Program-made: the position numbers and the translations under genes
Notes under the pieces: generated by a model
Database searches by the model: none
Told to the model about the DNA's origin: nothing
The model's input: only the letters and a program-made list of their open reading frames with translations
In this document: piece after piece, positions 1 through 64,000 of the stretch
Layout of the letters: each line of letters starts with the position of its first letter
Position numbering within the stretch: the stretch's first letter is position 1
Assembly: GCA_014800735.1 (NCBI GenBank)
Contig: JAAVFP010000012.1
Coordinates: 43,692-107,691, forward strand
Length of the DNA stretch: 64,000 nucleotides
Reading direction: 5' to 3'
Origin: Bacteroidales bacterium
GTDB lineage: Bacteria; Bacteroidota; Bacteroidia; Bacteroidales; Muribaculaceae

Positions 1-516
1 ACCGCCGGAGGTCGGCCGCTCGTTGCTGAAAGCTTCCCTATAATTAACCGCGGGCCCGAGGATGCCATCATGAGCGCTACGCCGTGGTTTCTCACTCCGT
101 TGTTCGTGTGCTGGCTGGCCTTCGCACTTGTTTTGTGGGTAGTAATCCGCGATTTGAACCACCGCAGGATCACCCGGTGGGTGGATGCCGCGTACTTCGC
201 CCTAATGGGCGTGGCGGGGTGCCTGCTCACATTCCTCATCTTCATCTCCGTGCACGAGGCCACCTCGCCCAATTGGCTTTACGCCTGGCTCAATCCCCTG
301 TGTCTGGTGGTTCCGGCTCTGATATGGATAAAATCGGCAAAAAATGTGCTTTTTTGCTACCAAATTATTAACTTTGCACTTCTGATTTTGTTATGTGTTG
401 GATGGGCATATCTCCCTCAGTCCGCCAACCCTGCATTTCTCCCGCTGATTTTAGCGGATTTACTCCTTTCAGGCCGTTATATATACCTACAAATTGACCA
501 AACGCATAAAAAATAG
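1..516 (+). CDS. DUF4105-family membrane protein, C-terminal part (5' truncated by window)
   Basis: The reading frame is open back to base 1 without a stop, so the ATG at 70 in the ORF track is internal and the true start lies outside the window. The visible 171 residues contain about four hydrophobic membrane segments (residues near WFLTPLFVCWLAFALVLW and later LLILLCVGWAYL) and a conserved-looking 'ITRWVDA' loop. From memory this matches the C-terminal membrane part of Bacteroidota DUF4105 (Lnb-type N-terminal periplasmic domain) proteins, which are commonly followed by the alkaline-phosphatase-like gene seen next. The function of the family is not established. The end overlaps the next gene by 23 bp, which suggests one transcript. 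Confidence 0.7.
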   Translation, partial: TAGGRPLVAESFPIINRGPEDAIMSATPWFLTPLFVCWLAFALVLWVVIRDLNHRRITRWVDAAYFALMGVAGCLLTFLIFISVHEATSPNWLYAWLNPLCLVVPALIWIKSAKNVLFCYQIINFALLILLCVGWAYLPQSANPAFLPLILADLLLSGRYIYLQIDQTHKK

Positions 517-2125
517 GATAAGCGCTTCGATGCCGGGCATCGTATTTGCCCTGATGACCTCGCTGGCTGCGGTGAGCATGAATGCCGCCGATGCCCGCCA
601 GGCCCGTCTGCTTGTGAGCATTGTTGTGGACGGCCTCGACAATGACTACCTCGATTTGCTGCGCGAGCATTTCGGCGACGGAGGCTTCCGCCGTCTGGAG
701 CGCGAAGGTGCCGTGATTGTCAATGCCGATTTCGGCACGAGCATGGATGCCACCGCGGCTACGGCAATGATTATGAGCGGTGCGGCTCCCTCGCTTTCGG
801 GCGTGGCTGCCGACACGCGCTACGACCGTAACCGACTGCGCGAAACTCCCGTCTACACCGACCCCGACGTGCTGGGCAACTTCACGTCGGACACCTACTC
901 CCCGGCAGCGCTCCGTGTTACGACAGTGTCGGACGAGGCCAGGATTGCATCCGGAGGCACCAACGTGGTCTACGCCGTAGCACCCAAAGCAGGCCAGGCA
1001 ATAGGCTTGGGCGGACATACCGCCAACGCCGTGCTGTGGCTCGACAACAAGACAGGCAACTGGGCATCAAGCACTTTCTACCAGGACATGCCTGTGGGCA
1101 TAGCCACGCGCAACCGCACCTCGCCCCTGCAGGCGCGGCTCGACACCATGACCTGGACCCCCTCCATGGCCCCGGCCGACTACCCCGCCCTGCCTGACCA
1201 CCTGACGCGCTATCCCTTCCGCTACGTGTTCCCGCGCGGCAACTCGGCGCGCCTCGACATGTTCACGGCGTCGCCCATGATAAACCGCGAGGTCACTACT
1301 GTGGCCCTGGACCTGCTGCAGAGCATGCACGTGGGCCAGCACGACGGTGTGACCGACGTTCTCAACCTGGCCTATACCCTCCAGCCCTACAACTACGGCA
1401 AGAACCCCGATAGCCGCCCGGAGCTGATGGACGCCTACGTGAAGCTGGACCGCAACCTGGAGCAACTGTTCAAGGCCATAGACAGCAGCATAGGCACCGG
1501 CAACACGGTGATATACCTTGCCGCCACTCCTCCATCGGGCCGCAGCCGCCGCGACGATGAGCGCTGGGCAGTGCCCTACGGCGAATTTTCAACCCGCAAG
1601 GCCGCCTCGCTCCTGAACATGTACCTGATGGCCGTGTACGGCAACGGCGACTACGTGAGTGCCATCCACAACGGCCACATATTCCTGAATCAGCAGCTGA
1701 TACAGGAAAAGGGCCTTGACGCGCATACCGTGCGCAACGAGGCTGCCGGCTTTCTGGCGAAAATGACAGGCGTGGACCGCGTCCACACCATCGACGATAT
1801 TGTGGCCGGCCATGCCGGCGAACGTGCCGAGGCTCTCCGGCGCAACACCACAGCCGCCACCGCCGGCGACCTTCTGCTGGAAGTGGCCCCGGGCTTCGAG
1901 ATTGTTGACGACTACAACCTCGCGGTGACCGACGGCAGCACTCACCTGGTGGAGCGCGCGGCCGCCACTACTGCTCCGGCCTTTATTCTCGCGCCGGACA
2001 TTGCCCCTCAGACCATAGGCACTCCCGTGGACGTGCGAGCTCTCGCTCCCACGGTGGCACGCATTCTGCGCATCCGTTCGCCCAACGGCGCTTCGGTGGC
2101 TCCCCTCACTCTGGAGCGCAGATAA
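494..2125 (+). CDS. Alkaline phosphatase superfamily-like secreted protein, probably catalytically degenerate
   Basis: The 543-residue protein starts at TTG 494, which gives a positively charged N-terminus (MTKRIKNR) and a signal peptide ending near AADA; ATG 530 is an alternative start without the charged region. The fold signature of type I phosphodiesterase/PafA-like phosphatases is recognisable: 'SIVVDGLDNDYL' near the N-terminus and 'ATAMIMSGAAPSLSGV' around the nucleophile region. The later metal-binding motifs of active members are not seen: the usual T-A-D-H-G is 'LAATPPSG', and the usual S-T-D-Y-x-G-H region reads 'LQPYNYGKNPDS'. I infer a non-enzymatic or altered protein conserved beside DUF4105. 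It is predicted periplasmic or secreted. An inverted repeat lies between it and secA, but no clear terminator. Confidence 0.75.
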   Translation: MTKRIKNRISASMPGIVFALMTSLAAVSMNAADARQARLLVSIVVDGLDNDYLDLLREHFGDGGFRRLEREGAVIVNADFGTSMDATAATAMIMSGAAPSLSGVAADTRYDRNRLRETPVYTDPDVLGNFTSDTYSPAALRVTTVSDEARIASGGTNVVYAVAPKAGQAIGLGGHTANAVLWLDNKTGNWASSTFYQDMPVGIATRNRTSPLQARLDTMTWTPSMAPADYPALPDHLTRYPFRYVFPRGNSARLDMFTASPMINREVTTVALDLLQSMHVGQHDGVTDVLNLAYTLQPYNYGKNPDSRPELMDAYVKLDRNLEQLFKAIDSSIGTGNTVIYLAATPPSGRSRRDDERWAVPYGEFSTRKAASLLNMYLMAVYGNGDYVSAIHNGHIFLNQQLIQEKGLDAHTVRNEAAGFLAKMTGVDRVHTIDDIVAGHAGERAEALRRNTTAATAGDLLLEVAPGFEIVDDYNLAVTDGSTHLVERAAATTAPAFILAPDIAPQTIGTPVDVRALAPTVARILRIRSPNGASVAPLTLERR

Positions 2126-2173
2126 TTTTTGCTTCTCGGTCCGATTCCCTCACTTTTTTCGTGATGATTCGTA

Positions 2174-2190
2174 CTTCTATTATGTAGAAG
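2174..2190. promoter_or_regulatory. Small perfect inverted repeat upstream of secA promoter
   Basis: CTTCTA and TAGAAG form a perfect 6-bp inverted repeat with a 5-nt spacer, overlapping the region expected for the -33 element of the secA promoter. It is not followed directly by a T run, so it is a poor terminator. It could be an operator or chance. Confidence 0.3.
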
Positions 2191-2212
2191 CACAGGATTT
2201 TTCGTACCTTTG
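2181..2212 (+). promoter_or_regulatory. Bacteroidota-type promoter of secA
   Basis: TACCTTTG (2205-2212) matches the TAnnTTTG -7 consensus, and TATG (2181-2184) lies exactly 20 bp upstream as a 3/4 match to the -33 TTTG. Transcription would start near 2218, giving a leader of about 33 nt before the secA ATG at 2251. Confidence 0.7.
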
Positions 2213-2250
2213 CGTGCACATTAAATATTGAAATAAGAAAAAATACATAT

Positions 2251-5200
2251 ATGTCATTTACATCAATACTGAAGAAACTCTTCGGCGACAAATCCACCCG
2301 CGACCTCAAGGCTATCGCGCCCATCCTGCAGAAATGCAAGGAACAGATTCCCGTTGCCGAGCAAAAGAGCATCGACGAGCTCCGCGCCGCTATTGACAGC
2401 GTCCGCGCCGACATCGCCGCCGCCGTAGCTGCCGACGAGGCCGCTATTGCCGAAATCCGCACAAATGTCGAGGACCTCCCCTTCGACGAGCGCCAACCCC
2501 TGTGGGACAAGATTGATGCCCACGAAAAGAGCATCCTCGACATTCTGGAGGACAAACTCAACGAACACCTCCCCGTGGTGTTCGCCACCCTGCGCGAAAC
2601 TGCCAAGCGCTTCGCCAACGCCGAGAACGGCGAACTCACCGTGACAGCAACCGACTTCGACCGCGACCTTGCCGGTCAGGGCCGCGAATTTGTGCGCATC
2701 GAGGGCGACAAAGCCATCTGGCAGAACCACTGGATGGCCGGAGGCAACGAAGTGACCTGGGATATGGCTCACTACGACGTCCAGCTCATCGGTGGTATCG
2801 TGCTCCATCAGGGCAAAATCGCCGAAATGGCTACCGGTGAAGGTAAAACCCTTGTGGCCACCTTGCCGGTGTTCCTCCGCTCCCTTTCCAAGAAGGGCGT
2901 GCACGTGGTGACCGTGAACGACTACCTCTCCAAGCGCGACTCCGAGTGGATGGGCCCGCTCTACATGTTCCACGGCGCTTCCGTGGACTGCATCGACAAG
3001 CACGACCCCAACACCCCCGAGCGTCGCCGCGCTTATATGTGCGACATCACCTACGGCACCAACAACGAATTCGGCTTCGACTACCTGCGCGACAACATGG
3101 CCATGACCCCCGATGACCTTGTGCAGCGCAAGCACTATTACGCCATCGTCGACGAGGTCGACTCGGTGCTCATCGATGATGCCCGTACGCCTCTCATCAT
3201 CTCCGGCCCCATTCCCCGCGGCGAGGAGCAACTCTTCGACCAGTTCAAGGACAATGTTGAGCGCGTGGTGCGTGCCCAGCAGCGCCTGGTCACCGGTATC
3301 CTGGCCGAGGCCAAGACCAAGCTTGCCAGCGACGACAAGGACGTGAAAAAGGAAGGCGCCCTGTTATTGTTCCGCGCCTACAAGGGTCTGCCCAAGAACT
3401 CCGCCCTCATCCGCTTCCTGAGCCAGGAAGGCATGAAGAACACCCTGCTCGAAACTGAAGCCCACTACCTGCAGGACAACCAGCGCGAAATGCCCGAGGT
3501 GGTTGATCCGCTCTACTTCGTTATCGACGAAAAGAACCGCTCCGTGGAGCTCACCGACAAGGGCCTGGACGAGCTCACCGGCCACATCGAGGACCCCGAA
3601 TTCTTCGTGCTTCCGGACATCGCCGCCCAGCTTTCCGAAACCGAGCATATCGCCGATCCCGCCCAACGCCAGGAGCGCAAAGACGAACTGATGGCCAACT
3701 ATGCCATCAAATCCGAGCGAGTACACACCGTGAACCAGCTACTGAAGGCCTACACCCTGTTCATGCGCGACATCGAGTACGTCGTGGATGACAACAAGGT
3801 GAAAATCGTCGACGAGCAGACCGGCCGTATCATGGAAGGCCGCCGCTACTCCGACGGTCTGCACCAGGCTATCGAGGCCAAGGAAGGCGTAAAGGTTGAG
3901 GCCGCCACGCAGACCTTCGCCACCATCACTCTGCAGAACTACTTCCGCATGTACCACAAGCTGGCCGGTATGACCGGTACTGCCGAAACCGAGGCAGGCG
4001 AGCTCTGGGACATCTACAAGCTCGATGTGGTCACCATCCCCACCAACCGCCCCATTGCGCGCCGCGACCTCAACGACCGCGTGTATCGCACCAAAAAGGA
4101 GAAATACAAGGCTGTAATCGCCGAAATCGTCAAGCTTGTCAACGAAGGCCGTCCTGTGCTTGTGGGCACAACCTCGGTTGAAATCTCCGAGCTGCTGAGC
4201 AAAATGCTCACCATGCAGAAAATACCCCACAACGTGCTCAACGCCAAGCTGCACCAGCGCGAAGCTGAAATCGTGGCCCTTGCTGGCCGCAAAGGCACCG
4301 TGACCATCGCCACCAACATGGCAGGCCGTGGTACGGACATCAAGCTCACCCCCGAAGTGAAGGAAGCCGGCGGTCTGGCAATCATCGGCACCGAACGCCA
4401 CGAAAGCCGCCGTGTGGACCGCCAGCTGCGCGGTCGTGCCGGCCGTCAGGGCGACCCCGGTTCGTCAGTGTTCTTCGTGTCGTTCGAGGACCAGCTGATG
4501 CGCCTGTTCGCCACCGACTCCGTTGTGAAGATGCTTGACCGCCTCGGCCTGCAGGAGGACGAGATGATTGAGCACAAGATTGTGAACAACGCCATCGAAA
4601 AAGCTCAGAAGCGTGTGGAGGAGAACAACTTCGGCATCCGCAAGCGCCTGCTTGAGTTCGACGACGTGATGAACAAGCAGCGAACCTACATCTACGAGCG
4701 CCGCCGCCATGCAGTGCTGGGCGAACGTATCGGTGTTGATATCATCAACATGCTCTACGACACGGTTGAGAACATCGTCCTCACCTACGAGCAGCCTGCC
4801 GACTACGCCGACATGTGCAACGAAATCTTCCGCGTGCTCGCCATCGAGGCACCCTTCACCCAGGAGGAATATGCCAACATGAGCCGCGAGGAGCGTGTGG
4901 AAAAGCTCCACGCTGCCGCCGTCGAAGCTCTGGACCGCAAGAGTGACCGTATCCGCGAGGTAGCCATGCCCGTAATCACCCAGATGGCCGAGAACACCGA
5001 CTACAACGGCCTCATCCTGGTGCCCATCACCGATGGCAAGCGCATCTTCAACCTGCGCGTTGACCTCCGCACATGCGTGGCCACCGAGTGCCGCTCCATC
5101 ATCAAAGAATGGCACAAGGCGCTGATGCTCGTCACCATCGACGAACTCTGGAAAGAACACCTGCGCGAGCTGGACCAGCTGCGCCAGAGCGTGCAGAACG

Positions 5201-5643
5201 CCGCCTACGAACAGAAGGACCCGCTGGTAATCTACAAGGTTGAATCCTTCCACCTGTTCGAGAACATGCTCAGCAACCTCAACGCAAAGGCCGTCAGCGC
5301 CCTTATGCGCGGCCAGATCTTCGTGCGCCAGGCACCGCAGGCTCCTAATCCCGCGCCCCAGGCACCCCAAGACGCCCACGATGGCGAGCCTGGACCCGAG
5401 CAGCCCCGCCGTCCGCAGCCCGAGCTCCACGAAACTCAGGCCGAGCTCCCCAAGCGCCAGCAGTACCGCGAAAGCAAAGCCGAACTCCCCGGTCAGGCCG
5501 AGCAACGTGCCGCAGCAGGTGCTCCCCAAGGCGAGCGCGAAAAGGCCATGCCGGCCCGATCGCAGAAGGTGGTGGGCCGCAACGACCTCTGCCCCTGCGG
5601 CAGCGGCAAGAAGTTCAAGAACTGCCACGGCAAGGGAATGTAA
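2251..5643 (+). CDS. secA: Preprotein translocase ATPase SecA
   Basis: SecA is the motor that drives unfolded preproteins through SecYEG at the inner membrane. The 1130-residue product has the Walker A motif 'MATGEGKTL' near residue 193, the DEAD-type '[15 protein letters not shown]' near 300, '[15 protein letters not shown]' and '[15 protein letters not shown]' in the second motor domain, and a C-terminal SEC-C zinc motif '[14 protein letters not shown]'. It is longer than E. coli SecA (901 residues), as usual in Bacteroidota, with extra sequence between the motor motifs and a Pro/Gln/Glu-rich linker before the zinc tail. It has its own promoter and a terminator directly downstream. Confidence 0.98.
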
Positions 5644-5663
5644 TCCCACCCCGCACCAAGCAC

Positions 5664-5694
5664 AAAACCGGACGCCCAGCGCCCGGTTTTTTTT
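5664..5694 (+). terminator. Rho-independent terminator of secA
   Basis: AAAACCGGACGC pairs with GCGCCCGGTTTT across a 3-nt loop with one mismatch, and the 3' arm runs into eight T residues, 23 bp after the secA stop codon. Confidence 0.9.
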
Positions 5695-5719
5695 GTGAAT
5701 TAGTGGAAGGAGTTTGAGT

Positions 5720-5799
5720 GAGTTTAGGGTCAGTAGGGTCATTAGGGTCCTTAGGGTCCTTAATGACCTTAATGACCCTAAAGACCTTAAACACCCTAA
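5720..5799. repeat. Degenerate short tandem/inverted repeat tract (TTAGGGTC / GACCTTAA)
   Basis: About four copies of (nn)TTAGGGTC with a 9-10 bp period are followed by four complementary-sense units (TTAATGACC, TTAATGACCC, TAAAGACC, TTAAACACCC), so the two halves can fold on each other. It sits between two facing terminators. Long frames through it (FRVIRVLRVLND-type translations) are artefacts of the repeat. Similar looser tracts occur near 12125-12165 and 58684-58720. Confidence 0.75.
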
Positions 5800-5804
5800 T
5801 TGCC

Positions 5805-5840
5805 AAAAAAAAGCCGGGCGCAGATGGGTGCGCCCGGCTT
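5805..5840 (-). terminator. Terminator of the SusCD/lipoprotein operon
   Basis: On the minus strand AAGCCGGGCGCA pairs perfectly with TGCGCCCGGCTT across a 6-nt loop and is followed by eight T residues (A run at 5805-5812 on the plus strand). It lies 25 bp after the stop of the last gene of the operon. Confidence 0.92.
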
Positions 5841-5864
5841 GTGCTATTCAGCGAGTTGGAATTA

Positions 5865-6797
5865 TTACTTCACAGCCTGGAATGTCCAGTGTGTGGACGA
5901 GGATGCCCAGTTGGGGTCGCAGAGCACTGCGCCGTCGCCCGGGCCGATGATAATCATGTGCTCATCATCGAGCATCGCCAGATCAAAAGTCTCAAGACCG
6001 GCCGCCAGATACCACGAGTACTGGGTGGCATCCACCTGGTGAGGCAGCAGCACGCCGCTGATTTTGATGGTACCAACCCAGCCCAGGGCTGCCTTGGCGG
6101 GAGTGGTGAACATTTCAACTGCAAAGCTGCCGGTAGCCTCGTGGCCGTCCGAGTAATGAACGGTTACGTTTGCACCGCCGTCAAGGTCGAACTTAACCCA
6201 CTCGTCCATACTCATCATCTGGCCGGTCCAGGCGTCTTCCTGGCCGATGCCGAAGCATTCCCAGTTAGGGCCGGTAGCCGACCAGCCGTAGCCGCCGCCA
6301 CCGAAGGGGCCCCACGAGCCGTCGATATACTGATAGTTGCCGTTTTCGTAGTCGTAGCCTACCCACCACTGCCACTTCTTGCCTTCGGCGCTGCCGTTGG
6401 CCAGAGTGTAGAATTCCTGCGAGAGCTCGTAGGTGATGTCGTCCACGTGCACGGGCACGTCCACATCAACGAATTTGCTGCCGGCAAAAACCTTGGCCGA
6501 GAACATGAGGTCGCCGGTGAAAGGTACCACCACGTCCACATAGTTTTCAGTGCCGCAGTTCAGGAAGGTTTTGCCCACCATGTAGTCCAGCTGGCAGGCG
6601 TAGCCGGTGTTGTTGAACACACGCACCTTGTTACCGTCGGCCTGGAACGAGAATTTGGGCGTGAACTCACCGGCAAGAGTTTCAACATCGGTCAGTGCGT
6701 TCTCGAACTCCTTGTCGCCCACCGAGGTGTGGAGGCACGAGGTGAAGCTCATCGAAGCAGCGGCCAGTGCTATGCTGAGAATATGTTTGGTTTTCAT
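5865..6797 (-). CDS. SusE-position surface lipoprotein, putative glycan binding
   Basis: The 310-residue product begins with a lipoprotein signal peptide ending in the lipobox 'FTSC' (Cys 21), so it is probably exported to the outer membrane surface. The rest is rich in Trp, Tyr and Gly ('KWQWWVGYDYENGNYQY', 'WGPFGGGGYGW'), typical of beta-sheet carbohydrate-binding modules. I do not recognise a specific domain. It is the third gene after susC and susD, 20 bp downstream of susD, the place where SusE/SusF-type glycan-binding lipoproteins are usually found. The glycan role is inferred from position and composition; the substrate cannot be read from the sequence. Confidence 0.75.
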   Translation of the reverse strand: MKTKHILSIALAAASMSFTSCLHTSVGDKEFENALTDVETLAGEFTPKFSFQADGNKVRVFNNTGYACQLDYMVGKTFLNCGTENYVDVVVPFTGDLMFSAKVFAGSKFVDVDVPVHVDDITYELSQEFYTLANGSAEGKKWQWWVGYDYENGNYQYIDGSWGPFGGGGYGWSATGPNWECFGIGQEDAWTGQMMSMDEWVKFDLDGGANVTVHYSDGHEATGSFAVEMFTTPAKAALGWVGTIKISGVLLPHQVDATQYSWYLAAGLETFDLAMLDDEHMIIIGPGDGAVLCDPNWASSSTHWTFQAVK

Positions 6798-6817
6798 TGC
6801 TTGGTTCGGATTTAGAA

Positions 6818-8644
6818 TTAATACTGACCGCTGAAGTTACCTTCGTTGGACGCCCAGCCGGCGTTCTGGGTGAGCACGCCGTTGGATTTGATGATTTCCT
6901 GGTCGGGAATGGGAAGCCAACCCTTGGTTTCAGGACGGTAGCGCACGTTGACGATGCGGAGCTCGCCGTCGCAGTAAGCGGGCACGTTGGTGCGGTGTGC
7001 ATCCAGCAGGTCGAGCTTGCCCCAGCGCTTGAGGTCGAAGAAGCGCAGGCCTTCGAAAGCCAGCTCGTGGCGACGCTCGGCAATGAGGTTGTCAAGGCTG
7101 TAGCCCACGGGGTCGAGGTTCACACGGGCGCGCACCTTGTTCATGCCGTCGGCGGTGCCGGTGAGCTCGGAGTGCATCAGCAGCACGTCGGCGAAGCGAA
7201 TCCAGATATCATCCATGAAGATGCAGGACATAAAGTCGTTGTCGGTCTTGGTGAGGATGTCGGGCACGCAGTACCACCACAGGGGCACACCGTCGGTAAT
7301 GGAGTTCTGGTAGTCGCGGTTGCCGCCTTCGTACTTGCTCACGTCCGTGTGCACGTTGATGGCGATGTACTTCTTGTTGAACATGTGGGTGTCCTCCACC
7401 TGGTGGAAACCATTGTCGTGGTACACGAGGTGGCTGCCGTCGGGCAGTACCTCGGAGGGGTCGTCCACGTTGAGAATGGAAGCACGCTTGCGGATATCAT
7501 TGTCATCCCAGGTGTTCCAGATGTCGGGGGTGATTGTACCACCGCCCCAGCCCTGGCCGAAGGGATATGTGCCGCCCCAGAAGTCGTCATTTTCCTCGGC
7601 GTTGGGGTTATAGGCAGCGCTCTGATAGCGGATGCCGAAGAAAAGAGCGGTCAGGTTGCGGCCGTACATCTGCTGGCCGTAGGCATGCTTGCCCACGAAC
7701 ACAAACTCGGGGTTCTCGCGGAAGCCCTGGGTCTGGCCTTCCCAGCCCTGCCAGCCGGTGTTGTCGCCCAGCCAGCTCCAGCCCTGCTCTTTGTTGAGCC
7801 AGTAGTCGCCGGCGGCGGAGTAGGGCCACAGTTCGCCGAAGTTATCGGCAAGGCGGTGACCCGAGTTGTTGATGCAGTCTTCGAGATATTTGATGACGTC
7901 GGCCTTGGTCACAGTGCCCTCATCGTTGGGCAGAGTGATGGTGTCCTTGCCGTAGTAGCCACTGTAGAACAGGTACACACGGGCCAGCAGAGCCTCGGCG
8001 GCCCACTTGGTGGCGTGGCCGTCGGTGCCCACGCCGTTCATGCCTTCGTGCTTGGTGTTGGGCAGCAGGTTCATGGCTTTCAGAAGGTCGGAAGCAATCT
8101 GGCCATAAGCCTCGTCGGGTTCGCTCTGGGGCAGGTTGGCGGGCTCGGCGGTCAGGGGCATGGGCACGCGCTCAAAGAACTTCACGAGGTCAAAGAAGTA
8201 GAACGCGCGCATGAAGTAGCCCTGGCCCAGGATGTTGTTGCGTGCTTCCTCCTGGCCGGTCCAATCAATGCCGGCTTCGGAGTCAAAGAGGAAGTTGCAA
8301 CGGTAGATACCCTGGTACATACGGCTCCAGAAGCCCTGGTACTGGTTGTCGTTGTCCTTCGAGAACGAAGCCACAGCCTGGCAGGGAGGATCGTCCTTGC
8401 CGGCGGCGCCGAAGCGCTCGTCGCTCATCAGCTCAGCCACGAACAGGGGGTTGTTGTAGGGAGTATCCGAGTCGCCCATCATCGGACGATAGATGCCGGT
8501 GACGATTTCGTAGGCATCGCTCACGGTCTTGGGGAAGTTGCTGGAGTCCTTGGACGTGAGGTTGTCGGTGTCCAGGAAGCTGTCGGAACAGCCGGTCAGC
8601 ATCAGCGCTGCGGTGAGTCCGCACAATATTTTTTTAATATCCAT
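6818..8644 (-). CDS. SusD/RagB-family outer membrane lipoprotein
   Basis: This 608-residue protein is the surface lid that captures substrate and feeds it to its SusC partner. It has a signal peptide with lipobox 'LTGC', the early 'FLDTDNLTSKDSSNFP' region typical of SusD, TPR-like helices ('AEALLARVYLFYSGYYG'), and the conserved C-terminal 'IAERRHELAFEGLRFFDLKRWG' region. It lies 24 bp downstream of susC. The ligand is unknown; no glycoside hydrolase, peptidase or regulator gene adjoins the operon to hint at it. Confidence 0.96.
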   Translation of the reverse strand: MDIKKILCGLTAALMLTGCSDSFLDTDNLTSKDSSNFPKTVSDAYEIVTGIYRPMMGDSDTPYNNPLFVAELMSDERFGAAGKDDPPCQAVASFSKDNDNQYQGFWSRMYQGIYRCNFLFDSEAGIDWTGQEEARNNILGQGYFMRAFYFFDLVKFFERVPMPLTAEPANLPQSEPDEAYGQIASDLLKAMNLLPNTKHEGMNGVGTDGHATKWAAEALLARVYLFYSGYYGKDTITLPNDEGTVTKADVIKYLEDCINNSGHRLADNFGELWPYSAAGDYWLNKEQGWSWLGDNTGWQGWEGQTQGFRENPEFVFVGKHAYGQQMYGRNLTALFFGIRYQSAAYNPNAEENDDFWGGTYPFGQGWGGGTITPDIWNTWDDNDIRKRASILNVDDPSEVLPDGSHLVYHDNGFHQVEDTHMFNKKYIAINVHTDVSKYEGGNRDYQNSITDGVPLWWYCVPDILTKTDNDFMSCIFMDDIWIRFADVLLMHSELTGTADGMNKVRARVNLDPVGYSLDNLIAERRHELAFEGLRFFDLKRWGKLDLLDAHRTNVPAYCDGELRIVNVRYRPETKGWLPIPDQEIIKSNGVLTQNAGWASNEGNFSGQY

Positions 8645-8668
8645 GATATTGTCCTTCAGTGAGAGAAA

Positions 8669-11600
8669 TTAGTATTTAAGATTTACACCAATAAGGAAGG
8701 TGCGGCTCGAGGGATAGAAGCCCTGGTCGATACCCTGTGCCCAGGCGGTGCCACCCCAGTTGCCGTCGCCGCCAACTTCGGGGTCAAGACCTTTGTACTT
8801 GGTGATGGTGAACAGATTGTTGGCGCTCACGTAGAAGCGGCACTGGCTCAGCGGCATCTTGGGGAAGATGCTCTTGAAATCGTAGCCGAGGGTCAGGTTC
8901 TGCATGCGGAAGAAATCGGCGTTGTCCACGTAGATATCCGACACGTACGACCAGTTGATGTGAGCGGCGTCGCCCGGACGGGGATAGCGGTTGCTGGTGC
9001 CTTCGCCCTTCCACACGCTGTTGGCCAGATCGAACGTCCAGTTGTCGTAGGGCGATGCCTGATGGTCGCGGTAGGAGTTGGCCACCTGCTGGCCGAAGGC
9101 GCCGTAGAAGTTGGCACCCAGGTCGAAGCCCTTGTAGAAGAACTGGAGGTTAAGGCCAAGGGTTACATCCGGATGGGGGTCGCCAATCATGGTCTTATCG
9201 GCATCCGAAATCACACCGTCGCCGTTGGTGTCCACAAAGATAAGGTCGCCGGGCTTTGCGTCGGGCATAATCTTGTTGCCGTTGGCATCCTTGTAGGCGT
9301 CAATCTCGCCCTGGTTCTGGAATACGCCGGCAGTCTTGTAGCCGTAGAAGAAGCCGATGGGCATACCTTCCTCGATGCGCGAGATAAAGCCGGTGTTCTG
9401 CTGCAGTGCGTCGCCGCCGCCGTTGATCACACCGCCGTCGCTGGCAAGGCGGGTCACCTTATTCTTATTATATGCCACGTTGAAGCCGATGCTGTAGTTG
9501 AAGTCGCTGGCCATGTCGTTCCAGCGCAGGGCAAGTTCAACACCCTGGTTCACCACGTCGCCGCCGTTAATGGCAGGCGCACCGGTGCCGTAGGACGAAA
9601 GGATAGGAGCGGTCACAAGCCAGTCCTTGGTGGTTTTGCGATACCAGTCCAGGTTCACACCGAAGCGGTTGGTCAGGAACATGGCGTCCACACCGATGTC
9701 CCACTGGTCGGAACGCTCCCAGGTGAGGTCGGTATTGGCCATCTTGGTGGGATAGGAGCCGATAATCTTGCCCCAGATGTCGTCGCCGAAGAAGTAGTCG
9801 GCAGCACCCACACCCACGGTGGCAAGATACTGGAAGTTGGCAATGTTGCAGTTACCGTTCTGGCCCCAGCTTGCGCGCAGCTTCAACTGGTTGAGCCACG
9901 AGCGGGAGCTTTCCATGAATGTTTCTTCGTTGATATTCCAACCGGCCGAGAACGAGGGGAACACACCCCAGCGGTGGCCCTTGGCGAAGTTGGAGGAACC
10001 GTCGGCACGCACGGTGGCCGATGCCATATACTTGCTGTCGAGGTCCCAGGACAGACGGCCGAAGTAGGAGTTGAGAGCGCCCTTGCTCGAGGGGCTGCCC
10101 CAGATGCTCCAGGTGCCGTCGGTGCTCAGGTCGGTACCGTTGGTGATGTAGGCGTGCAGCCAGTCGCCGAAGGTGTTTTTCTGGCGGCTTGCACCCACGC
10201 TTTCGCCGTAGCCCCACTTTTCAGCCGACATACCGGCGAGAGCCACGATGTTGTTGCGGTCAACCTTGAACGAATACTGGATGGTGTTTTCCCACGACCA
10301 TGCGAAGTCGTTGCCGGAGCTCTGGCTGATGTTATCGTTGGGGTTGGAGCCGAAGGTTCCGTCATCGTAGGGTTCGGAGTAGCTGCGCGAGGTCCAACCG
10401 CTGTAGCCGAAACCGAAGTTTGTGCGGAGCACAAGGTTCTTGATGGGCTCCAGCTGCAGGTAGAAGTTACCGCGGGCGCTGTAGCTCTTGTTGTCGTCGT
10501 TGCCCACGCCGCCACGGGTGGCCATGCGCAGGGGGTTCTGCTGTGTGGGCGAGAAGGAAGCACCGGGCACCCAGTTGCCGTCGTTGTCCCAGCACGAGAA
10601 GATAGGCGCAGCCTTGAACAGCTGGCGCATCTGGTTGCTCCATGCACCGCCGGCAGCCATAGCGCCAAGGCCGTTGGTGTTGGTGTAGTTCAGCAACAGG
10701 TTTTCACCGATAACCAGCAGGTTGCGGTCCTCAAGCTGAATCACGTTGTAGTCCGAGTTGATACGGGCGGTGTAGCGGCGGAATTTCGAGTCAACCCAAT
10801 CGCGCAGCATCACACCTTCCTGTTCGGTGTAACCCAGGCCGATGGCATAGGTGCCCATCTTGCTGCCGCCGTTCACACCGAAGTTGTAGTTCTGCTGGGG
10901 TGCGTCCTTGCCGATAACCAGGTCGAACCAGTCGGTGCCTTCCCAGCCGTTCTCAAGCTTCTCGAGGTCCTCGGCGCGCATCAGCGAGTTCCAGTCGTAG
11001 GGCGAGTTGCCGTTGAGAATACGGGTCAGGTCCATCATGTACATGTACTGCTCAGCGTTGAGCACCTGCGGACGCTTGGCCACGTTCTGCCAGCCCACAT
11101 AAGCGTCAAAGCTGATGTTGGTCTTACCCTCGGAGCCGTGCTTGGTGGTAACAAGGATTACACCATTGGCCGCGCGCGCACCATAAATAGCGGTGGAAGC
11201 GGCGTCCTTGAGCACGTCAAGGCTCTCGATGTCGTTAGGGTTGAGGGCCTTCAGGTTGTCCATGCCGCCCACCAGACCGTCGATTACGACGATAGGGTTG
11301 GTATCGCCGTTCGTTCCGACGCCGCGGATGTTCACCTTGTAGGAAGCGTTCGGGCGACCTTCGGTGGCGGTGATGTTCACACCAGGAGTCTGACCCTGGA
11401 GGGCACCGATGGCGTTGGCGGTGTTGCGCGAGGCAATCTCGTCGCCCTTCACCTGAACGGTGGCACCGGTAATCAGTTTTTTCTTCTGAACACCGTAGCC
11501 GATTGCCACAACCTCGTCGAGCATCGTGGAGCTCTCCTGGAGGGTGATTTTGATGTTGTTGTCGCCGGATTTCACAGTATAGTGCTGTGTTTCATAGCCG

Positions 11601-11827
11601 ACATACGAAATAGTAAGCACGGCGCCGGCGTTCACTTTAATCTGGAACTTACCGTCAAGGTCGGTGGCCGCGCCAACACGCTGGGCACCTTCGCCCGACG
11701 TTACCGACGCGCCCACCAGGGGTTCGCCGGTAGTATCGACCACCTCGCCGTTTAATGAAATTTGCTGTGCCGACATTGTCACCATGCAAAGCAAGGCCAC
11801 AAGAAGCATTGTAATTCTAAATTTCAT
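8669..11827 (-). CDS. SusC/RagA-family TonB-dependent outer membrane transporter
   Basis: I choose the ATG at 11827 (MKFRITMLLVALL, a proper signal peptide) rather than the upstream start at 11899 in the track; the product is then 1052 residues. After the signal comes a carboxypeptidase-regulatory-like domain ('LNGEVVDTTGEPLVGASV'), the 'DEVVAIGYGVQKKK' TonB-box region, a plug with 'GVNITATEGRPNASYKVNIRG', and a 22-strand-type barrel ending in an aromatic residue. There is no N-terminal STN domain, so signalling to an anti-sigma factor is not expected. It exports nothing itself but takes up ligand bound by the SusD partner, powered by TonB-ExbBD. Confidence 0.96.
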   Translation of the reverse strand: MKFRITMLLVALLCMVTMSAQQISLNGEVVDTTGEPLVGASVTSGEGAQRVGAATDLDGKFQIKVNAGAVLTISYVGYETQHYTVKSGDNNIKITLQESSTMLDEVVAIGYGVQKKKLITGATVQVKGDEIASRNTANAIGALQGQTPGVNITATEGRPNASYKVNIRGVGTNGDTNPIVVIDGLVGGMDNLKALNPNDIESLDVLKDAASTAIYGARAANGVILVTTKHGSEGKTNISFDAYVGWQNVAKRPQVLNAEQYMYMMDLTRILNGNSPYDWNSLMRAEDLEKLENGWEGTDWFDLVIGKDAPQQNYNFGVNGGSKMGTYAIGLGYTEQEGVMLRDWVDSKFRRYTARINSDYNVIQLEDRNLLVIGENLLLNYTNTNGLGAMAAGGAWSNQMRQLFKAAPIFSCWDNDGNWVPGASFSPTQQNPLRMATRGGVGNDDNKSYSARGNFYLQLEPIKNLVLRTNFGFGYSGWTSRSYSEPYDDGTFGSNPNDNISQSSGNDFAWSWENTIQYSFKVDRNNIVALAGMSAEKWGYGESVGASRQKNTFGDWLHAYITNGTDLSTDGTWSIWGSPSSKGALNSYFGRLSWDLDSKYMASATVRADGSSNFAKGHRWGVFPSFSAGWNINEETFMESSRSWLNQLKLRASWGQNGNCNIANFQYLATVGVGAADYFFGDDIWGKIIGSYPTKMANTDLTWERSDQWDIGVDAMFLTNRFGVNLDWYRKTTKDWLVTAPILSSYGTGAPAINGGDVVNQGVELALRWNDMASDFNYSIGFNVAYNKNKVTRLASDGGVINGGGDALQQNTGFISRIEEGMPIGFFYGYKTAGVFQNQGEIDAYKDANGNKIMPDAKPGDLIFVDTNGDGVISDADKTMIGDPHPDVTLGLNLQFFYKGFDLGANFYGAFGQQVANSYRDHQASPYDNWTFDLANSVWKGEGTSNRYPRPGDAAHINWSYVSDIYVDNADFFRMQNLTLGYDFKSIFPKMPLSQCRFYVSANNLFTITKYKGLDPEVGGDGNWGGTAWAQGIDQGFYPSSRTFLIGVNLKY

Positions 11828-11906
11828 GAAATTAGTTTTGGTTAATGATAATGATTGGTTAAGCTGCCGTCCCACTTCGCATTTGAAAAAGGGGAACAAG
11901 CACCCG

Positions 11907-11914
11907 CAAAGTTA
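11907..11914 (-). promoter_or_regulatory. -7 element of the susC operon promoter
   Basis: CAAAGTTA reads TAACTTTG on the minus strand, a perfect TAnnTTTG. No TTTG is found 19-21 bp upstream, which fits a promoter that needs an activator. The expected start is near 11901, giving a leader of about 75 nt. Confidence 0.65.
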
Positions 11915-11933
11915 CCACAAAGCAAAATCACCG

Positions 11934-11971
11934 GGGTTTAAAAACCGTCAATTAGGGTTTAAAAATCGTCA
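11934..11971. repeat. 17-bp direct repeat with 21-bp period upstream of susC promoter
   Basis: GGGTTTAAAAACCGTCA (11934-11950) and GGGTTTAAAAATCGTCA (11955-11971) differ at one base and are spaced 21 bp apart, two helical turns. They lie immediately upstream of the susC -7 element where an activator would contact RNA polymerase. Confidence 0.7.
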
Positions 11972-12354
11972 TCATCGTGATTGGATGTTAGAAACTCCTC
12001 GAAAATCAAAACTGATTACCAGTAATTTACCCCAGAAACATGTTGTTTAACATAGATTTCGATTTTGTTGCGAAATTTCAAGAAGTACTCCCGCACACAC
12101 CGCAACAATATCCACCCCGAAAAAACCTATATACCCTAAATAGCTTAAGGAGCTTAAAAGTCTTCACGCCCCACCCCTAAGCATTATCACAATTCAAAAA
12201 TTCAGCACGATTTCAGTACTTTTTAGCAAGCTGCTGCTGTCCTAACAGGGCGATGACCTAAACGGATAGTTTCATAATGCTTAAAAACTATGTTGTAGAG
12301 CATACAAACAAGCAGCCCGCTTCAAAATTTTCATCCAAAAAAATTCACAAAACA

Positions 12355-12386
12355 TTTGGTGTTTTAACAAATGTGCCGTAACTTTG
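12355..12386 (+). promoter_or_regulatory. Promoter of the 12470 secreted protein gene
   Basis: TTTG (12355-12358), a 20-bp spacer and TAACTTTG (12379-12386) match the Bacteroidota consensus completely. The start would be near 12392, giving a leader of about 78 nt. Confidence 0.85.
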
Positions 12387-12469
12387 CGGCGATATATATT
12401 TTTTGAAAGCCCTCGCTCCTCAATAAGTATCCGCGAAACTAAACAATTAATCAATAAATTCTATTCCGA

Positions 12470-13774
12470 ATGAAAAAATTTTACGCTCTTGCACTGGCAG
12501 CCTTCGCGCTGACCGCATCGGCTGAAGGCATTCAGGGTGGCTTTAACCTCAACCCCATCAAGGTCATGCCTTCTAAAATCGTTCGCCACGAAGTTCCCGT
12601 GCGCGCGGCTTCAACAGTTAAGCCTACTGCAGCTCCCACTATCGCAGAAGTTGAAGGCGTATACGTATGGGAAGGCTACGAATACCTTCTCAGCGAGGAG
12701 ACTAAGAAAGAAATTGGTGAGTTCTCCGCTCCTCTCAAGATTTCCGTTATCGATGGCAACAACTTAGCTCTTACCTTCGACTACGGTACATACGAAGGTA
12801 CATTCGACCCTGCAACCGGCAACATATCAATGGAAACCGGCCAGATTTCTCAGATGCTCTGGGATGGCGAGCTCATTGACATTCAGCTGGACCACATCAT
12901 ATTAAGCGACGATGGCTTCTATTATGCCCAAACTCCTCTCGTCCTTGACTACATCAACGGCGAATTCGAAACCGGCATTGACGACGCCATAATGATTACT
13001 GTTGTGGAAGATGGTGAGATTGCTGGTTTTCTCCACATCGCAGGTGAGAACTACTTCCACAAATTTACTGAAGAAATCCCCGAAGGCTGGACCGCAATGG
13101 GCACCTTCGAGTATCAGGACAGCTGGGTATTCGACGCTTATGCTGTTGACCCGGCCGAATACAAATACTACGTTACCGTTGTTAAGAGCGACGAAGACGA
13201 AAGCGTTATTCGCATCCTCAACCCCTACACCAGCGCTGTTTCTATGGTTGCAAGCCTTGGCCTTAATAGCAACACCAAGCCTGGCGGAGTCATTGAGCTT
13301 AACATCGGCAATCCTAACTTCATTTGGCTGACCGGTGGTCTTAACTCGGGTTATACAAATGAACGCGCAAAACTCGAAGATATGACTTGCTGGAATCTCG
13401 AAGGTTATCTTAAGTATAGGAATCCTGAAGCCACCGACGAAGCTCTGATAGAAACTTTCGAGTCCAACGAAATGGAGGTTTCTGACATGGTCGATGACAT
13501 CATCACCATCCGCAACTGTGTCTTCGGTCATAAGGGGGACGAGTATGCTTACGCATCTTGGCAGACTAGCCAAGGAGAAAGCACAATGACCGATGCCATC
13601 CTCTGGCTCGGCGAGTCCACCTCGGGCATCAACAACGTAGTTGCTGACAACGAAAACAACATCAACGCTCCCGTGGTTTACTACAACCTCCAGGGTGTAC
13701 AGGTTGCTAACCCCCAGGGCGGCATCTTCATCCGCAAGCAGGGCAACCAGACCTCCAAGGTCATCCTCAAATAA
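12470..13774 (+). CDS. Secreted protein with C-terminal sorting-domain-like tail, function unknown
   Basis: The 434-residue product starts with a signal peptide (MKKFYALALAAFALTASA). The middle part has beta-rich, acidic sequence such as 'SAPLKISVIDGNNLALTFDYGTYEGTFDP' and no motif I recognise. The end, 'YYNLQGVQVANPQGGIFIRK' then 'KVILK', resembles the short C-terminal module common in Bacteroidales surface or secreted proteins and related to type IX secretion sorting domains. It is monocistronic, with its own promoter and terminator, and is slightly more AT-rich than the neighbouring housekeeping genes. Export is likely; the role is unknown. Confidence 0.8.
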   Translation: MKKFYALALAAFALTASAEGIQGGFNLNPIKVMPSKIVRHEVPVRAASTVKPTAAPTIAEVEGVYVWEGYEYLLSEETKKEIGEFSAPLKISVIDGNNLALTFDYGTYEGTFDPATGNISMETGQISQMLWDGELIDIQLDHIILSDDGFYYAQTPLVLDYINGEFETGIDDAIMITVVEDGEIAGFLHIAGENYFHKFTEEIPEGWTAMGTFEYQDSWVFDAYAVDPAEYKYYVTVVKSDEDESVIRILNPYTSAVSMVASLGLNSNTKPGGVIELNIGNPNFIWLTGGLNSGYTNERAKLEDMTCWNLEGYLKYRNPEATDEALIETFESNEMEVSDMVDDIITIRNCVFGHKGDEYAYASWQTSQGESTMTDAILWLGESTSGINNVVADNENNINAPVVYYNLQGVQVANPQGGIFIRKQGNQTSKVILK

Positions 13775-13802
13775 TAAGCTTTAGCTTAACTTCACCATAA
13801 GC

Positions 13803-13845
13803 CTCAGGGCGAGCCGCTAACCGCGCCTCGCCCTGAGTTTGTTGT
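13803..13845 (+). terminator. Terminator after the 12470 gene
   Basis: CTCAGGGCGAG (13803-13813) and CTCGCCCTGAG (13827-13837) pair perfectly over 11 bp, followed by TTTGTTGTATTGT, a moderate T-rich tail. Confidence 0.8.
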
Positions 13846-13917
13846 ATTGTATACCATTGTTGCGGTGACTTCATGTAGGCCGCTTTTGGGGGGCTTGTGC
13901 ATCCGGATTTTTTTGCT

Positions 13918-13925
13918 TATCTTTG
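13918..13925 (+). promoter_or_regulatory. -7 element of the S41 protease-mfd promoter
   Basis: TATCTTTG matches TAnnTTTG. No TTTG occurs at the expected upstream distance. The start would be near 13931, a leader of about 15 nt to the ATG at 13946. Confidence 0.6.
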
Positions 13926-13945
13926 TCGTTGCAATTTACTGAATT

Positions 13946-15592
13946 ATGAAGAAAATCATCCTCATCCTCGCGATAATCCTGCCTATGATGGCCGCGGCAC
14001 GCTCGCAGAACGCCGAGTTCGCCCGCAAACTCCAGACTTTCAACGCCATAGTCAAGGAGCTCAACACCAACTACGTTGATACGCTCCAGGCCACCGTGCT
14101 GATGGACAACACCATCGACGCGCTCCTGAGCCAGATTGACCCCTACACCGAGTATTTCCCCGCCGACAACCAGGAGGAACTCCAGTCGCTCACCGAAGGC
14201 AAATACGCCGGCATCGGCGCAACCATCTTGAAGCGCGACAAGAACGTGATTATCACCGACCCGCGCTGGGACACTCCCTCGCGCAACGCCGGGCTGCGGG
14301 CCGGCGATGTGATTCTGCGCATCAACGGCGAACCGGTGACCGAGGATATGGATGTGTCCGAAGTCAGCCGCCGTTTGCGTGGCAACGCCGGAACCGACAT
14401 TGAAATCGACGTACGCCGCCCCTACACTGAGGATTCGCTCCTCACTTTCCGCTTCGTCCGCGCCGACATCAAGGTGGACCCTCTGCCCTACTACTCCGTG
14501 GATTCCACCGGCGTGGGCTATATTGCCCTGACCACGTTCAACGAAAGCACCGCACGCCAGGTGCGCTCGGCCGTGAGCGAGATGCTGGCCACACCAGGCC
14601 TGAAAGGCATTGTGATTGACCTGCGCGGCAACGGCGGCGGCCTGCTGGAGAGCGCCGTGCAACTCGTCGGCAACTTCGTGCCACGCGGAACCGAAGTGCT
14701 CCGCACCCAGGGCCGCAGCGCACGCGAGCAGCGAATCTACAAAACCACGGCAGCCCCGCTGAGCACCGACGTACCGCTGGTAATCCTCACCAACGGTGGC
14801 ACAGCTTCGTCGTCGGAAATCGTGGCCGGGTCGCTCCAGGATATGGACCGCGCCGTCATCATCGGTTCCCGCAGCTTCGGAAAGGGACTGGTGCAAACCG
14901 CACGCCCTCTGCCCTTCGGCGACCTCGTGAAAATCACCACCGCCAAATACTACATTCCCTCCGGCCGACTGATTCAGGCGCTTGACTACTCGCGCCGCAA
15001 CGAGGACGGTAGCCCACAACGCATGCCCGACAGCCTGACAAATAAATTCCTCACCCGCGCCGGGCGTACCGTGCGCGACGGCGGTGGAATCGCCCCCGAT
15101 ATCGAAGTGAGCCAGACGGAAACCAACCGCCTGATGTACAACATCGTATCCGGCCTGTGGTCTTTTGACTACACCAACCGTTATGTCGCCACCAATCCCG
15201 CACCGACCGACCCGACCGCTCCGCTGGTCACCGACAGTATTTTCGCCGATTTCAAGGCATTTATTGACCCCGCCCGCTTCCAGTACGACAAGCAGTGCGA
15301 AATCGGCATTGACTATCTGCGCGACGCCGCCAAAAAGGAAGGCTACATGACCGACTCTGTGGCCGCTGCCATCAATGCCCTTGAGGCCCTGCTGAAGCAC
15401 GACCTCAACCACGACCTGGACCTGAACCGCGACAAGATTGTGGACGAGCTCGAAAGCGAAATTGCCGCCCGCTACTTCCGCGAGGACGTGCTGGCCGGCC
15501 GCGAACTGCCCGACGACGAGGTGTACCAGACCGCACGCTCCGTGATTCTCGACCCCGACCGCTACCGCACCCTGCTTTCGGCACCAAAATAA
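13946..15592 (+). CDS. S41-family C-terminal processing peptidase (CtpA/Prc-like)
   Basis: This 548-residue protease begins with a signal peptide (MKKIILILAIILPMMAAA), so it works in the periplasm or at the membrane. A PDZ domain ('GIGATILKRDKNVIITDPRW', 'AGLRAGDVILRINGEPV') precedes the serine peptidase core: 'GIVIDLRGNGGGLLESAV', the nucleophile region 'GGTASSSEIVAGSLQD' and the general-base Lys in 'RSFGKGLVQ'. Such enzymes trim or degrade exported proteins from their C-termini. It is 8 bp upstream of mfd, probably co-transcribed. Confidence 0.95.
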   Translation: MKKIILILAIILPMMAAARSQNAEFARKLQTFNAIVKELNTNYVDTLQATVLMDNTIDALLSQIDPYTEYFPADNQEELQSLTEGKYAGIGATILKRDKNVIITDPRWDTPSRNAGLRAGDVILRINGEPVTEDMDVSEVSRRLRGNAGTDIEIDVRRPYTEDSLLTFRFVRADIKVDPLPYYSVDSTGVGYIALTTFNESTARQVRSAVSEMLATPGLKGIVIDLRGNGGGLLESAVQLVGNFVPRGTEVLRTQGRSAREQRIYKTTAAPLSTDVPLVILTNGGTASSSEIVAGSLQDMDRAVIIGSRSFGKGLVQTARPLPFGDLVKITTAKYYIPSGRLIQALDYSRRNEDGSPQRMPDSLTNKFLTRAGRTVRDGGGIAPDIEVSQTETNRLMYNIVSGLWSFDYTNRYVATNPAPTDPTAPLVTDSIFADFKAFIDPARFQYDKQCEIGIDYLRDAAKKEGYMTDSVAAAINALEALLKHDLNHDLDLNRDKIVDELESEIAARYFREDVLAGRELPDDEVYQTARSVILDPDRYRTLLSAPK

Positions 15593-15600
15593 GCTAAGTT

Positions 15601-18600
15601 ATGGACATCCAGAATATCAGAAAGTTGCTGCTGAGCGACTCGCGTAAACGTGCGCTGCGCTCTCTGGCATCCAAGCCCACTGGCCTCATCACGGGCGTGG
15701 CCGGTTCGTCGGCCGCGGTGATGATTTCGGCCTTCGCAGGCAAGGCTGCCACTCCCCCGGTGCTTGTGGTGGGCGACAGCCTCGATGATGCCGGTTACCT
15801 GTACTTTGACCTCTGCCGCCTGATGGGCGAACAGGCCGTGGCCATGCTCCCGTCGGGCTATAAGCGCGACATAAAGTACGGTCAGGTGGACCCGCCCAAC
15901 CAGATTCTGCGCACCGAAACACTCAAGCGAATCAAGGATGCCGACCCTGCGCTGCGCTTTGTGGTCACCTACCCCGAAGCTATGGCCGAAACAGTGGCCT
16001 CGCGCGAGCGCATTGGCGACAGCACCCTGCACCTTTCCATCGCCACAACTGCCGACATGGCCACCACCGAGCGCTGGCTCAAGGACAAGGGCTTCAAGGA
16101 AGTGGACTACGTGTTCGAACCCGGACAGTATGCCATCCGCGGCTCCATCTTCGACATCTACGGTTACTCGGCCGAACTGCCTGTGCGTCTGGACTTTTTC
16201 GGCGACGAGATCGACTCAATCCGCATTTTCAACGTCGAAACCCAGCTTTCTGAGGAAAAAGTGCAGGAAATCGACATAACTTCCAATGTCGGCAAGGGCG
16301 GACAGCTCCAGTCGCTCCTCGACTTCGTGGACCCTGCCACGCTCATAGCTTTGCGCAACGAGCAATTCACCCTGGACCGCATCGCCGAAATTGCCCGCAC
16401 AGGCATATCGGCCTTCACACTCCTGGCCGAGGAGGGCGATGCCGATGCCGTAAACCTTATCGTGGACCCGGTCCGCTTCAGCACGCAGCTGGGCAGCTTC
16501 CGCCGTGTGGGTTTCACCGCCGCTAAACCCGACGACGCTCCCGCAGCGGCCGCCGTTATGCGCTTCGACTGCTCTCCTCAGGGCATCTACCATAAGAATT
16601 TCGACCTTATCGCCGACTCCTTCACCCGCTTTCTCGCCGAAGGCTACCGCCTGTTCATCCTATCGGACAACGAAAAGCAATTCGACCGCCTGCGCAGCAT
16701 CTTTGCCGACCGCGGTGACAAAATTGACTTTGAAGGCGTTGAAGGCACGCTCCACGAGGGCTTCGTGGACCACGACACCAAGGTATGCGTATTCACCGAC
16801 CACCAGATTTTCGACCGTTTCCACAAATACACCCTCAAGAGCGACCGCGCACGCTCAGGAAAGCTCGCCCTGTCGCTCAAGGAGCTGGGGCAGATTGAGG
16901 TGGGCGACTACATTGTGCACATTGACCACGGTGTGGGCAAGTTCGCCGGCCTGCTCCGCACCAATATGAACGGCAAGATGCAGGAAGTCATAAAGCTGGT
17001 GTACCAGAACAACGACATCCTCTTCGTGAGCATCCACTCGCTCCACAAGCTTGCCAAATACCGCGGCAAGGAGGGCGTACCGCCTAAGATAAACCGCATC
17101 GGCTCAGGTGCGTGGCAAAAGGTGAAGGACAAAACCAAGAGCAAGCTCAAGGACATTGCCCGCGACCTTATCAAACTCTACGCCGCCCGACGCGACGAAA
17201 AGGGCTTTGCCTTCGCCCCGGACAGCTACCTGCAGCACGAACTCGAGGCCTCGTTCATCTACGAGGACACCCCGGACCAGCTTATAGCCACCCAGGCCGT
17301 GAAGGCCGATATGGAAAGCGAACGCCCCATGGACCGCCTGATTTGCGGCGACGTGGGCTTCGGCAAAACCGAAATTGCCATCCGCGCCGCCTTCAAAGCT
17401 GCTACGGACGGCAAGCAGGTTGCCGTGCTTGTGCCCACCACTGTGCTTGCCTATCAGCACTACCACACTTTCAAGGACCGCCTGAGCGACTTCCCGGTGC
17501 GAGTCGACTATCTGTCGCGTGCACGCTCGGCCAAGGACACCAAGCAGATTCTCGAGGACCTGGCCGCAGGGAAAATCGACATTATCATCGGCACCCATAA
17601 GCTCATCAGCAAGTCAGTGAAATTCAAGGACCTGGGCCTGCTGATTATCGACGAGGAACAGAAATTCGGCGTAGCCGTCAAGGAAAAACTACGCCAGATG
17701 CGCGTCAACATCGACACCCTCACCATGAGTGCCACGCCCATCCCGCGCACGCTCCAGTTCTCGCTCATGGGCGCGCGCGACCTGTCCACCATCGCCACTC
17801 CCCCGCCCAACCGCTACCCCATCATCACGTCGGTCGACTCGATGTCGGACGACGTCGTGGCCGAAGCCATCAACTTCGAGCTTGCCCGTGGAGGCCAGCT
17901 GTTCATCATCAACCCGCGCATCGAAGGCCTATACGACCTCGAAGCCATGGTGAAACGCCTGGTGCCCGACGCCCGCACCATTGTGGCACACGGCCAGATG
18001 CCTCCCGAGAAGCTTGAGAAAGCCATCAATGACTTCGCCGCCCACGACTACGACATCCTCCTGGCCACAACCATCGTGGAGAGCGGCATCGATATGCCCA
18101 ACGTGAACACCATCATCATCAACAACGCCCAGAACTTCGGCCTGAGCGAACTGCACCAGTTGCGCGGCCGTGTGGGCCGCAGCTCGCGCAAGGCATTCTG
18201 TTATCTGATGGTGCCCCCGACGCAACCCCTGTCGCCCGACGCACGCCGCCGCCTGCAGGCCATCGAGTCGTTCTCCGACCTCGGCTCGGGCATACACATC
18301 GCCATGCAGGACCTCGACATCCGCGGTGCCGGCAACCTGCTGGGTGCTGAGCAGAGCGGTTTTATTGCCGACCTGGGCTATGAAACTTACCAGAAAGTGC
18401 TGCGCGAGGCCGTGGTGGAACTCCGCACCGAGGAGTTCCCCGAGCTGGCCGGTGCCGACGGTCAGGGCAAGCCTGCCGAGGAGGACTTCGTGGCCGACTG
18501 CGTTATTGAGTCCGACCTCGAGCTGCTGCTTCCATTCCACTACGTGCCTCAGGAAAGCGAGCGCATATCCCTCTACCAGGAGCTGGACAGCATCGAGCGC

Positions 18601-18954
18601 GAGGATCAGCTCGTGGCCTTCGAGGAACGTCTGGTGGACCGCTTCGGCCGTGTGCCGGACGTCACCAAGGAGCTGCTCCAGGTGCCGCGCCTGCGCCGCC
18701 GCGCCCGCAAGCTCGGTATCGAAAAAATTGTGCTCAAGCAAGGCCGCATGTACGCCTTCTTTGTGGCCGACTCCAACAAGGCCTACTATCAGTCGCCAAT
18801 GTTCGGCCGCATGGTGAACTACCTGCAACAGCACCCGCACACCACCCATATCAATCAGCGCAACGACCGCCGCAATTTTTCATTCGACTCCGTTCCCACC
18901 GTCAGCTCGGCCCTCGCCATCCTCGACGAAATCCTGAGCCTCAATCCGGTTTAA
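15601..18954 (+). CDS. mfd: Transcription-repair coupling factor Mfd
   Basis: Mfd removes RNA polymerase stalled at DNA lesions and recruits UvrA. The 1117-residue product shows the UvrB-like N-terminal module (residues about 20-280), the RNA polymerase interaction domain ('GQIEVGDYIVHIDHGVGKF'), a RecG-like translocase with Walker A 'CGDVGFGKTEIAIRAA' near 582, DEEQ box 'LLIIDEEQKFGV' near 680, 'TMSATPIPRTLQFSLMG' and 'LHQLRGRVGRSSRKAFCYL', and the C-terminal TRCF domain. It overlaps the convergent metal permease gene by 14 bp at its 3' end, with no terminator visible between them. Confidence 0.98.
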   Translation: MDIQNIRKLLLSDSRKRALRSLASKPTGLITGVAGSSAAVMISAFAGKAATPPVLVVGDSLDDAGYLYFDLCRLMGEQAVAMLPSGYKRDIKYGQVDPPNQILRTETLKRIKDADPALRFVVTYPEAMAETVASRERIGDSTLHLSIATTADMATTERWLKDKGFKEVDYVFEPGQYAIRGSIFDIYGYSAELPVRLDFFGDEIDSIRIFNVETQLSEEKVQEIDITSNVGKGGQLQSLLDFVDPATLIALRNEQFTLDRIAEIARTGISAFTLLAEEGDADAVNLIVDPVRFSTQLGSFRRVGFTAAKPDDAPAAAAVMRFDCSPQGIYHKNFDLIADSFTRFLAEGYRLFILSDNEKQFDRLRSIFADRGDKIDFEGVEGTLHEGFVDHDTKVCVFTDHQIFDRFHKYTLKSDRARSGKLALSLKELGQIEVGDYIVHIDHGVGKFAGLLRTNMNGKMQEVIKLVYQNNDILFVSIHSLHKLAKYRGKEGVPPKINRIGSGAWQKVKDKTKSKLKDIARDLIKLYAARRDEKGFAFAPDSYLQHELEASFIYEDTPDQLIATQAVKADMESERPMDRLICGDVGFGKTEIAIRAAFKAATDGKQVAVLVPTTVLAYQHYHTFKDRLSDFPVRVDYLSRARSAKDTKQILEDLAAGKIDIIIGTHKLISKSVKFKDLGLLIIDEEQKFGVAVKEKLRQMRVNIDTLTMSATPIPRTLQFSLMGARDLSTIATPPPNRYPIITSVDSMSDDVVAEAINFELARGGQLFIINPRIEGLYDLEAMVKRLVPDARTIVAHGQMPPEKLEKAINDFAAHDYDILLATTIVESGIDMPNVNTIIINNAQNFGLSELHQLRGRVGRSSRKAFCYLMVPPTQPLSPDARRRLQAIESFSDLGSGIHIAMQDLDIRGAGNLLGAEQSGFIADLGYETYQKVLREAVVELRTEEFPELAGADGQGKPAEEDFVADCVIESDLELLLPFHYVPQESERISLYQELDSIEREDQLVAFEERLVDRFGRVPDVTKELLQVPRLRRRARKLGIEKIVLKQGRMYAFFVADSNKAYYQSPMFGRMVNYLQQHPHTTHINQRNDRRNFSFDSVPTVSSALAILDEILSLNPV

Positions 18955-19756
18955 CACGGCGGATGGCCGAAAACAGACGCGCCAGAACGAACGCTCCCAC
19001 CATCAGTAGCACTATCAGCGCTGAGCAGGGAACGTCGATAACCGTGGACAGGAACAGTCCGCCCACGCTGCAAAGCATGGAAATGACTACCGACGTGAGC
19101 ATGACCGGCGCGAACCGGCGGCAGAACACCTCTGCCGTAATCATCGGCAGCGACATCATGGACATCAGCAGCATGATGCCAACCAGGCGGATGGTGAGCA
19201 CTATGGCCACGGCAACAAAAACGGTCATGGCATAGGTGATGAAGCGCACCGGCAGTCCGGCCACTGCGGCAAAGTCACGGTCGAACGCCACGGCCACTAT
19301 CTGGCGGTAGCGCCAGGCAAAAAAGGCAAGAAGCACCACCGTGAATACCGCGAAGGTCCACAGGTCGGCGCTGCTCACAGTCAGGATATTGCCGAACAGA
19401 AAAGCATTGAGTTCAGGCACATAGCCCGGAGTCATGAACACAAACAGCACGCCGAGGGCCATTCCCAGGGCCCACACCACGGCAATGGCCGAATCCTCGC
19501 GCAGGCTGAACCGGCGCGACAGCCACTCCACGCCCACCGACGATCCCACGGCAAACACCGCCGCCATAGCCACCGGGCTCACGCCCAGAAAATAGCCCAG
19601 GCCCAGGCCGCCGAAGCACGCATGGGTGATGCCGCCGGAGATGGACACCAGTCGGCGCGATATAATATAGGTGCCGATAACGGCCGCGCAGACCGCTATG
19701 AGCAGCACTCCCGCAAGGGCGCGCACAAAAAAATCGTATTCAAGATATTGCAGCAT
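18941..19756 (-). CDS. Metal ABC transporter permease (ZnuB/TroC family)
   Basis: The ATG at 19756 (MLQYLEYDFFVRA) gives 271 residues; the longer track start at 19792 is a TTG inside the upstream gene. The protein has about eight hydrophobic segments and the family's 'ISRRLVSISGGITHACFGGLGLGYFLG' core, plus 'VRLVGIMLLMSMMSLPMITAE'-type sequence. It is the membrane channel of an importer for zinc, manganese or iron. No ATPase or binding protein gene is adjacent, so its partners must be encoded elsewhere. It overlaps the upstream Cys-rich gene by 17 bp, and is the last gene of the seven-gene unit. Confidence 0.92.
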   Translation of the reverse strand: MLQYLEYDFFVRALAGVLLIAVCAAVIGTYIISRRLVSISGGITHACFGGLGLGYFLGVSPVAMAAVFAVGSSVGVEWLSRRFSLREDSAIAVVWALGMALGVLFVFMTPGYVPELNAFLFGNILTVSSADLWTFAVFTVVLLAFFAWRYRQIVAVAFDRDFAAVAGLPVRFITYAMTVFVAVAIVLTIRLVGIMLLMSMMSLPMITAEVFCRRFAPVMLTSVVISMLCSVGGLFLSTVIDVPCSALIVLLMVGAFVLARLFSAIRRVKPD

Positions 19757-20195
19757 GGCCTCGGGCTGTACGGTTCTGCCTTTCTTCGGCAACTATCATT
19801 ATGAGTTCGTCGCGCACGTCGGCCGGAAGGGCCACATTGCGCAGTTGCAGGCTCCGGGCCCATCCGGCAATATCATCGGGCTGCATGCTCAGCAATATGT
19901 CGCGGAACTCCTCGCTTTCCTCGGCCGTATAGGCATCCGCCGCACGGCCTGCAAAGCGGTCCAGCTCCTCGTCATCGTAGTATTCGATTTCACGTGCAGC
20001 GGCAGCTAGCAGCGAGTCGCGCTCGCAGGTCATGTGCAATCCGCAGCACTCCTCCTGCTGCTCCGCAGGTTCCTCGGGGGCAGGCGCATCGTCCTTGTGC
20101 CGGCGCAGGTACATGCGGTGCTCGGCATAAAGCACCACGCCCACCAGCACGATGACACACAACAATATCAGCCAAAGGGGTATTCCTGCCGTCAT
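19740..20195 (-). CDS. Single-pass membrane protein with CCGxHxxC motif, unknown function
   Basis: The 151-residue protein has one N-terminal membrane helix (IPLWLILLCVIVLVGVVLYA), a short charged linker, then 'EECCGLHMTCERDSLL', a compact Cys/His cluster that looks able to bind a metal, and a helical cytoplasmic domain. It overlaps aroA by 4 bp upstream and the metal permease by 17 bp downstream. I do not know a characterised homologue. The overlap with a metal permease and the Cys/His cluster suggest a role in metal handling; this is inference. Confidence 0.75.
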   Translation of the reverse strand: MTAGIPLWLILLCVIVLVGVVLYAEHRMYLRRHKDDAPAPEEPAEQQEECCGLHMTCERDSLLAAAAREIEYYDDEELDRFAGRAADAYTAEESEEFRDILLSMQPDDIAGWARSLQLRNVALPADVRDELIMIVAEERQNRTARGHAAIS

Positions 20196-21469
20196 TCCAC
20201 TTCGTGTATGGGCTCCGAGGGGTCGGCCAGGGTGAAGCCGGCCTGGCGCAGTGCATCCCAGAACCCGGGGTAGGACTTATTCACAACTTCAACATCGCGC
20301 ACCACAATGCCGGGCACGAATATAGCCACCGGCGCAAGAGCCATGGCCATACGGTGGTCGCCATAGGTGTCGAACTCAGGCAACTCGCGCACGGGGCGGC
20401 GCGAACCGTCCCACTTCAGCACCGTGCCGTAGCCCTCGATTTCGAGCTGTGCGCCCAACTTGCCCAGCTCAGTCACAAGGGCTTCCAGGCGGTCGGACTC
20501 CTTGTGGTGCAGCGCACCCACACCGGTCAGCTCAAAGCGGATACCGGCCAGGCAGGCCGTGACGGCAAGTGCCGGAACAGCATCGGGCATATCGCTCATG
20601 TCGGCGTCCAGATGGCTGTAGAGGTCAGGAGTGGACGATAGCTCGGCACCCTCATCGGTAAACTCAGTAAGCACGCCCAGGCGTTCGAACAGGGGCGCAC
20701 TATGGCGGTCGCCCTGCAGCGAGTCATCGCGCAGGCCCGGCAGCGTGACCCATCCGGCCGAAAGGGCTGCGATTTCGTACCAGAACGCCGCGGCGCTCCA
20801 GTCAGGCTCCAGGGCATCGTCGGCCGGGCGGGTGTATTGTCCGGGGCCTACGGCCACAGTGTCGCGGTCCACGTCCGTTTCCACCCCGCGGCGGCTCATC
20901 ATGGCAGCCGTCATCTGGATGTAGGGCAGGCTCTGCACGTTGCCGCGCAGTTTCAGTGTGAGGGGGGCGGCCATCAGCGGAGCCACCATCATGAGTGCCG
21001 AAATGTACTGCGAGCTCACGGCGGCATCCACCTCAAGCTCGCCGCCACGCAGCTTGCGGCCGCGGATGTGCAGCGGCGGGAAGCCCTCGCGGCCCGTATA
21101 TTCCACCTCGGCACCCAGTGCGCACAGTGCCTCCACCAGCGGCCCTATGGGGCGCTGCTGCATACGCTCCGTGCCGGTGAGCACACAATCGGTACCCACG
21201 GTGGCGGCACACAGCGCGCACAGAAAGCGCATGGCCGTACCGGCAGGCCCAACATCCACGGTAGTGCCGTCGGTCGGAAGACCGTCGGCCAGGATGGTGC
21301 GCAGCGTGCGGGTGTCGTCGCACACGTCGGCGGCGTCGGCCAGGCCCTCGTCGGCCCGGCGTCCGCCCACATGGTTCATAATCATGGCGCGCGTCAGCAG
21401 GCTTTTGCTTGCGGGAAGCGCCACGGTGGTTTCCAGAATTTCTTCCGGCGGGAATATACGGTAGTCCAT
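20192..21469 (-). CDS. aroA: 3-phosphoshikimate 1-carboxyvinyltransferase (EPSP synthase)
   Basis: AroA joins shikimate-3-phosphate and phosphoenolpyruvate in the pathway to chorismate. The 425-residue protein has 'LPASKSLLTRAMIM' at the N-terminus, 'DVGPAGTAMRFLCALCA' (the GxxGTAxR-type PEP-binding region), 'ERMQQRPIGPLVEAL', 'SSQYISALMMVAP', the DMPD-like 'DADMSDMPDAVPALAV', 'HKESDRLEALVTELGKLGA' and 'DTYGDHRMAMALA'. It is shortened relative to E. coli-type enzymes in places but all main motifs are present. It lies 10 bp after the aminotransferase gene. Confidence 0.96.
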   Translation of the reverse strand: MDYRIFPPEEILETTVALPASKSLLTRAMIMNHVGGRRADEGLADAADVCDDTRTLRTILADGLPTDGTTVDVGPAGTAMRFLCALCAATVGTDCVLTGTERMQQRPIGPLVEALCALGAEVEYTGREGFPPLHIRGRKLRGGELEVDAAVSSQYISALMMVAPLMAAPLTLKLRGNVQSLPYIQMTAAMMSRRGVETDVDRDTVAVGPGQYTRPADDALEPDWSAAAFWYEIAALSAGWVTLPGLRDDSLQGDRHSAPLFERLGVLTEFTDEGAELSSTPDLYSHLDADMSDMPDAVPALAVTACLAGIRFELTGVGALHHKESDRLEALVTELGKLGAQLEIEGYGTVLKWDGSRRPVRELPEFDTYGDHRMAMALAPVAIFVPGIVVRDVEVVNKSYPGFWDALRQAGFTLADPSEPIHEVE

Positions 21470-21479
21470 CTGTTCAGTG

Positions 21480-22679
21480 TCAGTTAAGTGCTACATCGGC
21501 GCATTTGCCGGCCACGGCCATGCGCAGGCTTTCAAGAGCGGCAGCCAGCACACAGCGGGGCGTGCCGATGTTGAGGCGGGCGAAGCCTTCGCCCTGGGTG
21601 CCGAACACCGCACCATCGTTGAGTGCAAGGTGGGCCTTGTCCAGCAGCAGGTTCATCACCTCGCGGTGGCACAGGTTCAGGCCTCGGAAGTCAAGCCACA
21701 GAAGGAACGACGCCTCCGGGCGCACCACCTTCAGGCCCGGGATGTGGCGGCCTACGTAGTCGATTACAAATTCAATGTTGTCGCGCACATAGTCCAGCAT
21801 CTCGTCCAGCCACTGCTCGCCGTTGTTGTAGGCAGCCTCGGCACCGATGGTGGAAATCATCACCGGCGAGCTGAACTCGTTCACCATCATCCACTTGTAG
21901 TATGGTTCGCGCAGCTCCGGATTCTTGATTACCATCCACGAGCTCACCAGGCCGGGGATGTTGAAGGTTTTGGACGGTGCTCCCAGCATGATGCCTACGG
22001 CACGGGCATCGTCGCTCACCTCCAGGAAGGGGATGTGGCGGCGTCCCTCAAGCATCAGGTCGCCATGAATTTCATCGCTCACCACCACCATGCCTGCCTC
22101 GCGGCATATTTTGGCCAGTTCGGCCAGGGTGTCGGCATCCCACTGGATGCCTATGGGGTTGTGGGGGTTGCACAGCACAAGCATCTTGGGCTTTTCTTCG
22201 GCCACCACACGGCGCAGCCCGTCCAGGTCCATGCGGTACGTCTCGCCGTCGAACACGAGCGGGTTTTCCACCACACGGCGGTCATTGCCCTCCACCACCG
22301 AGCGGAAGGGCGGATAGATAGGCGGCTGAATCACAATGCCGTCGCCCGGGCGGGTGAAGTAGTTCACCGCATAGCCTATACCTTTGACCACGCCGGGTAC
22401 AAAGGCCAGCTCCTCGCGGCAGATGCCGAAGTGATGGCGGCGGCGCTGCCAGTCGATGATGGACTGCCAGTAGCTGTCCGCCACCTCGGCATAGCCCAGC
22501 ACGGGGTGCTGCAGGCGGCGGTTCAGTGCGGCCGTGATTTCAGGACACACGGCAAAGTCAAGGTCGGCAATCCACAGCGGAGTCAGATCATGACGGCCGA
22601 ACACACGGTCCAGACCGTCGAATTTGATACAGGCCGTGCCGTGACGGTCGATTATACAGTCGAAATTGTATTTTTTCAT
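21480..22679 (-). CDS. PLP-dependent aminotransferase, MalY/PatB cystathionine beta-lyase family
   Basis: The 399-residue fold type I PLP enzyme shows 'LWIADLDFAVCPEI' near the N-terminus, the 'NPHNPIG' substrate loop, 'VVSDEIHGDLM' (PLP-ring Asp), and the PLP lysine in 'GAPSKTFNIPGL'. These are hallmarks of the MalY/PatB group, which splits cystathionine or cysteine-type substrates; the W-I-A-D-x-D-F signature separates it from AspC. The precise substrate is not readable. It lies between purB (21 bp) and aroA (10 bp). Confidence 0.9.
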   Translation of the reverse strand: MKKYNFDCIIDRHGTACIKFDGLDRVFGRHDLTPLWIADLDFAVCPEITAALNRRLQHPVLGYAEVADSYWQSIIDWQRRRHHFGICREELAFVPGVVKGIGYAVNYFTRPGDGIVIQPPIYPPFRSVVEGNDRRVVENPLVFDGETYRMDLDGLRRVVAEEKPKMLVLCNPHNPIGIQWDADTLAELAKICREAGMVVVSDEIHGDLMLEGRRHIPFLEVSDDARAVGIMLGAPSKTFNIPGLVSSWMVIKNPELREPYYKWMMVNEFSSPVMISTIGAEAAYNNGEQWLDEMLDYVRDNIEFVIDYVGRHIPGLKVVRPEASFLLWLDFRGLNLCHREVMNLLLDKAHLALNDGAVFGTQGEGFARLNIGTPRCVLAAALESLRMAVAGKCADVALN

Positions 22680-22700
22680 GGCTGAGAGAGTTAGCGAAAT

Positions 22701-24059
22701 TCAGATACCGTAGCCGGTGTAGGTTGACGGGGTGATGGTGTGGAGCTCGGCACGAACTTCCTCGCTGATACCCTGAAGGCCGTCGATGAAGTTGGAGATA
22801 GCGGCCTCGTCAACCACCGAATTGGTGCGGGTAAGTGCCTTAAGGGCTTCGTAGGGTTTCGGATAGCCCTCGCGGCGAAGGATGGTCTGGATAGCCTCGG
22901 CCACCACACTCCAGCAGTCGGCCAGGTCGGCATCGATGCTCTCGCGGTGCAGGATGAGCTTGCCGAGGCCCTTGAGGGTTGACTCGATGGCAATCAGGCC
23001 GTGGGCAAGAGGCATGCCGATATTGCGGATGACGGTGGAGTCCGTCAGGTCGCGCTGCAGGCGCGACACGGGCAGTTTGCCGGCCATATGTGCCAGCAGG
23101 GCATCGGCAATACCGAGGTTGCCCTCGGAGTTCTCGAAGTCGATGGGGTTCACCTTGTGGGGCATAGCCGAGGAACCAACCTCTCCGGCCTTGATTTTCT
23201 GCTTGAAGTAGTTGGCCGAAATGTAGGACCAGAAGTCGCGGTCAAGGTCCAGGATGATAGTGTTGAGGCGGCGCAGGGCGTCGAAGCAGGCAGCCAGGTT
23301 ATCGTAGTTTGAAATCTGGGTGGTGTACTCCTCGCGCTCGATGCCCAGGTTCTCGGCCAGGAATTTGCGGCCGAAGGCACGCCAGTCGATAGTGGGGAAG
23401 GCAATGCGGTGGGCGTTGAAGTTGCCGGTTGCACCGCCGAACTTGCCGCTGTGCTTCACAGCCTTGAGGCTATCGAGCTGCACACGCAGGCGGTAGGCGA
23501 ACACCTCGACCTCCTTGCCCAGGATTGTGGGCGACGCGGGCTGACCGTGGGTTTTGGCAAGCATGGGCACGTCAGCATACTCGCGTGCCAGTTCCTCCAG
23601 GCGTACAATCAGGCGCTCGTAGGCCGGAATCATCACGTCCTTGAGGGCATCGGCAAGCATCATGGGGAAGGAGGTGTTGTTGATGTCCTGCGAAGTCAGG
23701 CCGAAGTGGATAAACTCCTTGCGGTCGGCCAGACCGAGGGCGTCGAACTGCTCCTTCAGGTAGTACTCAACGGCCTTCACGTCGTGGTTGGTGATGCTCT
23801 CTATGTCCTTCACCTTCTGAGCCTCCGCGGGGGTGAACACCTCGGGGCTGTAGATGCGGCGCAGGGCCGCGGTCTGGTCGGCGGTGAGGGCGGGCAGCTG
23901 TGCCAGGCCCACTGCGCTGAGGGCTATGAAGTATTCGATTTCAACCTTCACACGATAGCGGATTACGGCGTATTCCGAGAAATAGTCGGCCAGAGGAGCG
24001 GTTTTGCCGCGGTAACGGCCGTCGACGGGTGAGATAGCTGTAAGAGTGCTGAGTTCCAT
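22701..24059 (-). CDS. purB: Adenylosuccinate lyase
   Basis: PurB catalyses two fumarate-releasing steps in purine synthesis (SAICAR to AICAR, adenylosuccinate to AMP). The 452-residue protein begins 'LTAISPVDGRYRGKT', has 'THGQPASPTILGKE' with the catalytic His, and the superfamily signature 'GSSAMPHKVNPIDFENSEG' with the mobile catalytic serine loop. It has the length and motifs of the longer E. coli-like subgroup. It is 4 bp downstream of glsB. Confidence 0.97.
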   Translation of the reverse strand: MELSTLTAISPVDGRYRGKTAPLADYFSEYAVIRYRVKVEIEYFIALSAVGLAQLPALTADQTAALRRIYSPEVFTPAEAQKVKDIESITNHDVKAVEYYLKEQFDALGLADRKEFIHFGLTSQDINNTSFPMMLADALKDVMIPAYERLIVRLEELAREYADVPMLAKTHGQPASPTILGKEVEVFAYRLRVQLDSLKAVKHSGKFGGATGNFNAHRIAFPTIDWRAFGRKFLAENLGIEREEYTTQISNYDNLAACFDALRRLNTIILDLDRDFWSYISANYFKQKIKAGEVGSSAMPHKVNPIDFENSEGNLGIADALLAHMAGKLPVSRLQRDLTDSTVIRNIGMPLAHGLIAIESTLKGLGKLILHRESIDADLADCWSVVAEAIQTILRREGYPKPYEALKALTRTNSVVDEAAISNFIDGLQGISEEVRAELHTITPSTYTGYGI

Positions 24060-24063
24060 TGAG

Positions 24064-24999
24064 TTATATGCGGGGTTTAAAAGTTTCTATATGTCGTTGT
24101 TTCTTTTCTTCAAAAATTTCGGAGATGGCGAAAAAGATACCGCTTTCCTCCACGTCGCCGAATTCATCGTTGATGGCCGTGCCGAACATACGCATCGTGG
24201 GCGACAGGCCCATGTAGGCGTGCACCAGCGGCGGGATGGCATTGCCGCGGCTGCTCACCTCGCGGGTCAGAATCCTGAGGTCCTCCTTGAAGCTGCCGCC
24301 GCAGAACAGGGCATCCAGCTCCGCGGGGTCGGCCTCGGTTTTCAGGGCCTGGATGGGGCGCACCAGGCAGTCCGGATCCGGGAAGTATTTGTGCAGGAAG
24401 TGCAGAATCATGTCGCGGCACACTGCCGTGTAGCTCGGATACATGGTCACCTTGCCGAACAAATAGCGGATTTCGGGATTGACCACCGTGAGCGAGCCCA
24501 GACCGTCCCACAGATTATCGAGCGTAAAGAGGGCTTTGGCACCGGCGCGCGAGCTCTGGTACTCTGTCCGCACCCACGAGCGGCCAAGCTCAAGCGTGTA
24601 GGGCAGATAGTCGCGCAGGAATTCCTCGGAGAAATCAAACATGTGGCTCGTGGCGATGCGCGGGCGCCCGTTTTCGTCCATCCTGATGTCGCGTCCGCAG
24701 ATAAAGCGGTAGCCGCCCAGGATGAGTTTGCTCTCGGGGTCCCACACAATCAGCTGACTGCACGGCACCTCCATGGTGTCGAATTCGTCGATGTCGCAGT
24801 CCTTGCCCGTGCCGCCGCCGGCGGTGCGGAAGGCTATCTCGCGCAGGCGCCCTATCTCGCGCATCACATTGGGTGCGTTGTGGGCCGTCACCACATAGAC
24901 CTCGTTGCCGGCCTTGTTGGTGGTGCGCAGAAAGCGCTCGGGCGTCAGTTCAGCCTCGATAAGCTCTGTTGGTACCGGGTCGATTATTCTTTGGTTCAT
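24064..24999 (-). CDS. glsB: GNAT-fold N-acyltransferase, GlsB-like (glycine lipid synthesis)
   Basis: The 311-residue protein belongs to the hemolysin-like/OlsB-related acyltransferases, with 'QLIVWDPESKLILGGYRFICG', 'DYLPYTLELGRSWVRTEYQ' (the conserved E-L-G-R-S/x-x-V motif) and the 'AVCRDMILHFLHKYFPD' region. In Bacteroides the equivalent gene (GlsB) N-acylates glycine with a 3-hydroxy fatty acid to give commendamide, the first intermediate of glycine and flavolipin-type lipids. The adjacent PlsC-type gene, overlapping by 4 bp (ATGA), fits GlsA, which adds the second acyl chain. Assignment rests on family memory and gene pairing. Confidence 0.82.
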   Translation of the reverse strand: MNQRIIDPVPTELIEAELTPERFLRTTNKAGNEVYVVTAHNAPNVMREIGRLREIAFRTAGGGTGKDCDIDEFDTMEVPCSQLIVWDPESKLILGGYRFICGRDIRMDENGRPRIATSHMFDFSEEFLRDYLPYTLELGRSWVRTEYQSSRAGAKALFTLDNLWDGLGSLTVVNPEIRYLFGKVTMYPSYTAVCRDMILHFLHKYFPDPDCLVRPIQALKTEADPAELDALFCGGSFKEDLRILTREVSSRGNAIPPLVHAYMGLSPTMRMFGTAINDEFGDVEESGIFFAISEIFEEKKQRHIETFKPRI

Positions 25000-25832
25000 C
25001 TGGCAGTATTTAGGTCATAGACGATATTGCGGATTTTCAAAGCTGTGGCTGCGGAGTCGGTCTTAGCGCCCAGGTCCTCGGGCATCAGGGGAGCGCCGCA
25101 GCGGAGAGTGAAAACCCGGCCTCGTGCGCGAAAAACCTCGCGGGGCAGCAATATCATCTCCACATTGAATTTTATTCCTGATTTTTTTCTCAGATTGGCT
25201 AATTTGTAGAACGAGCGCGAGTTGGTACCGTCAAAGTACACCGGCACTATCGGGCGTCCGCTCTCGATTGCCTTGTTCACGAACATTTTGCGCCACTCAA
25301 GGTCGGCGATACGGCCGTCGGTCCCGAGGCGCGACACCAGTCCGGCCGGATAAATCACCACAGGGTCGGGCCCTGCCAGGGCCTCATCGAGCGCCGTCAT
25401 GGCGCTGCGGCTCTGGGCACCGTGCTTGTTCACAGGCACAAAGCACTCGCGCAGCGGCTCGATGGCCATGAGAAGGTCGTTGACCACAAAGTGGACGTTG
25501 CGGCCGCCGTAGTGCTCCGACAGCCATGCAATCATGCTGATGCCGTCCAGGCCGCCCAGCGGGTGGTTGCTCACAATCATGCACCGCGGCGAGGCGGGCA
25601 AATGCTCCGCACCCTCCACACGCAGGCTCACATCCAGGTCGCGCAGCACGCCGCGGCAGAATTCAGCCCCCCGCGCAGGATAGTTCCCGGCAAGCAGAGC
25701 GTTCATTTCCCGCTGGCATATCAGTTTCTCAAGCCCGGTCTTTACAAAGCCCGGAATAAAGCGTGCACGCTTGCCAAGGCGCTCGCTGAGCACCTTGCGC
25801 ACATTCAGTTCTATCGGTCCGGATTCTGACAT
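24996..25832 (-). CDS. glsA: PlsC-family acyltransferase, GlsA-like
   Basis: The 278-residue membrane-associated protein has the PlsC motifs 'SNHPLGGLDGI' (HX4D catalytic pair), 'CFVPVNKHGAQSRSAM', 'VVIYPAGLVSR' (block III E/P-type, here without the usual EGTR) and 'GRPIVPVYFDGTNS'. It is the first gene of the seven-gene minus-strand unit, with a promoter about 17 bp before the ATG. Pairing with the GNAT acyltransferase suggests O-acylation of N-acyl glycine to diacyl glycine lipid rather than phosphatidic acid synthesis; a general lysophospholipid acyltransferase is the alternative. Confidence 0.8.
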   Translation of the reverse strand: MSESGPIELNVRKVLSERLGKRARFIPGFVKTGLEKLICQREMNALLAGNYPARGAEFCRGVLRDLDVSLRVEGAEHLPASPRCMIVSNHPLGGLDGISMIAWLSEHYGGRNVHFVVNDLLMAIEPLRECFVPVNKHGAQSRSAMTALDEALAGPDPVVIYPAGLVSRLGTDGRIADLEWRKMFVNKAIESGRPIVPVYFDGTNSRSFYKLANLRKKSGIKFNVEMILLPREVFRARGRVFTLRCGAPLMPEDLGAKTDSAATALKIRNIVYDLNTAR

Positions 25833-25848
25833 ATTCGGTTTGAGAATG

Positions 25849-25856
25849 CAAATTTA
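25849..25856 (-). promoter_or_regulatory. -7 element of the glsA-to-permease operon promoter
   Basis: CAAATTTA reads TAAATTTG on the minus strand. Start near 25843 gives a very short leader of about 10 nt. Downstream genes are all spaced by -17 to +21 bp, and I find no other promoter inside the unit. Confidence 0.65.
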
Positions 25857-25873
25857 CCACTTTTGCCTCTATT

Positions 25874-25907
25874 TTTGGCCATCTTAGCGTATCTTTTTGT
25901 ATTTTTG
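25874..25907 (+). promoter_or_regulatory. Promoter of the SDR-like/DUF115 unit
   Basis: TTTG (25874-25877) and TATTTTTG (25900-25907) match the consensus elements with a slightly long 22-bp spacer. The predicted start lies at about 25912-25914, at the GTG start codon itself, so the mRNA may be leaderless. Confidence 0.55.
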
Positions 25908-25911
25908 CAGC

Positions 25912-26637
25912 GTGAAAAAGGGTATAATTATAATTGACAGGGGCTTCGGATTCATCCGGCCCTATGTGCAGGCCGCTCTCGAGGCCGGCACGCTGGTGCA
26001 CACGGTGTTTCCCGATGCGGATGCTCCGGATGTGGCCGTAATGCTCTCGACCACGGACGTCTACGCTCCGGGAAAACCGACTGTCCTGGCCGGCGAGAAC
26101 TCGGCGGTTGACCCGGCACACCCCCGGGTGAAGGCCGAGCAGGATTTTTTGGCCGAGTGCGGATGCCGCGGCATCCGCGGTGTGGTTCTGCGCTGCGCTC
26201 CGGTGGTGGGCACGGGCATGGAAGGCTTTGTGCGCAATCTGGCATCCGACATCTGGCGCGGTATCTTTTTTCACTTCCCCGGCAATGATACGCGCATGAG
26301 CGTGGTGCACGCCACCGATGTGGCTGCCGCCATACGGAAGATTGCAGAGGGAGCCGACGTGGCCCATGGCACAGTCCTCAACCTCACCGACGGCGCCAAC
26401 CCCACTCTCCACGACCTTGCCGAGGCCCTGGCTTTCCGCATGAACGAAAAGCGTATATCCACCCTGAGCACACGCCCCCAGCAGATGATTGGCCGGTGGA
26501 TCTACGGACCCAAATACCGCGCGTGGACCACGGAGCGTACGTTCGACGGCTCGGCCGCATGCCGTATTCTCGGCCTCACTCCCACCCCGGTGTGCGACTA
26601 TCTGCGCACGCACACCTACGACGAAACGAGCCTATGA
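25912..26637 (+). CDS. Reduced SDR/epimerase-like protein, probably lacking catalytic and NAD-binding motifs
   Basis: I choose GTG 25912 (MKKGIIIIDRGFGFI); the track start at 25897 overlaps the promoter. The 241-residue product has the second half of an extended SDR such as a nucleotide-sugar epimerase ('RGVVLRCAPVVGTGMEGFV', 'MSVVHATDVAAAIRKIAEG', 'GTVLNLTDGANPTLHDLAEAL'). The N-terminal glycine-rich NAD loop reads 'IDRGFGFIRPY' instead of GxxGxxG, roughly a third of the usual Rossmann half is missing, and the YxxxK pair appears as HPRVK. It is translationally coupled (ATGA) to the next gene. It could be a binding or scaffold protein for envelope glycan synthesis; function unknown. Confidence 0.75.
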   Translation: MKKGIIIIDRGFGFIRPYVQAALEAGTLVHTVFPDADAPDVAVMLSTTDVYAPGKPTVLAGENSAVDPAHPRVKAEQDFLAECGCRGIRGVVLRCAPVVGTGMEGFVRNLASDIWRGIFFHFPGNDTRMSVVHATDVAAAIRKIAEGADVAHGTVLNLTDGANPTLHDLAEALAFRMNEKRISTLSTRPQQMIGRWIYGPKYRAWTTERTFDGSAACRILGLTPTPVCDYLRTHTYDETSL

Positions 26638-27491
26638 ACTTTGCCGACAAGCTTTTCGCCACCCTTAAAAGCATTGCAAAAATTGCGCTTGGCTCGCGCC
26701 CCGTGGCCGGTGGCAAGGGCGATAAGGGCACTATAGTGATTATGGGCAACGGTCCTTCGCTGGCCGACACTATCCGCACCGACCGACGACTGCTGGAGGT
26801 CTACCCTACTTTGGCTGTCAACTTCGCGGCAATAGCACCGGAGTTCACTGAGCTGCGCCCGGAATATTACGTGCTGGCCGACCCGCACTTTTTCCGCGAC
26901 AGCGCCGAGGGCAACCTGGGGCGCCTGCGCAGCTGCCTGGCTGCAGTGAACTGGCCCATGACCCTGTTTGTGCCCCGGGCCATGCGTGCCCGCGCCGGCC
27001 GCCTATACGCCAACCCCAACATCACCCTGAGGCTGTTCAACTTCGTGGGTGCCGAGGGATTCGGATGGTTCGAAAAAGCGGTCTATTCGGCACGCCTGGC
27101 CATGCCGCGACCGCGCAACGTGCTGGTGCCATCCATAATGGTGGCTATCGCCGAGGGCTTCTCGAAAATCATCATCGTGGGGGCCGACCACTCCTGGATG
27201 AAAACCATCTGGGTGACGACCGAGAACGAAGTGGTTTCCGTGCAACCTCACTTCTACAACGACAGCAAAGCCGAGGAAAACCGCATCCGCCACGACTACC
27301 GAAACATAAAGTTGCATCAGGTGGTGGAAAGTTTTGCAATTGCTTTCAAAAGCTATCACAGCATAGCGAACTTTGCAGCGAGTAAAGGCGTTTGTATCCT
27401 AAACGCTACTCCGGACAGTTTTATCGACGCGTTTGAGCGTCGGTCTGCCCAAAAACTACTCGCTGATTATGAAAACTCTATTTTACATTAG
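26634..27491 (+). CDS. DUF115/MptE-like protein, putative glycan-related
   Basis: The ATG at 26634 overlaps the preceding TGA, and gives 285 residues; the longer track start lies inside the upstream gene. The motif 'GTIVIMGNGPSLADTI' is the nucleotide-binding-like GNGPSL loop of the DUF115 family (related to MptE and to motility-associated glycosylation proteins), followed by 'EYYVLADPHFF' and 'KIIIVGADHSWMK'. In Bacteroidota such genes sit in surface polysaccharide or LPS loci. Activity here is unproven. Confidence 0.75.
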   Translation: MNFADKLFATLKSIAKIALGSRPVAGGKGDKGTIVIMGNGPSLADTIRTDRRLLEVYPTLAVNFAAIAPEFTELRPEYYVLADPHFFRDSAEGNLGRLRSCLAAVNWPMTLFVPRAMRARAGRLYANPNITLRLFNFVGAEGFGWFEKAVYSARLAMPRPRNVLVPSIMVAIAEGFSKIIIVGADHSWMKTIWVTTENEVVSVQPHFYNDSKAEENRIRHDYRNIKLHQVVESFAIAFKSYHSIANFAASKGVCILNATPDSFIDAFERRSAQKLLADYENSILH

Positions 27492-27651
27492 TCTCGTCGC
27501 ACTGCTGGCATCGCTGCTGCTGGCACTGTTTTCACTATTCGACATCGTGAACCTATCCACCAACGCAAGCCAGTTTCTGGGAGCCATCACGGTGACATCG
27601 CTCTACAGTTTCGTTCACTTCTACATCCGCCGCTTCAAGCGAACGTACTGA
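27469..27651 (+). CDS. Small two-helix membrane protein, hypothetical
   Basis: From the ATG at 27469 the frame encodes 60 residues: two hydrophobic segments (LFYISLVALLASLLLALFSLF and FLGAITVTSLYSFVHFYI) and a basic tail RRFKRTY that suits the positive-inside rule. It overlaps the DUF115-like gene by 23 bp, so translation may be coupled. No family recognised. Composition looks like a real membrane peptide. Confidence 0.55.
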   Translation: MKTLFYISLVALLASLLLALFSLFDIVNLSTNASQFLGAITVTSLYSFVHFYIRRFKRTY

Positions 27652-27781
27652 CCTCAAAATTACTGGACCGCTGACACTTATGCGGTCCGGTTAACATACC
27701 GTTTGACCGGTGCAAAACCAAAAATGACAAATTTTCGACATTATCTGTTGAATTTTAAACTATAATCTCGGTTTTACTTAC

Positions 27782-27940
27782 TAATTTTGCACCACAGTTA
27801 TAATGGTTAGTAAAAGTATTAGATTCTACAAGATTTCTAAGAGATTGAATTAGGCTTATCTCGACTCATGCGTTCATAAAGGAGACGGGATAAAACTAAA
27901 AAAACAAGGGCATCCTCGCGAGAAGATGCCCTTTGTTATT
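27782..27940 (+). ncRNA. Candidate small RNA or very short ORF behind an orphan promoter
   Basis: TAATTTTG at 27782-27789 is a perfect -7 element with no annotated gene downstream on this strand. Transcription from about 27795 would run into the hairpin at 27906-27933, which ends in TTTGTTATTT on the plus strand, giving an RNA of about 140 nt. A 16-codon frame (MVSKSIRFYKISKRLN) begins at 27803. No -33 element is evident, so this is tentative. Confidence 0.3.
27898..27933 (-). terminator. Terminator of the transporter/Crp-like unit
   Basis: AAGGGCATC (27906-27914) pairs with GATGCCCTT (27925-27933). On the minus strand it is followed by GTTTTTTTAG, a strong T tract, 30 bp after the stop of the regulator gene. 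It may also act weakly on the plus strand. Confidence 0.85.
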
Positions 27941-27963
27941 TCAGAGCCGGTTCGAACGGCACT

Positions 27964-28650
27964 TTATTCACTGTTCTTTTGCAGCAGCGCCAGCATGCGG
28001 CTGCGGTCGGCAACGCGGATTTGCGAGGGCTCGTAGTCAATCAGACCCGCCTCCTTCATCTGCCGCATATTGGCCTCGAAAGTACTGCGCTGCACACCGA
28101 AGATGCTGCTCAGGTCGCGCGCCTTGCAGGTGAGACAGATGTCGGTGCCCCCGGCCTGTGTCAGGGCGATTATCCAGAACGCTATGCGCTCCGACAGCTC
28201 GCCGCTGGTAAGCGACAGGATGCCGTCAACAGCCTTCTGCGCGTTCACCGAAAGTGTGTTGAGGTAATTGAACGCGAACACCGGGTCGGCGCCGAGGATT
28301 TTGATATAGTCAGCCTTCGATATCTTGAGGATGCCTGTGGTTTCAAGCGCAACCACATCGCAGGGGTAGTCGGTGATTTTCCCGAACAGGAAATCAGGCG
28401 CTATCACGGCCGGCGCGGCAAGAGTCTGGCTCACCGAAAAACGGCCGTTGATATTGGTGACAGTGTAGCGCACACTGCCCGAAATGACGAATGCAAGATG
28501 ATCGCACCGCTCACCGGCGCGGATAATAGTTTCTCCTTCCGGATATTTAAGGAAATGAAATTTGGCTGAACCGACAATCTCGGCCAATTTACTATGAGAC
28601 ACCCCCTGGAACAACGGGAGCTCCATCAGCAATTCAAACATACTTGCCAT
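27964..28650 (-). CDS. Crp/Fnr-family transcriptional regulator
   Basis: The 228-residue protein has an N-terminal cyclic-nucleotide-binding-like beta barrel ('YPEGETIIRAGERCDHLAFVISGSVRYTV') and a C-terminal winged helix-turn-helix ('ARDLSSIFGVQRSTFEANMRQMKEAGLI'). There is no N-terminal Cys cluster for an iron-sulphur sensor, and the cAMP-contacting arginine-serine pair is not evident, so the signal is unknown. It follows the transporter gene by 65 bp on the same strand and may be co-transcribed with it; it could regulate that transporter. Confidence 0.92.
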   Translation of the reverse strand: MASMFELLMELPLFQGVSHSKLAEIVGSAKFHFLKYPEGETIIRAGERCDHLAFVISGSVRYTVTNINGRFSVSQTLAAPAVIAPDFLFGKITDYPCDVVALETTGILKISKADYIKILGADPVFAFNYLNTLSVNAQKAVDGILSLTSGELSERIAFWIIALTQAGGTDICLTCKARDLSSIFGVQRSTFEANMRQMKEAGLIDYEPSQIRVADRSRMLALLQKNSE

Positions 28651-28715
28651 AGCTCGTTCTTTAACTTTATGCGCCTGCGCGCTACTTACTATAACAATCT
28701 AAATGCCGGAATCGT

Positions 28716-29639
28716 TCACGCGCCTGCAGCCTCTCGGCGCATTTTCATGTAAAGCTGGCCTGAGTTGATGATATTCTGCCACAGGATGTAGGCCGCCGGG
28801 CCCACGGACGAGATGGAGTCGAAGTAGGTGAGGCAAATCCAGATGGCGAGCACTGTGTTCTTCTGCCCCAGACCCTGCCCGCCGGACACAGGGTCGCCGT
28901 TGCGCCGCCCCACTGCGCGGCCCAGTGCAAACTGCCCTATGCACACCAGCAGCGCAAGCACTGCCATCATCACCATTTCGGGTATGGTGCTCGGCGGCTC
29001 GGCAAGCACAAAGCTCACTGCCCGACCCACAACAACCAGCAGCGACACGGCCCAGAGGTAGAACGATACTGCCTGTACCCCGGCGATTGCACGGTGGATT
29101 TTCGGCGCAGTGAAGTAAAGCAGGAATGCCACCAGCAGCGGCAGCACAATCAGCGGACCCACGGCAAGGGCGATATCCATAAAGCGGGCAAAGAAATCAA
29201 AGTCATCAGCATCGCCTCCGCCAACCCACAGGAACAGTACCGGGGCCACCAGCGCCACGGCAAGATTGCTCACGATGGAGTACGTCGCCACCTTGGGGAT
29301 GCTTCCGCCAAGCATGCCCGTGACCACCGGTGCGGCAGTGGCCGTGGGGCAAAGCACGCAAATCATCACAGCTTGCGCCAACGGCAAATCAAGCGGCCTG
29401 AGAACGCAGAAAATTGCCACCGAACCTATCAGCTGCACGGCCAGAAGTTCCCAAATCATCTTGCTGACGCGGAACTCCGTGGGCTTCACACGGCAGAATG
29501 TAATCATAAGCATGGTGAAAATCAGATACGGCACAACCCACTGAATCATGCTTATCTGATTGTGGAACAAGATGCCCGACACTATCGCAATGGGCAGCAT
29601 CCACGGCTTGAGCCGCTGGCGGAAAGAACTACTTGGCAT
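28716..29639 (-). CDS. Multi-spanning transporter, bile acid:sodium symporter (BASS)-like
   Basis: The ATG at 29639 (MPSSSFRQRLKPWML) lies about 16 nt after the predicted transcription start; the TTG at 29663 in the track overlaps the promoter and is rejected. The 307 residues form about nine to ten hydrophobic segments. 'ICVLCPTATAAPVVTGMLGG' resembles the first discontinuous-helix motif and 'GLGQKNTVLAIWICLTYF' the second (GxQN/E) motif of BASS-type transporters. The substrate cannot be read; an organic anion is a guess. Confidence 0.7.
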   Translation of the reverse strand: MPSSSFRQRLKPWMLPIAIVSGILFHNQISMIQWVVPYLIFTMLMITFCRVKPTEFRVSKMIWELLAVQLIGSVAIFCVLRPLDLPLAQAVMICVLCPTATAAPVVTGMLGGSIPKVATYSIVSNLAVALVAPVLFLWVGGGDADDFDFFARFMDIALAVGPLIVLPLLVAFLLYFTAPKIHRAIAGVQAVSFYLWAVSLLVVVGRAVSFVLAEPPSTIPEMVMMAVLALLVCIGQFALGRAVGRRNGDPVSGGQGLGQKNTVLAIWICLTYFDSISSVGPAAYILWQNIINSGQLYMKMRREAAGA

Positions 29640-29660
29640 ATACGTATTGGAAATTTCGCA

Positions 29661-29668
29661 CAAAATTA
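29661..29668 (-). promoter_or_regulatory. -7 element of the transporter gene
   Basis: CAAAATTA reads TAATTTTG on the minus strand; expected start near 29655 gives a leader of about 16 nt to ATG 29639. It separates the transporter from the defence pair upstream, since no terminator is seen between 29669 and 29686. Confidence 0.6.
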
Positions 29669-29686
29669 CAAAATCTCCGGGAAAAC

Positions 29687-30259
29687 TCAGAATTTATCCA
29701 CCGCCTTCCACATGTCGGAATATGACTCACCCAAGTGCCCGAAAGTTGTGGCACGCTTATAGGCGACTGTCATGTTGTCCCCTTGAATAAGCCACTGGAA
29801 CCATTTGTCACGTTTAAGATACTGTTCTTTTTTATCAAAATCCGTCAGATATTTTCTCAATAACTCTATCACTTTGGCCGATGTGCCGAAAAAACGGTTC
29901 GTGTTTTCAAAATGGAGCAACAGCCAGTATTCTATCGAGGGCATGCTACTGGCAATGACAACTTTCGGATGACTGTCGTACTTCCGGTGAATTTCATCCA
30001 TACGCCGTTTCTCCGTTTCGTTCCATTGACTGACATCCTCATCAAACACACAGATAACAGTCGCGCCCGAGTTCAACCCATCGGTGATACGGGTCTGGAT
30101 TGTCTGCATTGATTCGTCACCGAACAGACTCGGTTTGAGAACATAACCGTATCCCATGAACTTCTTAAGATGCTTCAAGTACCAATACTCGGTGATACCT
30201 GCACCCACAATTATCGTGCGCGGTTGTCGGGTGTCCTTAGTGTTGACTTTGCGTGCCAT
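29687..30259 (-). CDS. RloB-like (AbiLii-like) protein, putative defence nuclease partner
   Basis: The 190-residue protein has the order of motifs of RloB/AbiLii proteins: 'RTIIVGAGITEYWYLKHL' at the N-terminus, 'VICVFDEDVSQWNE' (acidic pair), and 'SMPSIEYWLLLHFENTNRFF'. RloB proteins are related to Toprim nucleases; here the usual E-G before xxTE is G-A, while TE and the D-E-D stretch remain. It starts 3 bp after the ATPase stop codon, a tight operon. In Lactococcus, AbiL is a two-gene abortive-infection system of an AAA ATPase and an RloB-like protein; this pair matches that architecture. Phage defence here is inference. Confidence 0.8.
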   Translation of the reverse strand: MARKVNTKDTRQPRTIIVGAGITEYWYLKHLKKFMGYGYVLKPSLFGDESMQTIQTRITDGLNSGATVICVFDEDVSQWNETEKRRMDEIHRKYDSHPKVVIASSMPSIEYWLLLHFENTNRFFGTSAKVIELLRKYLTDFDKKEQYLKRDKWFQWLIQGDNMTVAYKRATTFGHLGESYSDMWKAVDKF

Positions 30260-30262
30260 ATC

Positions 30263-31462
30263 TCAGCCAATAATTTCAGGCAGCGCTCCAAACATTCCGT
30301 TGCGGTAAGCTCTGTCAAGATGGGTGATTTTATTCAAGCCTTTGAACTCGACAAGCGAGTAGAGATGTGTCACACCCGCTTTATCTTTCTCCGTGAACCA
30401 TATGTTATCTTTTCGGATAAGGTCGTCAACGGTCTTGAGCAAGCCGTCGTAGTGCGTGGTTACAAGCAATTGACTGGCTGAAGATTCGAGCAGAAATTGC
30501 TTGAGGATATATTCCATAAGGTCTGGATGGAGAGAGGCGTCCATTTCATCAATCATCAGGAAGGATTCACCGCGGGTAAGCTCGAACACAGCTGCCTCAA
30601 CACCAAGCACACGGCGCGTGCCGTCGCTTTGGTGTGCAAGATTCATTTCGTACATTTCGCGCCCGCGATTATTTTCCACCGTATGTTCAAAACTTATTTT
30701 TTTCACTCCTTGACTATCAGAGCTATCGTTCAGGCCCGTAATATTAAAGTCCGCAGTTCTGAGGAAATCAAGCATATAAGCCCGGAAGTTCTCATCTTCT
30801 CTCAGAATTCGGCTCGCAAAGCCCGTCATGTTCGTATCAGGATAGATTGTCGGCATGAAGCCGCTGTTGATCCACTTGCGGATTTGGTCCAAATGCTCGA
30901 ACTTCATATTCACACGACCACGAGCCGCGAATACCGACATATTAGGAAGGCAGTTAAGCGAAAGCATTTTCAGTGCTTCCGCATCAATCTTCTGCACGGC
31001 GGAGTTAATCCGTATGACAGAAGCCTCCCCATCCATACTTCGCTCAAAAACCATGATCGGCTGCACTGTCTTGTAGTAGGATAGTTTTTCGAAAGCCACC
31101 CTACTGCCGGTGAGGATAAGCTGGTACCAATACCGCACCCCGTCAATCCAAATCTTTAGACTGAATTCCGACGGCTCCGCAGGAGTATCCCGGTCAAGGA
31201 GGAACGGCTCAACGCCTGTCGGCACATCCATATTAGCAGGGTTGGCGGTCCAGAATTTATAAAGCCACTCAAGAGCATAGATCAGATTACTTTTACCGCT
31301 GGCATTGGCTCCAAACACCACTGCGAGGCGCAACAAGCGGGAGCCGTTCGGCATCGTAACTACATGGCTGCTCTCGATACTCGTGTCGTTCGTGGCTTCG
31401 AACGATAATGTTGTTTCATCCTTGAAGGATAAAACATTCTTGAACGAAATCTCCTCTATCAT
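30263..31462 (-). CDS. RloA-like (AbiLi-like) SMC/ABC-type AAA ATPase
   Basis: The ATG at 31462 (MIEEISFKNVLSF) is chosen because the promoter lies just upstream; the track start at 31534 precedes the promoter. The 399-residue protein has Walker A 'GANASGKSN' (51-59), an ABC-signature-like 'LAHQSDGTRRVLG', Walker B 'SFLMIDEMDASLHPDLMEYI' and H-loop 'LLVTTHYDGLL', the layout of OLD-like AAA_15/AAA_21 ATPases. These act with a nuclease or effector partner in defence systems such as AbiL, PARIS and Septu; the RloB-like partner here points to AbiL. The gene pair is visibly more AT-rich than flanking genes, consistent with horizontal transfer. Confidence 0.87.
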   Translation of the reverse strand: MIEEISFKNVLSFKDETTLSFEATNDTSIESSHVVTMPNGSRLLRLAVVFGANASGKSNLIYALEWLYKFWTANPANMDVPTGVEPFLLDRDTPAEPSEFSLKIWIDGVRYWYQLILTGSRVAFEKLSYYKTVQPIMVFERSMDGEASVIRINSAVQKIDAEALKMLSLNCLPNMSVFAARGRVNMKFEHLDQIRKWINSGFMPTIYPDTNMTGFASRILREDENFRAYMLDFLRTADFNITGLNDSSDSQGVKKISFEHTVENNRGREMYEMNLAHQSDGTRRVLGVEAAVFELTRGESFLMIDEMDASLHPDLMEYILKQFLLESSASQLLVTTHYDGLLKTVDDLIRKDNIWFTEKDKAGVTHLYSLVEFKGLNKITHLDRAYRNGMFGALPEIIG

Positions 31463-31468
31463 ATTTAA

Positions 31469-31542
31469 CAATTCTATTTCTGCAAAATTAGCAAAAACTT
31501 CCAAAATACAAAATAGAATTGCTGCATATATCAATTCTATTT
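31469..31542. repeat. Three identical 11-bp sites around the AbiL-like promoter
   Basis: CAATTCTATTT occurs at 31469-31479 and 31532-31542 and in inverted form (AAATAGAATTG) at 31511-31521, with no mismatches. Centres are 42 and 21 bp apart, that is four and two helical turns. The sites cover the transcription start, the -33 element and the region near -58. The layout looks like an operator array. Confidence 0.75.
31483..31512 (-). promoter_or_regulatory. Promoter of the AbiL-like pair
   Basis: On the minus strand TTTG (31509-31512) and TAATTTTG (31483-31490) are separated by 18 bp. The start is expected near 31477, 15 nt before the ATG at 31462. Confidence 0.75.
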
Positions 31543-31580
31543 AAAAAAATTCAGGCCCGGTGGAGTACACCGAGCCTGAA
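31543..31580 (-). terminator. Terminator of the secreted-protein operon
   Basis: TTCAGGC (31550-31556) pairs with GCCTGAA (31574-31580), extended inward by CGGTG/CACCG after a mismatch, and is followed on the minus strand by seven T residues. It lies 20 bp past the stop of the 31601 gene and isolates it from the AbiL-like promoter. Confidence 0.88.
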
Positions 31581-31600
31581 CTATGGTCAAAGTCTTGCTT

Positions 31601-32740
31601 TTACTGGTCCACGGGGCCGTTGTAGGCGGCGGTTACGGTGTGGGGAGTAGTGGCGTTGTCCTTGAGCGTAATCTTCATGTTGATTTTGCTCAGCTTGGTG
31701 CAGTCCTCAAGTACTTCCACGGTGCCGCTCACAAGCGGGTTGATGACGGTGCCGTAGTCGGTGTTGTACCAGCAGCCATAATGAATCTTGCCGTAGGTAC
31801 CCTGCACGGTGAAGGGATATACAAGCAGTGTGTTGTTAGCGGCGAAGTTCTCTGCAGTGCGGGCTTTGAGCTCGTAGGTGCCGGCGGGGATGATGACCGA
31901 GGTGTTCTCGGTGCTGTTCACAGCGAAGCCAACCTGCAGGTACTGGTCGTAGTCGTCGTTGGTGTAGCAGTCGAACTGGTAGTAGGTGAAGTCGGGTTCG
32001 TCAACGAACATCTTGCCATAGTCGCTCACAAGAACGTAGTTGATGCTGAGTGTCTGGTCGGCGGTCAGCGAGGATTCCGGCAGAGGGAATTCTTCGGCGG
32101 GATCCTTCTCGGAGCTTACGTTGTCAATGCTTATATAGCCCACGTAGGAGAACTCGAAGTCCTCGCCGTTTTCAAGTTCGAGAGTACCGGCCACGGTGTA
32201 ATTGTTGCCCTCACATTCGATGGTGAAAGTGCCGCCGTCCACCAGCACCAGGCTTTCCTTGTTGGTCATGTCGCGCGTTACGATAAACGTTCCTCCCACG
32301 CCCATCTGCTGGTCGGGACCCTGCTCAATGATGCCGGGGTGGAACTTGAAAGGCTCCAGCGTTTCGCCGTCGCCGATGGTGTAGGTACCGGCTTCGAACT
32401 TGAGGTCATGGTAGTCCGCGGCATTGCTCATGAACTGAAGATAGAGGAAAGTGTTGGGCACACCTTCGTCCCAGATTTCACGCTCGGTGAGCTCAATCTG
32501 GAAATTGGCCACGCCATCGGTAGTGCCGAAATATGTGCCGGCAGCGCCAAGCATGTTACCGCTCTGCACGGGCTCGGTGGGGTCGGTCACACCTTCGGGG
32601 AGTTTGAAAGTTGCGTAGTCCACTTCCTCGGTGCTGTATTTTGCCACTACCTTATCGCCTTTCACCAGGTAGATGGTTTCCTCGGCTGCCGCAGCAATGA
32701 CGCTCAGGGCGCAGGCGGCTGCTATGATATGCTTTTTCAT
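31601..32740 (-). CDS. Secreted protein of unknown function (379 residues)
   Basis: A signal peptide (MKKHIIAAACALSVIAAAA) is followed by 'YLVKGDKVVAKYSTEEVDYATFKLPEG', a short module seen in many Bacteroidales exported proteins, and then repeated beta-sandwich-like segments such as 'EAGTYTIGDGETLEPFKFHPG' and 'IPAGTYELKARTAENF' (each with an aGTYxxx turn). No catalytic motif is recognised. It starts 9 bp after the stop of the 32750 gene and shares its transcript. It is rich in Asp, Glu and Tyr. Probably periplasmic or surface exposed. Confidence 0.75.
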   Translation of the reverse strand: MKKHIIAAACALSVIAAAAEETIYLVKGDKVVAKYSTEEVDYATFKLPEGVTDPTEPVQSGNMLGAAGTYFGTTDGVANFQIELTEREIWDEGVPNTFLYLQFMSNAADYHDLKFEAGTYTIGDGETLEPFKFHPGIIEQGPDQQMGVGGTFIVTRDMTNKESLVLVDGGTFTIECEGNNYTVAGTLELENGEDFEFSYVGYISIDNVSSEKDPAEEFPLPESSLTADQTLSINYVLVSDYGKMFVDEPDFTYYQFDCYTNDDYDQYLQVGFAVNSTENTSVIIPAGTYELKARTAENFAANNTLLVYPFTVQGTYGKIHYGCWYNTDYGTVINPLVSGTVEVLEDCTKLSKINMKITLKDNATTPHTVTAAYNGPVDQ

Positions 32741-32749
32741 TGGATATTC

Positions 32750-33250
32750 TTACTGTTTGATGATTTTTACTGTGAAATTGCCCACGGCCACTATGCACAC
32801 TCCTGCGGGTGCGTTGCCGAGGTCGAGAGTGAGAGTGCCGTCGGAGCAGCGGCCCGATGCAGCGAGCTGACCGCCGATGGTGTAGACACGCACTTCGGTG
32901 CCCGGTTGTGCGCCGGCGATGTTGAGTGTGCTGCTTACTGTTTTAGGCCACACTGCTATGTTGCCTTCGCTGGTGATGAAGCTGATGCCGGACAGCGGGC
33001 TGCCGAGCATGATGCGGTCAACATCGGCATAGGCAAACTCCTGGCTCTGCCCCGAGGTGCCGACCACTTCAACATCGGAGCTACCGAAGTTGATGCGGTC
33101 CACCTGTGCAAGCTCAATCTCGTAGCTCGTGCCATCGGCCTTGACCACAATCACCCCGACACCCTCGGCAGCCTGCGCAGCGAGTACCCCGCTTGCCAGG
33201 GCAAGTGCTGCAAGAGCTGCCTTTGCGTAAGAAATGAATTGGATTTTCAT
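32750..33250 (-). CDS. Small secreted protein with VDRI repeats and C-terminal sorting-like tail
   Basis: The ATG at 33250 (MKIQFISYAKAALAALALA) gives 166 residues and a standard signal peptide; the longer track start lies upstream of the promoter. Two short repeats follow, 'ELAQVDRINFG' and 'AYADVDRIMLG', then a C-terminal module 'LNIAGAQPGTEVRVYTIGG' to 'NFTVKIIKQ' that resembles type IX secretion-type sorting domains. Such proteins often serve as carriers or adhesins, but no function can be assigned. It leads a two-gene operon with the 31601 gene. Confidence 0.75.
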   Translation of the reverse strand: MKIQFISYAKAALAALALASGVLAAQAAEGVGVIVVKADGTSYEIELAQVDRINFGSSDVEVVGTSGQSQEFAYADVDRIMLGSPLSGISFITSEGNIAVWPKTVSSTLNIAGAQPGTEVRVYTIGGQLAASGRCSDGTLTLDLGNAPAGVCIVAVGNFTVKIIKQ

Positions 33251-33274
33251 GACTGGTGTTTTTGATTTATGCCA

Positions 33275-33282
33275 CAAAGATA
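33275..33282 (-). promoter_or_regulatory. -7 element of the 32750-31601 operon
   Basis: CAAAGATA reads TATCTTTG on the minus strand; ATTG on the minus strand (33302-33305) lies 19 bp upstream as a 3/4 -33 match. Leader length is about 19 nt. Confidence 0.65.
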
Positions 33283-33312
33283 CACATTTGTTTTGAATTG
33301 ACAATAAAACAA

Positions 33313-33533
33313 GACAGGGCCACTTCTCACGAAGTCGCCCTGCTGCGTTTTAAAAACTTAAAACAATTACATAACTAACATAAAACACATTTATCGTATC
33401 GACTATTACAGACTGAAAACGTCGCCCGAAGTCCGGGCGGCGATTCAGTTCTTTATAATGTTCGAAAATTGTTCATTAAGTACTAACAATCTATACTAAC
33501 CCTAAAAACTGAATAAATACTATGTGCTTTTCT
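33313..33533 (-). ncRNA. Candidate small RNA upstream of the secreted-protein operon
   Basis: TAATTTTG at 33539-33546 with CTTG 20 bp upstream predicts minus-strand transcription from about 33533. The RNA would contain the strong stem around CGCCCG/CGGGCG (33412-33449) and could end at the hairpin 33315-33342, which is followed by CTTGTTTTATTG. No ORF longer than a few codons lies inside. It could instead be an extended leader of the 32750 gene. Confidence 0.35.
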
Positions 33534-33681
33534 GATTACAAAATTACAACCGCCGGACGCGTTTTGCAAGCGTCTAAAAATCCAATATAAAATAATCTAA
33601 ACATTACTTCTCTGATTTACAGAGGAATAATGCTTAGATTGATATGGCAAAATCTAAACCCTTACAAAGGCTTGCAAGGCA

Positions 33682-35592
<1,911 letters not shown>

Positions 35593-35595
35593 CGC

Positions 35596-36138
35596 TTACT
35601 GAATGGGGTTGAGGGCACCGGTGACGGAATCCATGATGTAGCCGGCCACGCGCACGTCGTGAGGCATCAGGGGGTGATTGCGCACCAGGTCCACTGTCTC
35701 GGCTATAGCGTCGGCTGTATCGTTGAAGCCGTGTAGCCACTCGTTGAGGTTTATTCCGCAGTGACGCATGAGCGAGATGTGCTCGTCGTCGATGCCGCGC
35801 TCGCGCATGAGGTGTAGCATTTCCTCGGCATCCATGCCTTGGACGCCGCATCCGGTGTGGCCGATGATCATCACCTCGTTCACCCCCAGCTCGTAGACTG
35901 CCACAAGCAGGGAGCGCATGGTGGAGTCAAAGGGGTTGGTGATGGTGGCGCCGGCATTCTTGATCATCTTAACATCGCCGTTGCGGATACCGAGGGCTGC
36001 GGGCAGCAGCTCCACCAGGCGGGTGTCCATGCAGGTGACGATGGCTATGCGTTTATCCGGGAACTTGGAGGTCTGATAGCGTTCGTAAGCTTTGCTCTCA
36101 ACGAACTCACGGTTGTGACGGAGGATTTCGTCAATCAT
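35596..36138 (-). CDS. Beta-class carbonic anhydrase
   Basis: The 180-residue cytosolic enzyme interconverts CO2 and bicarbonate. Zinc ligands are visible as Cys36 and Asp38 (the Asp-Arg switch) in 'TCMDTRL', and His94 and Cys97 in 'IIGHTGCGVQ'; this is the minimal clade of beta enzymes. It precedes mutL by 3 bp. A strong terminator separates it from rplQ upstream, but I found no consensus promoter in the short gap. Bicarbonate supply would suit a succinate-producing anaerobe that carboxylates PEP. Confidence 0.94.
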   Translation of the reverse strand: MIDEILRHNREFVESKAYERYQTSKFPDKRIAIVTCMDTRLVELLPAALGIRNGDVKMIKNAGATITNPFDSTMRSLLVAVYELGVNEVMIIGHTGCGVQGMDAEEMLHLMRERGIDDEHISLMRHCGINLNEWLHGFNDTADAIAETVDLVRNHPLMPHDVRVAGYIMDSVTGALNPIQ

Positions 36139-36154
36139 AACAGTGGGGGGATTT

Positions 36155-36195
36155 TAAGAAGAAAAAACTCGTTCCGGGGAGTGCCCGGAACGAGT
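36155..36195 (-). terminator. Terminator of the ribosomal protein cluster
   Basis: ACTCGTTCCGGG (36167-36178) and CCCGGAACGAGT (36184-36195) pair over 12 bp with a 5-nt loop, followed on the minus strand by TTTTTTCTTCTT, about 38 bp after the rplQ stop. Confidence 0.93.
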
Positions 36196-36232
36196 CGGAT
36201 ATGACGACGGGTCAGTGACCGTCAGTGCTGAT

Positions 36233-36730
36233 TTATTTTTCCTCGGCTGCGGGCAGTTCGGGAGCTTCAGCTTCAGCAGCAGCCACGGGGTTCTCAACAG
36301 CGGGAGCTGCTTTGCGGCGAGAGCGGCGGGTTGCTTTAGCCTTGGCCTGAGCGTTCTCCTTCAGCATAGCCTCGTTGTAGTCAACGAGCTCGATGAAGCA
36401 GGTCTTGGCGTTGTCGCCCAGACGGTTGCCGGTTTTGAGGATACGGGTGTAGCCGCCGGGACGGTTGGCAATCTTCTCAGCGATTTCCTGGAAGAGGATT
36501 TTCACGGCCTCTTTGTTCTGGAGGTAGGAGAAGACCAGACGGCGATTGGCCATAGTATCTTCCTTAGCGCGGTTGATGAGGGGCTCGGCATAGATGCGGA
36601 GAGCCTTGGCCTTGGCCAGAGTGGTGTTGATGCGCTTGTGGAAGATGAGCGATATGGTCATATTAGCCAGCAGGGCGTCGCGGTGAGCCTTGGTGCGGCT
36701 AAGGTGATTGAATTTTTTATTGTGTCGCAT
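36233..36730 (-). CDS. rplQ: 50S ribosomal protein L17
   Basis: The N-terminus '[24 protein letters not shown]' and '[22 protein letters not shown]' identify L17. At 165 residues it is longer than the E. coli protein (127) because of an Ala/Glu-rich tail (residues about 135-165), a common Bacteroidota extension. It is the last gene of the cluster, 8 bp after rpoA. Confidence 0.97.
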
Positions 36731-36738
36731 CGTGTGGA

Positions 36739-37731
36739 TTATTCTTTATCGAGTTTGTACTTAGAGATGTCCATACCGAACGATAAGTTCAGGCTGTTGA
36801 GGAGGCTTTCGAGCTCGACGAGCGATTTCTTGCCGAAGTTGCGGAACTTGAGGAGGTCGGTCTTGTTGTAGACCACGAGTTCTGCGAGGGTTTCGACATC
36901 GGCGCTCTTGAGGCAGTTGAGAGCACGAACGGAAAGCTGCATATCCACCAGCTTGGATTTGAGGAGCTGGCGCATGTGGAGAACTTCCTCGTCGAACTCT
37001 TCGCCCGGATCGGGTTCGGAGGTTTCGAGGGTGATCTTCTCGTCGGAGAACATCATGAAGTGCTGGATGAGAATCTTGGCAGCTTCCTTGACTGCGTCCT
37101 TGGGAAGAATCGAACCGTTGGTGAGAATCTCGATGGTGAGCTTGTCGTAGTCGGTTTTCTGGTCCACGCGGTAGTTTTCCACCGTGTACTTCACGTTCTT
37201 GATGGGGGTGTAGATGGAGTCGATGGCGATAGTGTTGATATCGTCCTGAGGAGTTACGTTTTCCTCAGCGGGGACCCAGCCACGGCCCTTGTTGATGGTG
37301 AGAACGATGGTGAAGCTTGCGTCGGGATCCAGATGACAGATCACCAGGTCGGGGTTCATTACCTCGAAGCCGGTAAGGCTCTTGGCGATATCGCCGGCGG
37401 TGAACACTTCTTTACCTGAAACGTTGATGGTCACGCGCTCAAAATCGGTATCTTCTACCTTCTGCTTGAGGTCAACCTGCTTGAGGTTGAGGATGATGTT
37501 TGTGACATCCTCCTTCACGCCGGGAACGGCATCAAATTCGTTCTTAACGCCGTCGATTTTAATCGACGAAATCGCGAAGCCCTCGAGCGAAGACAGAAGT
37601 ACGCGACGAAGTGCGTTGCCCACGGTGATGCCATAGCCCGGTTCCAGAGGTTTGAACTCGAATTTTCCGTAGAAGTTGGTGGATTCAACCATTACAACTT
37701 CTTCAGGTTTTTGGAATGCTAAAATAGCCAT
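36739..37731 (-). CDS. rpoA: RNA polymerase alpha subunit
   Basis: The 330-residue subunit has the dimerising N-terminal domain ('[21 protein letters not shown]') and a C-terminal domain for promoter UP elements and activators ('[20 protein letters not shown]', '[19 protein letters not shown]'). It lies in the usual alpha-operon order rpsM-rpsK-rpsD-rpoA-rplQ, 22 bp after rpsD. Confidence 0.98.
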
Positions 37732-37753
37732 GGATCTGTGTGTAGGTTAAAGA

Positions 37754-38362
37754 TTAAGCTTTGGAGTAGAGCTCGACGATGAGCTGCTCCTTGATGTTCT
37801 CGGGGATGTCGGCGCGGGCAGGAACGTGGAGGAACTTGCCGCTCTTGGTGGCTTCGTCCCATTCGATCCAGGGATATTTGCTGTGGTTGAAGCCTGCGAG
37901 GGCATCAGCGATTACTTCGAGGGATTTGCTGCGTTCGCGAACACCTACTACGTCGCCGGGCTTAACGGCGTACGATGCGATGTTTACCACCTGACCGTTG
38001 ACGGTGATGTGGCGGTGGAGCACCAGCTGACGGGCAGCTGCGCGGGTGGGGGCGATACCCAGACGGTATACGATGTTGTCCAGACGGCCTTCAAGAAGCT
38101 GCAGGAGGATTTCACCGGTGATACCCTTCATGCGGGAAGCCTGGTTGAAGAGGTTGCGGAACTGACGTTCGAGCAGACCATAGGTGTATTTAGCCTTCTG
38201 CTTTTCGCGGAGCTGTACGCCGTACTCGGAGGTTTTGCGGCGCTTGTTCTGGCCGTGCTGGCCCGGGGGGAAGTTGCGACGGGCGAGTACTTTGTCTTCG
38301 CCGAAGATGGGTTCGCCGAATTTGCGGGCTATTTTGGTCTTAGGACCTGTGTATCTTGCCAT
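37754..38362 (-). CDS. rpsD: 30S ribosomal protein S4
   Basis: The 202-residue primary 16S-binding protein begins '[18 protein letters not shown]' and carries the S4 RNA-binding domain '[20 protein letters not shown]'. S4 is the classical autoregulator of the alpha operon. An unusually long, structured gap (38363-38662) separates it from rpsK, a likely place for such control. Confidence 0.98.
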
Positions 38363-38662
38363 TGTGTTTAAAATCAGTTTGAACGGATGCTTAGGGCTCG
38401 GGGGCTGTGCCCGGTGTCTGCCTCAATCGCCTGCCGGCGCAGCCGCGACCATAGAGAGGTGATGAAAAATATGGTCTATTCGCCTGGCTGGTGATTGACT
38501 TGCGGCAGGTGGGCTGCCTGTGAACCCCGCGGTTCCGGCATTGGCTTGCCGGTCGGTGTGCGTCCGATTTTGTTGTTAGAAGTGTTGTTGAGTTTCTAAG
38601 TCTAAAAGTGAAAGTAGAGTTTGCCGAGAGTATTCGGAAAGAACTTTTCGGGCATGACTGAT
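38363..38662 (-). ncRNA. Putative structured ribosomal-protein leader upstream of rpsD
   Basis: The 300-bp gap between rpsK and rpsD contains several clean inverted repeats: GACCATA/TATGGTC (38447-38453, 38470-38476), GGCAG/CTGCC (38504-38518), GAAC/GGTTC-type (38522-38535) and CCGGC/GCCGG (38535-38552). No promoter motif or ORF is evident. I recall a described S4 leader class in Bacteroidia; whether this is it needs a covariance search. Confidence 0.5.
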
Positions 38663-39052
38663 TTAAACTCTTCTTCTTTTGGGAGGACGGCAACCGTTGT
38701 GGGGCAGCGGAGTGACGTCGATGATTTCGGTGACAGCGATGCCGGCGCCGTGGATGGTGCGGACTGCGCTCTCGCGGCCGTTGCCCGGACCTTTGAGGTA
38801 GGCTTTCACTTTGCGGAGACCGAGGTCGTAAGCTACCTTGGCGCAATCCTGAGCTGCCATCTGAGCAGCGTAGGGAGTGTTCTTTTTAGAACCGCGGAAG
38901 CCCATCTTACCTGCAGAGGACCAGGAGATAACCTGACCTTCGCTGTTGGCAAGGCAGACGATGATATTGTTGAAGGAAGAATGAACGTGAAGCTGGCCTT
39001 CTGCGCCAACTTTGACGTTGCGTTTCTTAGCTGCGACTGTTTTTTTTGCCAT
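38663..39052 (-). CDS. rpsK: 30S ribosomal protein S11
   Basis: The 129-residue protein shows '[21 protein letters not shown]' and the C-terminal '[16 protein letters not shown]', diagnostic of S11 on the 30S platform. It follows rpsM by 9 bp. Confidence 0.98.
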
Positions 39053-39061
39053 TGTTGTCTA

Positions 39062-39442
39062 TTATTTAGTAGCTTTCTTCTTGTTAGCAACGGTTTTCTT
39101 GCGTCCCTTGCGGGTGCGGGCGTTGTTCTTGGTGCTCTGGCCGCGAACGGGAAGGCCGTTGCGGTGACGGATGCCGCGATAGCAGCCGATGTCCATCAGA
39201 CGTTTGATGTTGAGCTGGATTTCGGAACGGAGGTCACCTTCTACTTTGTAGTCGGAACCGATAACCTCACGTACTTTAGCGGCCTGTTCGTCGGTCCAAT
39301 CCTGTACTTTGGTGTCGACGTCAATACCGGCTTTGTTGAGGATTGCCTTCGCAGCGCTACGGCCGATGCCGAAGATGTAGGTCAAGGCGATTTCACCTCT
39401 TTTGTTCTGGGGGAGGTCAACTCCCACGATACGTACTGCCAT
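39062..39442 (-). CDS. rpsM: 30S ribosomal protein S13
   Basis: The 126-residue head protein begins '[20 protein letters not shown]' and has '[22 protein letters not shown]', the S13 tail that contacts tRNAs. It follows rpmJ by 6 bp. Confidence 0.98.
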
Positions 39443-39448
39443 AAACTA

Positions 39449-39565
39449 TTATCCTTGACGTTGTTTGTTTTTGGGGTTCTTTTTGTTGATGACGTAGAGA
39501 CGTCCTTTGCGGCGAACGATCTTGTCGTCCGGAGTGCGCTTTTTGATTGATGCTCTTACTTTCAT
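39449..39565 (-). CDS. rpmJ: 50S ribosomal protein L36 (too short for the ORF track)
   Basis: Reading the minus strand from ATG 39565 gives 38 residues, [20 protein letters not shown] and then [18 protein letters not shown], ending at 39449. This is L36 in its normal place between infA and rpsM. The zinc-binding cysteines are absent (TPDDK where other L36 proteins have a Cys), so it is a zinc-free form, expected in this group. Confidence 0.95.
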
Positions 39566-39585
39566 ATCTTTTAGCTTTGTGTCGA

Positions 39586-39804
39586 TTATTTGTAGCGGAA
39601 AGCAATGCGTCCTTTGGAAAGGTCGTACGGCGACATCTCTACTCGCACTTTATCGCCGGGAAGAATCTTGATGTAGTGCATACGCATCTTGCCGGAGATG
39701 TGGGCGGTGATTTCGTGGCCGTTTTCGAGTTCGACGCGGAACATAGCGTTCGACAGCGCCTCGACGATGGTCCCGTCCTGTTCGATTGCTGATTGTTTTG
39801 CCAT
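39586..39804 (-). CDS. infA: Translation initiation factor IF-1
   Basis: The 72-residue OB-fold protein begins '[20 protein letters not shown]' and ends '[16 protein letters not shown]', a full match to IF-1, which occupies the A site during initiation. It is 11 bp downstream of map. Confidence 0.98.
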
Positions 39805-39815
39805 AGAGGGGGAGA

Positions 39816-40598
39816 TTAAATAAATTTATCTGTTATTGCTTCGTGGATATAATCGAATGTCGTGAGGATTTCGACGCGGTCGTTGACCATTGCCAGGGTG
39901 TGCTCGTAGTGGGCCGAGGGTTTGCGGTCGCGGGTGAGACACTCCCAGCCGTCGGGACTGATGACGATGTTGCGGCTACCCATGTTGATCATGGGCTCGA
40001 TGCAGAAGCACATGCCGTTCTGCAGGCGGGGGCCGATGCCGCGGCGTCCGTAGTTGGGCACCTCGGGGTCCTCGTGCATCTTACGGCCGATGCCGTGCCC
40101 GCACATTTCGCGCACCACCGAGTAGTTGCGGTGCTCGCAGTAAGTCTGGATTGCGTTGGCTATGTCGCCGATACGCGCTCCGGGCTTGCAGGCATCGATA
40201 CCTACGTAGAGAGCCTCGCGGGTGGTCTGGCACAGGCGTTTCTTCTCGGGGCTGATGGTGCCGACAGCGAAGGTGTAGGCCGAGTCGCCGTTGTAGCCGT
40301 CGAGCTCAACGACGGTGTCCACGCCGATGATGTCGCCGTCCATCAGCACACGGTCGGAGGGAAAACCGTGCACAACAGTTTCGTTGACTTCGATGCAAAG
40401 GGTTGCAGGGAAGCCGCCATATCCCAGGCAAGCAGGCTTGCCACCATTGTCCAGGATGAACTCCCGGGCAATGGTGTCAAGTTTGCGTGTCGTAACTCCG
40501 GGTTCAATCCAACGGGCAACCTCGCCCAGTGTCTGCGACACGAGGCGTGCGGCTGCGCGCATCTTTTCGATTTCTTCCGGTGTTTTGAGATAAATCAT
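39816..40598 (-). CDS. map: Methionine aminopeptidase, type I
   Basis: The 260-residue metalloenzyme removes initiator methionine. Metal ligands are seen in '[20 protein letters not shown]' (two Asp), '[20 protein letters not shown]' (His) and 'CIEPMINMG' (Glu), with a final Glu in 'YEHTLAM'. It lies between secY and infA, the normal order in spc clusters. Confidence 0.97.
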
Positions 40599-40626
40599 TT
40601 AAGCTTTTTAAATGGGTTTACAGTTA

Positions 40627-41976
40627 TCAGTAGGCCTGACCGGTGGTACGACCTTTGATTTTGCCTTCCTTCATCAGACCGTCGTAGTGGTGCATCATCA
40701 GGTGCGACTCAACCTGCTGGAGGGTGTCAAGCACAACTCCGACAAGAATCAGCAGCGATGTGCCGCCGAAGAACTGGGCGAAGTTCTGGCTGATACCGAA
40801 GAAGCGGGCGAAAGCCGGCATGATGGCCACAATTCCGAGGAATATGGAGCCGGGAAGGGTGATGCGCGACATTACGGCATCGAGGTACTCTACGGTTTTC
40901 TTGCCGGGTTTTACGCCGGGGATGAAACCCTGGTTGCGCTTCAGGTCCTCGGCCATCTGGGTGGGACGCACGGTGATGGCGGTGTAGAAGTAGGTGAACG
41001 CTACGATGAGGACGAAGAACACGAAGTTGTACCAGAAGCTGTTGATGTCGGTGAAGGCGTGGAAGAAGCCACTCTCGCCCGAGCGGAAGCCGCTGAGCGC
41101 CATCGGGATGAACATGATGGCCTGGGCGAAGATGATGGGCATAACGCCGGCGGCGTTGACCTTCAGGGGGATGTACTGGCGGGCGCCTCCGTACTGGCGG
41201 TTGCCGACGATACGCTTGGCGTACTGCACGGGCACTTTGCGGGTGCCCTGAACCAGCAGCACAGCGCCGACGGTAACGGCGAACAGGAGCACGAGCTCAA
41301 CGATGAACATCACAAGACCGCCCTGGCTGCCCGATGCACCCGGCAGACGGCTTACGAATTCGTAGTAGAGAGCTCCCGGGAGACGGGCAATGATACCTAC
41401 AAGGATGATGAAGGAGATACCATTGCCGATGCCACGGTCGGTGATGCGCTCGCCAAGCCACATGATGAACATGGAGCCGGCGGCGAGGATGATGGTCAGA
41501 TATACCACGGTCCAGAAGCCCAGGGTCAGGGCGGAACCGTTGTGAGCACCGTTCACCTGAATCTGAAGGTTGATCAGATAAGAAGGAGCCTGCAGGAACA
41601 GGATCAGAACGGTGAGATAACGGGTGTACTGGTTGAGTTTCTGACGACCGCTTTCGCCCTCACGCTGCATCTTCTGGAAAGAGGGCAGAATCATGCCGCA
41701 CAGCTGAATCACGATGGATGCTGTGATGTAGGGCATGATACCGAGAGCGAAGATGGATGCCTGGGAGAAGGCACCACCGGAGAACATGTCGAGAAGCTGC
41801 ATCAGACCGCTCTTGTTGGTGAAGCTGGCAAGAGCGTCGATGGCCTCCGGCGAGATGCCGGGCAGCACAACATAGCAACCCACGCGGTAGATGAATACCA
41901 GCAGAAGGGTCACCAGGATGCGCTTGCGCAGCTCCTCGATAGTCCAGATGTTTTTGAGGGTGTCGATAAATCTCAT
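40627..41976 (-). CDS. secY: Protein translocase channel subunit SecY
   Basis: The 449-residue inner membrane protein has ten hydrophobic segments, the plug region after 'LPGISPEAIDALASFTN', 'MPYITASIVIQLC' and 'RNQGFIPGVKPGKKTVEYLD' (cytoplasmic loop that binds SecA). It works with SecA, encoded at the left end of the window. It starts 2 bp after rplO. Confidence 0.98.
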   Translation of the reverse strand: MRFIDTLKNIWTIEELRKRILVTLLLVFIYRVGCYVVLPGISPEAIDALASFTNKSGLMQLLDMFSGGAFSQASIFALGIMPYITASIVIQLCGMILPSFQKMQREGESGRQKLNQYTRYLTVLILFLQAPSYLINLQIQVNGAHNGSALTLGFWTVVYLTIILAAGSMFIMWLGERITDRGIGNGISFIILVGIIARLPGALYYEFVSRLPGASGSQGGLVMFIVELVLLFAVTVGAVLLVQGTRKVPVQYAKRIVGNRQYGGARQYIPLKVNAAGVMPIIFAQAIMFIPMALSGFRSGESGFFHAFTDINSFWYNFVFFVLIVAFTYFYTAITVRPTQMAEDLKRNQGFIPGVKPGKKTVEYLDAVMSRITLPGSIFLGIVAIMPAFARFFGISQNFAQFFGGTSLLILVGVVLDTLQQVESHLMMHHYDGLMKEGKIKGRTTGQAY

Positions 41977-41978
41977 AG

Positions 41979-42425
41979 TCAGATGGTTTGTGCAGTACCA
42001 CCTGCAGCTTCGATAGCTGCTTTGGCTGCTGCGGAGAAGGCGTTGGCTTCAACGGTGAGGGCTTTGTCGATGGAACCGCTTGCCAGAATCTTGACAAGCT
42101 GGCCGCGACGCAGGTAGCCTGCTGCACGGAGTTCCTCGATGCCTACCTTCTGAAGCTGACGTGCCTCTGCGAGGGCCGACAGGAGATTCAGATTGATTGC
42201 CTTGTATTCAACGCGATTGATATTCTTGAAGCCGTATTTGGGGAGGCGACGCTGGAGAGGCATCTGACCACCTTCGAAACCAATCTTACGGCTGTAGCCG
42301 GAGCGCGACTTAGCACCCTTGTGACCGCGGGTAGATGTGCCGCCCTTGCCGGAGCCGGGACCACGGCCGATACGAGTCTTGCCTTTTACCGAACCCGGTG
42401 CGGGCTGGAGATTAGATAAGTCCAT
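41979..42425 (-). CDS. rplO: 50S ribosomal protein L15
   Basis: The 148-residue protein has the L15 N-terminal 'NLQPAPGSVKGKTRIGRGPG' and 'GKGGTSTRGHKGAKSRSG' basic loop that threads into 23S rRNA. It lies directly upstream of secY, 14 bp after rpmD. Confidence 0.98.
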   Translation of the reverse strand: MDLSNLQPAPGSVKGKTRIGRGPGSGKGGTSTRGHKGAKSRSGYSRKIGFEGGQMPLQRRLPKYGFKNINRVEYKAINLNLLSALAEARQLQKVGIEELRAAGYLRRGQLVKILASGSIDKALTVEANAFSAAAKAAIEAAGGTAQTI

Positions 42426-42439
42426 TTCGTATTTATGTT

Positions 42440-42619
42440 TTATGCGTTAGTCACTTCAACGAGGTGACGCACTTTGTTTACCATTCCCATCACACTGGGG
42501 GTGTCTTCTTTCACCACGGTGTGATACATTTTCTTGAGGCCGAGAGCGTCGAGAGTACGCTTCTGAACTGCGGGGCAGTTGATTCGGCTCTTAATCTGAG
42601 TGATTTTAATCTGTGCCAT
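42440..42619 (-). CDS. rpmD: 50S ribosomal protein L30
   Basis: I start at ATG 42619 (MAQIKITQIKSRINCPAVQK), two codons inside the track frame, giving 59 residues. The 'LGLKKMYHTVVKEDTPSVMG' segment is typical of L30. It lies between rpsE and rplO. Confidence 0.95.
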   Translation of the reverse strand: MAQIKITQIKSRINCPAVQKRTLDALGLKKMYHTVVKEDTPSVMGMVNKVRHLVEVTNA

Positions 42620-42649
42620 TTTCAAATGTGCTTGAAAAGTTGAACCGAA

Positions 42650-43168
42650 TTAGCCTTTGAACACTTTTTCAACCGAAATGCCGCGGTTCTGAGCCACGAT
42701 GGCGGGCGAGCGCATTTCGTCGAGAGCGGCGATGGTTGCCTTCACGAGGTTGTGGGGGTTGGACGAGCCCTTGGACTTAGCCAGCACGTCGGTGATACCT
42801 ACACTCTCGAGCACGGCACGCATAGCACCACCGGCTTTCACACCGGTACCGTGGCTTGCGGGCTTGAGGATGATGCGGCTGCCGCCGAATTTAGCCACCT
42901 GCTCGTGGGGGATGGTGCCTTTGTGAACGGGCACGCGGATGAGGTTCTTCTTGGCAGCTTCAACGCCCTTGGCGATAGCGGCCTGAACTTCGTTGGCTTT
43001 GCCGAGGCCCCAGCCTACTACGCCGTCTTCATTTCCGACAACGACGATGGCTGCGAAGGTGAAAGTACGGCCACCCTTGGTTACCTTGGTAACGCGGTTG
43101 ATAGCCACCAGGCGGTCCTTGAGTTCGAGGTCGCCGGTTGATTTTACACGATTGTTTCTTTTAGCCAT
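42650..43168 (-). CDS. rpsE: 30S ribosomal protein S5
   Basis: The 172-residue protein shows '[20 protein letters not shown]' and '[20 protein letters not shown]', the S5 double-stranded RNA-binding fold and its loop near the decoding site. It is 5 bp after rplR. Confidence 0.98.
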
Positions 43169-43173
43169 ATTTA

Positions 43174-43518
43174 TCAGAATTTGAGGCCGGCGCTGCGGGC
43201 AGCATCAGCAAGGGATTTAACACGACCGTGGAAGAGGTAGCCGTTGCGGTCGAAAACTACTTCGGTGATACCGGCTTCGAGAGCCTTGGCGGCAACAGCT
43301 GCGCCAACCTTGGCTGCGATTTCGCATTTGGTTGCCTTTTCGTCCATACCTTTGGAGGAAGCTGCAACGAGAGTACGGCCTTCGGCGTCGTCGATGAGCT
43401 GAACGTAGATCTGCTTGTTGCTGCGGAAGACGGTCATGCGGGGACGCTCAGCGGTGCCGGAGATTTTACCGCGGATGCGGGTTTTGATTTTATTACGTCT
43501 TTGGATCTTGGTGATCAT
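43174..43518 (-). CDS. rplR: 50S ribosomal protein L18
   Basis: The 114-residue 5S rRNA-binding protein has '[20 protein letters not shown]' and ends '[19 protein letters not shown]', typical of L18. It is 20 bp after rplF. Confidence 0.98.
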
Positions 43519-43538
43519 AATAGTATCAGCGTTTAATG

Positions 43539-44099
43539 TTATTTGGCACCGGCCTTCTTACCGGACTTGCGGCGGATAACCTCGCCGACAAACTTGATAC
43601 CCTTGCCCTTGTAAGGTTCGGGCTTGCGGAGCGAACGAATCTTTGCGCACACCTGGCCCAGGAGCTGCTTATCGGCGCTTTCGAGGATGATGAGCGGGTT
43701 TTTGTTACGTTCGGTCTTAGCTTCAACAGCCACTTCGGGCGGAAGCTTGATATAGATAGCGTGGGAGAAGCCGAGGGAGAGCTCGAGGACCTGGCCGGTG
43801 GAAGTGGCGCGGTAACCTACACCCACGAGTTCCATTTCTTTTTTGTAACGGTTGTGAACGCCTTCCACCATGTTGTGGATCAGAGCGCGGAACAGACCGT
43901 GCTGTGCGCGGTGTTCGCGGTCGTCGCTGGGGCGGGTCACGATTACGTGGTTGCCTTCAACAGCTACGGTGAGATCGGGGTGGAATTCCTGGCGGAGTTC
44001 GCCATATTTGCCTTTGACGGTCACGACGTGGTTCTTGTCATCAACCGTTACGGTTACTCCAGCGGGGATTTCGATGGGAGCTTTACCAATTCTTGACAT
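43539..44099 (-). CDS. rplF: 50S ribosomal protein L6
   Basis: The 186-residue protein begins '[20 protein letters not shown]' and has the C-terminal '[20 protein letters not shown]' signature of L6, near the factor-binding site. It is 27 bp after rpsH. Confidence 0.98.
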
Positions 44100-44126
44100 A
44101 GTTCTATGTTTGTTTTTAACGGTTGA

Positions 44127-44525
44127 TTAGTAAACGTAGCAGAGGACCTCGCCGCCGATTTTGAGGTCGGCAGCCTTTTTGTTGGTCATCACGCCTTGCG
44201 AAGTGGAAAGGATAGCGATGCCGAGGCCGTTGAGCACGCGGGGCATATCCTTGTAGCCGGTGTACTGGCGGAGGCCGGGACGGGAAACTCGCTTGAGACC
44301 CTTGATGGCGTTGACGCGGTCAACCGGATCGTATTTGAGGGCGATTTTGATTGTACCCTGATTGTTGTCACCTTCTACGAACTTGTAGTTGAGGATGTAA
44401 CCCTGTTCGAAGAGGATTTTGGTGATTTCTTTCTTCAAGTTCGAGGCGGGAACTTCAACCACGCGGTGGTTGGCTTTGACCGCGTTCCTCAATCTTGTAA
44501 GATAATCTGCGATAGGATCAGTCAT
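44127..44525 (-). CDS. rpsH: 30S ribosomal protein S8
   Basis: The 132-residue protein begins 'MTDPIADYLTRLRNAVKANH' and ends 'GVMTNKKAADLKIGGEVLCYVY', the S8 signature. In E. coli S8 represses the spc operon; here a 138-bp structured gap lies just upstream of its gene. Confidence 0.98.
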   Translation of the reverse strand: MTDPIADYLTRLRNAVKANHRVVEVPASNLKKEITKILFEQGYILNYKFVEGDNNQGTIKIALKYDPVDRVNAIKGLKRVSRPGLRQYTGYKDMPRVLNGLGIAILSTSQGVMTNKKAADLKIGGEVLCYVY

Positions 44526-44663
44526 TTGTTTGATGTTGTTTAAATTGATTGGGCCGAATTGCCCAACAATATTTAATACTCTCTTTTGCCGACTCGCCGA
44601 ATATCGCCCGTGGGGCGATTGCGGCGCTGCCGGAATAGAAGGGAGTCAAGCCGGGGAGAGTGA
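44526..44663 (-). ncRNA. Structured gap between rpsN and rpsH, possible internal regulatory RNA
   Basis: The 138-bp gap is long for this cluster. It contains TTGGGCcgaattGCCCAA (44549-44566) and ATCGCCCgtgGGGCGAT (44603-44619), both perfect stems. Neither has a T tract on the minus strand, so termination is unlikely; RNA-based control or mRNA processing is possible. Confidence 0.35.
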
Positions 44664-44981
44664 TTACCAGCTTGCCTTTTTAACACCGGGGATAAGACCT
44701 GCGGAAGCCATCTCGCGGAACTGAATACGCGACAGGCCGAACTGGCGCATGTATCCTTTGGGACGACCGGTGATGGTGCAGCGGTTGTGCTTGCGGATGT
44801 AGCTTGAGTTCTTGGGCAGTTTCTGAAGCTCCTGGGCAGCCTCGTAGGCAGCCTGGCGCTTTTCGTCGTCATCCTCGTAAGCGGCGTTGATGATTTTCTT
44901 GAGGGCAGCGCGGCGCTCGGCGTACTTTTCAACCAGGCGTGCACGCTTCACCTCGCGAGCTTTCATTGATTCTTTTGCCAT
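44664..44981 (-). CDS. rpsN: 30S ribosomal protein S14
   Basis: The 105-residue protein begins '[20 protein letters not shown]' and ends '[19 protein letters not shown]'. It is the longer, zinc-independent form (only one Cys in '[13 protein letters not shown]'), with an acidic linker '[10 protein letters not shown]'. It follows rplE by 9 bp. Confidence 0.97.
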
Positions 44982-44990
44982 AGGGGAGAA

Positions 44991-45539
44991 TTATTTTTTA
45001 GCGTTTTTGAAGGGGAGACCGAATTGCTTGAGCAGTGCGTAGCCTTCCTCGTCGGTGTTGGCTGAGGTTACGAAGGTGATGTTCATACCCATCAGCTTGT
45101 TGATGTTGTCGATGTTGATTTCGGGGAAGATGATCTGCTCGGTGATGCCGAGGGTGTAGTTGCCACGGCCGTCGAGCTTGCCTTCGATGCCCTTGAAGTC
45201 GCGGATACGGGGCAGAGCCACACGAATCAGACGCTCCAGGAATTCGTACATTTTCTCGCGACGGAGGGTTACACGAACGCCAACGGGCATTTTCTTACGG
45301 AGTTTGAAGTTCGAGATGTCCTTCTTGGAAAGGGTAGCCACAGCTTTCTGGCCGGTGATGGCGGTGAGCTCGTTGATGGCGGTCTCGATGAGTTTCTTGT
45401 CCTGGGTGGCAGCACCGATACCCTGGTTGATGACGATTTTTTCCAGGCGGGGCACCTGCATTACGGTCGAGTAGTTGAACTCTTTCTCGAGCGCGGGAAC
45501 GATGCGTTCCTTATAGTCTTTTTGCAGAGTAGTGCTCAT
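44991..45539 (-). CDS. rplE: 50S ribosomal protein L5
   Basis: The 182-residue 5S rRNA-binding protein has '[20 protein letters not shown]' and '[18 protein letters not shown]', typical of L5. It overlaps rplX by 4 bp. Confidence 0.98.
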
Positions 45540-45853
45540 TTGATTTCCTGATTGGATTTTTTAGCGATGCGGACTGCTCGGCCGTCGACGCGCTTGATGC
45601 TGATGCGGGTGGGTTTGCCGCTCTTGGGGTCGATGAGGCTGAGGTTGGAGATGTTGATGGGCGCTTCCTTCTTGATGAGGCCACCCTGGGGGTGCTGTGC
45701 GCTGGGCTTGGTAGCCTTGGTCACGATATTAACGCCTTCGACGATGGCACGGTACTTCTGGCGGTCTACGGAGAGCACGCGTCCGGTCTTGCCTTTGTCG
45801 TCGCCCGAGAGGACGTAGACGTTGTCACCCTTCTTGATGTGGATCTTGATCAT
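45536..45853 (-). CDS. rplX: 50S ribosomal protein L24
   Basis: The 105-residue assembly initiator protein begins '[20 protein letters not shown]' with the KOW motif '[20 protein letters not shown]'. It overlaps rplE by 4 bp, indicating translational coupling. Confidence 0.98.
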
Positions 45854-45889
45854 TGCTTTATTGATTTGCTATTTCCGTTGGGTGGTAGA

Positions 45890-46255
45890 TTAGAGAACCT
45901 CGGGAGCGAGGGAAACGATTTTCATGTTCTTGGCGCGGAGCTCGCGGGCTACGGGGCCGAAGATACGGGTGCCGCGGAGGTCGCCGTCGTTCTTGAGCAG
46001 AACGCAGGCGTTGTCGTCGAAACGGATGTAGGAACCGTCGGGACGGCGAACTTCCTTCTTGGTGCGAACCACCATTGCGCGGGAAACAGTGCCCTTCTTG
46101 ACGTCGGAGCCGGGGATAGCGCTCTTGACGGTAACGACGATGATGTCGCCCACAGAGGCATAGCGACGTCCGGTGCCGCCGAGGACGTGGATGCAGAGGC
46201 ATTCCTTTGCGCCGCTGTTGTCGGCTACGGTAAGGCGTGATTCTGTCTGTATCAT
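45890..46255 (-). CDS. rplN: 50S ribosomal protein L14
   Basis: The 121-residue protein begins '[20 protein letters not shown]' and ends '[12 protein letters not shown]', a clear L14, at the subunit interface. It is 2 bp after rpsQ. Confidence 0.98.
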
Positions 46256-46257
46256 TG

Positions 46258-46518
46258 TTACTTAACTTTTTCGATGATTTCTACTAATCTCCAGCGTTTG
46301 GTTTTGCTGAGGGGGCGGGTTTCCATCAGACGTACGGTATCGCCGACGGAGCATTCGTTGTTCTCGTCGTGTGCGTGGTACTTTTTGGTCTTGTTGACGA
46401 ACTTACCGTAGATGGGGTGTTTCTCCTTCCATTTAACGGCTACGGTGATGGTCTTGTCGCCCTTGTTGCTGGTTACCACGCCGATGCGCTCTTTGCGCAG
46501 GTTACGTTTTTCTTCCAT
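46258..46518 (-). CDS. rpsQ: 30S ribosomal protein S17
   Basis: The 86-residue protein shows '[20 protein letters not shown]' and '[20 protein letters not shown]', typical of S17, a primary 16S rRNA binder. It is 14 bp after rpmC. Confidence 0.98.
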
Positions 46519-46532
46519 GTTTGCTGGCTGTA

Positions 46533-46727
46533 TTATTTGTTGAGTTCGCGGCGACGGAGCTCGGTCTTGACGCGAGCAATCATACGGCGGTCGGCGGTGA
46601 TCTTTGCGGTATTGTCCAGAGGAGTTACTGCGTGGTTGATCTTGGCCTGAAGGTATTCCTTCTCCATCTGCTGGAGACGGTCCTTCAGGTCAGCTGTGGC
46701 CATTTCGCGGATTTCTTCTTTCTTCAT
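46533..46727 (-). CDS. rpmC: 50S ribosomal protein L29
   Basis: The 64-residue helical protein '[20 protein letters not shown]' to '[15 protein letters not shown]' is L29, located near the exit tunnel. It follows rplP by 7 bp. Confidence 0.97.
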
Positions 46728-46734
46728 AGCTTAA

Positions 46735-47166
46735 TTACACGTTTTGAGTGGGGTCGTAGTCACGACGAACGATGAATTTGGTGACCACGGGAAGCTTCTG
46801 AGCTGCGAGGCGCAGTGCTTCCTTGGCGATGTCGTAGCTTACGCCTTCAACCTCCAGGATGATGCGGCCGGGAGTAACGGGAGCTACGAAGCCTTCGGGC
46901 GAACCTTTACCTTTACCCATGCGGACTTCGGCAGGCTTCTTGGTGATGGGTTTGTCCGGGAAGATACGGATCCAGATCTGACCCTGACGCTGCATATAAC
47001 GTGTCACCGCGATACGGGCGGCCTCTATCTGACGGCCGGTAATCCACTTGGACTCGAGCGTCTTGATGCCGAACGAGCCGAAGGCAAGCTGGTTGCCACG
47101 CTGGGCATTACCTTTCATGCGGCCTTTTTGGGCGCGGCGGAATTTTGTTTTCTTAGGCTGTAACAT
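46735..47166 (-). CDS. rplP: 50S ribosomal protein L16
   Basis: The 143-residue protein begins '[20 protein letters not shown]' and has '[20 protein letters not shown]', the L16 signature including the loop that contacts A-site tRNA. It follows rpsC by 26 bp. Confidence 0.98.
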
Positions 47167-47192
47167 TGTTCAATCTAATGTTTGCAGGTGGA

Positions 47193-47930
47193 TTAACGGT
47201 TGTTTTTGGGAGCACGGAAACCACCGCGGCGCTCGCGGCCCTTGCCACCGGCGGGACGACCGCCTTCTTTCTGATTGTTGGTAAACTGGGGAGCGAGGTC
47301 GCGCTTGCCGTAAACTTCGCCACGGCAAATCCAAACCTTCACGCCGATTACACCAACTTTGGTGTGAGCTTCAACGAGAGCGTAGTCGATATCGGCACGG
47401 AGGGTGTGCAGCGGAGTGCGACCTTCCTTGAACATCTCGCTGCGGGCCATTTCGGCACCGTTGAGACGGCCGGATACCTGAATCTTCACGCCTTCGGCGC
47501 CTGCACGCATGGTGGAGGCAACGGCCATTTTGACAGCACGGCGGTAAGCCACCTTGCCTTCAATCTGGCGGGCGATGTTCGAAGCCACGATAGCGGCATC
47601 GAGCTCGGGACGTTTCACTTCGTAGATGTTGATCTGAACGTCCTTGTCGGTGATTTTCTTAAGCTCTTCCTTGAGTTTTTCCACTTCCTGGCCACCCTTG
47701 CCGATAATCAGGCCGGGACGGCTGGTGCAGACGGTGATGGTGATGAGCTTGAGCGTACGCTCGATAACGATACGCGAGACACTGCATTTTGCCAGACGTA
47801 CGTTGAGATATTCGCGGAGGCGGTAGTCTTCGAGGATGTTGGCGGGGAATTTGCCCTTCTCTGACCAGTTCGAGTCCCAGCCACGAATTACGCCCAGGCG
47901 GTTGCTGATAGGATTAACTTTCTGTCCCAT
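47193..47930 (-). CDS. rpsC: 30S ribosomal protein S3
   Basis: The 245-residue protein begins '[20 protein letters not shown]', has the KH-domain loop '[20 protein letters not shown]' and ends in a basic Gly/Arg-rich tail. It shares one base with the rplV stop codon, so the two are coupled. Confidence 0.98.
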
Positions 47931-48343
47931 TATTTAGCCTCGGTATTATTGTTAGCGATAGTGTCAACAACGACGGTCACGTGGTTAGCACGCTTGCGGA
48001 TGCGGTAGCCGCGGCCCTGGGGGGCGGTGCGGAGGCGCTTCAGCATGGGAGCGCAGTTGACGAAGATGGTGCTGATGTAGAGCTCGCCGCTTTCGGCTTT
48101 GCGCTCGTTCTTCTGTTCCCAGTTTGCTACGGCGGAGCGCACGAGTTTCTCGAGGCGTGCAGCAGCTTCTTTATTGGAGAATTTGAGGATGCCGAGGGCG
48201 CGGAACACTTCCTGACCGCGAACCATGTCGGCTACCAGACGCATTTTGCGGGGGGAGGTGGGGATGTTCAGAAGTTTGGCGAAAGCCACGTTCTTCTGCT
48301 CCTCCTTGCGACGGTTGGCTGATAATCTTTTTCTTTCACCCAT
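47930..48343 (-). CDS. rplV: 50S ribosomal protein L22
   Basis: The 137-residue protein has '[20 protein letters not shown]' and the tunnel loop '[20 protein letters not shown]', typical of L22. It follows rpsS by 46 bp. Confidence 0.98.
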
Positions 48344-48389
48344 TTTATTTTGTCGTCTTAATGTTTGATGATTAGTTTATCAGGTCCGA

Positions 48390-48659
48390 TTATTTTTTCT
48401 TGTTGCCACCGTGGCCGCGGAAGTTGCGCGTAGGAGCGAACTCGCCGAGTTTGTGACCTACCATGTTCTCGGTTACGTAGACGGGGATGAACTTGTTACC
48501 GTTGTGAACGGCAAAAGTGTGGCCTACGAACTCGGGAGCAATCATAGACGCGCGGCTCCAGGTCTTGATGACGTTTTTCTTGCCGGAAGCGTCCATGGCA
48601 GCAACCTTCTTCTCAAGCTTTACGCTGATAAAAGGACCTTTTTTAAGTGAACGGCTCAT
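48390..48659 (-). CDS. rpsS: 30S ribosomal protein S19
   Basis: The 89-residue head protein begins '[20 protein letters not shown]' and ends '[21 protein letters not shown]', a typical S19. It follows rplB by 18 bp. Confidence 0.98.
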
Positions 48660-48677
48660 ATATGCTTATTTATCAAA

Positions 48678-49508
48678 TTATTTCTTCTTTCTTCTCTCGA
48701 TGATGTACTTCGACGAGTGCTTCTTGGGCGAGCGTGTCTTCAGGCCCTTGCTGTAGAGGCCCTTGCGGCTGCGGGGATGACCACCGGAAGCGCGGCCTTC
48801 ACCACCACCCATGGGGTGATCGACAGGGTTCATAACAACACCGCGGTTGCGGGGACGACGGCCGAGCCAACGGCTGCGACCTGCCTTGCCGCTGCGCTCC
48901 AGGGAGTGCTCGCTGTTGCCAACGGTACCGATGGTAGCTTTGCACTCGGCGAGAACTTTGCGGGTTTCACCGGAAGGTAATTTGATGATAGCATAGTTTC
49001 CCTCGCGGGATACGAGCTGGGCGAAAGTGCCGGCCGAACGAGCCATGAAAGCGCCCTGGCCGGGACGGAGTTCGATGCAGTGGATAACTGTACCTACAGG
49101 AATTTTGCTCAGGGGAAGGGCGTTGCCTACTTCGGGAGCAGCTTCGGGGCCGCTAAGCAGGGTGGTGCCTACTTCGAGGCCGTTGGGGGCGATGATGTAG
49201 GTCTTAACGCCGTCAACGTAGTAGAGAAGAGCGATGCGGGCCGAACGGTTGGGATCGTACTCGATCGACTTTACTACTGCGGGGATGCCGTCGCGATTTC
49301 TCTTGAAGTCGATGATGCGGTATTTGCGCTTGTGACCACCGCCAAGGTAGCGAGCGGTGAGATGGCCTTCGTTGTTGCGACCGCCGGAGGCGCGCTTGCC
49401 GACTGTAAGAGATTTTTCCGGTGTTGTAGCAGTGATCGTACCTTTGAAGACACCGATAACCTTGTGACGTTGCCCGGGGGTAGTGGGCTTGAATTTTCTT
49501 ACTGCCAT
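48678..49508 (-). CDS. rplB: 50S ribosomal protein L2
   Basis: The 276-residue protein has the RNA-binding N-domain and the C-terminal '[20 protein letters not shown]' with the His needed near the peptidyl transferase centre. It follows rplW by 8 bp. Confidence 0.98.
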
Positions 49509-49516
49509 TTTTATTA

Positions 49517-49807
49517 TTAGATATTGCTGAAGAATTCGATGGTCTGGCCTTCGGCAACGGTTACGTACGCTTTCTTCCAGCGTGCGGTTTTGCCGCGGAG
49601 CAGGCCGCTTTTGGTCCAGCGCGACTTGTTCTTGCCGCGCATGATTGCCGTGTTAACCGAGTCAACCTTCACACCGTAGATCTCCTCAACGAGCGATTTG
49701 ATCTGGTATTTGTTTGCATCGGGGGACACGCGGAACGTGTAGCAATTGCGCTTTTCGGAAAGCTTGGTTGCGCGTTCGGTGATGATGGGCTTGATAGATA
49801 TTTCCAT
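49517..49807 (-). CDS. rplW: 50S ribosomal protein L23
   Basis: The 96-residue protein '[20 protein letters not shown]' with '[20 protein letters not shown]' is L23, the docking site for trigger factor and SRP at the tunnel exit. It follows rplD by 24 bp. Confidence 0.98.
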
Positions 49808-49831
49808 TGTTGTTCCTCCGTTGGGTTGATC

Positions 49832-50452
49832 TTAGAGTTTGTTAATGACTTCAACGCTCTCTTCGGTGAGGACGAGGGCGTTGTTGTTGAGCACGGCGTA
49901 CGTGTTGATGTCCGATGCAGACATCAGTTTTGCATCGGGCACGTTTCGCATCGACAAATATACGTTATTATTTCGGTTTGCCAAAACGACGAGCACTTTT
50001 TTGCCTTCAACTTTAAGATTTTTAGCAAAATTTACGTATTCTTTGGTTTTGGGAGCCTCGAAATTGATATTGTCGACAACGATGATTTCGCCGGCCTGTG
50101 CCTTGAGGCTGAGAGCCGAACGACGTGCGAGATCCTTGAGCTTCTTGTTGAGCTTGAAGCGGTAGTCGCGGGGACGGGGACCGAACACACGGCCACCACC
50201 CACGAGAACGGGCGAGTTGATGTCACCGATACGGCTGCCGCCGCCACCCTTCTGCTTGTGGAGCTTGCGGGTAGAACCGCTCACTTCGGAGCGTTCCTTG
50301 GATTTGTGAGTGCCCTGACGGTGGTTGGCGAGGTACTGCTTAACGTCGAGATAAAGGGCGTGCTCACTGGGTACGATTGCGAAAACCTCGTCGTTGAGGA
50401 TTACCTTACGGCCGGTTTCCTGACCTTGCTGGTTGTATACTGCGAGTTCCAT
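49832..50452 (-). CDS. rplD: 50S ribosomal protein L4
   Basis: The 206-residue protein has '[20 protein letters not shown]' (tunnel loop) and '[20 protein letters not shown]', typical of L4. In E. coli L4 also represses the S10 operon. It follows rplC by 2 bp. Confidence 0.98.
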
Positions 50453-50454
50453 GT

Positions 50455-51072
50455 TTATTTCTCAATTAAGACGATTGAACCTTTGCTACCGGGGATGGAG
50501 CCTTTAATCATGATAAGGTTGTGTTCGGGGATAACCTTTACTACCTGGAGGTTCTGCACGGTCACACGCTCGTTGCCCATCTGGCCTGCCATGCGCATGC
50601 CTTTGAACACCTTAGCGGGATAGGAGCAGGCACCTACCGAACCGGGGGCGCGGAGGCGGTTGTGCTGGCCGTGAGTGCTCTGGCCGACGCCGCCGAAGCC
50701 GTGACGCTTCACAACGCCCTGGTAGCCTTTACCCTTGCTGGTGCCGACAACATCCACGAAGTCGGCCTCGGTGAAGAGGTCGCATGCGATGGTGTCGCCC
50801 AGTGCGTACTGGTTACCAAATCCTTTGAACTCGGCCAAGTGGCGCTTGGGAGTAACACCGGCTTTGCTGAAGTGGCCCTGTTCGGGCTTGGTAGTGTGCT
50901 TCTCCTTCTTTTCCTCGAAACCGAGCTGGAGAGCTTCGTAACCATCCACATCAGCTGTCTTAACCTGAGTCACAACACAAGGACCTACTTCGATAACAGT
51001 GCACGGAATGTTGCGTCCGTCGGCACTGAAAACGGATGTCATTCCGATTTTCTTTCCAATTAATCCTGGCAT
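50455..51072 (-). CDS. rplC: 50S ribosomal protein L3
   Basis: The 205-residue assembly protein begins '[20 protein letters not shown]' and has '[20 protein letters not shown]', the L3 signature near the peptidyl transferase centre. It lies 56 bp after rpsJ. Confidence 0.98.
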
Positions 51073-51128
51073 TTCTCTGTTAATTTGATTAGTTGATTAT
51101 ATTTGGGGTATTTCTGAGAGTGCGGTTA

Positions 51129-51434
51129 TCAGCACTTGATTTCTACTTCAACACCGCTGGGGAGCTCGAGTTTCATCAGAGCGTCCACGATTTTGGGAGT
51201 GGCGTTGTAGATGTCAATCAGGCGCTTGTAGCTGCTGAGCTGGAACTGCTCGCGGCTCTTCTTGTTCACGAAGGTCGAGCGGTTCACGGTGAAGATGCGC
51301 TTGTGGGTGGGCAGGGGGATAGGACCGCTGATCACCGCGCCAATCGATTTCACGGTCTTGACGATCTTCTCGGCGGATTTGTCCACCAGATTGTGGTCGT
51401 AAGATTTGAGTTTGATACGAATGATGGGGTTCAT
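51129..51434 (-). CDS. rpsJ: 30S ribosomal protein S10
   Basis: The 101-residue protein has '[20 protein letters not shown]' and '[20 protein letters not shown]'. S10 (NusE) also takes part in antitermination. It is 21 bp after fusA, with no tuf gene between them. Confidence 0.98.
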
Positions 51435-51455
51435 ATGCTGAATTGATGTTTTTAA

Positions 51456-53582
51456 TTATTTGAGAAGATCTACACGACCCTGGCACTCAGCCAGTACGTC
51501 CTTGGCGATAGAGTTGGACACTTCTGCATAGTGCGAGAAGGTCATGGTGGAGGTAGCGCGACCGGAAGTGATGGTACGCAGGGCGGTTACATAACCGAAC
51601 ATTTCGGCAAGAGGTGCCTTGGCCTTAACGACGCGGGCGCCGCTGCGGCTGCTTTCCATACCTTCTACCTGACCGCGACGCTTGTTGAGGTCGGAGATTA
51701 CATCACCCATCGATTCCTCGGGGGTAACTACTTCAATCTTCATGATGGGCTCCAGGAGCACGGGGCCGGCCTGTTCGCAGGCTTTCTTGAATGCCTGGAT
51801 AGCGCAGAGCTCGAACGAAAGCTGGTCGGAGTCAACCGGGTGGAACGAACCGTCGATAACGGTAACCTTGAGCTGCTCAACGGGGAAGCCGGCGAGAACA
51901 CCGTTCTTCATAGCGGTGGTGAAGCCCTTCTGGATGGAGGGGATGAATTCCTTGGGAATGTTACCGCCCTTCACTTCGTCAACGAACTGGAGGTTGCCTT
52001 CGAAGCCTTCGTCAACGGGTTCAACGCGAACGATGATGTCGGCGAACTTACCACGACCACCGGTCTGCTTCTTGAACACCTCGCGGAGCTGGCAGGAACG
52101 GGTGATAGCTTCTTTGTAGGTAACCTGGGGACGACCCTGGTTGCACTCAACCTTGAATTCGCGGCGGAGACGGTCGATGATGATATCGAGGTGAAGCTCA
52201 CCCATACCGGAGATAACGGTCTGGCCGGTTTCTTCGTTGGTTTCCACACGGAAGGTGGGGTCCTCCTCAGCAAGCTTCTGGAGGCCTACGCCAAGCTTGT
52301 CGAGGTCCTTCTGAGTCTTGGGCTCTACGGCGATACCGATAACGGGATCGGGGAATTCCATTGCTTCCAGCACGATGGGAGCATCCTCAGCGCAGAGGGT
52401 GTCGCCGGTGCGGATATCCTTGAAGCCTACACCGGCACCGATATCACCGCAACCGATAGCTTCCATGGGGTTCTGCTTGTTGGAGTGCATCTGGAACAGA
52501 CGCGAAACACGCTCTTTCTTGCCCGAACGGCTGTTGAGAACGTAGGAACCGGCAACTACATCACCGGAGTAAACGCGGAAGAAGGTCAGACGGCCTACAT
52601 AGGGGTCGGTGGCAATCTTGAACGCCAGAGCGCACATAGGAGCGTCGCTCGAGGGCTCGCGGGTGATGATTTCGTCGGGGTTGTCAACGGAGTGACCTTC
52701 AACTGCGCCGGAGTCAACGGGGCTGGGCAGGTAGGCGCACACGGCGTCGAGCAGGCACTGAACGCCCTTGTTCTTGAACGAAGAACCGCAGATCATGGGA
52801 ACTACGTCCATAGCGAGGGTTGCCTTGCGGAGTGCATTCTTGATTTCCTCAACGGTGATGGTGGAGGGATCGTCGAAGTACTTGGTCATCAGATCATCAT
52901 CGTACTCAGCGATTTTTTCCAGCATCTTGTCGCGCCACTGCTCGGCTTCGTCCTGCAGATTGGCGGGAATATCCTCAACGGAGTAGTCGGCACCCATGGT
53001 TTCATCATGCCAGAAGATAGCCTTCATGGTGATGAGGTCAACCACGCCCTTGAATGTTTCTTCAGCACCGATAGGAATCTGAATGGGGCAGGGATTTGCA
53101 CCGAGCACATCCTGAAGCTGGCGTACTACTTCGAAGAAGTTTGCACCCGAGCGGTCCATCTTGTTGACGTAACCGATACGGGGTACGTTGTACTTATCAG
53201 CCTGGCGCCAAACGGTTTCGGACTGGGGTTCTACACCACCAACGGCACAGAAAGTTGCCACGGCACCGTCGAGCACACGGAGCGAACGTTCAACCTCAAC
53301 GGTGAAGTCAACGTGTCCCGGAGTGTCAATAAGGTTGATTTTGAATTTGTCGTTGTTGTACTTCCAGAAGGTGGTGGTAGCGGCCGAGGTGATAGTGATA
53401 CCACGCTCCTGCTCCTGCTCCATCCAGTCCATGGTAGCGGCACCGTCGTGAACCTCACCAATCTTGTGTGTCAGACCGGTGTAGAAGAGGATGCGCTCGG
53501 AAGTGGTGGTCTTACCGGCATCGATGTGAGCCATAATGCCGATATTACGCGTATATTTAAGCTGTTCGTCAGATTTAGCCAT
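51456..53582 (-). CDS. fusA: Elongation factor G
   Basis: The 708-residue translocase GTPase has the P loop '[20 protein letters not shown]', '[20 protein letters not shown]' and '[10 protein letters not shown]', then domains II-V ending '...[20 protein letters not shown]'. It lies between rpsG and rpsJ in a fused str-S10 arrangement. Confidence 0.98.
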
Positions 53583-53624
53583 TGTATTTATGCTGTTGCT
53601 CTTAAAAATTCAACGAAAAATCGA

Positions 53625-54101
53625 TTAGAAACGGAAGTGAGCGAAAGCACGGTTAGCTTCGGCCATCTTGTGCATATCCTCTTTACGCTTGAAAGCGCCG
53701 CCCTGGTTGTTGAATGCGTCAACGATTTCAGCTGCGAGCTTGTCGGCCATGGTCTTGCCGCCGCGTTTGCGGGCATATGCAATAAGATTTTTCATTGAAA
53801 TGGACTCCTTGCGGTCAGCGCGGATTTCGGTAGGCACCTGGAAGGTTGCGCCACCCACACGGCGGCTCTTAACCTCAACCTGGGGAGTTACGTTTTCGAG
53901 TGCTTTTTTCCAGATTTCGAGTGCGTTGAGCTCCTCGTTGGGAAGTTTGGACTTCACAGTCTCGAGTGCGCTGTAGAAGATGGTGAATGCAGTGTTTTTC
54001 TTACCATCGTACATGAGATGGTTGACAAATTTAGTCACGCGCACGTCATCGAAAACGGGATCAGGGAGAACCTGACGTTTCTTAGGCTTGGATTTTCTCA
54101 T
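53625..54101 (-). CDS. rpsG: 30S ribosomal protein S7
   Basis: I use ATG 54101 ([19 protein letters not shown]), giving 158 residues; the 22 extra track residues have no counterpart in S7 as I remember it. '[20 protein letters not shown]' is the S7 signature. A 186-bp AT-rich gap separates it from rpsL, with a weak -7-like TATCTTTA near 54192-54201. Confidence 0.97.
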
Positions 54102-54287
54102 TTTAGAGTTCCGGTAGTTGTGTTTTTGATTGCTTGGTTGCTTGCTTCGTTTTCTCTTCAGCGACATCCTCCGATGCTTCGCTTACTCAACCTAAAGATA
54201 GCTGCAAGAATACAAAAACGAGTTAAATGAATTGATTTAATCTCGCGGTGCGTTTAGAAAACTTCACCCGCTTTTCTCGAAAGCGAA

Positions 54288-54677
54288 TTACTTCTTGGCT
54301 GCACCAGCCTTGGGACGCTTGGCACCGTATTTGGAGCGGCGCTGAGTGCGATCCTTCACGCCTGCGGTATCGAGAGTACCGCGAACGATGTGGTAACGTA
54401 CACCGGGGAGGTCCTTTACACGACCACCGCGTACAAGCACAATCGAGTGCTCCTGCAGGTTGTGACCTTCACCGGGGATGTAAGAGTTCACTTCTTTACC
54501 GTTGGTGAGGCGCACACGTGCTACCTTACGCATTGCCGAGTTAGGTTTTTTAGGAGTGGTGGTGTACACACGCACGCACACGCCGCGACGCTGGGGGCAC
54601 GAGTCAAGAGCGGGGCTCTTGCTTTTATCCTCCATGGCCACGCGACCTTTACGTACTAATTGCTGAATAGTAGGCAT
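54288..54677 (-). CDS. rpsL: 30S ribosomal protein S12
   Basis: The 129-residue protein begins '[20 protein letters not shown]' and contains '[19 protein letters not shown]' and '[19 protein letters not shown]'. Both lysines where streptomycin-resistance changes usually occur (in TPKKP and GRVKD) are the wild-type residue. It is the first gene of the 18-kb ribosomal cluster. Confidence 0.98.
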
Positions 54678-55061
54678 CTTAGTTTGTTTGGATAATTACT
54701 TTTTAGATATTTTATACTTTCGTTGTTCTCGTTTTTGATGTCGAACAGCATTTTCAGGCCTCAAAGCGTGCTTTTCCACCCTCAATGCCATGTACCCACA
54801 AAATCGCACATTGCCATGATACCCAAAGGATTAGCAACGATGCGACGAATAAGTACACTGTTCAACACTGCAAAGGTAGCAATTATTTCGCTAATTACCA
54901 AACATTTCTGCGAATAATTTTCAGCCCGTAAGCGAACCAATCGCAACGATGAGCCTCACCAGTCCAATTATCCGGATTACCTACCAGTTGCATAAACTTT
55001 CCGCACGCATGATGTGTTTGATTGTCATTATAGTAACCCTCACACTCCCCCACTCCATAAT
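54678..55061. other. Intergenic region between rpsL and the PFOR gene
   Basis: The 384-bp gap contains the rpsL promoter (54871-54902, minus) with a leader of nearly 190 nt, and the upstream region of the PFOR gene. For the latter I see only an imperfect -7 (TAATTTTC near 54915-54922), far from the ATG at 55062. No ORF, tRNA or known riboswitch was recognised. Confidence 0.6.
54871..54902 (-). promoter_or_regulatory. Promoter of the ribosomal protein cluster (rpsL)
   Basis: On the minus strand TTTG (54899-54902), a 20-bp spacer and TACCTTTG (54871-54878) match the consensus perfectly. The start near 54865 gives a leader of about 188 nt, much longer than elsewhere in the window. Confidence 0.85.
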
Positions 55062-58000
55062 ATGAAGAAACAGATTTTAGACGGCTGCACGGCCGCGGCA
55101 CACGTGGCCTTCGCTCTCAGCGATGTGGCTACGGTATATCCCATCACACCCATCGCCGCCATGGGCGACACTGCAATGAAGTGGGGGCTCGAAGGCCGCC
55201 GCAACCTCATGGGCCAGGCTCTGGAAGTGCGCGAAATGGAGAGCGAACTTGGCGCTGCCGGTGCCGTCCACGGAGCGGCTGCCGCAGGCGCACTCGCCAC
55301 AACATTTACTGCATCACAGGGCCTTATGCTGATGATTCCGAATATGTATAAGATTGCAGGCGAGCTCCTTCCGGTGGTATTCCACGTTGGTTGCCGTTCG
55401 CTTGCCACGCATGCTCTATCCATCTTCGGCGACCATCAGGACGTGATGGCCTGCCGCGCCACCGGCTTCACAATGCTCGCCTCGGCTTCGGTGCAGGAAA
55501 CCATGGACCTCGGCGCCGTGGCCCATCTCGCCGCCATCGAGGGCTCGCTGCCGGTGCTTCACTTCTTCGACGGATGGCGCACGTCGTCGGAGCTGGACAC
55601 TATCGACGTTATCGACTACGAGTCGCTCCGTCCGCTCGTGGATTGGGACAAGGTGACTTCCTTCCGCCACCGCTCCATGAACCCCGAGCACCCCGACCTT
55701 CGCGGCTCGGCCCAGAACCCCGACGTTTATTTCCAGAACCGCGAAGCGGCCAATAAATACTACGACGCCTTCCCCGGCATCGTACAGCAGGCTATGGATA
55801 AAATCGCCTCGGTCACCGGTCGCCAGTATCATCTGGTTGACTACAGCGGCGCTCCGGATGCCGACCGTGTGATTGTGCTCCTCGGCTCGGCCGCCGATGT
55901 GGCCTCCGAAACCGCGCAATACCTCAACTCCGAGAAAGGCTACAAGGTGGGCGTAATTACCGTGCGCCTCTACCGCCCCTTCCCCACGGAGCAATTCTTG
56001 GCAGCCCTGCCCGCAAGCGTGCGCACCGTGGCCGTGCTTGACCGCACCAAGGAGCCCGGCGCGCAGCACGAGCCACTGTGCCAGGATGTTATGACGGCGC
56101 TCTACAACTCGCCGCGCGCCAAGGACGTGCGTGTAATTGGCGGTCGCTACGGCCTGTCGAGCAAGGCGTTCAACCCCTCGATGGTCAAGGCCGTCTACGA
56201 CGAAATGGCCAAACCGGAACCCAAGAATCCCTTCACCGTGGGCATCAACGACGACGTCACCCACTTGTCGCTCGGCGTCGCAGAAACGGTCGAGACCAAG
56301 GTTGCCCACTCCACCTACCAGACCATATTCTACGGCATCGGCAACGACGGCACCGTCGGAGGCACCAAGATGCTTGCCTCGGTGCTCGGCAACACTCCCG
56401 GCATCTACGCCCAGGCCTATTTCGACTATTCGGCCAAGAAATCCGGAGGCTACACCATCTCGCAGCTGCGCATCGGCCACGCTCCCGTCACCTCGGCCTA
56501 CGAAATCAGCGACGCCGACTATGTGGCATGCCACAAGACGTCCTACGTCAACCGCTTCGACATGGTCGCCAAGGCTCGGCCCGGCGGCGTGTTCGTGCTC
56601 AACTCGCCCTGGACCCCGGCACAGCTCGCCACCAAGCTACCCCTGGCCATGCGCAGGGCAATTTCGGAAAAGAAACTTACATTTTACAACATCGATGCCG
56701 ACGCCATCGCATCGCAGTGCGGCCTTGGCCCGCGCATCAACACGGTGATGGACACCGTGTGGCTGTCGCTGAGCAACATCGTGCCCTTCGACGATGCTCT
56801 GGCCGAGTTCAAGAACGCCATCGCCGCAACCTATCGCCACGAGGTGGGCACGGTGGTGGAGCGCAACCTCAAGGCCATCGACATGGCCCTGGGCGACCTA
56901 AAGAAAATCGACTACGACACCATCCCCGGCTGGACGGACCAACCCGAGCAGGTGCGCACACGCCCCGTCAGCTATCCCAACGCTGCCGTGGAACAGTTCA
57001 TCAAGAACGTGCACACGCCCTGCATCCAGGGCCGCGGCGACTCCATCCCTGTGTCGGCCCTCGCGCCGGACGGCGTGATGCCCATGGGCACTACTGCCTA
57101 CGAGCATCGCCGCATAGCCACCCGCGTGCCCGTGTGGGATGCCTCCAAGTGCGTTGAGTGCACCGAGTGCTCCCTGGTGTGCCCCCACGCAGCAATCCGT
57201 CCCTTCGTGCTCTCGCCCGACGAAGCCGCCAAGGCTCCTGAAGGCTTCGCTATGAAGCCGGCCTATGGCATGCCCGAGGGCTACAAATTCCACATCCAGA
57301 ACTTCCCCGAGGACTGCCTCGGGTGCTCCTCATGCTCCATCATCTGCCCCGGCCACGCCCTCACCATGACTCCCATCAACGATGTCGTGGACCGCGAGGT
57401 GCCAATGGCCGAATGGGCTCAGGCCAACGTAACGGCCAAGACCGGCATCCTGCCCCGCCCCACCGTCAAGGGTTCGCAGATGCACACACCAGGCCTGCAG
57501 TTCTCCGGCGCCTGCGCCGGTTGCGGCGAGACTCCCTACGTCAAGCTCCTCACCCAGCTCTTCGGCGAGCGCCTGATTATCGCCAACGCCACCGGATGCA
57601 GTTCCATCTGGGGCGCTAACTTCCCATCCAACGCCTACTGCACCACCGACGGCAGCCGAGGCCCGGCATGGGGCAACTCGCTCTTCGAGGATAATGGCGA
57701 GTATGGCTACGGCATGCTCGTTTCGGTCGAGCATCAGCGCAGCCGCGTGGCCAGTCAGGTCAAGGCGCTCATCGACTCGCCCGCTACCCTACCCTACGTC
57801 AAGGAAGCCCTCGAAGCATGGTACACCAGCAAGGACGACCCCGAACTGTCGCAGCTCACGGGCCGCGCCTTGGCCGACATCCTGGCCGGAGTAAAGGACC
57901 AGTCGCCGGCCTACGCCTCGCTCCTGGAGGCCGCTGACCAGTTCGGCAAGAAAACCGTGTGGGCCATCGGTGGCGACGGCTGGGCCTACGACATTGGCTT

Positions 58001-58676
58001 CGCCGGCCTCGACCACGTCCTGGCCTCTGGCGAACCCATCAAGGTGCTCGTCATGGACACCGAGTGCTACTCCAACACCGGCGGACAGATGTCCAAGGCC
58101 ACACCGCGCAGCGCTGTGGCCAAATACGCCCCTGACGGCAAACGCGTGGCCAAAAAAGAACTCGGCCGAATGATGATGACCTACGGCAACGTCTACGTGG
58201 CCTCCATAGCCCTCGGCGCAAACTATCAGCAGGCCATCGACGCCCTGACCGAAGCCGAGCGCTACCCCGGCCCCGCTATAGTCATTGCCTACTGCCCCTG
58301 CCTGATGCACGGCATCCAGCCCGGTCTCGGTCATTCCATCGTTGAGCAGCGCCGCGCCGTGGAGTCCGGCTACTGGCCCCTCTACCGCTTCCGCCCCGAC
58401 GAATACGCCCGCGGCGAATCCGGTCTGACCATCGACAGCGTCACCCCCGGCCCCGACAACAGCGGCTCCAACGGCAGCGACCAGCTCACTGCATCACCCC
58501 GCTATCCCAACCCCGAACCCGTGCGCACAGTGCAGGAATACGTGATGAACGAGGACCGCTACGCCGACCTCAACCTCGCCGACCCCACCGAAGCCGGCAT
58601 CCTGCGCCCCGAACTCCAGAAGGACTGCAACCAAGCCACCTCCGCCCTCACCTACCGGGCCAAAAAGCCGCAGTAA
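55062..58676 (+). CDS. nifJ: Pyruvate:ferredoxin (flavodoxin) oxidoreductase, single chain
   Basis: The enzyme oxidises pyruvate with CoA to acetyl-CoA, CO2 and reduced ferredoxin, central to anaerobic energy metabolism. I start at ATG 55062 (MKKQILDGCTAAAHVAFALS), giving 1204 residues. Domains in order: pyrimidine-binding PorA-like region ('YPITPIAAMGD'), gamma region ('YGIGNDGTVGGTK'), two 4Fe-4S clusters ('CVECTECSLVCPH' near 697, 'CLGCSSCSIICPGH' near 751), and the TPP domain ('CAGCGETPYVKLL', 'GGDGWAYDIGF' near 970, 'TECYSNTGGQMSKATPR'). It is monocistronic. High GC and strong codon bias suggest high expression. Confidence 0.97.
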   Translation: MKKQILDGCTAAAHVAFALSDVATVYPITPIAAMGDTAMKWGLEGRRNLMGQALEVREMESELGAAGAVHGAAAAGALATTFTASQGLMLMIPNMYKIAGELLPVVFHVGCRSLATHALSIFGDHQDVMACRATGFTMLASASVQETMDLGAVAHLAAIEGSLPVLHFFDGWRTSSELDTIDVIDYESLRPLVDWDKVTSFRHRSMNPEHPDLRGSAQNPDVYFQNREAANKYYDAFPGIVQQAMDKIASVTGRQYHLVDYSGAPDADRVIVLLGSAADVASETAQYLNSEKGYKVGVITVRLYRPFPTEQFLAALPASVRTVAVLDRTKEPGAQHEPLCQDVMTALYNSPRAKDVRVIGGRYGLSSKAFNPSMVKAVYDEMAKPEPKNPFTVGINDDVTHLSLGVAETVETKVAHSTYQTIFYGIGNDGTVGGTKMLASVLGNTPGIYAQAYFDYSAKKSGGYTISQLRIGHAPVTSAYEISDADYVACHKTSYVNRFDMVAKARPGGVFVLNSPWTPAQLATKLPLAMRRAISEKKLTFYNIDADAIASQCGLGPRINTVMDTVWLSLSNIVPFDDALAEFKNAIAATYRHEVGTVVERNLKAIDMALGDLKKIDYDTIPGWTDQPEQVRTRPVSYPNAAVEQFIKNVHTPCIQGRGDSIPVSALAPDGVMPMGTTAYEHRRIATRVPVWDASKCVECTECSLVCPHAAIRPFVLSPDEAAKAPEGFAMKPAYGMPEGYKFHIQNFPEDCLGCSSCSIICPGHALTMTPINDVVDREVPMAEWAQANVTAKTGILPRPTVKGSQMHTPGLQFSGACAGCGETPYVKLLTQLFGERLIIANATGCSSIWGANFPSNAYCTTDGSRGPAWGNSLFEDNGEYGYGMLVSVEHQRSRVASQVKALIDSPATLPYVKEALEAWYTSKDDPELSQLTGRALADILAGVKDQSPAYASLLEAADQFGKKTVWAIGGDGWAYDIGFAGLDHVLASGEPIKVLVMDTECYSNTGGQMSKATPRSAVAKYAPDGKRVAKKELGRMMMTYGNVYVASIALGANYQQAIDALTEAERYPGPAIVIAYCPCLMHGIQPGLGHSIVEQRRAVESGYWPLYRFRPDEYARGESGLTIDSVTPGPDNSGSNGSDQLTASPRYPNPEPVRTVQEYVMNEDRYADLNLADPTEAGILRPELQKDCNQATSALTYRAKKPQ

Positions 58677-58683
58677 AACTCAA

Positions 58684-58720
58684 TAAGGCCAATTAGACTA
58701 ATTGGACCTATTGGACCAAC
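58684..58720. repeat. Short AT-rich repeat after the PFOR gene
   Basis: Units such as AATTAGACT, AATTGGACCT and ATTGGACC follow one another with a period near 10 bp. The tract sits directly beside a terminator, like the one at 5720-5799. Confidence 0.55.
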
Positions 58721-58758
58721 AAAAACAATCCGGGCCCGACCGTTTTGGTCGGGCCCGG
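58721..58758 (-). terminator. Terminator of the GH20 gene
   Basis: CCGGGCCCGAC (58730-58740) and GTCGGGCCCGG (58748-58758) form a perfect 11-bp stem, followed on the minus strand by ATTGTTTTTGTT, 23 bp past the GH20 stop. Confidence 0.85.
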
Positions 58759-58780
58759 TGCGTATGGTGTCTGGGTGGGA

Positions 58781-61033
58781 TTATTCAGCTATTTTCTCGA
58801 TGGTCACCAGCGAGGGGTGGCCGTTCACCCACAGGCGGGCGCGCACTTCGGTGGGAGCGGCATTGTAGGCGGTGATGTCGAGCACGGAGTCAACGGGCAG
58901 TGCAAGCGAGTTTTCGTCGGGGTTGGAGCCGTCGAAGGTCACACGCACGGTGCTTTCGCGGTAGGGCGAGTTGACCTGCACGAATTTGCCGTCGGTCACC
59001 TTGATTCCGGGCTGACGCACGTGGTAGGCATAGCCGTCGGCATCCCACTTGGGCATTTCCTCGGAGATTACGGTCTGGAAAGCAGGGATGCTGTAGGTGG
59101 GGGTGCCGTTCCAGGCGCGTTCGGCCAGGCCGAGCATCTTGGGCAGCAGGTTCATTTCGAGGGTTGCGGGCTCGCGGAGTGTTTCGGCGAAGAGCTGACC
59201 CTGGAGGCCGACCACGGGCACGCCGGGAGCCATCTCGGCGGGATAGCCTCCGAGCGAGGTGAATTCATCCACGCAACCGCCCCACGACAGGCCGCGCTCG
59301 GCAGGGTGGTAGTTGTAGGTCATATCCAGGTAGAAGCGCTCCACATTGCTGAGAATCACGGGGAAACCGGCCTCGGCAACCTGCACAGGGATCAGGGGCT
59401 GACCGGGGCGCACGTTGGTGGCCCAGCAGTTCACGGAATAGGTGTCCGGGGCAAGCTCGGCGTTATATTCCTCGCTATGGCCCTTGCCCACTTCCTGCCA
59501 GCCGGAGAGCTTGATGCCCTTCTGCTTGAAGATGTCGTGAACCTTGCGGTTGAAATAGGCGTGAACCTGGTCCTGATGGGTGAAGCCTTCGCGCTCCATG
59601 AGGTCCTTCACGGCCTGACTACCGCTCCAGCCGCCACGGGGCACTTCGTCGCCACCGATGTGGATTGCCTTCAGGGGCACACCGGCACGCTTGTGCATGT
59701 CGATGATTTCATCGGCCACAATGTCCATCACCTTGTAGGGGCCGGGGAGGGCCGGGTTCATGATGTTGTCGTGGTAGTCCTGAGCCGAGGTGTAGACCGA
59801 TGTATCGTTGGGTTCGCGCAGCAGCCAGCTGTCATCGCCGGTGCGCTTGGCGCGGTGGTTCATGGCAATAACGGCGGCACGGGCGTGGCCGGGCGATTCA
59901 ACTTCGGGGATAACGGCGATGTTGAGGCTGTCGGCGTGCTTCAGGATGGCGATGTAGTCGTCCTGGGTCAGGAAGCCGTTCTGCTTGCCGCCGTAGGTGC
60001 GGGGCAGGAAGGGGTCGTCGCCGCTGGCGGTGGTGTAGCCACGGTGCGCACCGATTTCGGTGAGCTCAGGCAGACCATTGATTTCCAGGCGCCAGGCCTC
60101 GTCGTCGATCAGGTGGAAGTGGAGGGTGTTGAAGTTATAGATGGCCATGAGGTCCAGGATACGGTGGATTTCGCCCGGCTCCTGGTAGTTGCGGGCGATG
60201 TCAATCATCACGCCGCGGTAGCCGTAGTCGGGGTAGTCCACAATCACGGCATCGGGCATCAGGCGCGTTTCGGTGCCGAAGTTGTGGGCCAGACGGCGGC
60301 GGATTTGCTCCCACAGTTTCTGGTCGGCTTCCACCACCATCTTGCCTTCGCCCACGGTGATACGGTAGGCTTCGGGGTTCTCGCTTACGCCTTCGGGCAG
60401 AGTTTTGAATTCGATGTCGGCCAGGTTGACGTCCGACACACCACCGCCCATGGTGACGCTCTTGAACGAGGGAATCACCTGATATACACCGGCGGTGTCG
60501 GTAGAATAGATGCCTTCGTTGATAGCGAAGATATCGGCACCCGAGGGCATGCGCGATTTGCCGTTGAAGCCATAGCTGTCGGGGTTGTCAAGGATGTCCT
60601 TGCGGTTGATGTCGATGTCAATGATGCGGCCGTCGGTCATCACCAGGTGCACGCCGTCGGGCTGGTAAGCCATCTGGCGGTAGTGGCCGGGCGACATAAG
60701 CTGGAAGGTGATGGTATCGTTGCCGGTGGCCTGGGCAAACTTGGGCGAACCGATGGCCCAGTAGCCGGGGAAGAGCTCGATGAGCGTGTCGGCGGGGTCA
60801 ACGAAGTGGCTGTGGGCGCCCAGCTGGTTGTAGGCCACGCGCTGCACACCGCGCAGGTCGCCGACAAGGGTGAAGGTCTGGCACGACATGGGCTTGACCG
60901 AGTCAACCATCACGTTGACCGTTTCCCAGTTGAGCACGGCCGGAGCGGCAGTCTCGTCGGCATGCGCGGTGGTGCATGCCACTACGCCTGCGCCGAGAGC
61001 GGCCGGGGCAAGAATTGCAAGTAATTTTTTCAT
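58781..61033 (-). CDS. GH20 beta-N-acetylhexosaminidase, exported
   Basis: The 750-residue enzyme would release terminal GlcNAc or GalNAc from host mucin glycans, chitooligosaccharides or peptidoglycan fragments. The signal peptide may be a lipoprotein signal ('GAGVVAC', Cys 20). A GH20b-like N-domain precedes the barrel, which shows 'YGYRGVMIDIARNYQEPGEI', 'NTLHFHLIDDEAWRLEI', the catalytic Asp-Glu pair in 'IHIGGDEVPRGGW', and 'LSGWQEVGKG'. A C-terminal beta domain ('STVRVTFDGSNPDENS') follows. It is 39 bp after the DUF4369 gene. Confidence 0.95.
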   Translation of the reverse strand: MKKLLAILAPAALGAGVVACTTAHADETAAPAVLNWETVNVMVDSVKPMSCQTFTLVGDLRGVQRVAYNQLGAHSHFVDPADTLIELFPGYWAIGSPKFAQATGNDTITFQLMSPGHYRQMAYQPDGVHLVMTDGRIIDIDINRKDILDNPDSYGFNGKSRMPSGADIFAINEGIYSTDTAGVYQVIPSFKSVTMGGGVSDVNLADIEFKTLPEGVSENPEAYRITVGEGKMVVEADQKLWEQIRRRLAHNFGTETRLMPDAVIVDYPDYGYRGVMIDIARNYQEPGEIHRILDLMAIYNFNTLHFHLIDDEAWRLEINGLPELTEIGAHRGYTTASGDDPFLPRTYGGKQNGFLTQDDYIAILKHADSLNIAVIPEVESPGHARAAVIAMNHRAKRTGDDSWLLREPNDTSVYTSAQDYHDNIMNPALPGPYKVMDIVADEIIDMHKRAGVPLKAIHIGGDEVPRGGWSGSQAVKDLMEREGFTHQDQVHAYFNRKVHDIFKQKGIKLSGWQEVGKGHSEEYNAELAPDTYSVNCWATNVRPGQPLIPVQVAEAGFPVILSNVERFYLDMTYNYHPAERGLSWGGCVDEFTSLGGYPAEMAPGVPVVGLQGQLFAETLREPATLEMNLLPKMLGLAERAWNGTPTYSIPAFQTVISEEMPKWDADGYAYHVRQPGIKVTDGKFVQVNSPYRESTVRVTFDGSNPDENSLALPVDSVLDITAYNAAPTEVRARLWVNGHPSLVTIEKIAE

Positions 61034-61072
61034 TTAGATATTTAGGGATTAGATAGTCAGTGAATTATAGGC

Positions 61073-62197
61073 TTAGAAGTATTTTGCTACTGCCGCCGGC
61101 AGCTCGGAGGGGTTCACCACGCGGGCGGCGATGTCGCCCTGGCGGTTGATTACGTAGGTCATGGGCACAGCGCCGACGTTGTAGCTGTAGAGCACCGCAT
61201 TGCCGTCCGTGGGCGAGTTCCACACCGTGATCCACGGCAGGTTGGCAGCGGCCTGCTTCCACATCACCTCGTCGTCGTCGAACGCTATCTGGTAGATTTC
61301 AAGGCCCTTGCTGTTGTAGAGCTCGTAGAGGTCATTGAGGATTGCGTTATAGTCGGGCGACGACGGCAGGCTGTAGCCGGTGAAGCTGAGCAGTATCACC
61401 TTGCCCTCCTTGGCCAACTCGGCCAGCGAGTGCAGCTTGCCCTTTGCGTCGTAGCGGCTGATGTCAATCAGGCCTGAGGCATCCAGTTCAACCACCTTTT
61501 CCTCGGTAGGCTCGGGGAGCTTGCCCAGCATCTGGCGGCCGATGAAATATGCCTGGCGCAGGGCCTTGCCGCGAGGATCCTCGGGACGATAGTTGGCATA
61601 TACCTGAGCGGCAGCGCCGTACACACGGTTGCCGAAAGCCTCGGCAGGGTTGAAGATGGGCGTGCCACCCACGGATTTGCCCACGGCGTAGTAGGCAACC
61701 AGGCCCGTGGTGTCGGAGGTAATCAGGCTTGCCAGCTCACGCACAAGGTCGCTGTTGGAGGCATTCGCGCCGGCACCGATTTTAACGGCGGCGTCGGAAT
61801 ACACACGCACAATGCTGTCCACACGCATCACATCGGCGGCCATCGGGTTGCCGCTCACGGTGTAGGTGGAACCGAAGCTGTCGTAGGCGGCCTTAACTTT
61901 GATATTATCCACCGAGTCGGCCGGGAAGTAGATGCTACCCTGGCCGGGGAGAGTCAGGCGCATGATGTCGGCGTAGTGCAGAGGCTCCTCGGCGTCGTAG
62001 CCGAACTTGCCGTTCTTGGCCACTTCGAGCGAGTCAATCAGGTACCAGCGGCCGTTGTTGAAGCCTTCCAGGGCAACCTTCGTATCGGCGGGAGCACCGG
62101 CAATCTCGCCCTGCACGCTCCAGCCTTTGCTTGAACCGCACGAGGCCATAGCAGCCAGCATGGCCAGGCTGAGGCTATAAAGTGTTATCTTTTTCAT
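61073..62197 (-). CDS. DUF4369/thioredoxin-fold lipoprotein lacking the CxxC motif
   Basis: I start at ATG 62197 (MKKITLYSLSLAMLAAM), which gives a lipoprotein signal with lipobox 'MASC' and 374 residues; the track start lies in the HIT gene. The N-terminal part ('VQGEIAGAPADTKVALEGF') fits DUF4369, and the C-terminal part fits a TlpA/AhpC-like thioredoxin fold ('VILLSFTGYSLPSSPDYNAI', 'VGAVPMTYVINRQGDIAAR' with the cis-Pro). The active site WCxxC is replaced by YSLPSS, so it cannot be a normal disulfide reductase. It lies 7 bp after the HIT gene. Confidence 0.87.
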   Translation of the reverse strand: MKKITLYSLSLAMLAAMASCGSSKGWSVQGEIAGAPADTKVALEGFNNGRWYLIDSLEVAKNGKFGYDAEEPLHYADIMRLTLPGQGSIYFPADSVDNIKVKAAYDSFGSTYTVSGNPMAADVMRVDSIVRVYSDAAVKIGAGANASNSDLVRELASLITSDTTGLVAYYAVGKSVGGTPIFNPAEAFGNRVYGAAAQVYANYRPEDPRGKALRQAYFIGRQMLGKLPEPTEEKVVELDASGLIDISRYDAKGKLHSLAELAKEGKVILLSFTGYSLPSSPDYNAILNDLYELYNSKGLEIYQIAFDDDEVMWKQAAANLPWITVWNSPTDGNAVLYSYNVGAVPMTYVINRQGDIAARVVNPSELPAAVAKYF

Positions 62198-62204
62198 CTT
62201 AAGA

Positions 62205-62600
62205 TTACTTGAAGTTAGAAGCGATTTTTGCTGCAATCTCGGCCATGCGTTCGGGCGCAAGGGCCAGTTTCTCCTTGCGGAAATCCAGGTCGCCCTCGGT
62301 TTTGATGGGCACAATGTGGATGTGGGCGTGGGGAACCTCAAGGCCGATTACCGCGGTGGCTATGCGGCGGCAGTCCACCGATGCTTCAACGGCGGCGGCC
62401 ACGCGTTTGGCAAAGAGCTGAAGCGCGGCATATTCTTCGTCGGGGAGGTTGAAAATATAGTCCACCTCGTGCTTGGGCACCACCAGGGTGTGGCCTTCGG
62501 ACAGCGGGTTGATGTCGAGGAAAGCGTAGTGAGCCTCGTCCTCGGCAACCTTATAGCTCGGAATTTCGCCGGCTATGATGCGGGAAAAGATTGATGGCAT
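62205..62600 (-). CDS. HIT-family nucleotide hydrolase/transferase
   Basis: The 131-residue cytosolic protein has 'SIFSRIIAGEIPSYKVAEDE', 'GHTLVVPKHEVDYIFNLPDE' and the histidine triad 'VPHAHIHIVP' with the nucleophilic His. Family members (HinT/Hit) hydrolyse adenylated amines or dinucleoside phosphates. It lies between greA and the DUF4369 gene. Confidence 0.95.
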   Translation of the reverse strand: MPSIFSRIIAGEIPSYKVAEDEAHYAFLDINPLSEGHTLVVPKHEVDYIFNLPDEEYAALQLFAKRVAAAVEASVDCRRIATAVIGLEVPHAHIHIVPIKTEGDLDFRKEKLALAPERMAEIAAKIASNFK

Positions 62601-62622
62601 AGAAATTCGGTTTCATGGTGCG

Positions 62623-62647
62623 GGCGCCCGGCTTCAGGCCGGGCGCC
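62623..62647 (-). terminator. GC-rich hairpin after greA (possible terminator without T tract)
   Basis: GGCGCCCGGC and GCCGGGCGCC form a perfect 10-bp stem with a 5-nt loop. No T run follows on either strand, so simple intrinsic termination is doubtful; it may stabilise mRNA ends or pause polymerase. Confidence 0.4.
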
Positions 62648-62671
62648 ACACCTATATATTATATATGTGTG
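62647..62671. repeat. 25-bp AT-rich palindrome between greA and the HIT gene
   Basis: CACACcTATATAtTATATAtGTGTG is a near-perfect palindrome with one mismatched pair, abutting the GC hairpin at 62623-62647 and 3 bp beyond the greA stop codon. Confidence 0.5.
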
Positions 62672-62674
62672 AAC

Positions 62675-63145
62675 TCAGATTGAAATTTCCAGAATTTCGA
62701 AGCGCACCTTGCCGGCGGGAATGGTGATTTCAACCACGTCGCCAACCTTGTGGCCCATCAGGCCGCGGGCAATGGGGGTGGACATGGCGATTTTTTTGGC
62801 TTTCATGTCGGCCTCGGAGTCGGCCACGATGGTGTACTCGGCCTCAACGCCGCGGTCCACATTGCGGATGCGAACGCGGTTGAGCATATGCACCTCGTCG
62901 GTGCCAATCTGGGTTTCGTCGATAATGCGGGCATTGGCCACGAGGTCCTTCAGCTGGGCGATTTTCATTTCGAGCATGCCCTGAGCCTCCTTGGCGGCGT
63001 CGTACTCGGCGTTCTCCGAAAGGTCGCCCTTGTCGCGGGCCTCGGCGATTGCGCGGCTGATTTCAGGACGTTTCACGGTTTCGAGGTAGGCTATTTCCTC
63101 CATTTTGCGGTCATAGCCATCTTTGGTCATATAGGTGATTGCCAT
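62675..63145 (-). CDS. greA: Transcription elongation factor GreA
   Basis: GreA enters the RNA polymerase secondary channel and triggers cleavage of backtracked RNA. The 156-residue protein has the coiled coil with the tip acidic pair in 'ARDKGDLSENAEYDAAKEAQ' and the C-terminal FKBP-like domain 'SPIAxGLMGHKVGD'-type sequence (here STPIARGLMGHKVGDVVEI). Its leader carries an attenuator-like hairpin. Confidence 0.97.
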   Translation of the reverse strand: MAITYMTKDGYDRKMEEIAYLETVKRPEISRAIAEARDKGDLSENAEYDAAKEAQGMLEMKIAQLKDLVANARIIDETQIGTDEVHMLNRVRIRNVDRGVEAEYTIVADSEADMKAKKIAMSTPIARGLMGHKVGDVVEITIPAGKVRFEILEISI

Positions 63146-63180
63146 AGTCTGTGATTATTTGGGGAGATTAATTTTTAGAA

Positions 63181-63217
63181 TAAAAAAAGAAAGAATCCCA
63201 CTCGATTTAACCGAGGG
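63181..63217 (-). terminator. Attenuator-like terminator in the greA leader
   Basis: On the minus strand CCCTCG and CGAGtGG pair (plus 63198-63217, one bulge) and are followed by GATTCTTTCTTTTTTTA. It lies between the greA promoter (63256-63263) and the ATG (63145), so transcripts could end early after about 70 nt. Confidence 0.6.
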
Positions 63218-63255
63218 AGTTCCTTGCAATTAATTACTGAATATTTTGTACGGCA

Positions 63256-63263
63256 CAAAGTTA
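63256..63263 (-). promoter_or_regulatory. -7 element of the greA promoter
   Basis: CAAAGTTA reads TAACTTTG on the minus strand. Start near 63250 gives a leader of about 105 nt before greA. Confidence 0.7.
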
Positions 63264-63334
63264 TGTACTTTTCCGCGCTTTCGGCGAATAAAGACTATTA
63301 ATATTAGTTAAATATCAATGTGGAGATTTTTCAC

Positions 63335-63342
63335 TACCTTTG
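63335..63342 (+). promoter_or_regulatory. -7 element of the recQ promoter
   Basis: TACCTTTG matches the consensus; start near 63348 gives a leader of about 17 nt to ATG 63365. The greA and recQ promoters are divergent, about 70 bp apart. Confidence 0.7.
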
Positions 63343-63364
63343 TACTTGCAATTCAACCCCAATC

Positions 63365-64000
63365 ATGACGACGCTCCCCTCCACTCCCCTGCGCTCACGC
63401 GCCCTGGCCCTGCTGGCCAAGTTCTACGGCTACCGCTCCTTCCGCCCCGGCCAGTTCGAGATTATCGAAGCCGTGTGTGCCGGGCGCGATGCCGTGGTGC
63501 TCATGCCCACCGGCGGAGGCAAGTCCATCTGCTTTCAGTTGCCGGCCCTGCTGGCCGAGAGCGGCGTGGCAATCGTGGTGTCGCCACTGATTGCTCTGAT
63601 GCAGGACCAGACCCAGGCCCTTATTGCCAACGGCATCCCCGCCGCGGCAATCCACTCGCACCAGTCCGAGGAGGAGAACCGCCGCATCCTCGATGCAGCC
63701 TTCGCCGGCAAAATCCGTCTGCTCTACACCTCGCCCGAGCGCCTCAACCTGGAGCTGGACCGCTGGGCGCGACTGCGCATAAGTCTCTTTGCCATCGACG
63801 AGGCTCACTGCATATCGCAGTGGGGCCACGACTTCCGCCCCGACTACACCGCCCTGGGCCAGATCAAGGAGCGCTTCCCCGGCACGCCGGTGATAGCTCT
63901 AACCGCCACGGCCGACCGCCTCACGCGCGACGACATCGCCTCGCAGCTCAATCTCCGCAACCCCTACTGCCATCTGGGCTCATTCGACCGCCCCAACATC
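63365..64000 (+). CDS. recQ: RecQ-family ATP-dependent DNA helicase, N-terminal part (truncated by window)
   Basis: The frame from ATG 63365 stays open to the window end, which is why the ORF track omits it. The first 212 residues include 'FRPGQFEIIEAVCAGRDAVV', Walker A 'MPTGGGKSICFQLPAL', 'VVSPLIALMQDQ', 'LLYTSPERLNLE', the DEAH box 'IDEAHCISQWGHDFRPDY' and 'VIALTATADRLTRDDI', in RecQ order with the aromatic loop. RecQ unwinds DNA in recombination and repair. Bacteroidota often have more than one RecQ paralogue, and the C-terminal domains that tell them apart are not visible. Confidence 0.95.
   Translation, partial: MTTLPSTPLRSRALALLAKFYGYRSFRPGQFEIIEAVCAGRDAVVLMPTGGGKSICFQLPALLAESGVAIVVSPLIALMQDQTQALIANGIPAAAIHSHQSEEENRRILDAAFAGKIRLLYTSPERLNLELDRWARLRISLFAIDEAHCISQWGHDFRPDYTALGQIKERFPGTPVIALTATADRLTRDDIASQLNLRNPYCHLGSFDRPNI

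Follow-up and report, generated by a model that had tools for sequence, protein, structure and literature searches.

The greA leader of E. coli, the source of the RNA GraL, was reportedly recognised as an attenuator by Potrykus in 2010. The terminator in that leader is imprecise and lets about one in three transcripts pass; in vivo, GreA acts through the leader to repress greA, for which its cleavage residues are required, but this was not so with purified components (PMC6829880). The enterobacterial greA leaders constitute the Rfam family RF01769. Leader attenuators of greA and rnk, with antiterminators reported, were also described for Proteobacteria, bacilli and Clostridia by Naville and Gautheret in 2010 (PMC2965389); for greA leader attenuation outside Bacteroidota, the present account relies on the literature. 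Bacteroidota are unmentioned in the article text of that study, and the main text of transcriptome papers on B. thetaiotaomicron and F. psychrophilum makes no mention of greA. The window considered here is the whole stretch of 64,000 nucleotides that was analysed, from a genome of the Bacteroidales; sequence, fold, covariation and controls place a predicted intrinsic terminator between its greA promoter and the start codon.

Layout of the greA locus

The greA gene (62675–63145, minus strand, ATG at 63145) encodes 156 amino acids and its identity was certain, the match to TIGR01462 reaching 179.7 bits against a cut-off of 139 (NCBIfam). Alignment with E. coli GreA showed that the catalytic acidic residues D41 and E44 are retained; these are necessary, but not sufficient, for feedback of the GraL type. 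A HIT-family gene is next after greA, while recQ (identified through NCBIfam; ATG at 63366, plus strand) is divergent from it, the two having an intergenic region of 220 nt in common. The -7 box of recQ, TACCTTTG, occupies 63335–63342 on the plus strand. That of greA, the Bacteroidota-type TAACTTTG, occupies 63256–63263 on the minus strand, and the start site was predicted a few nucleotides past it, at about 63248–63252. An AT-rich leader of about 30 nt separates TAACTTTG from the putative terminator hairpin, AAGGAACTCCCTCGGTTAAATCGAGTGGGATTCTTT (63190–63225, minus strand; -12.7 kcal/mol), and the T tract TTCTTTCTTTTTTT (63182–63195, minus strand), which contains the TTCTT columns described below and is the predicted release site, ends 36 nt from the greA ATG. 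No TAnnTTTG box was present between the hairpin and the ATG in the window. The hairpin and T tract claimed by the initial annotation between the greA promoter and ATG were there to be read in the sequence, and its estimate of a leader RNA of about 70 nt agreed with the 65–75 nt (63182–63252, minus strand) predicted from the positions of the -7 box and T tract.

Taken singly, the window sequence gave a modest signal. The 70-nt leader folded 1.8 standard deviations better than its shuffles (z = -1.8), which is weak evidence alone, and the whole 117-nt leader, with its 3' half included, folded no better than shuffles (z = -0.22). The hairpin was weaker than those of most relatives (-12.7 versus a median of -16.0 kcal/mol) and was not listed by a strict terminator consensus scan of the window because its stem is bulged. 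Judged by sequence comparison, it is conservation among relatives, rather than the window sequence alone, that carries the greA hairpin beyond chance.

Conservation and covariation of the leader hairpin

Regions upstream of greA were compared among relatives of the window's genome, 80 public genomes and genomes drawn evenly across the phylum; a few loci were near-duplicates, such that independent counts are slightly below those given here. The -7 box, hairpin and T tract preceded greA in that order at 28 of 29 loci from the same genus, and TAnnTTTG, which preceded the hairpin at 28 of them, was the best conserved promoter block on the alignment. The full arrangement of promoter, hairpin and T tract was observed at 58 of 78 further Bacteroidota loci, or 62 of 78 when a promoter was not required. 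Of the genomes in the even draw, 35 of the 47 from the same class and 18 of the 22 from other classes had hairpin and T tract before greA. Dinucleotide shuffles of the upstream regions produced only 0–2 qualifying cases per set, and 0–1 where the full arrangement was scored in the own-genus and further Bacteroidota loci; the background rate of the full arrangement in two control genomes was 1.4–1.6% of genes (3 of 213 in about 290 kb of the window's own genome, greA among them, and 3 of 189 in B. fragilis). Conservation in Bacteroidales, which the initial annotation had named as a check, was found and extended far beyond that order.

Median spacings were 22 nt between -7 box and hairpin and 47 nt between the end of the hairpin and the ATG; stem and T tract apart, the leader was unconserved, even inside the genus. 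A qualifying hairpin within 150 nt of greA was missing from 33 of 176 sampled greA genes (about 19%); some of these had one farther upstream or just under the T-count cut-off, and others were leaderless. Three Mucilaginibacter loci (L083, L091, L094) and four loci of same-class genomes (L144, L157, L160, L166) had a different leader hairpin, CAAGACTATGTAGG..CATAGTCTTG, conserved among themselves, and five loci from other classes (L171, L172, L194, L200, L212) had a further type in common, ATCGCCGCAGCC..GGCCGTGGCGTTCT.

An alignment of 58 greA leaders was used for analysis of the stem. The 15-pair consensus stem was formed in 86.5% of cells, and 13 of the 15 pairs displayed changes on both sides. 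Cells changed on both sides numbered 116, compared with 42.6 in shuffles, and none of 500 shuffles reached the covariation score. When the partner column was slid by one, the score was halved or worse, and all slid registers were far lower; this control leans toward the stem because the stem was read from these same sequences, and the count of compensatory changes (116 versus 42.6) is the sturdier number. The TTCTT columns of the T tract were at least 90% conserved. Two further details were kept across relatives, namely G-U pairs at the stem base (63189–63218; columns 15–17 with 56–58 of alignment A1) and a nearly invariant C inside the T tract; both are perhaps general to Bacteroidales terminators.

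Model R2 had a single match in the window, the greA hairpin (34.2 bits), the window sequence being part of its training set. R2, whose training left out Bacteroidaceae, ranked the greA leader of B. fragilis first in the 5.2 Mb of that genome (42.9 bits) in this held-out test, ahead of an intergenic gene-end terminator (31.7 bits). Otherwise, R2 and a second model, R1, picked up ordinary gene-end terminators, R1 doing so in many genomes, and a greA-only regulon was dropped for this reason; since both models behave as general terminator detectors, no regulon is claimed.

Separately, AGGAG or GGAGG was seen just before the greA ATG at 23 of the 78 further loci, from several Bacteroidales families (L039, L040, L055, L058, L066, L067, L068, L084, L089 and others), and at none of the 29 loci from the window's own genus. 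Such Shine-Dalgarno-like sequences are rare in the phylum; in B. fragilis, 5 of 189 genes had one. Strong Shine-Dalgarno sequences in Bacteroidia have been linked to autoregulation of rpsU (PMC9976891), and the translation of greA is therefore of interest.

A candidate attenuator and its alternatives

The layout, conservation and covariation described above were interpreted, with a probability of roughly 0.77, as a promoter-proximal intrinsic attenuator that acts in cis and limits greA mRNA. RNA polymerase would start at the greA promoter, make about 25 nt and then transcribe the hairpin, which together with the long, interrupted T tract would form an intrinsic terminator; part of the polymerases would release a leader RNA of about 65–75 nt, while the rest would read through to produce greA mRNA. 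When greA leaders were folded through the last base of the 5' arm, no conserved alternative to the terminator fold was found. The median energy was -1.8 kcal/mol for the competing fold and -16.0 kcal/mol for the terminator, which was retained in the minimum-energy fold of 82 of 87 leaders. With so weak a competitor and an unconserved intervening sequence, there is unlikely to be a riboswitch, a leader peptide or an antiterminator of the classical kind, and an attenuator of the antiterminator or riboswitch type was rejected. Given the lack of a conserved alternative fold, any switch would act on the polymerase, through pausing or backtracking at the T tract, GreA, NusA or NusG, rather than as a riboswitch or leader peptide. 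By analogy with GraL, feedback by GreA would be the most natural signal, plausible but taken by itself at somewhat less than even odds. A more ambitious proposal, which we regard as doubtful, is of a phylum-wide, antiterminator-free attenuator at which the RNA-cleavage activity of GreA would set read-through of the T tract, the capacity for backtracking thereby being gauged directly at greA, and which selection would have kept although the hairpin sequences turned over between orders.

The same features might instead describe a fixed, unregulated partial terminator that sets a low dose of greA with no feedback or signal. This is a narrower version of the attenuator reading, such that the two confidences overlap, and it stands at somewhat less than even odds. 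No conserved antiterminator or sensor was found, the stretch from promoter to hairpin is short and unconserved, and some flavobacterial hairpins begin so close to the expected start, within a few nucleotides, that a sensor would have no space, all of which would suit a fixed device; however, its upkeep across the phylum before this one gene, and the example of E. coli, where GreA feeds back on a leader laid out in this way (PMC6829880), argue for regulation.

Covariation of the stem alone would also fit a stem-loop that stabilises the 5' end of greA mRNA or controls its translation, without terminating transcription, but the conserved T tract directly past the stem, and a hairpin that ends a median of 47 nt short of the ATG, too distant to cover the start codon, make this improbable. 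The released leader could be a dual element like GraL, acting also as a small RNA in trans, and its predicted length is near that of GraL (37–59 nt, PMC6829880); yet beyond the stem and T tract no conservation is seen even among loci of the genus, giving no sign of a selected seed, and a second role is improbable. Only slight weight was given to a hairpin outside the greA transcript altogether, serving as an insulator or ending the transcript of the upstream gene as its 3' terminator. The upstream gene is in tandem at 63 of 86 loci, and R1 and R2 match ordinary gene-end terminators as well. However, it is divergent at the remaining 23 (the window and 22 others), where such an origin is excluded, the hairpin in the window not being a 3' terminator of the divergent recQ, and in most loci the -7 box lies between the upstream gene and the hairpin. 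Finally, a leader of the PyrG type, sensing CTP through repeated G addition at the start site, is very nearly dismissed, because the hairpin and T tract match Rfam RF02371 only weakly (25.3 bits, E-value 1.1, far below the gathering threshold of 65 bits), the window and its relatives have no initial G run at the expected start, and greA is not a nucleotide-synthesis gene.

Origin and comparison with described greA leaders

The initial annotation had supposed that such a layout in Bacteroidota would be either independent or ancient, and the evidence was divided. The distribution of the hairpin and T tract favours an old origin within Bacteroidota, because they span the classes of the phylum; on the other side, hairpins from different orders do not align by sequence, and no homology with the leader of E. 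coli was detected. An attenuator in the greA leader is a known kind of element. As far as found, it has no description from Bacteroidota in the open literature searched, a claim that is limited because the prediction list of Naville and Gautheret and the B. thetaiotaomicron supplements lie outside the search.

If termination is confirmed, attenuation in the greA leader would extend from the lineages already described to most of Bacteroidota, and would suggest that limits on GreA are generally needed. Being very short and having no antiterminator, the leader would also offer a clean system for how a cleavage factor might tune intrinsic termination, which is still unexplained in E. coli, where the feedback is seen in vivo and not with purified components (PMC6829880).

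By sequence, the element stands apart from the enterobacterial leaders and belonged to none of the Rfam families. There was no match to RF01769 in the window (gathering threshold 60 bits), so that it is not a member, while the same family model scored 127.5 bits on E. coli as a positive control; R2, when run on E. coli, did not find the greA leader there. The attenuators of Naville and Gautheret are alike in that a premature terminator stands before greA in several lineages, but antiterminators were reported among them and none was found in the Bacteroidota leaders (PMC2965389). Unlike GraL, the Bacteroidota leader is unconserved outside the stem. The parallel with the E. coli greA leader drawn by the initial annotation was upheld as regards layout: an intrinsic terminator is predicted near the promoter, between it and the ATG, arranged as in E. 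coli, with a leader of tens of nucleotides, a U-rich tail and a catalytic GreA protein. Without belonging to that sequence family, the greA element is laid out as the GraL leader is, and may work alike.
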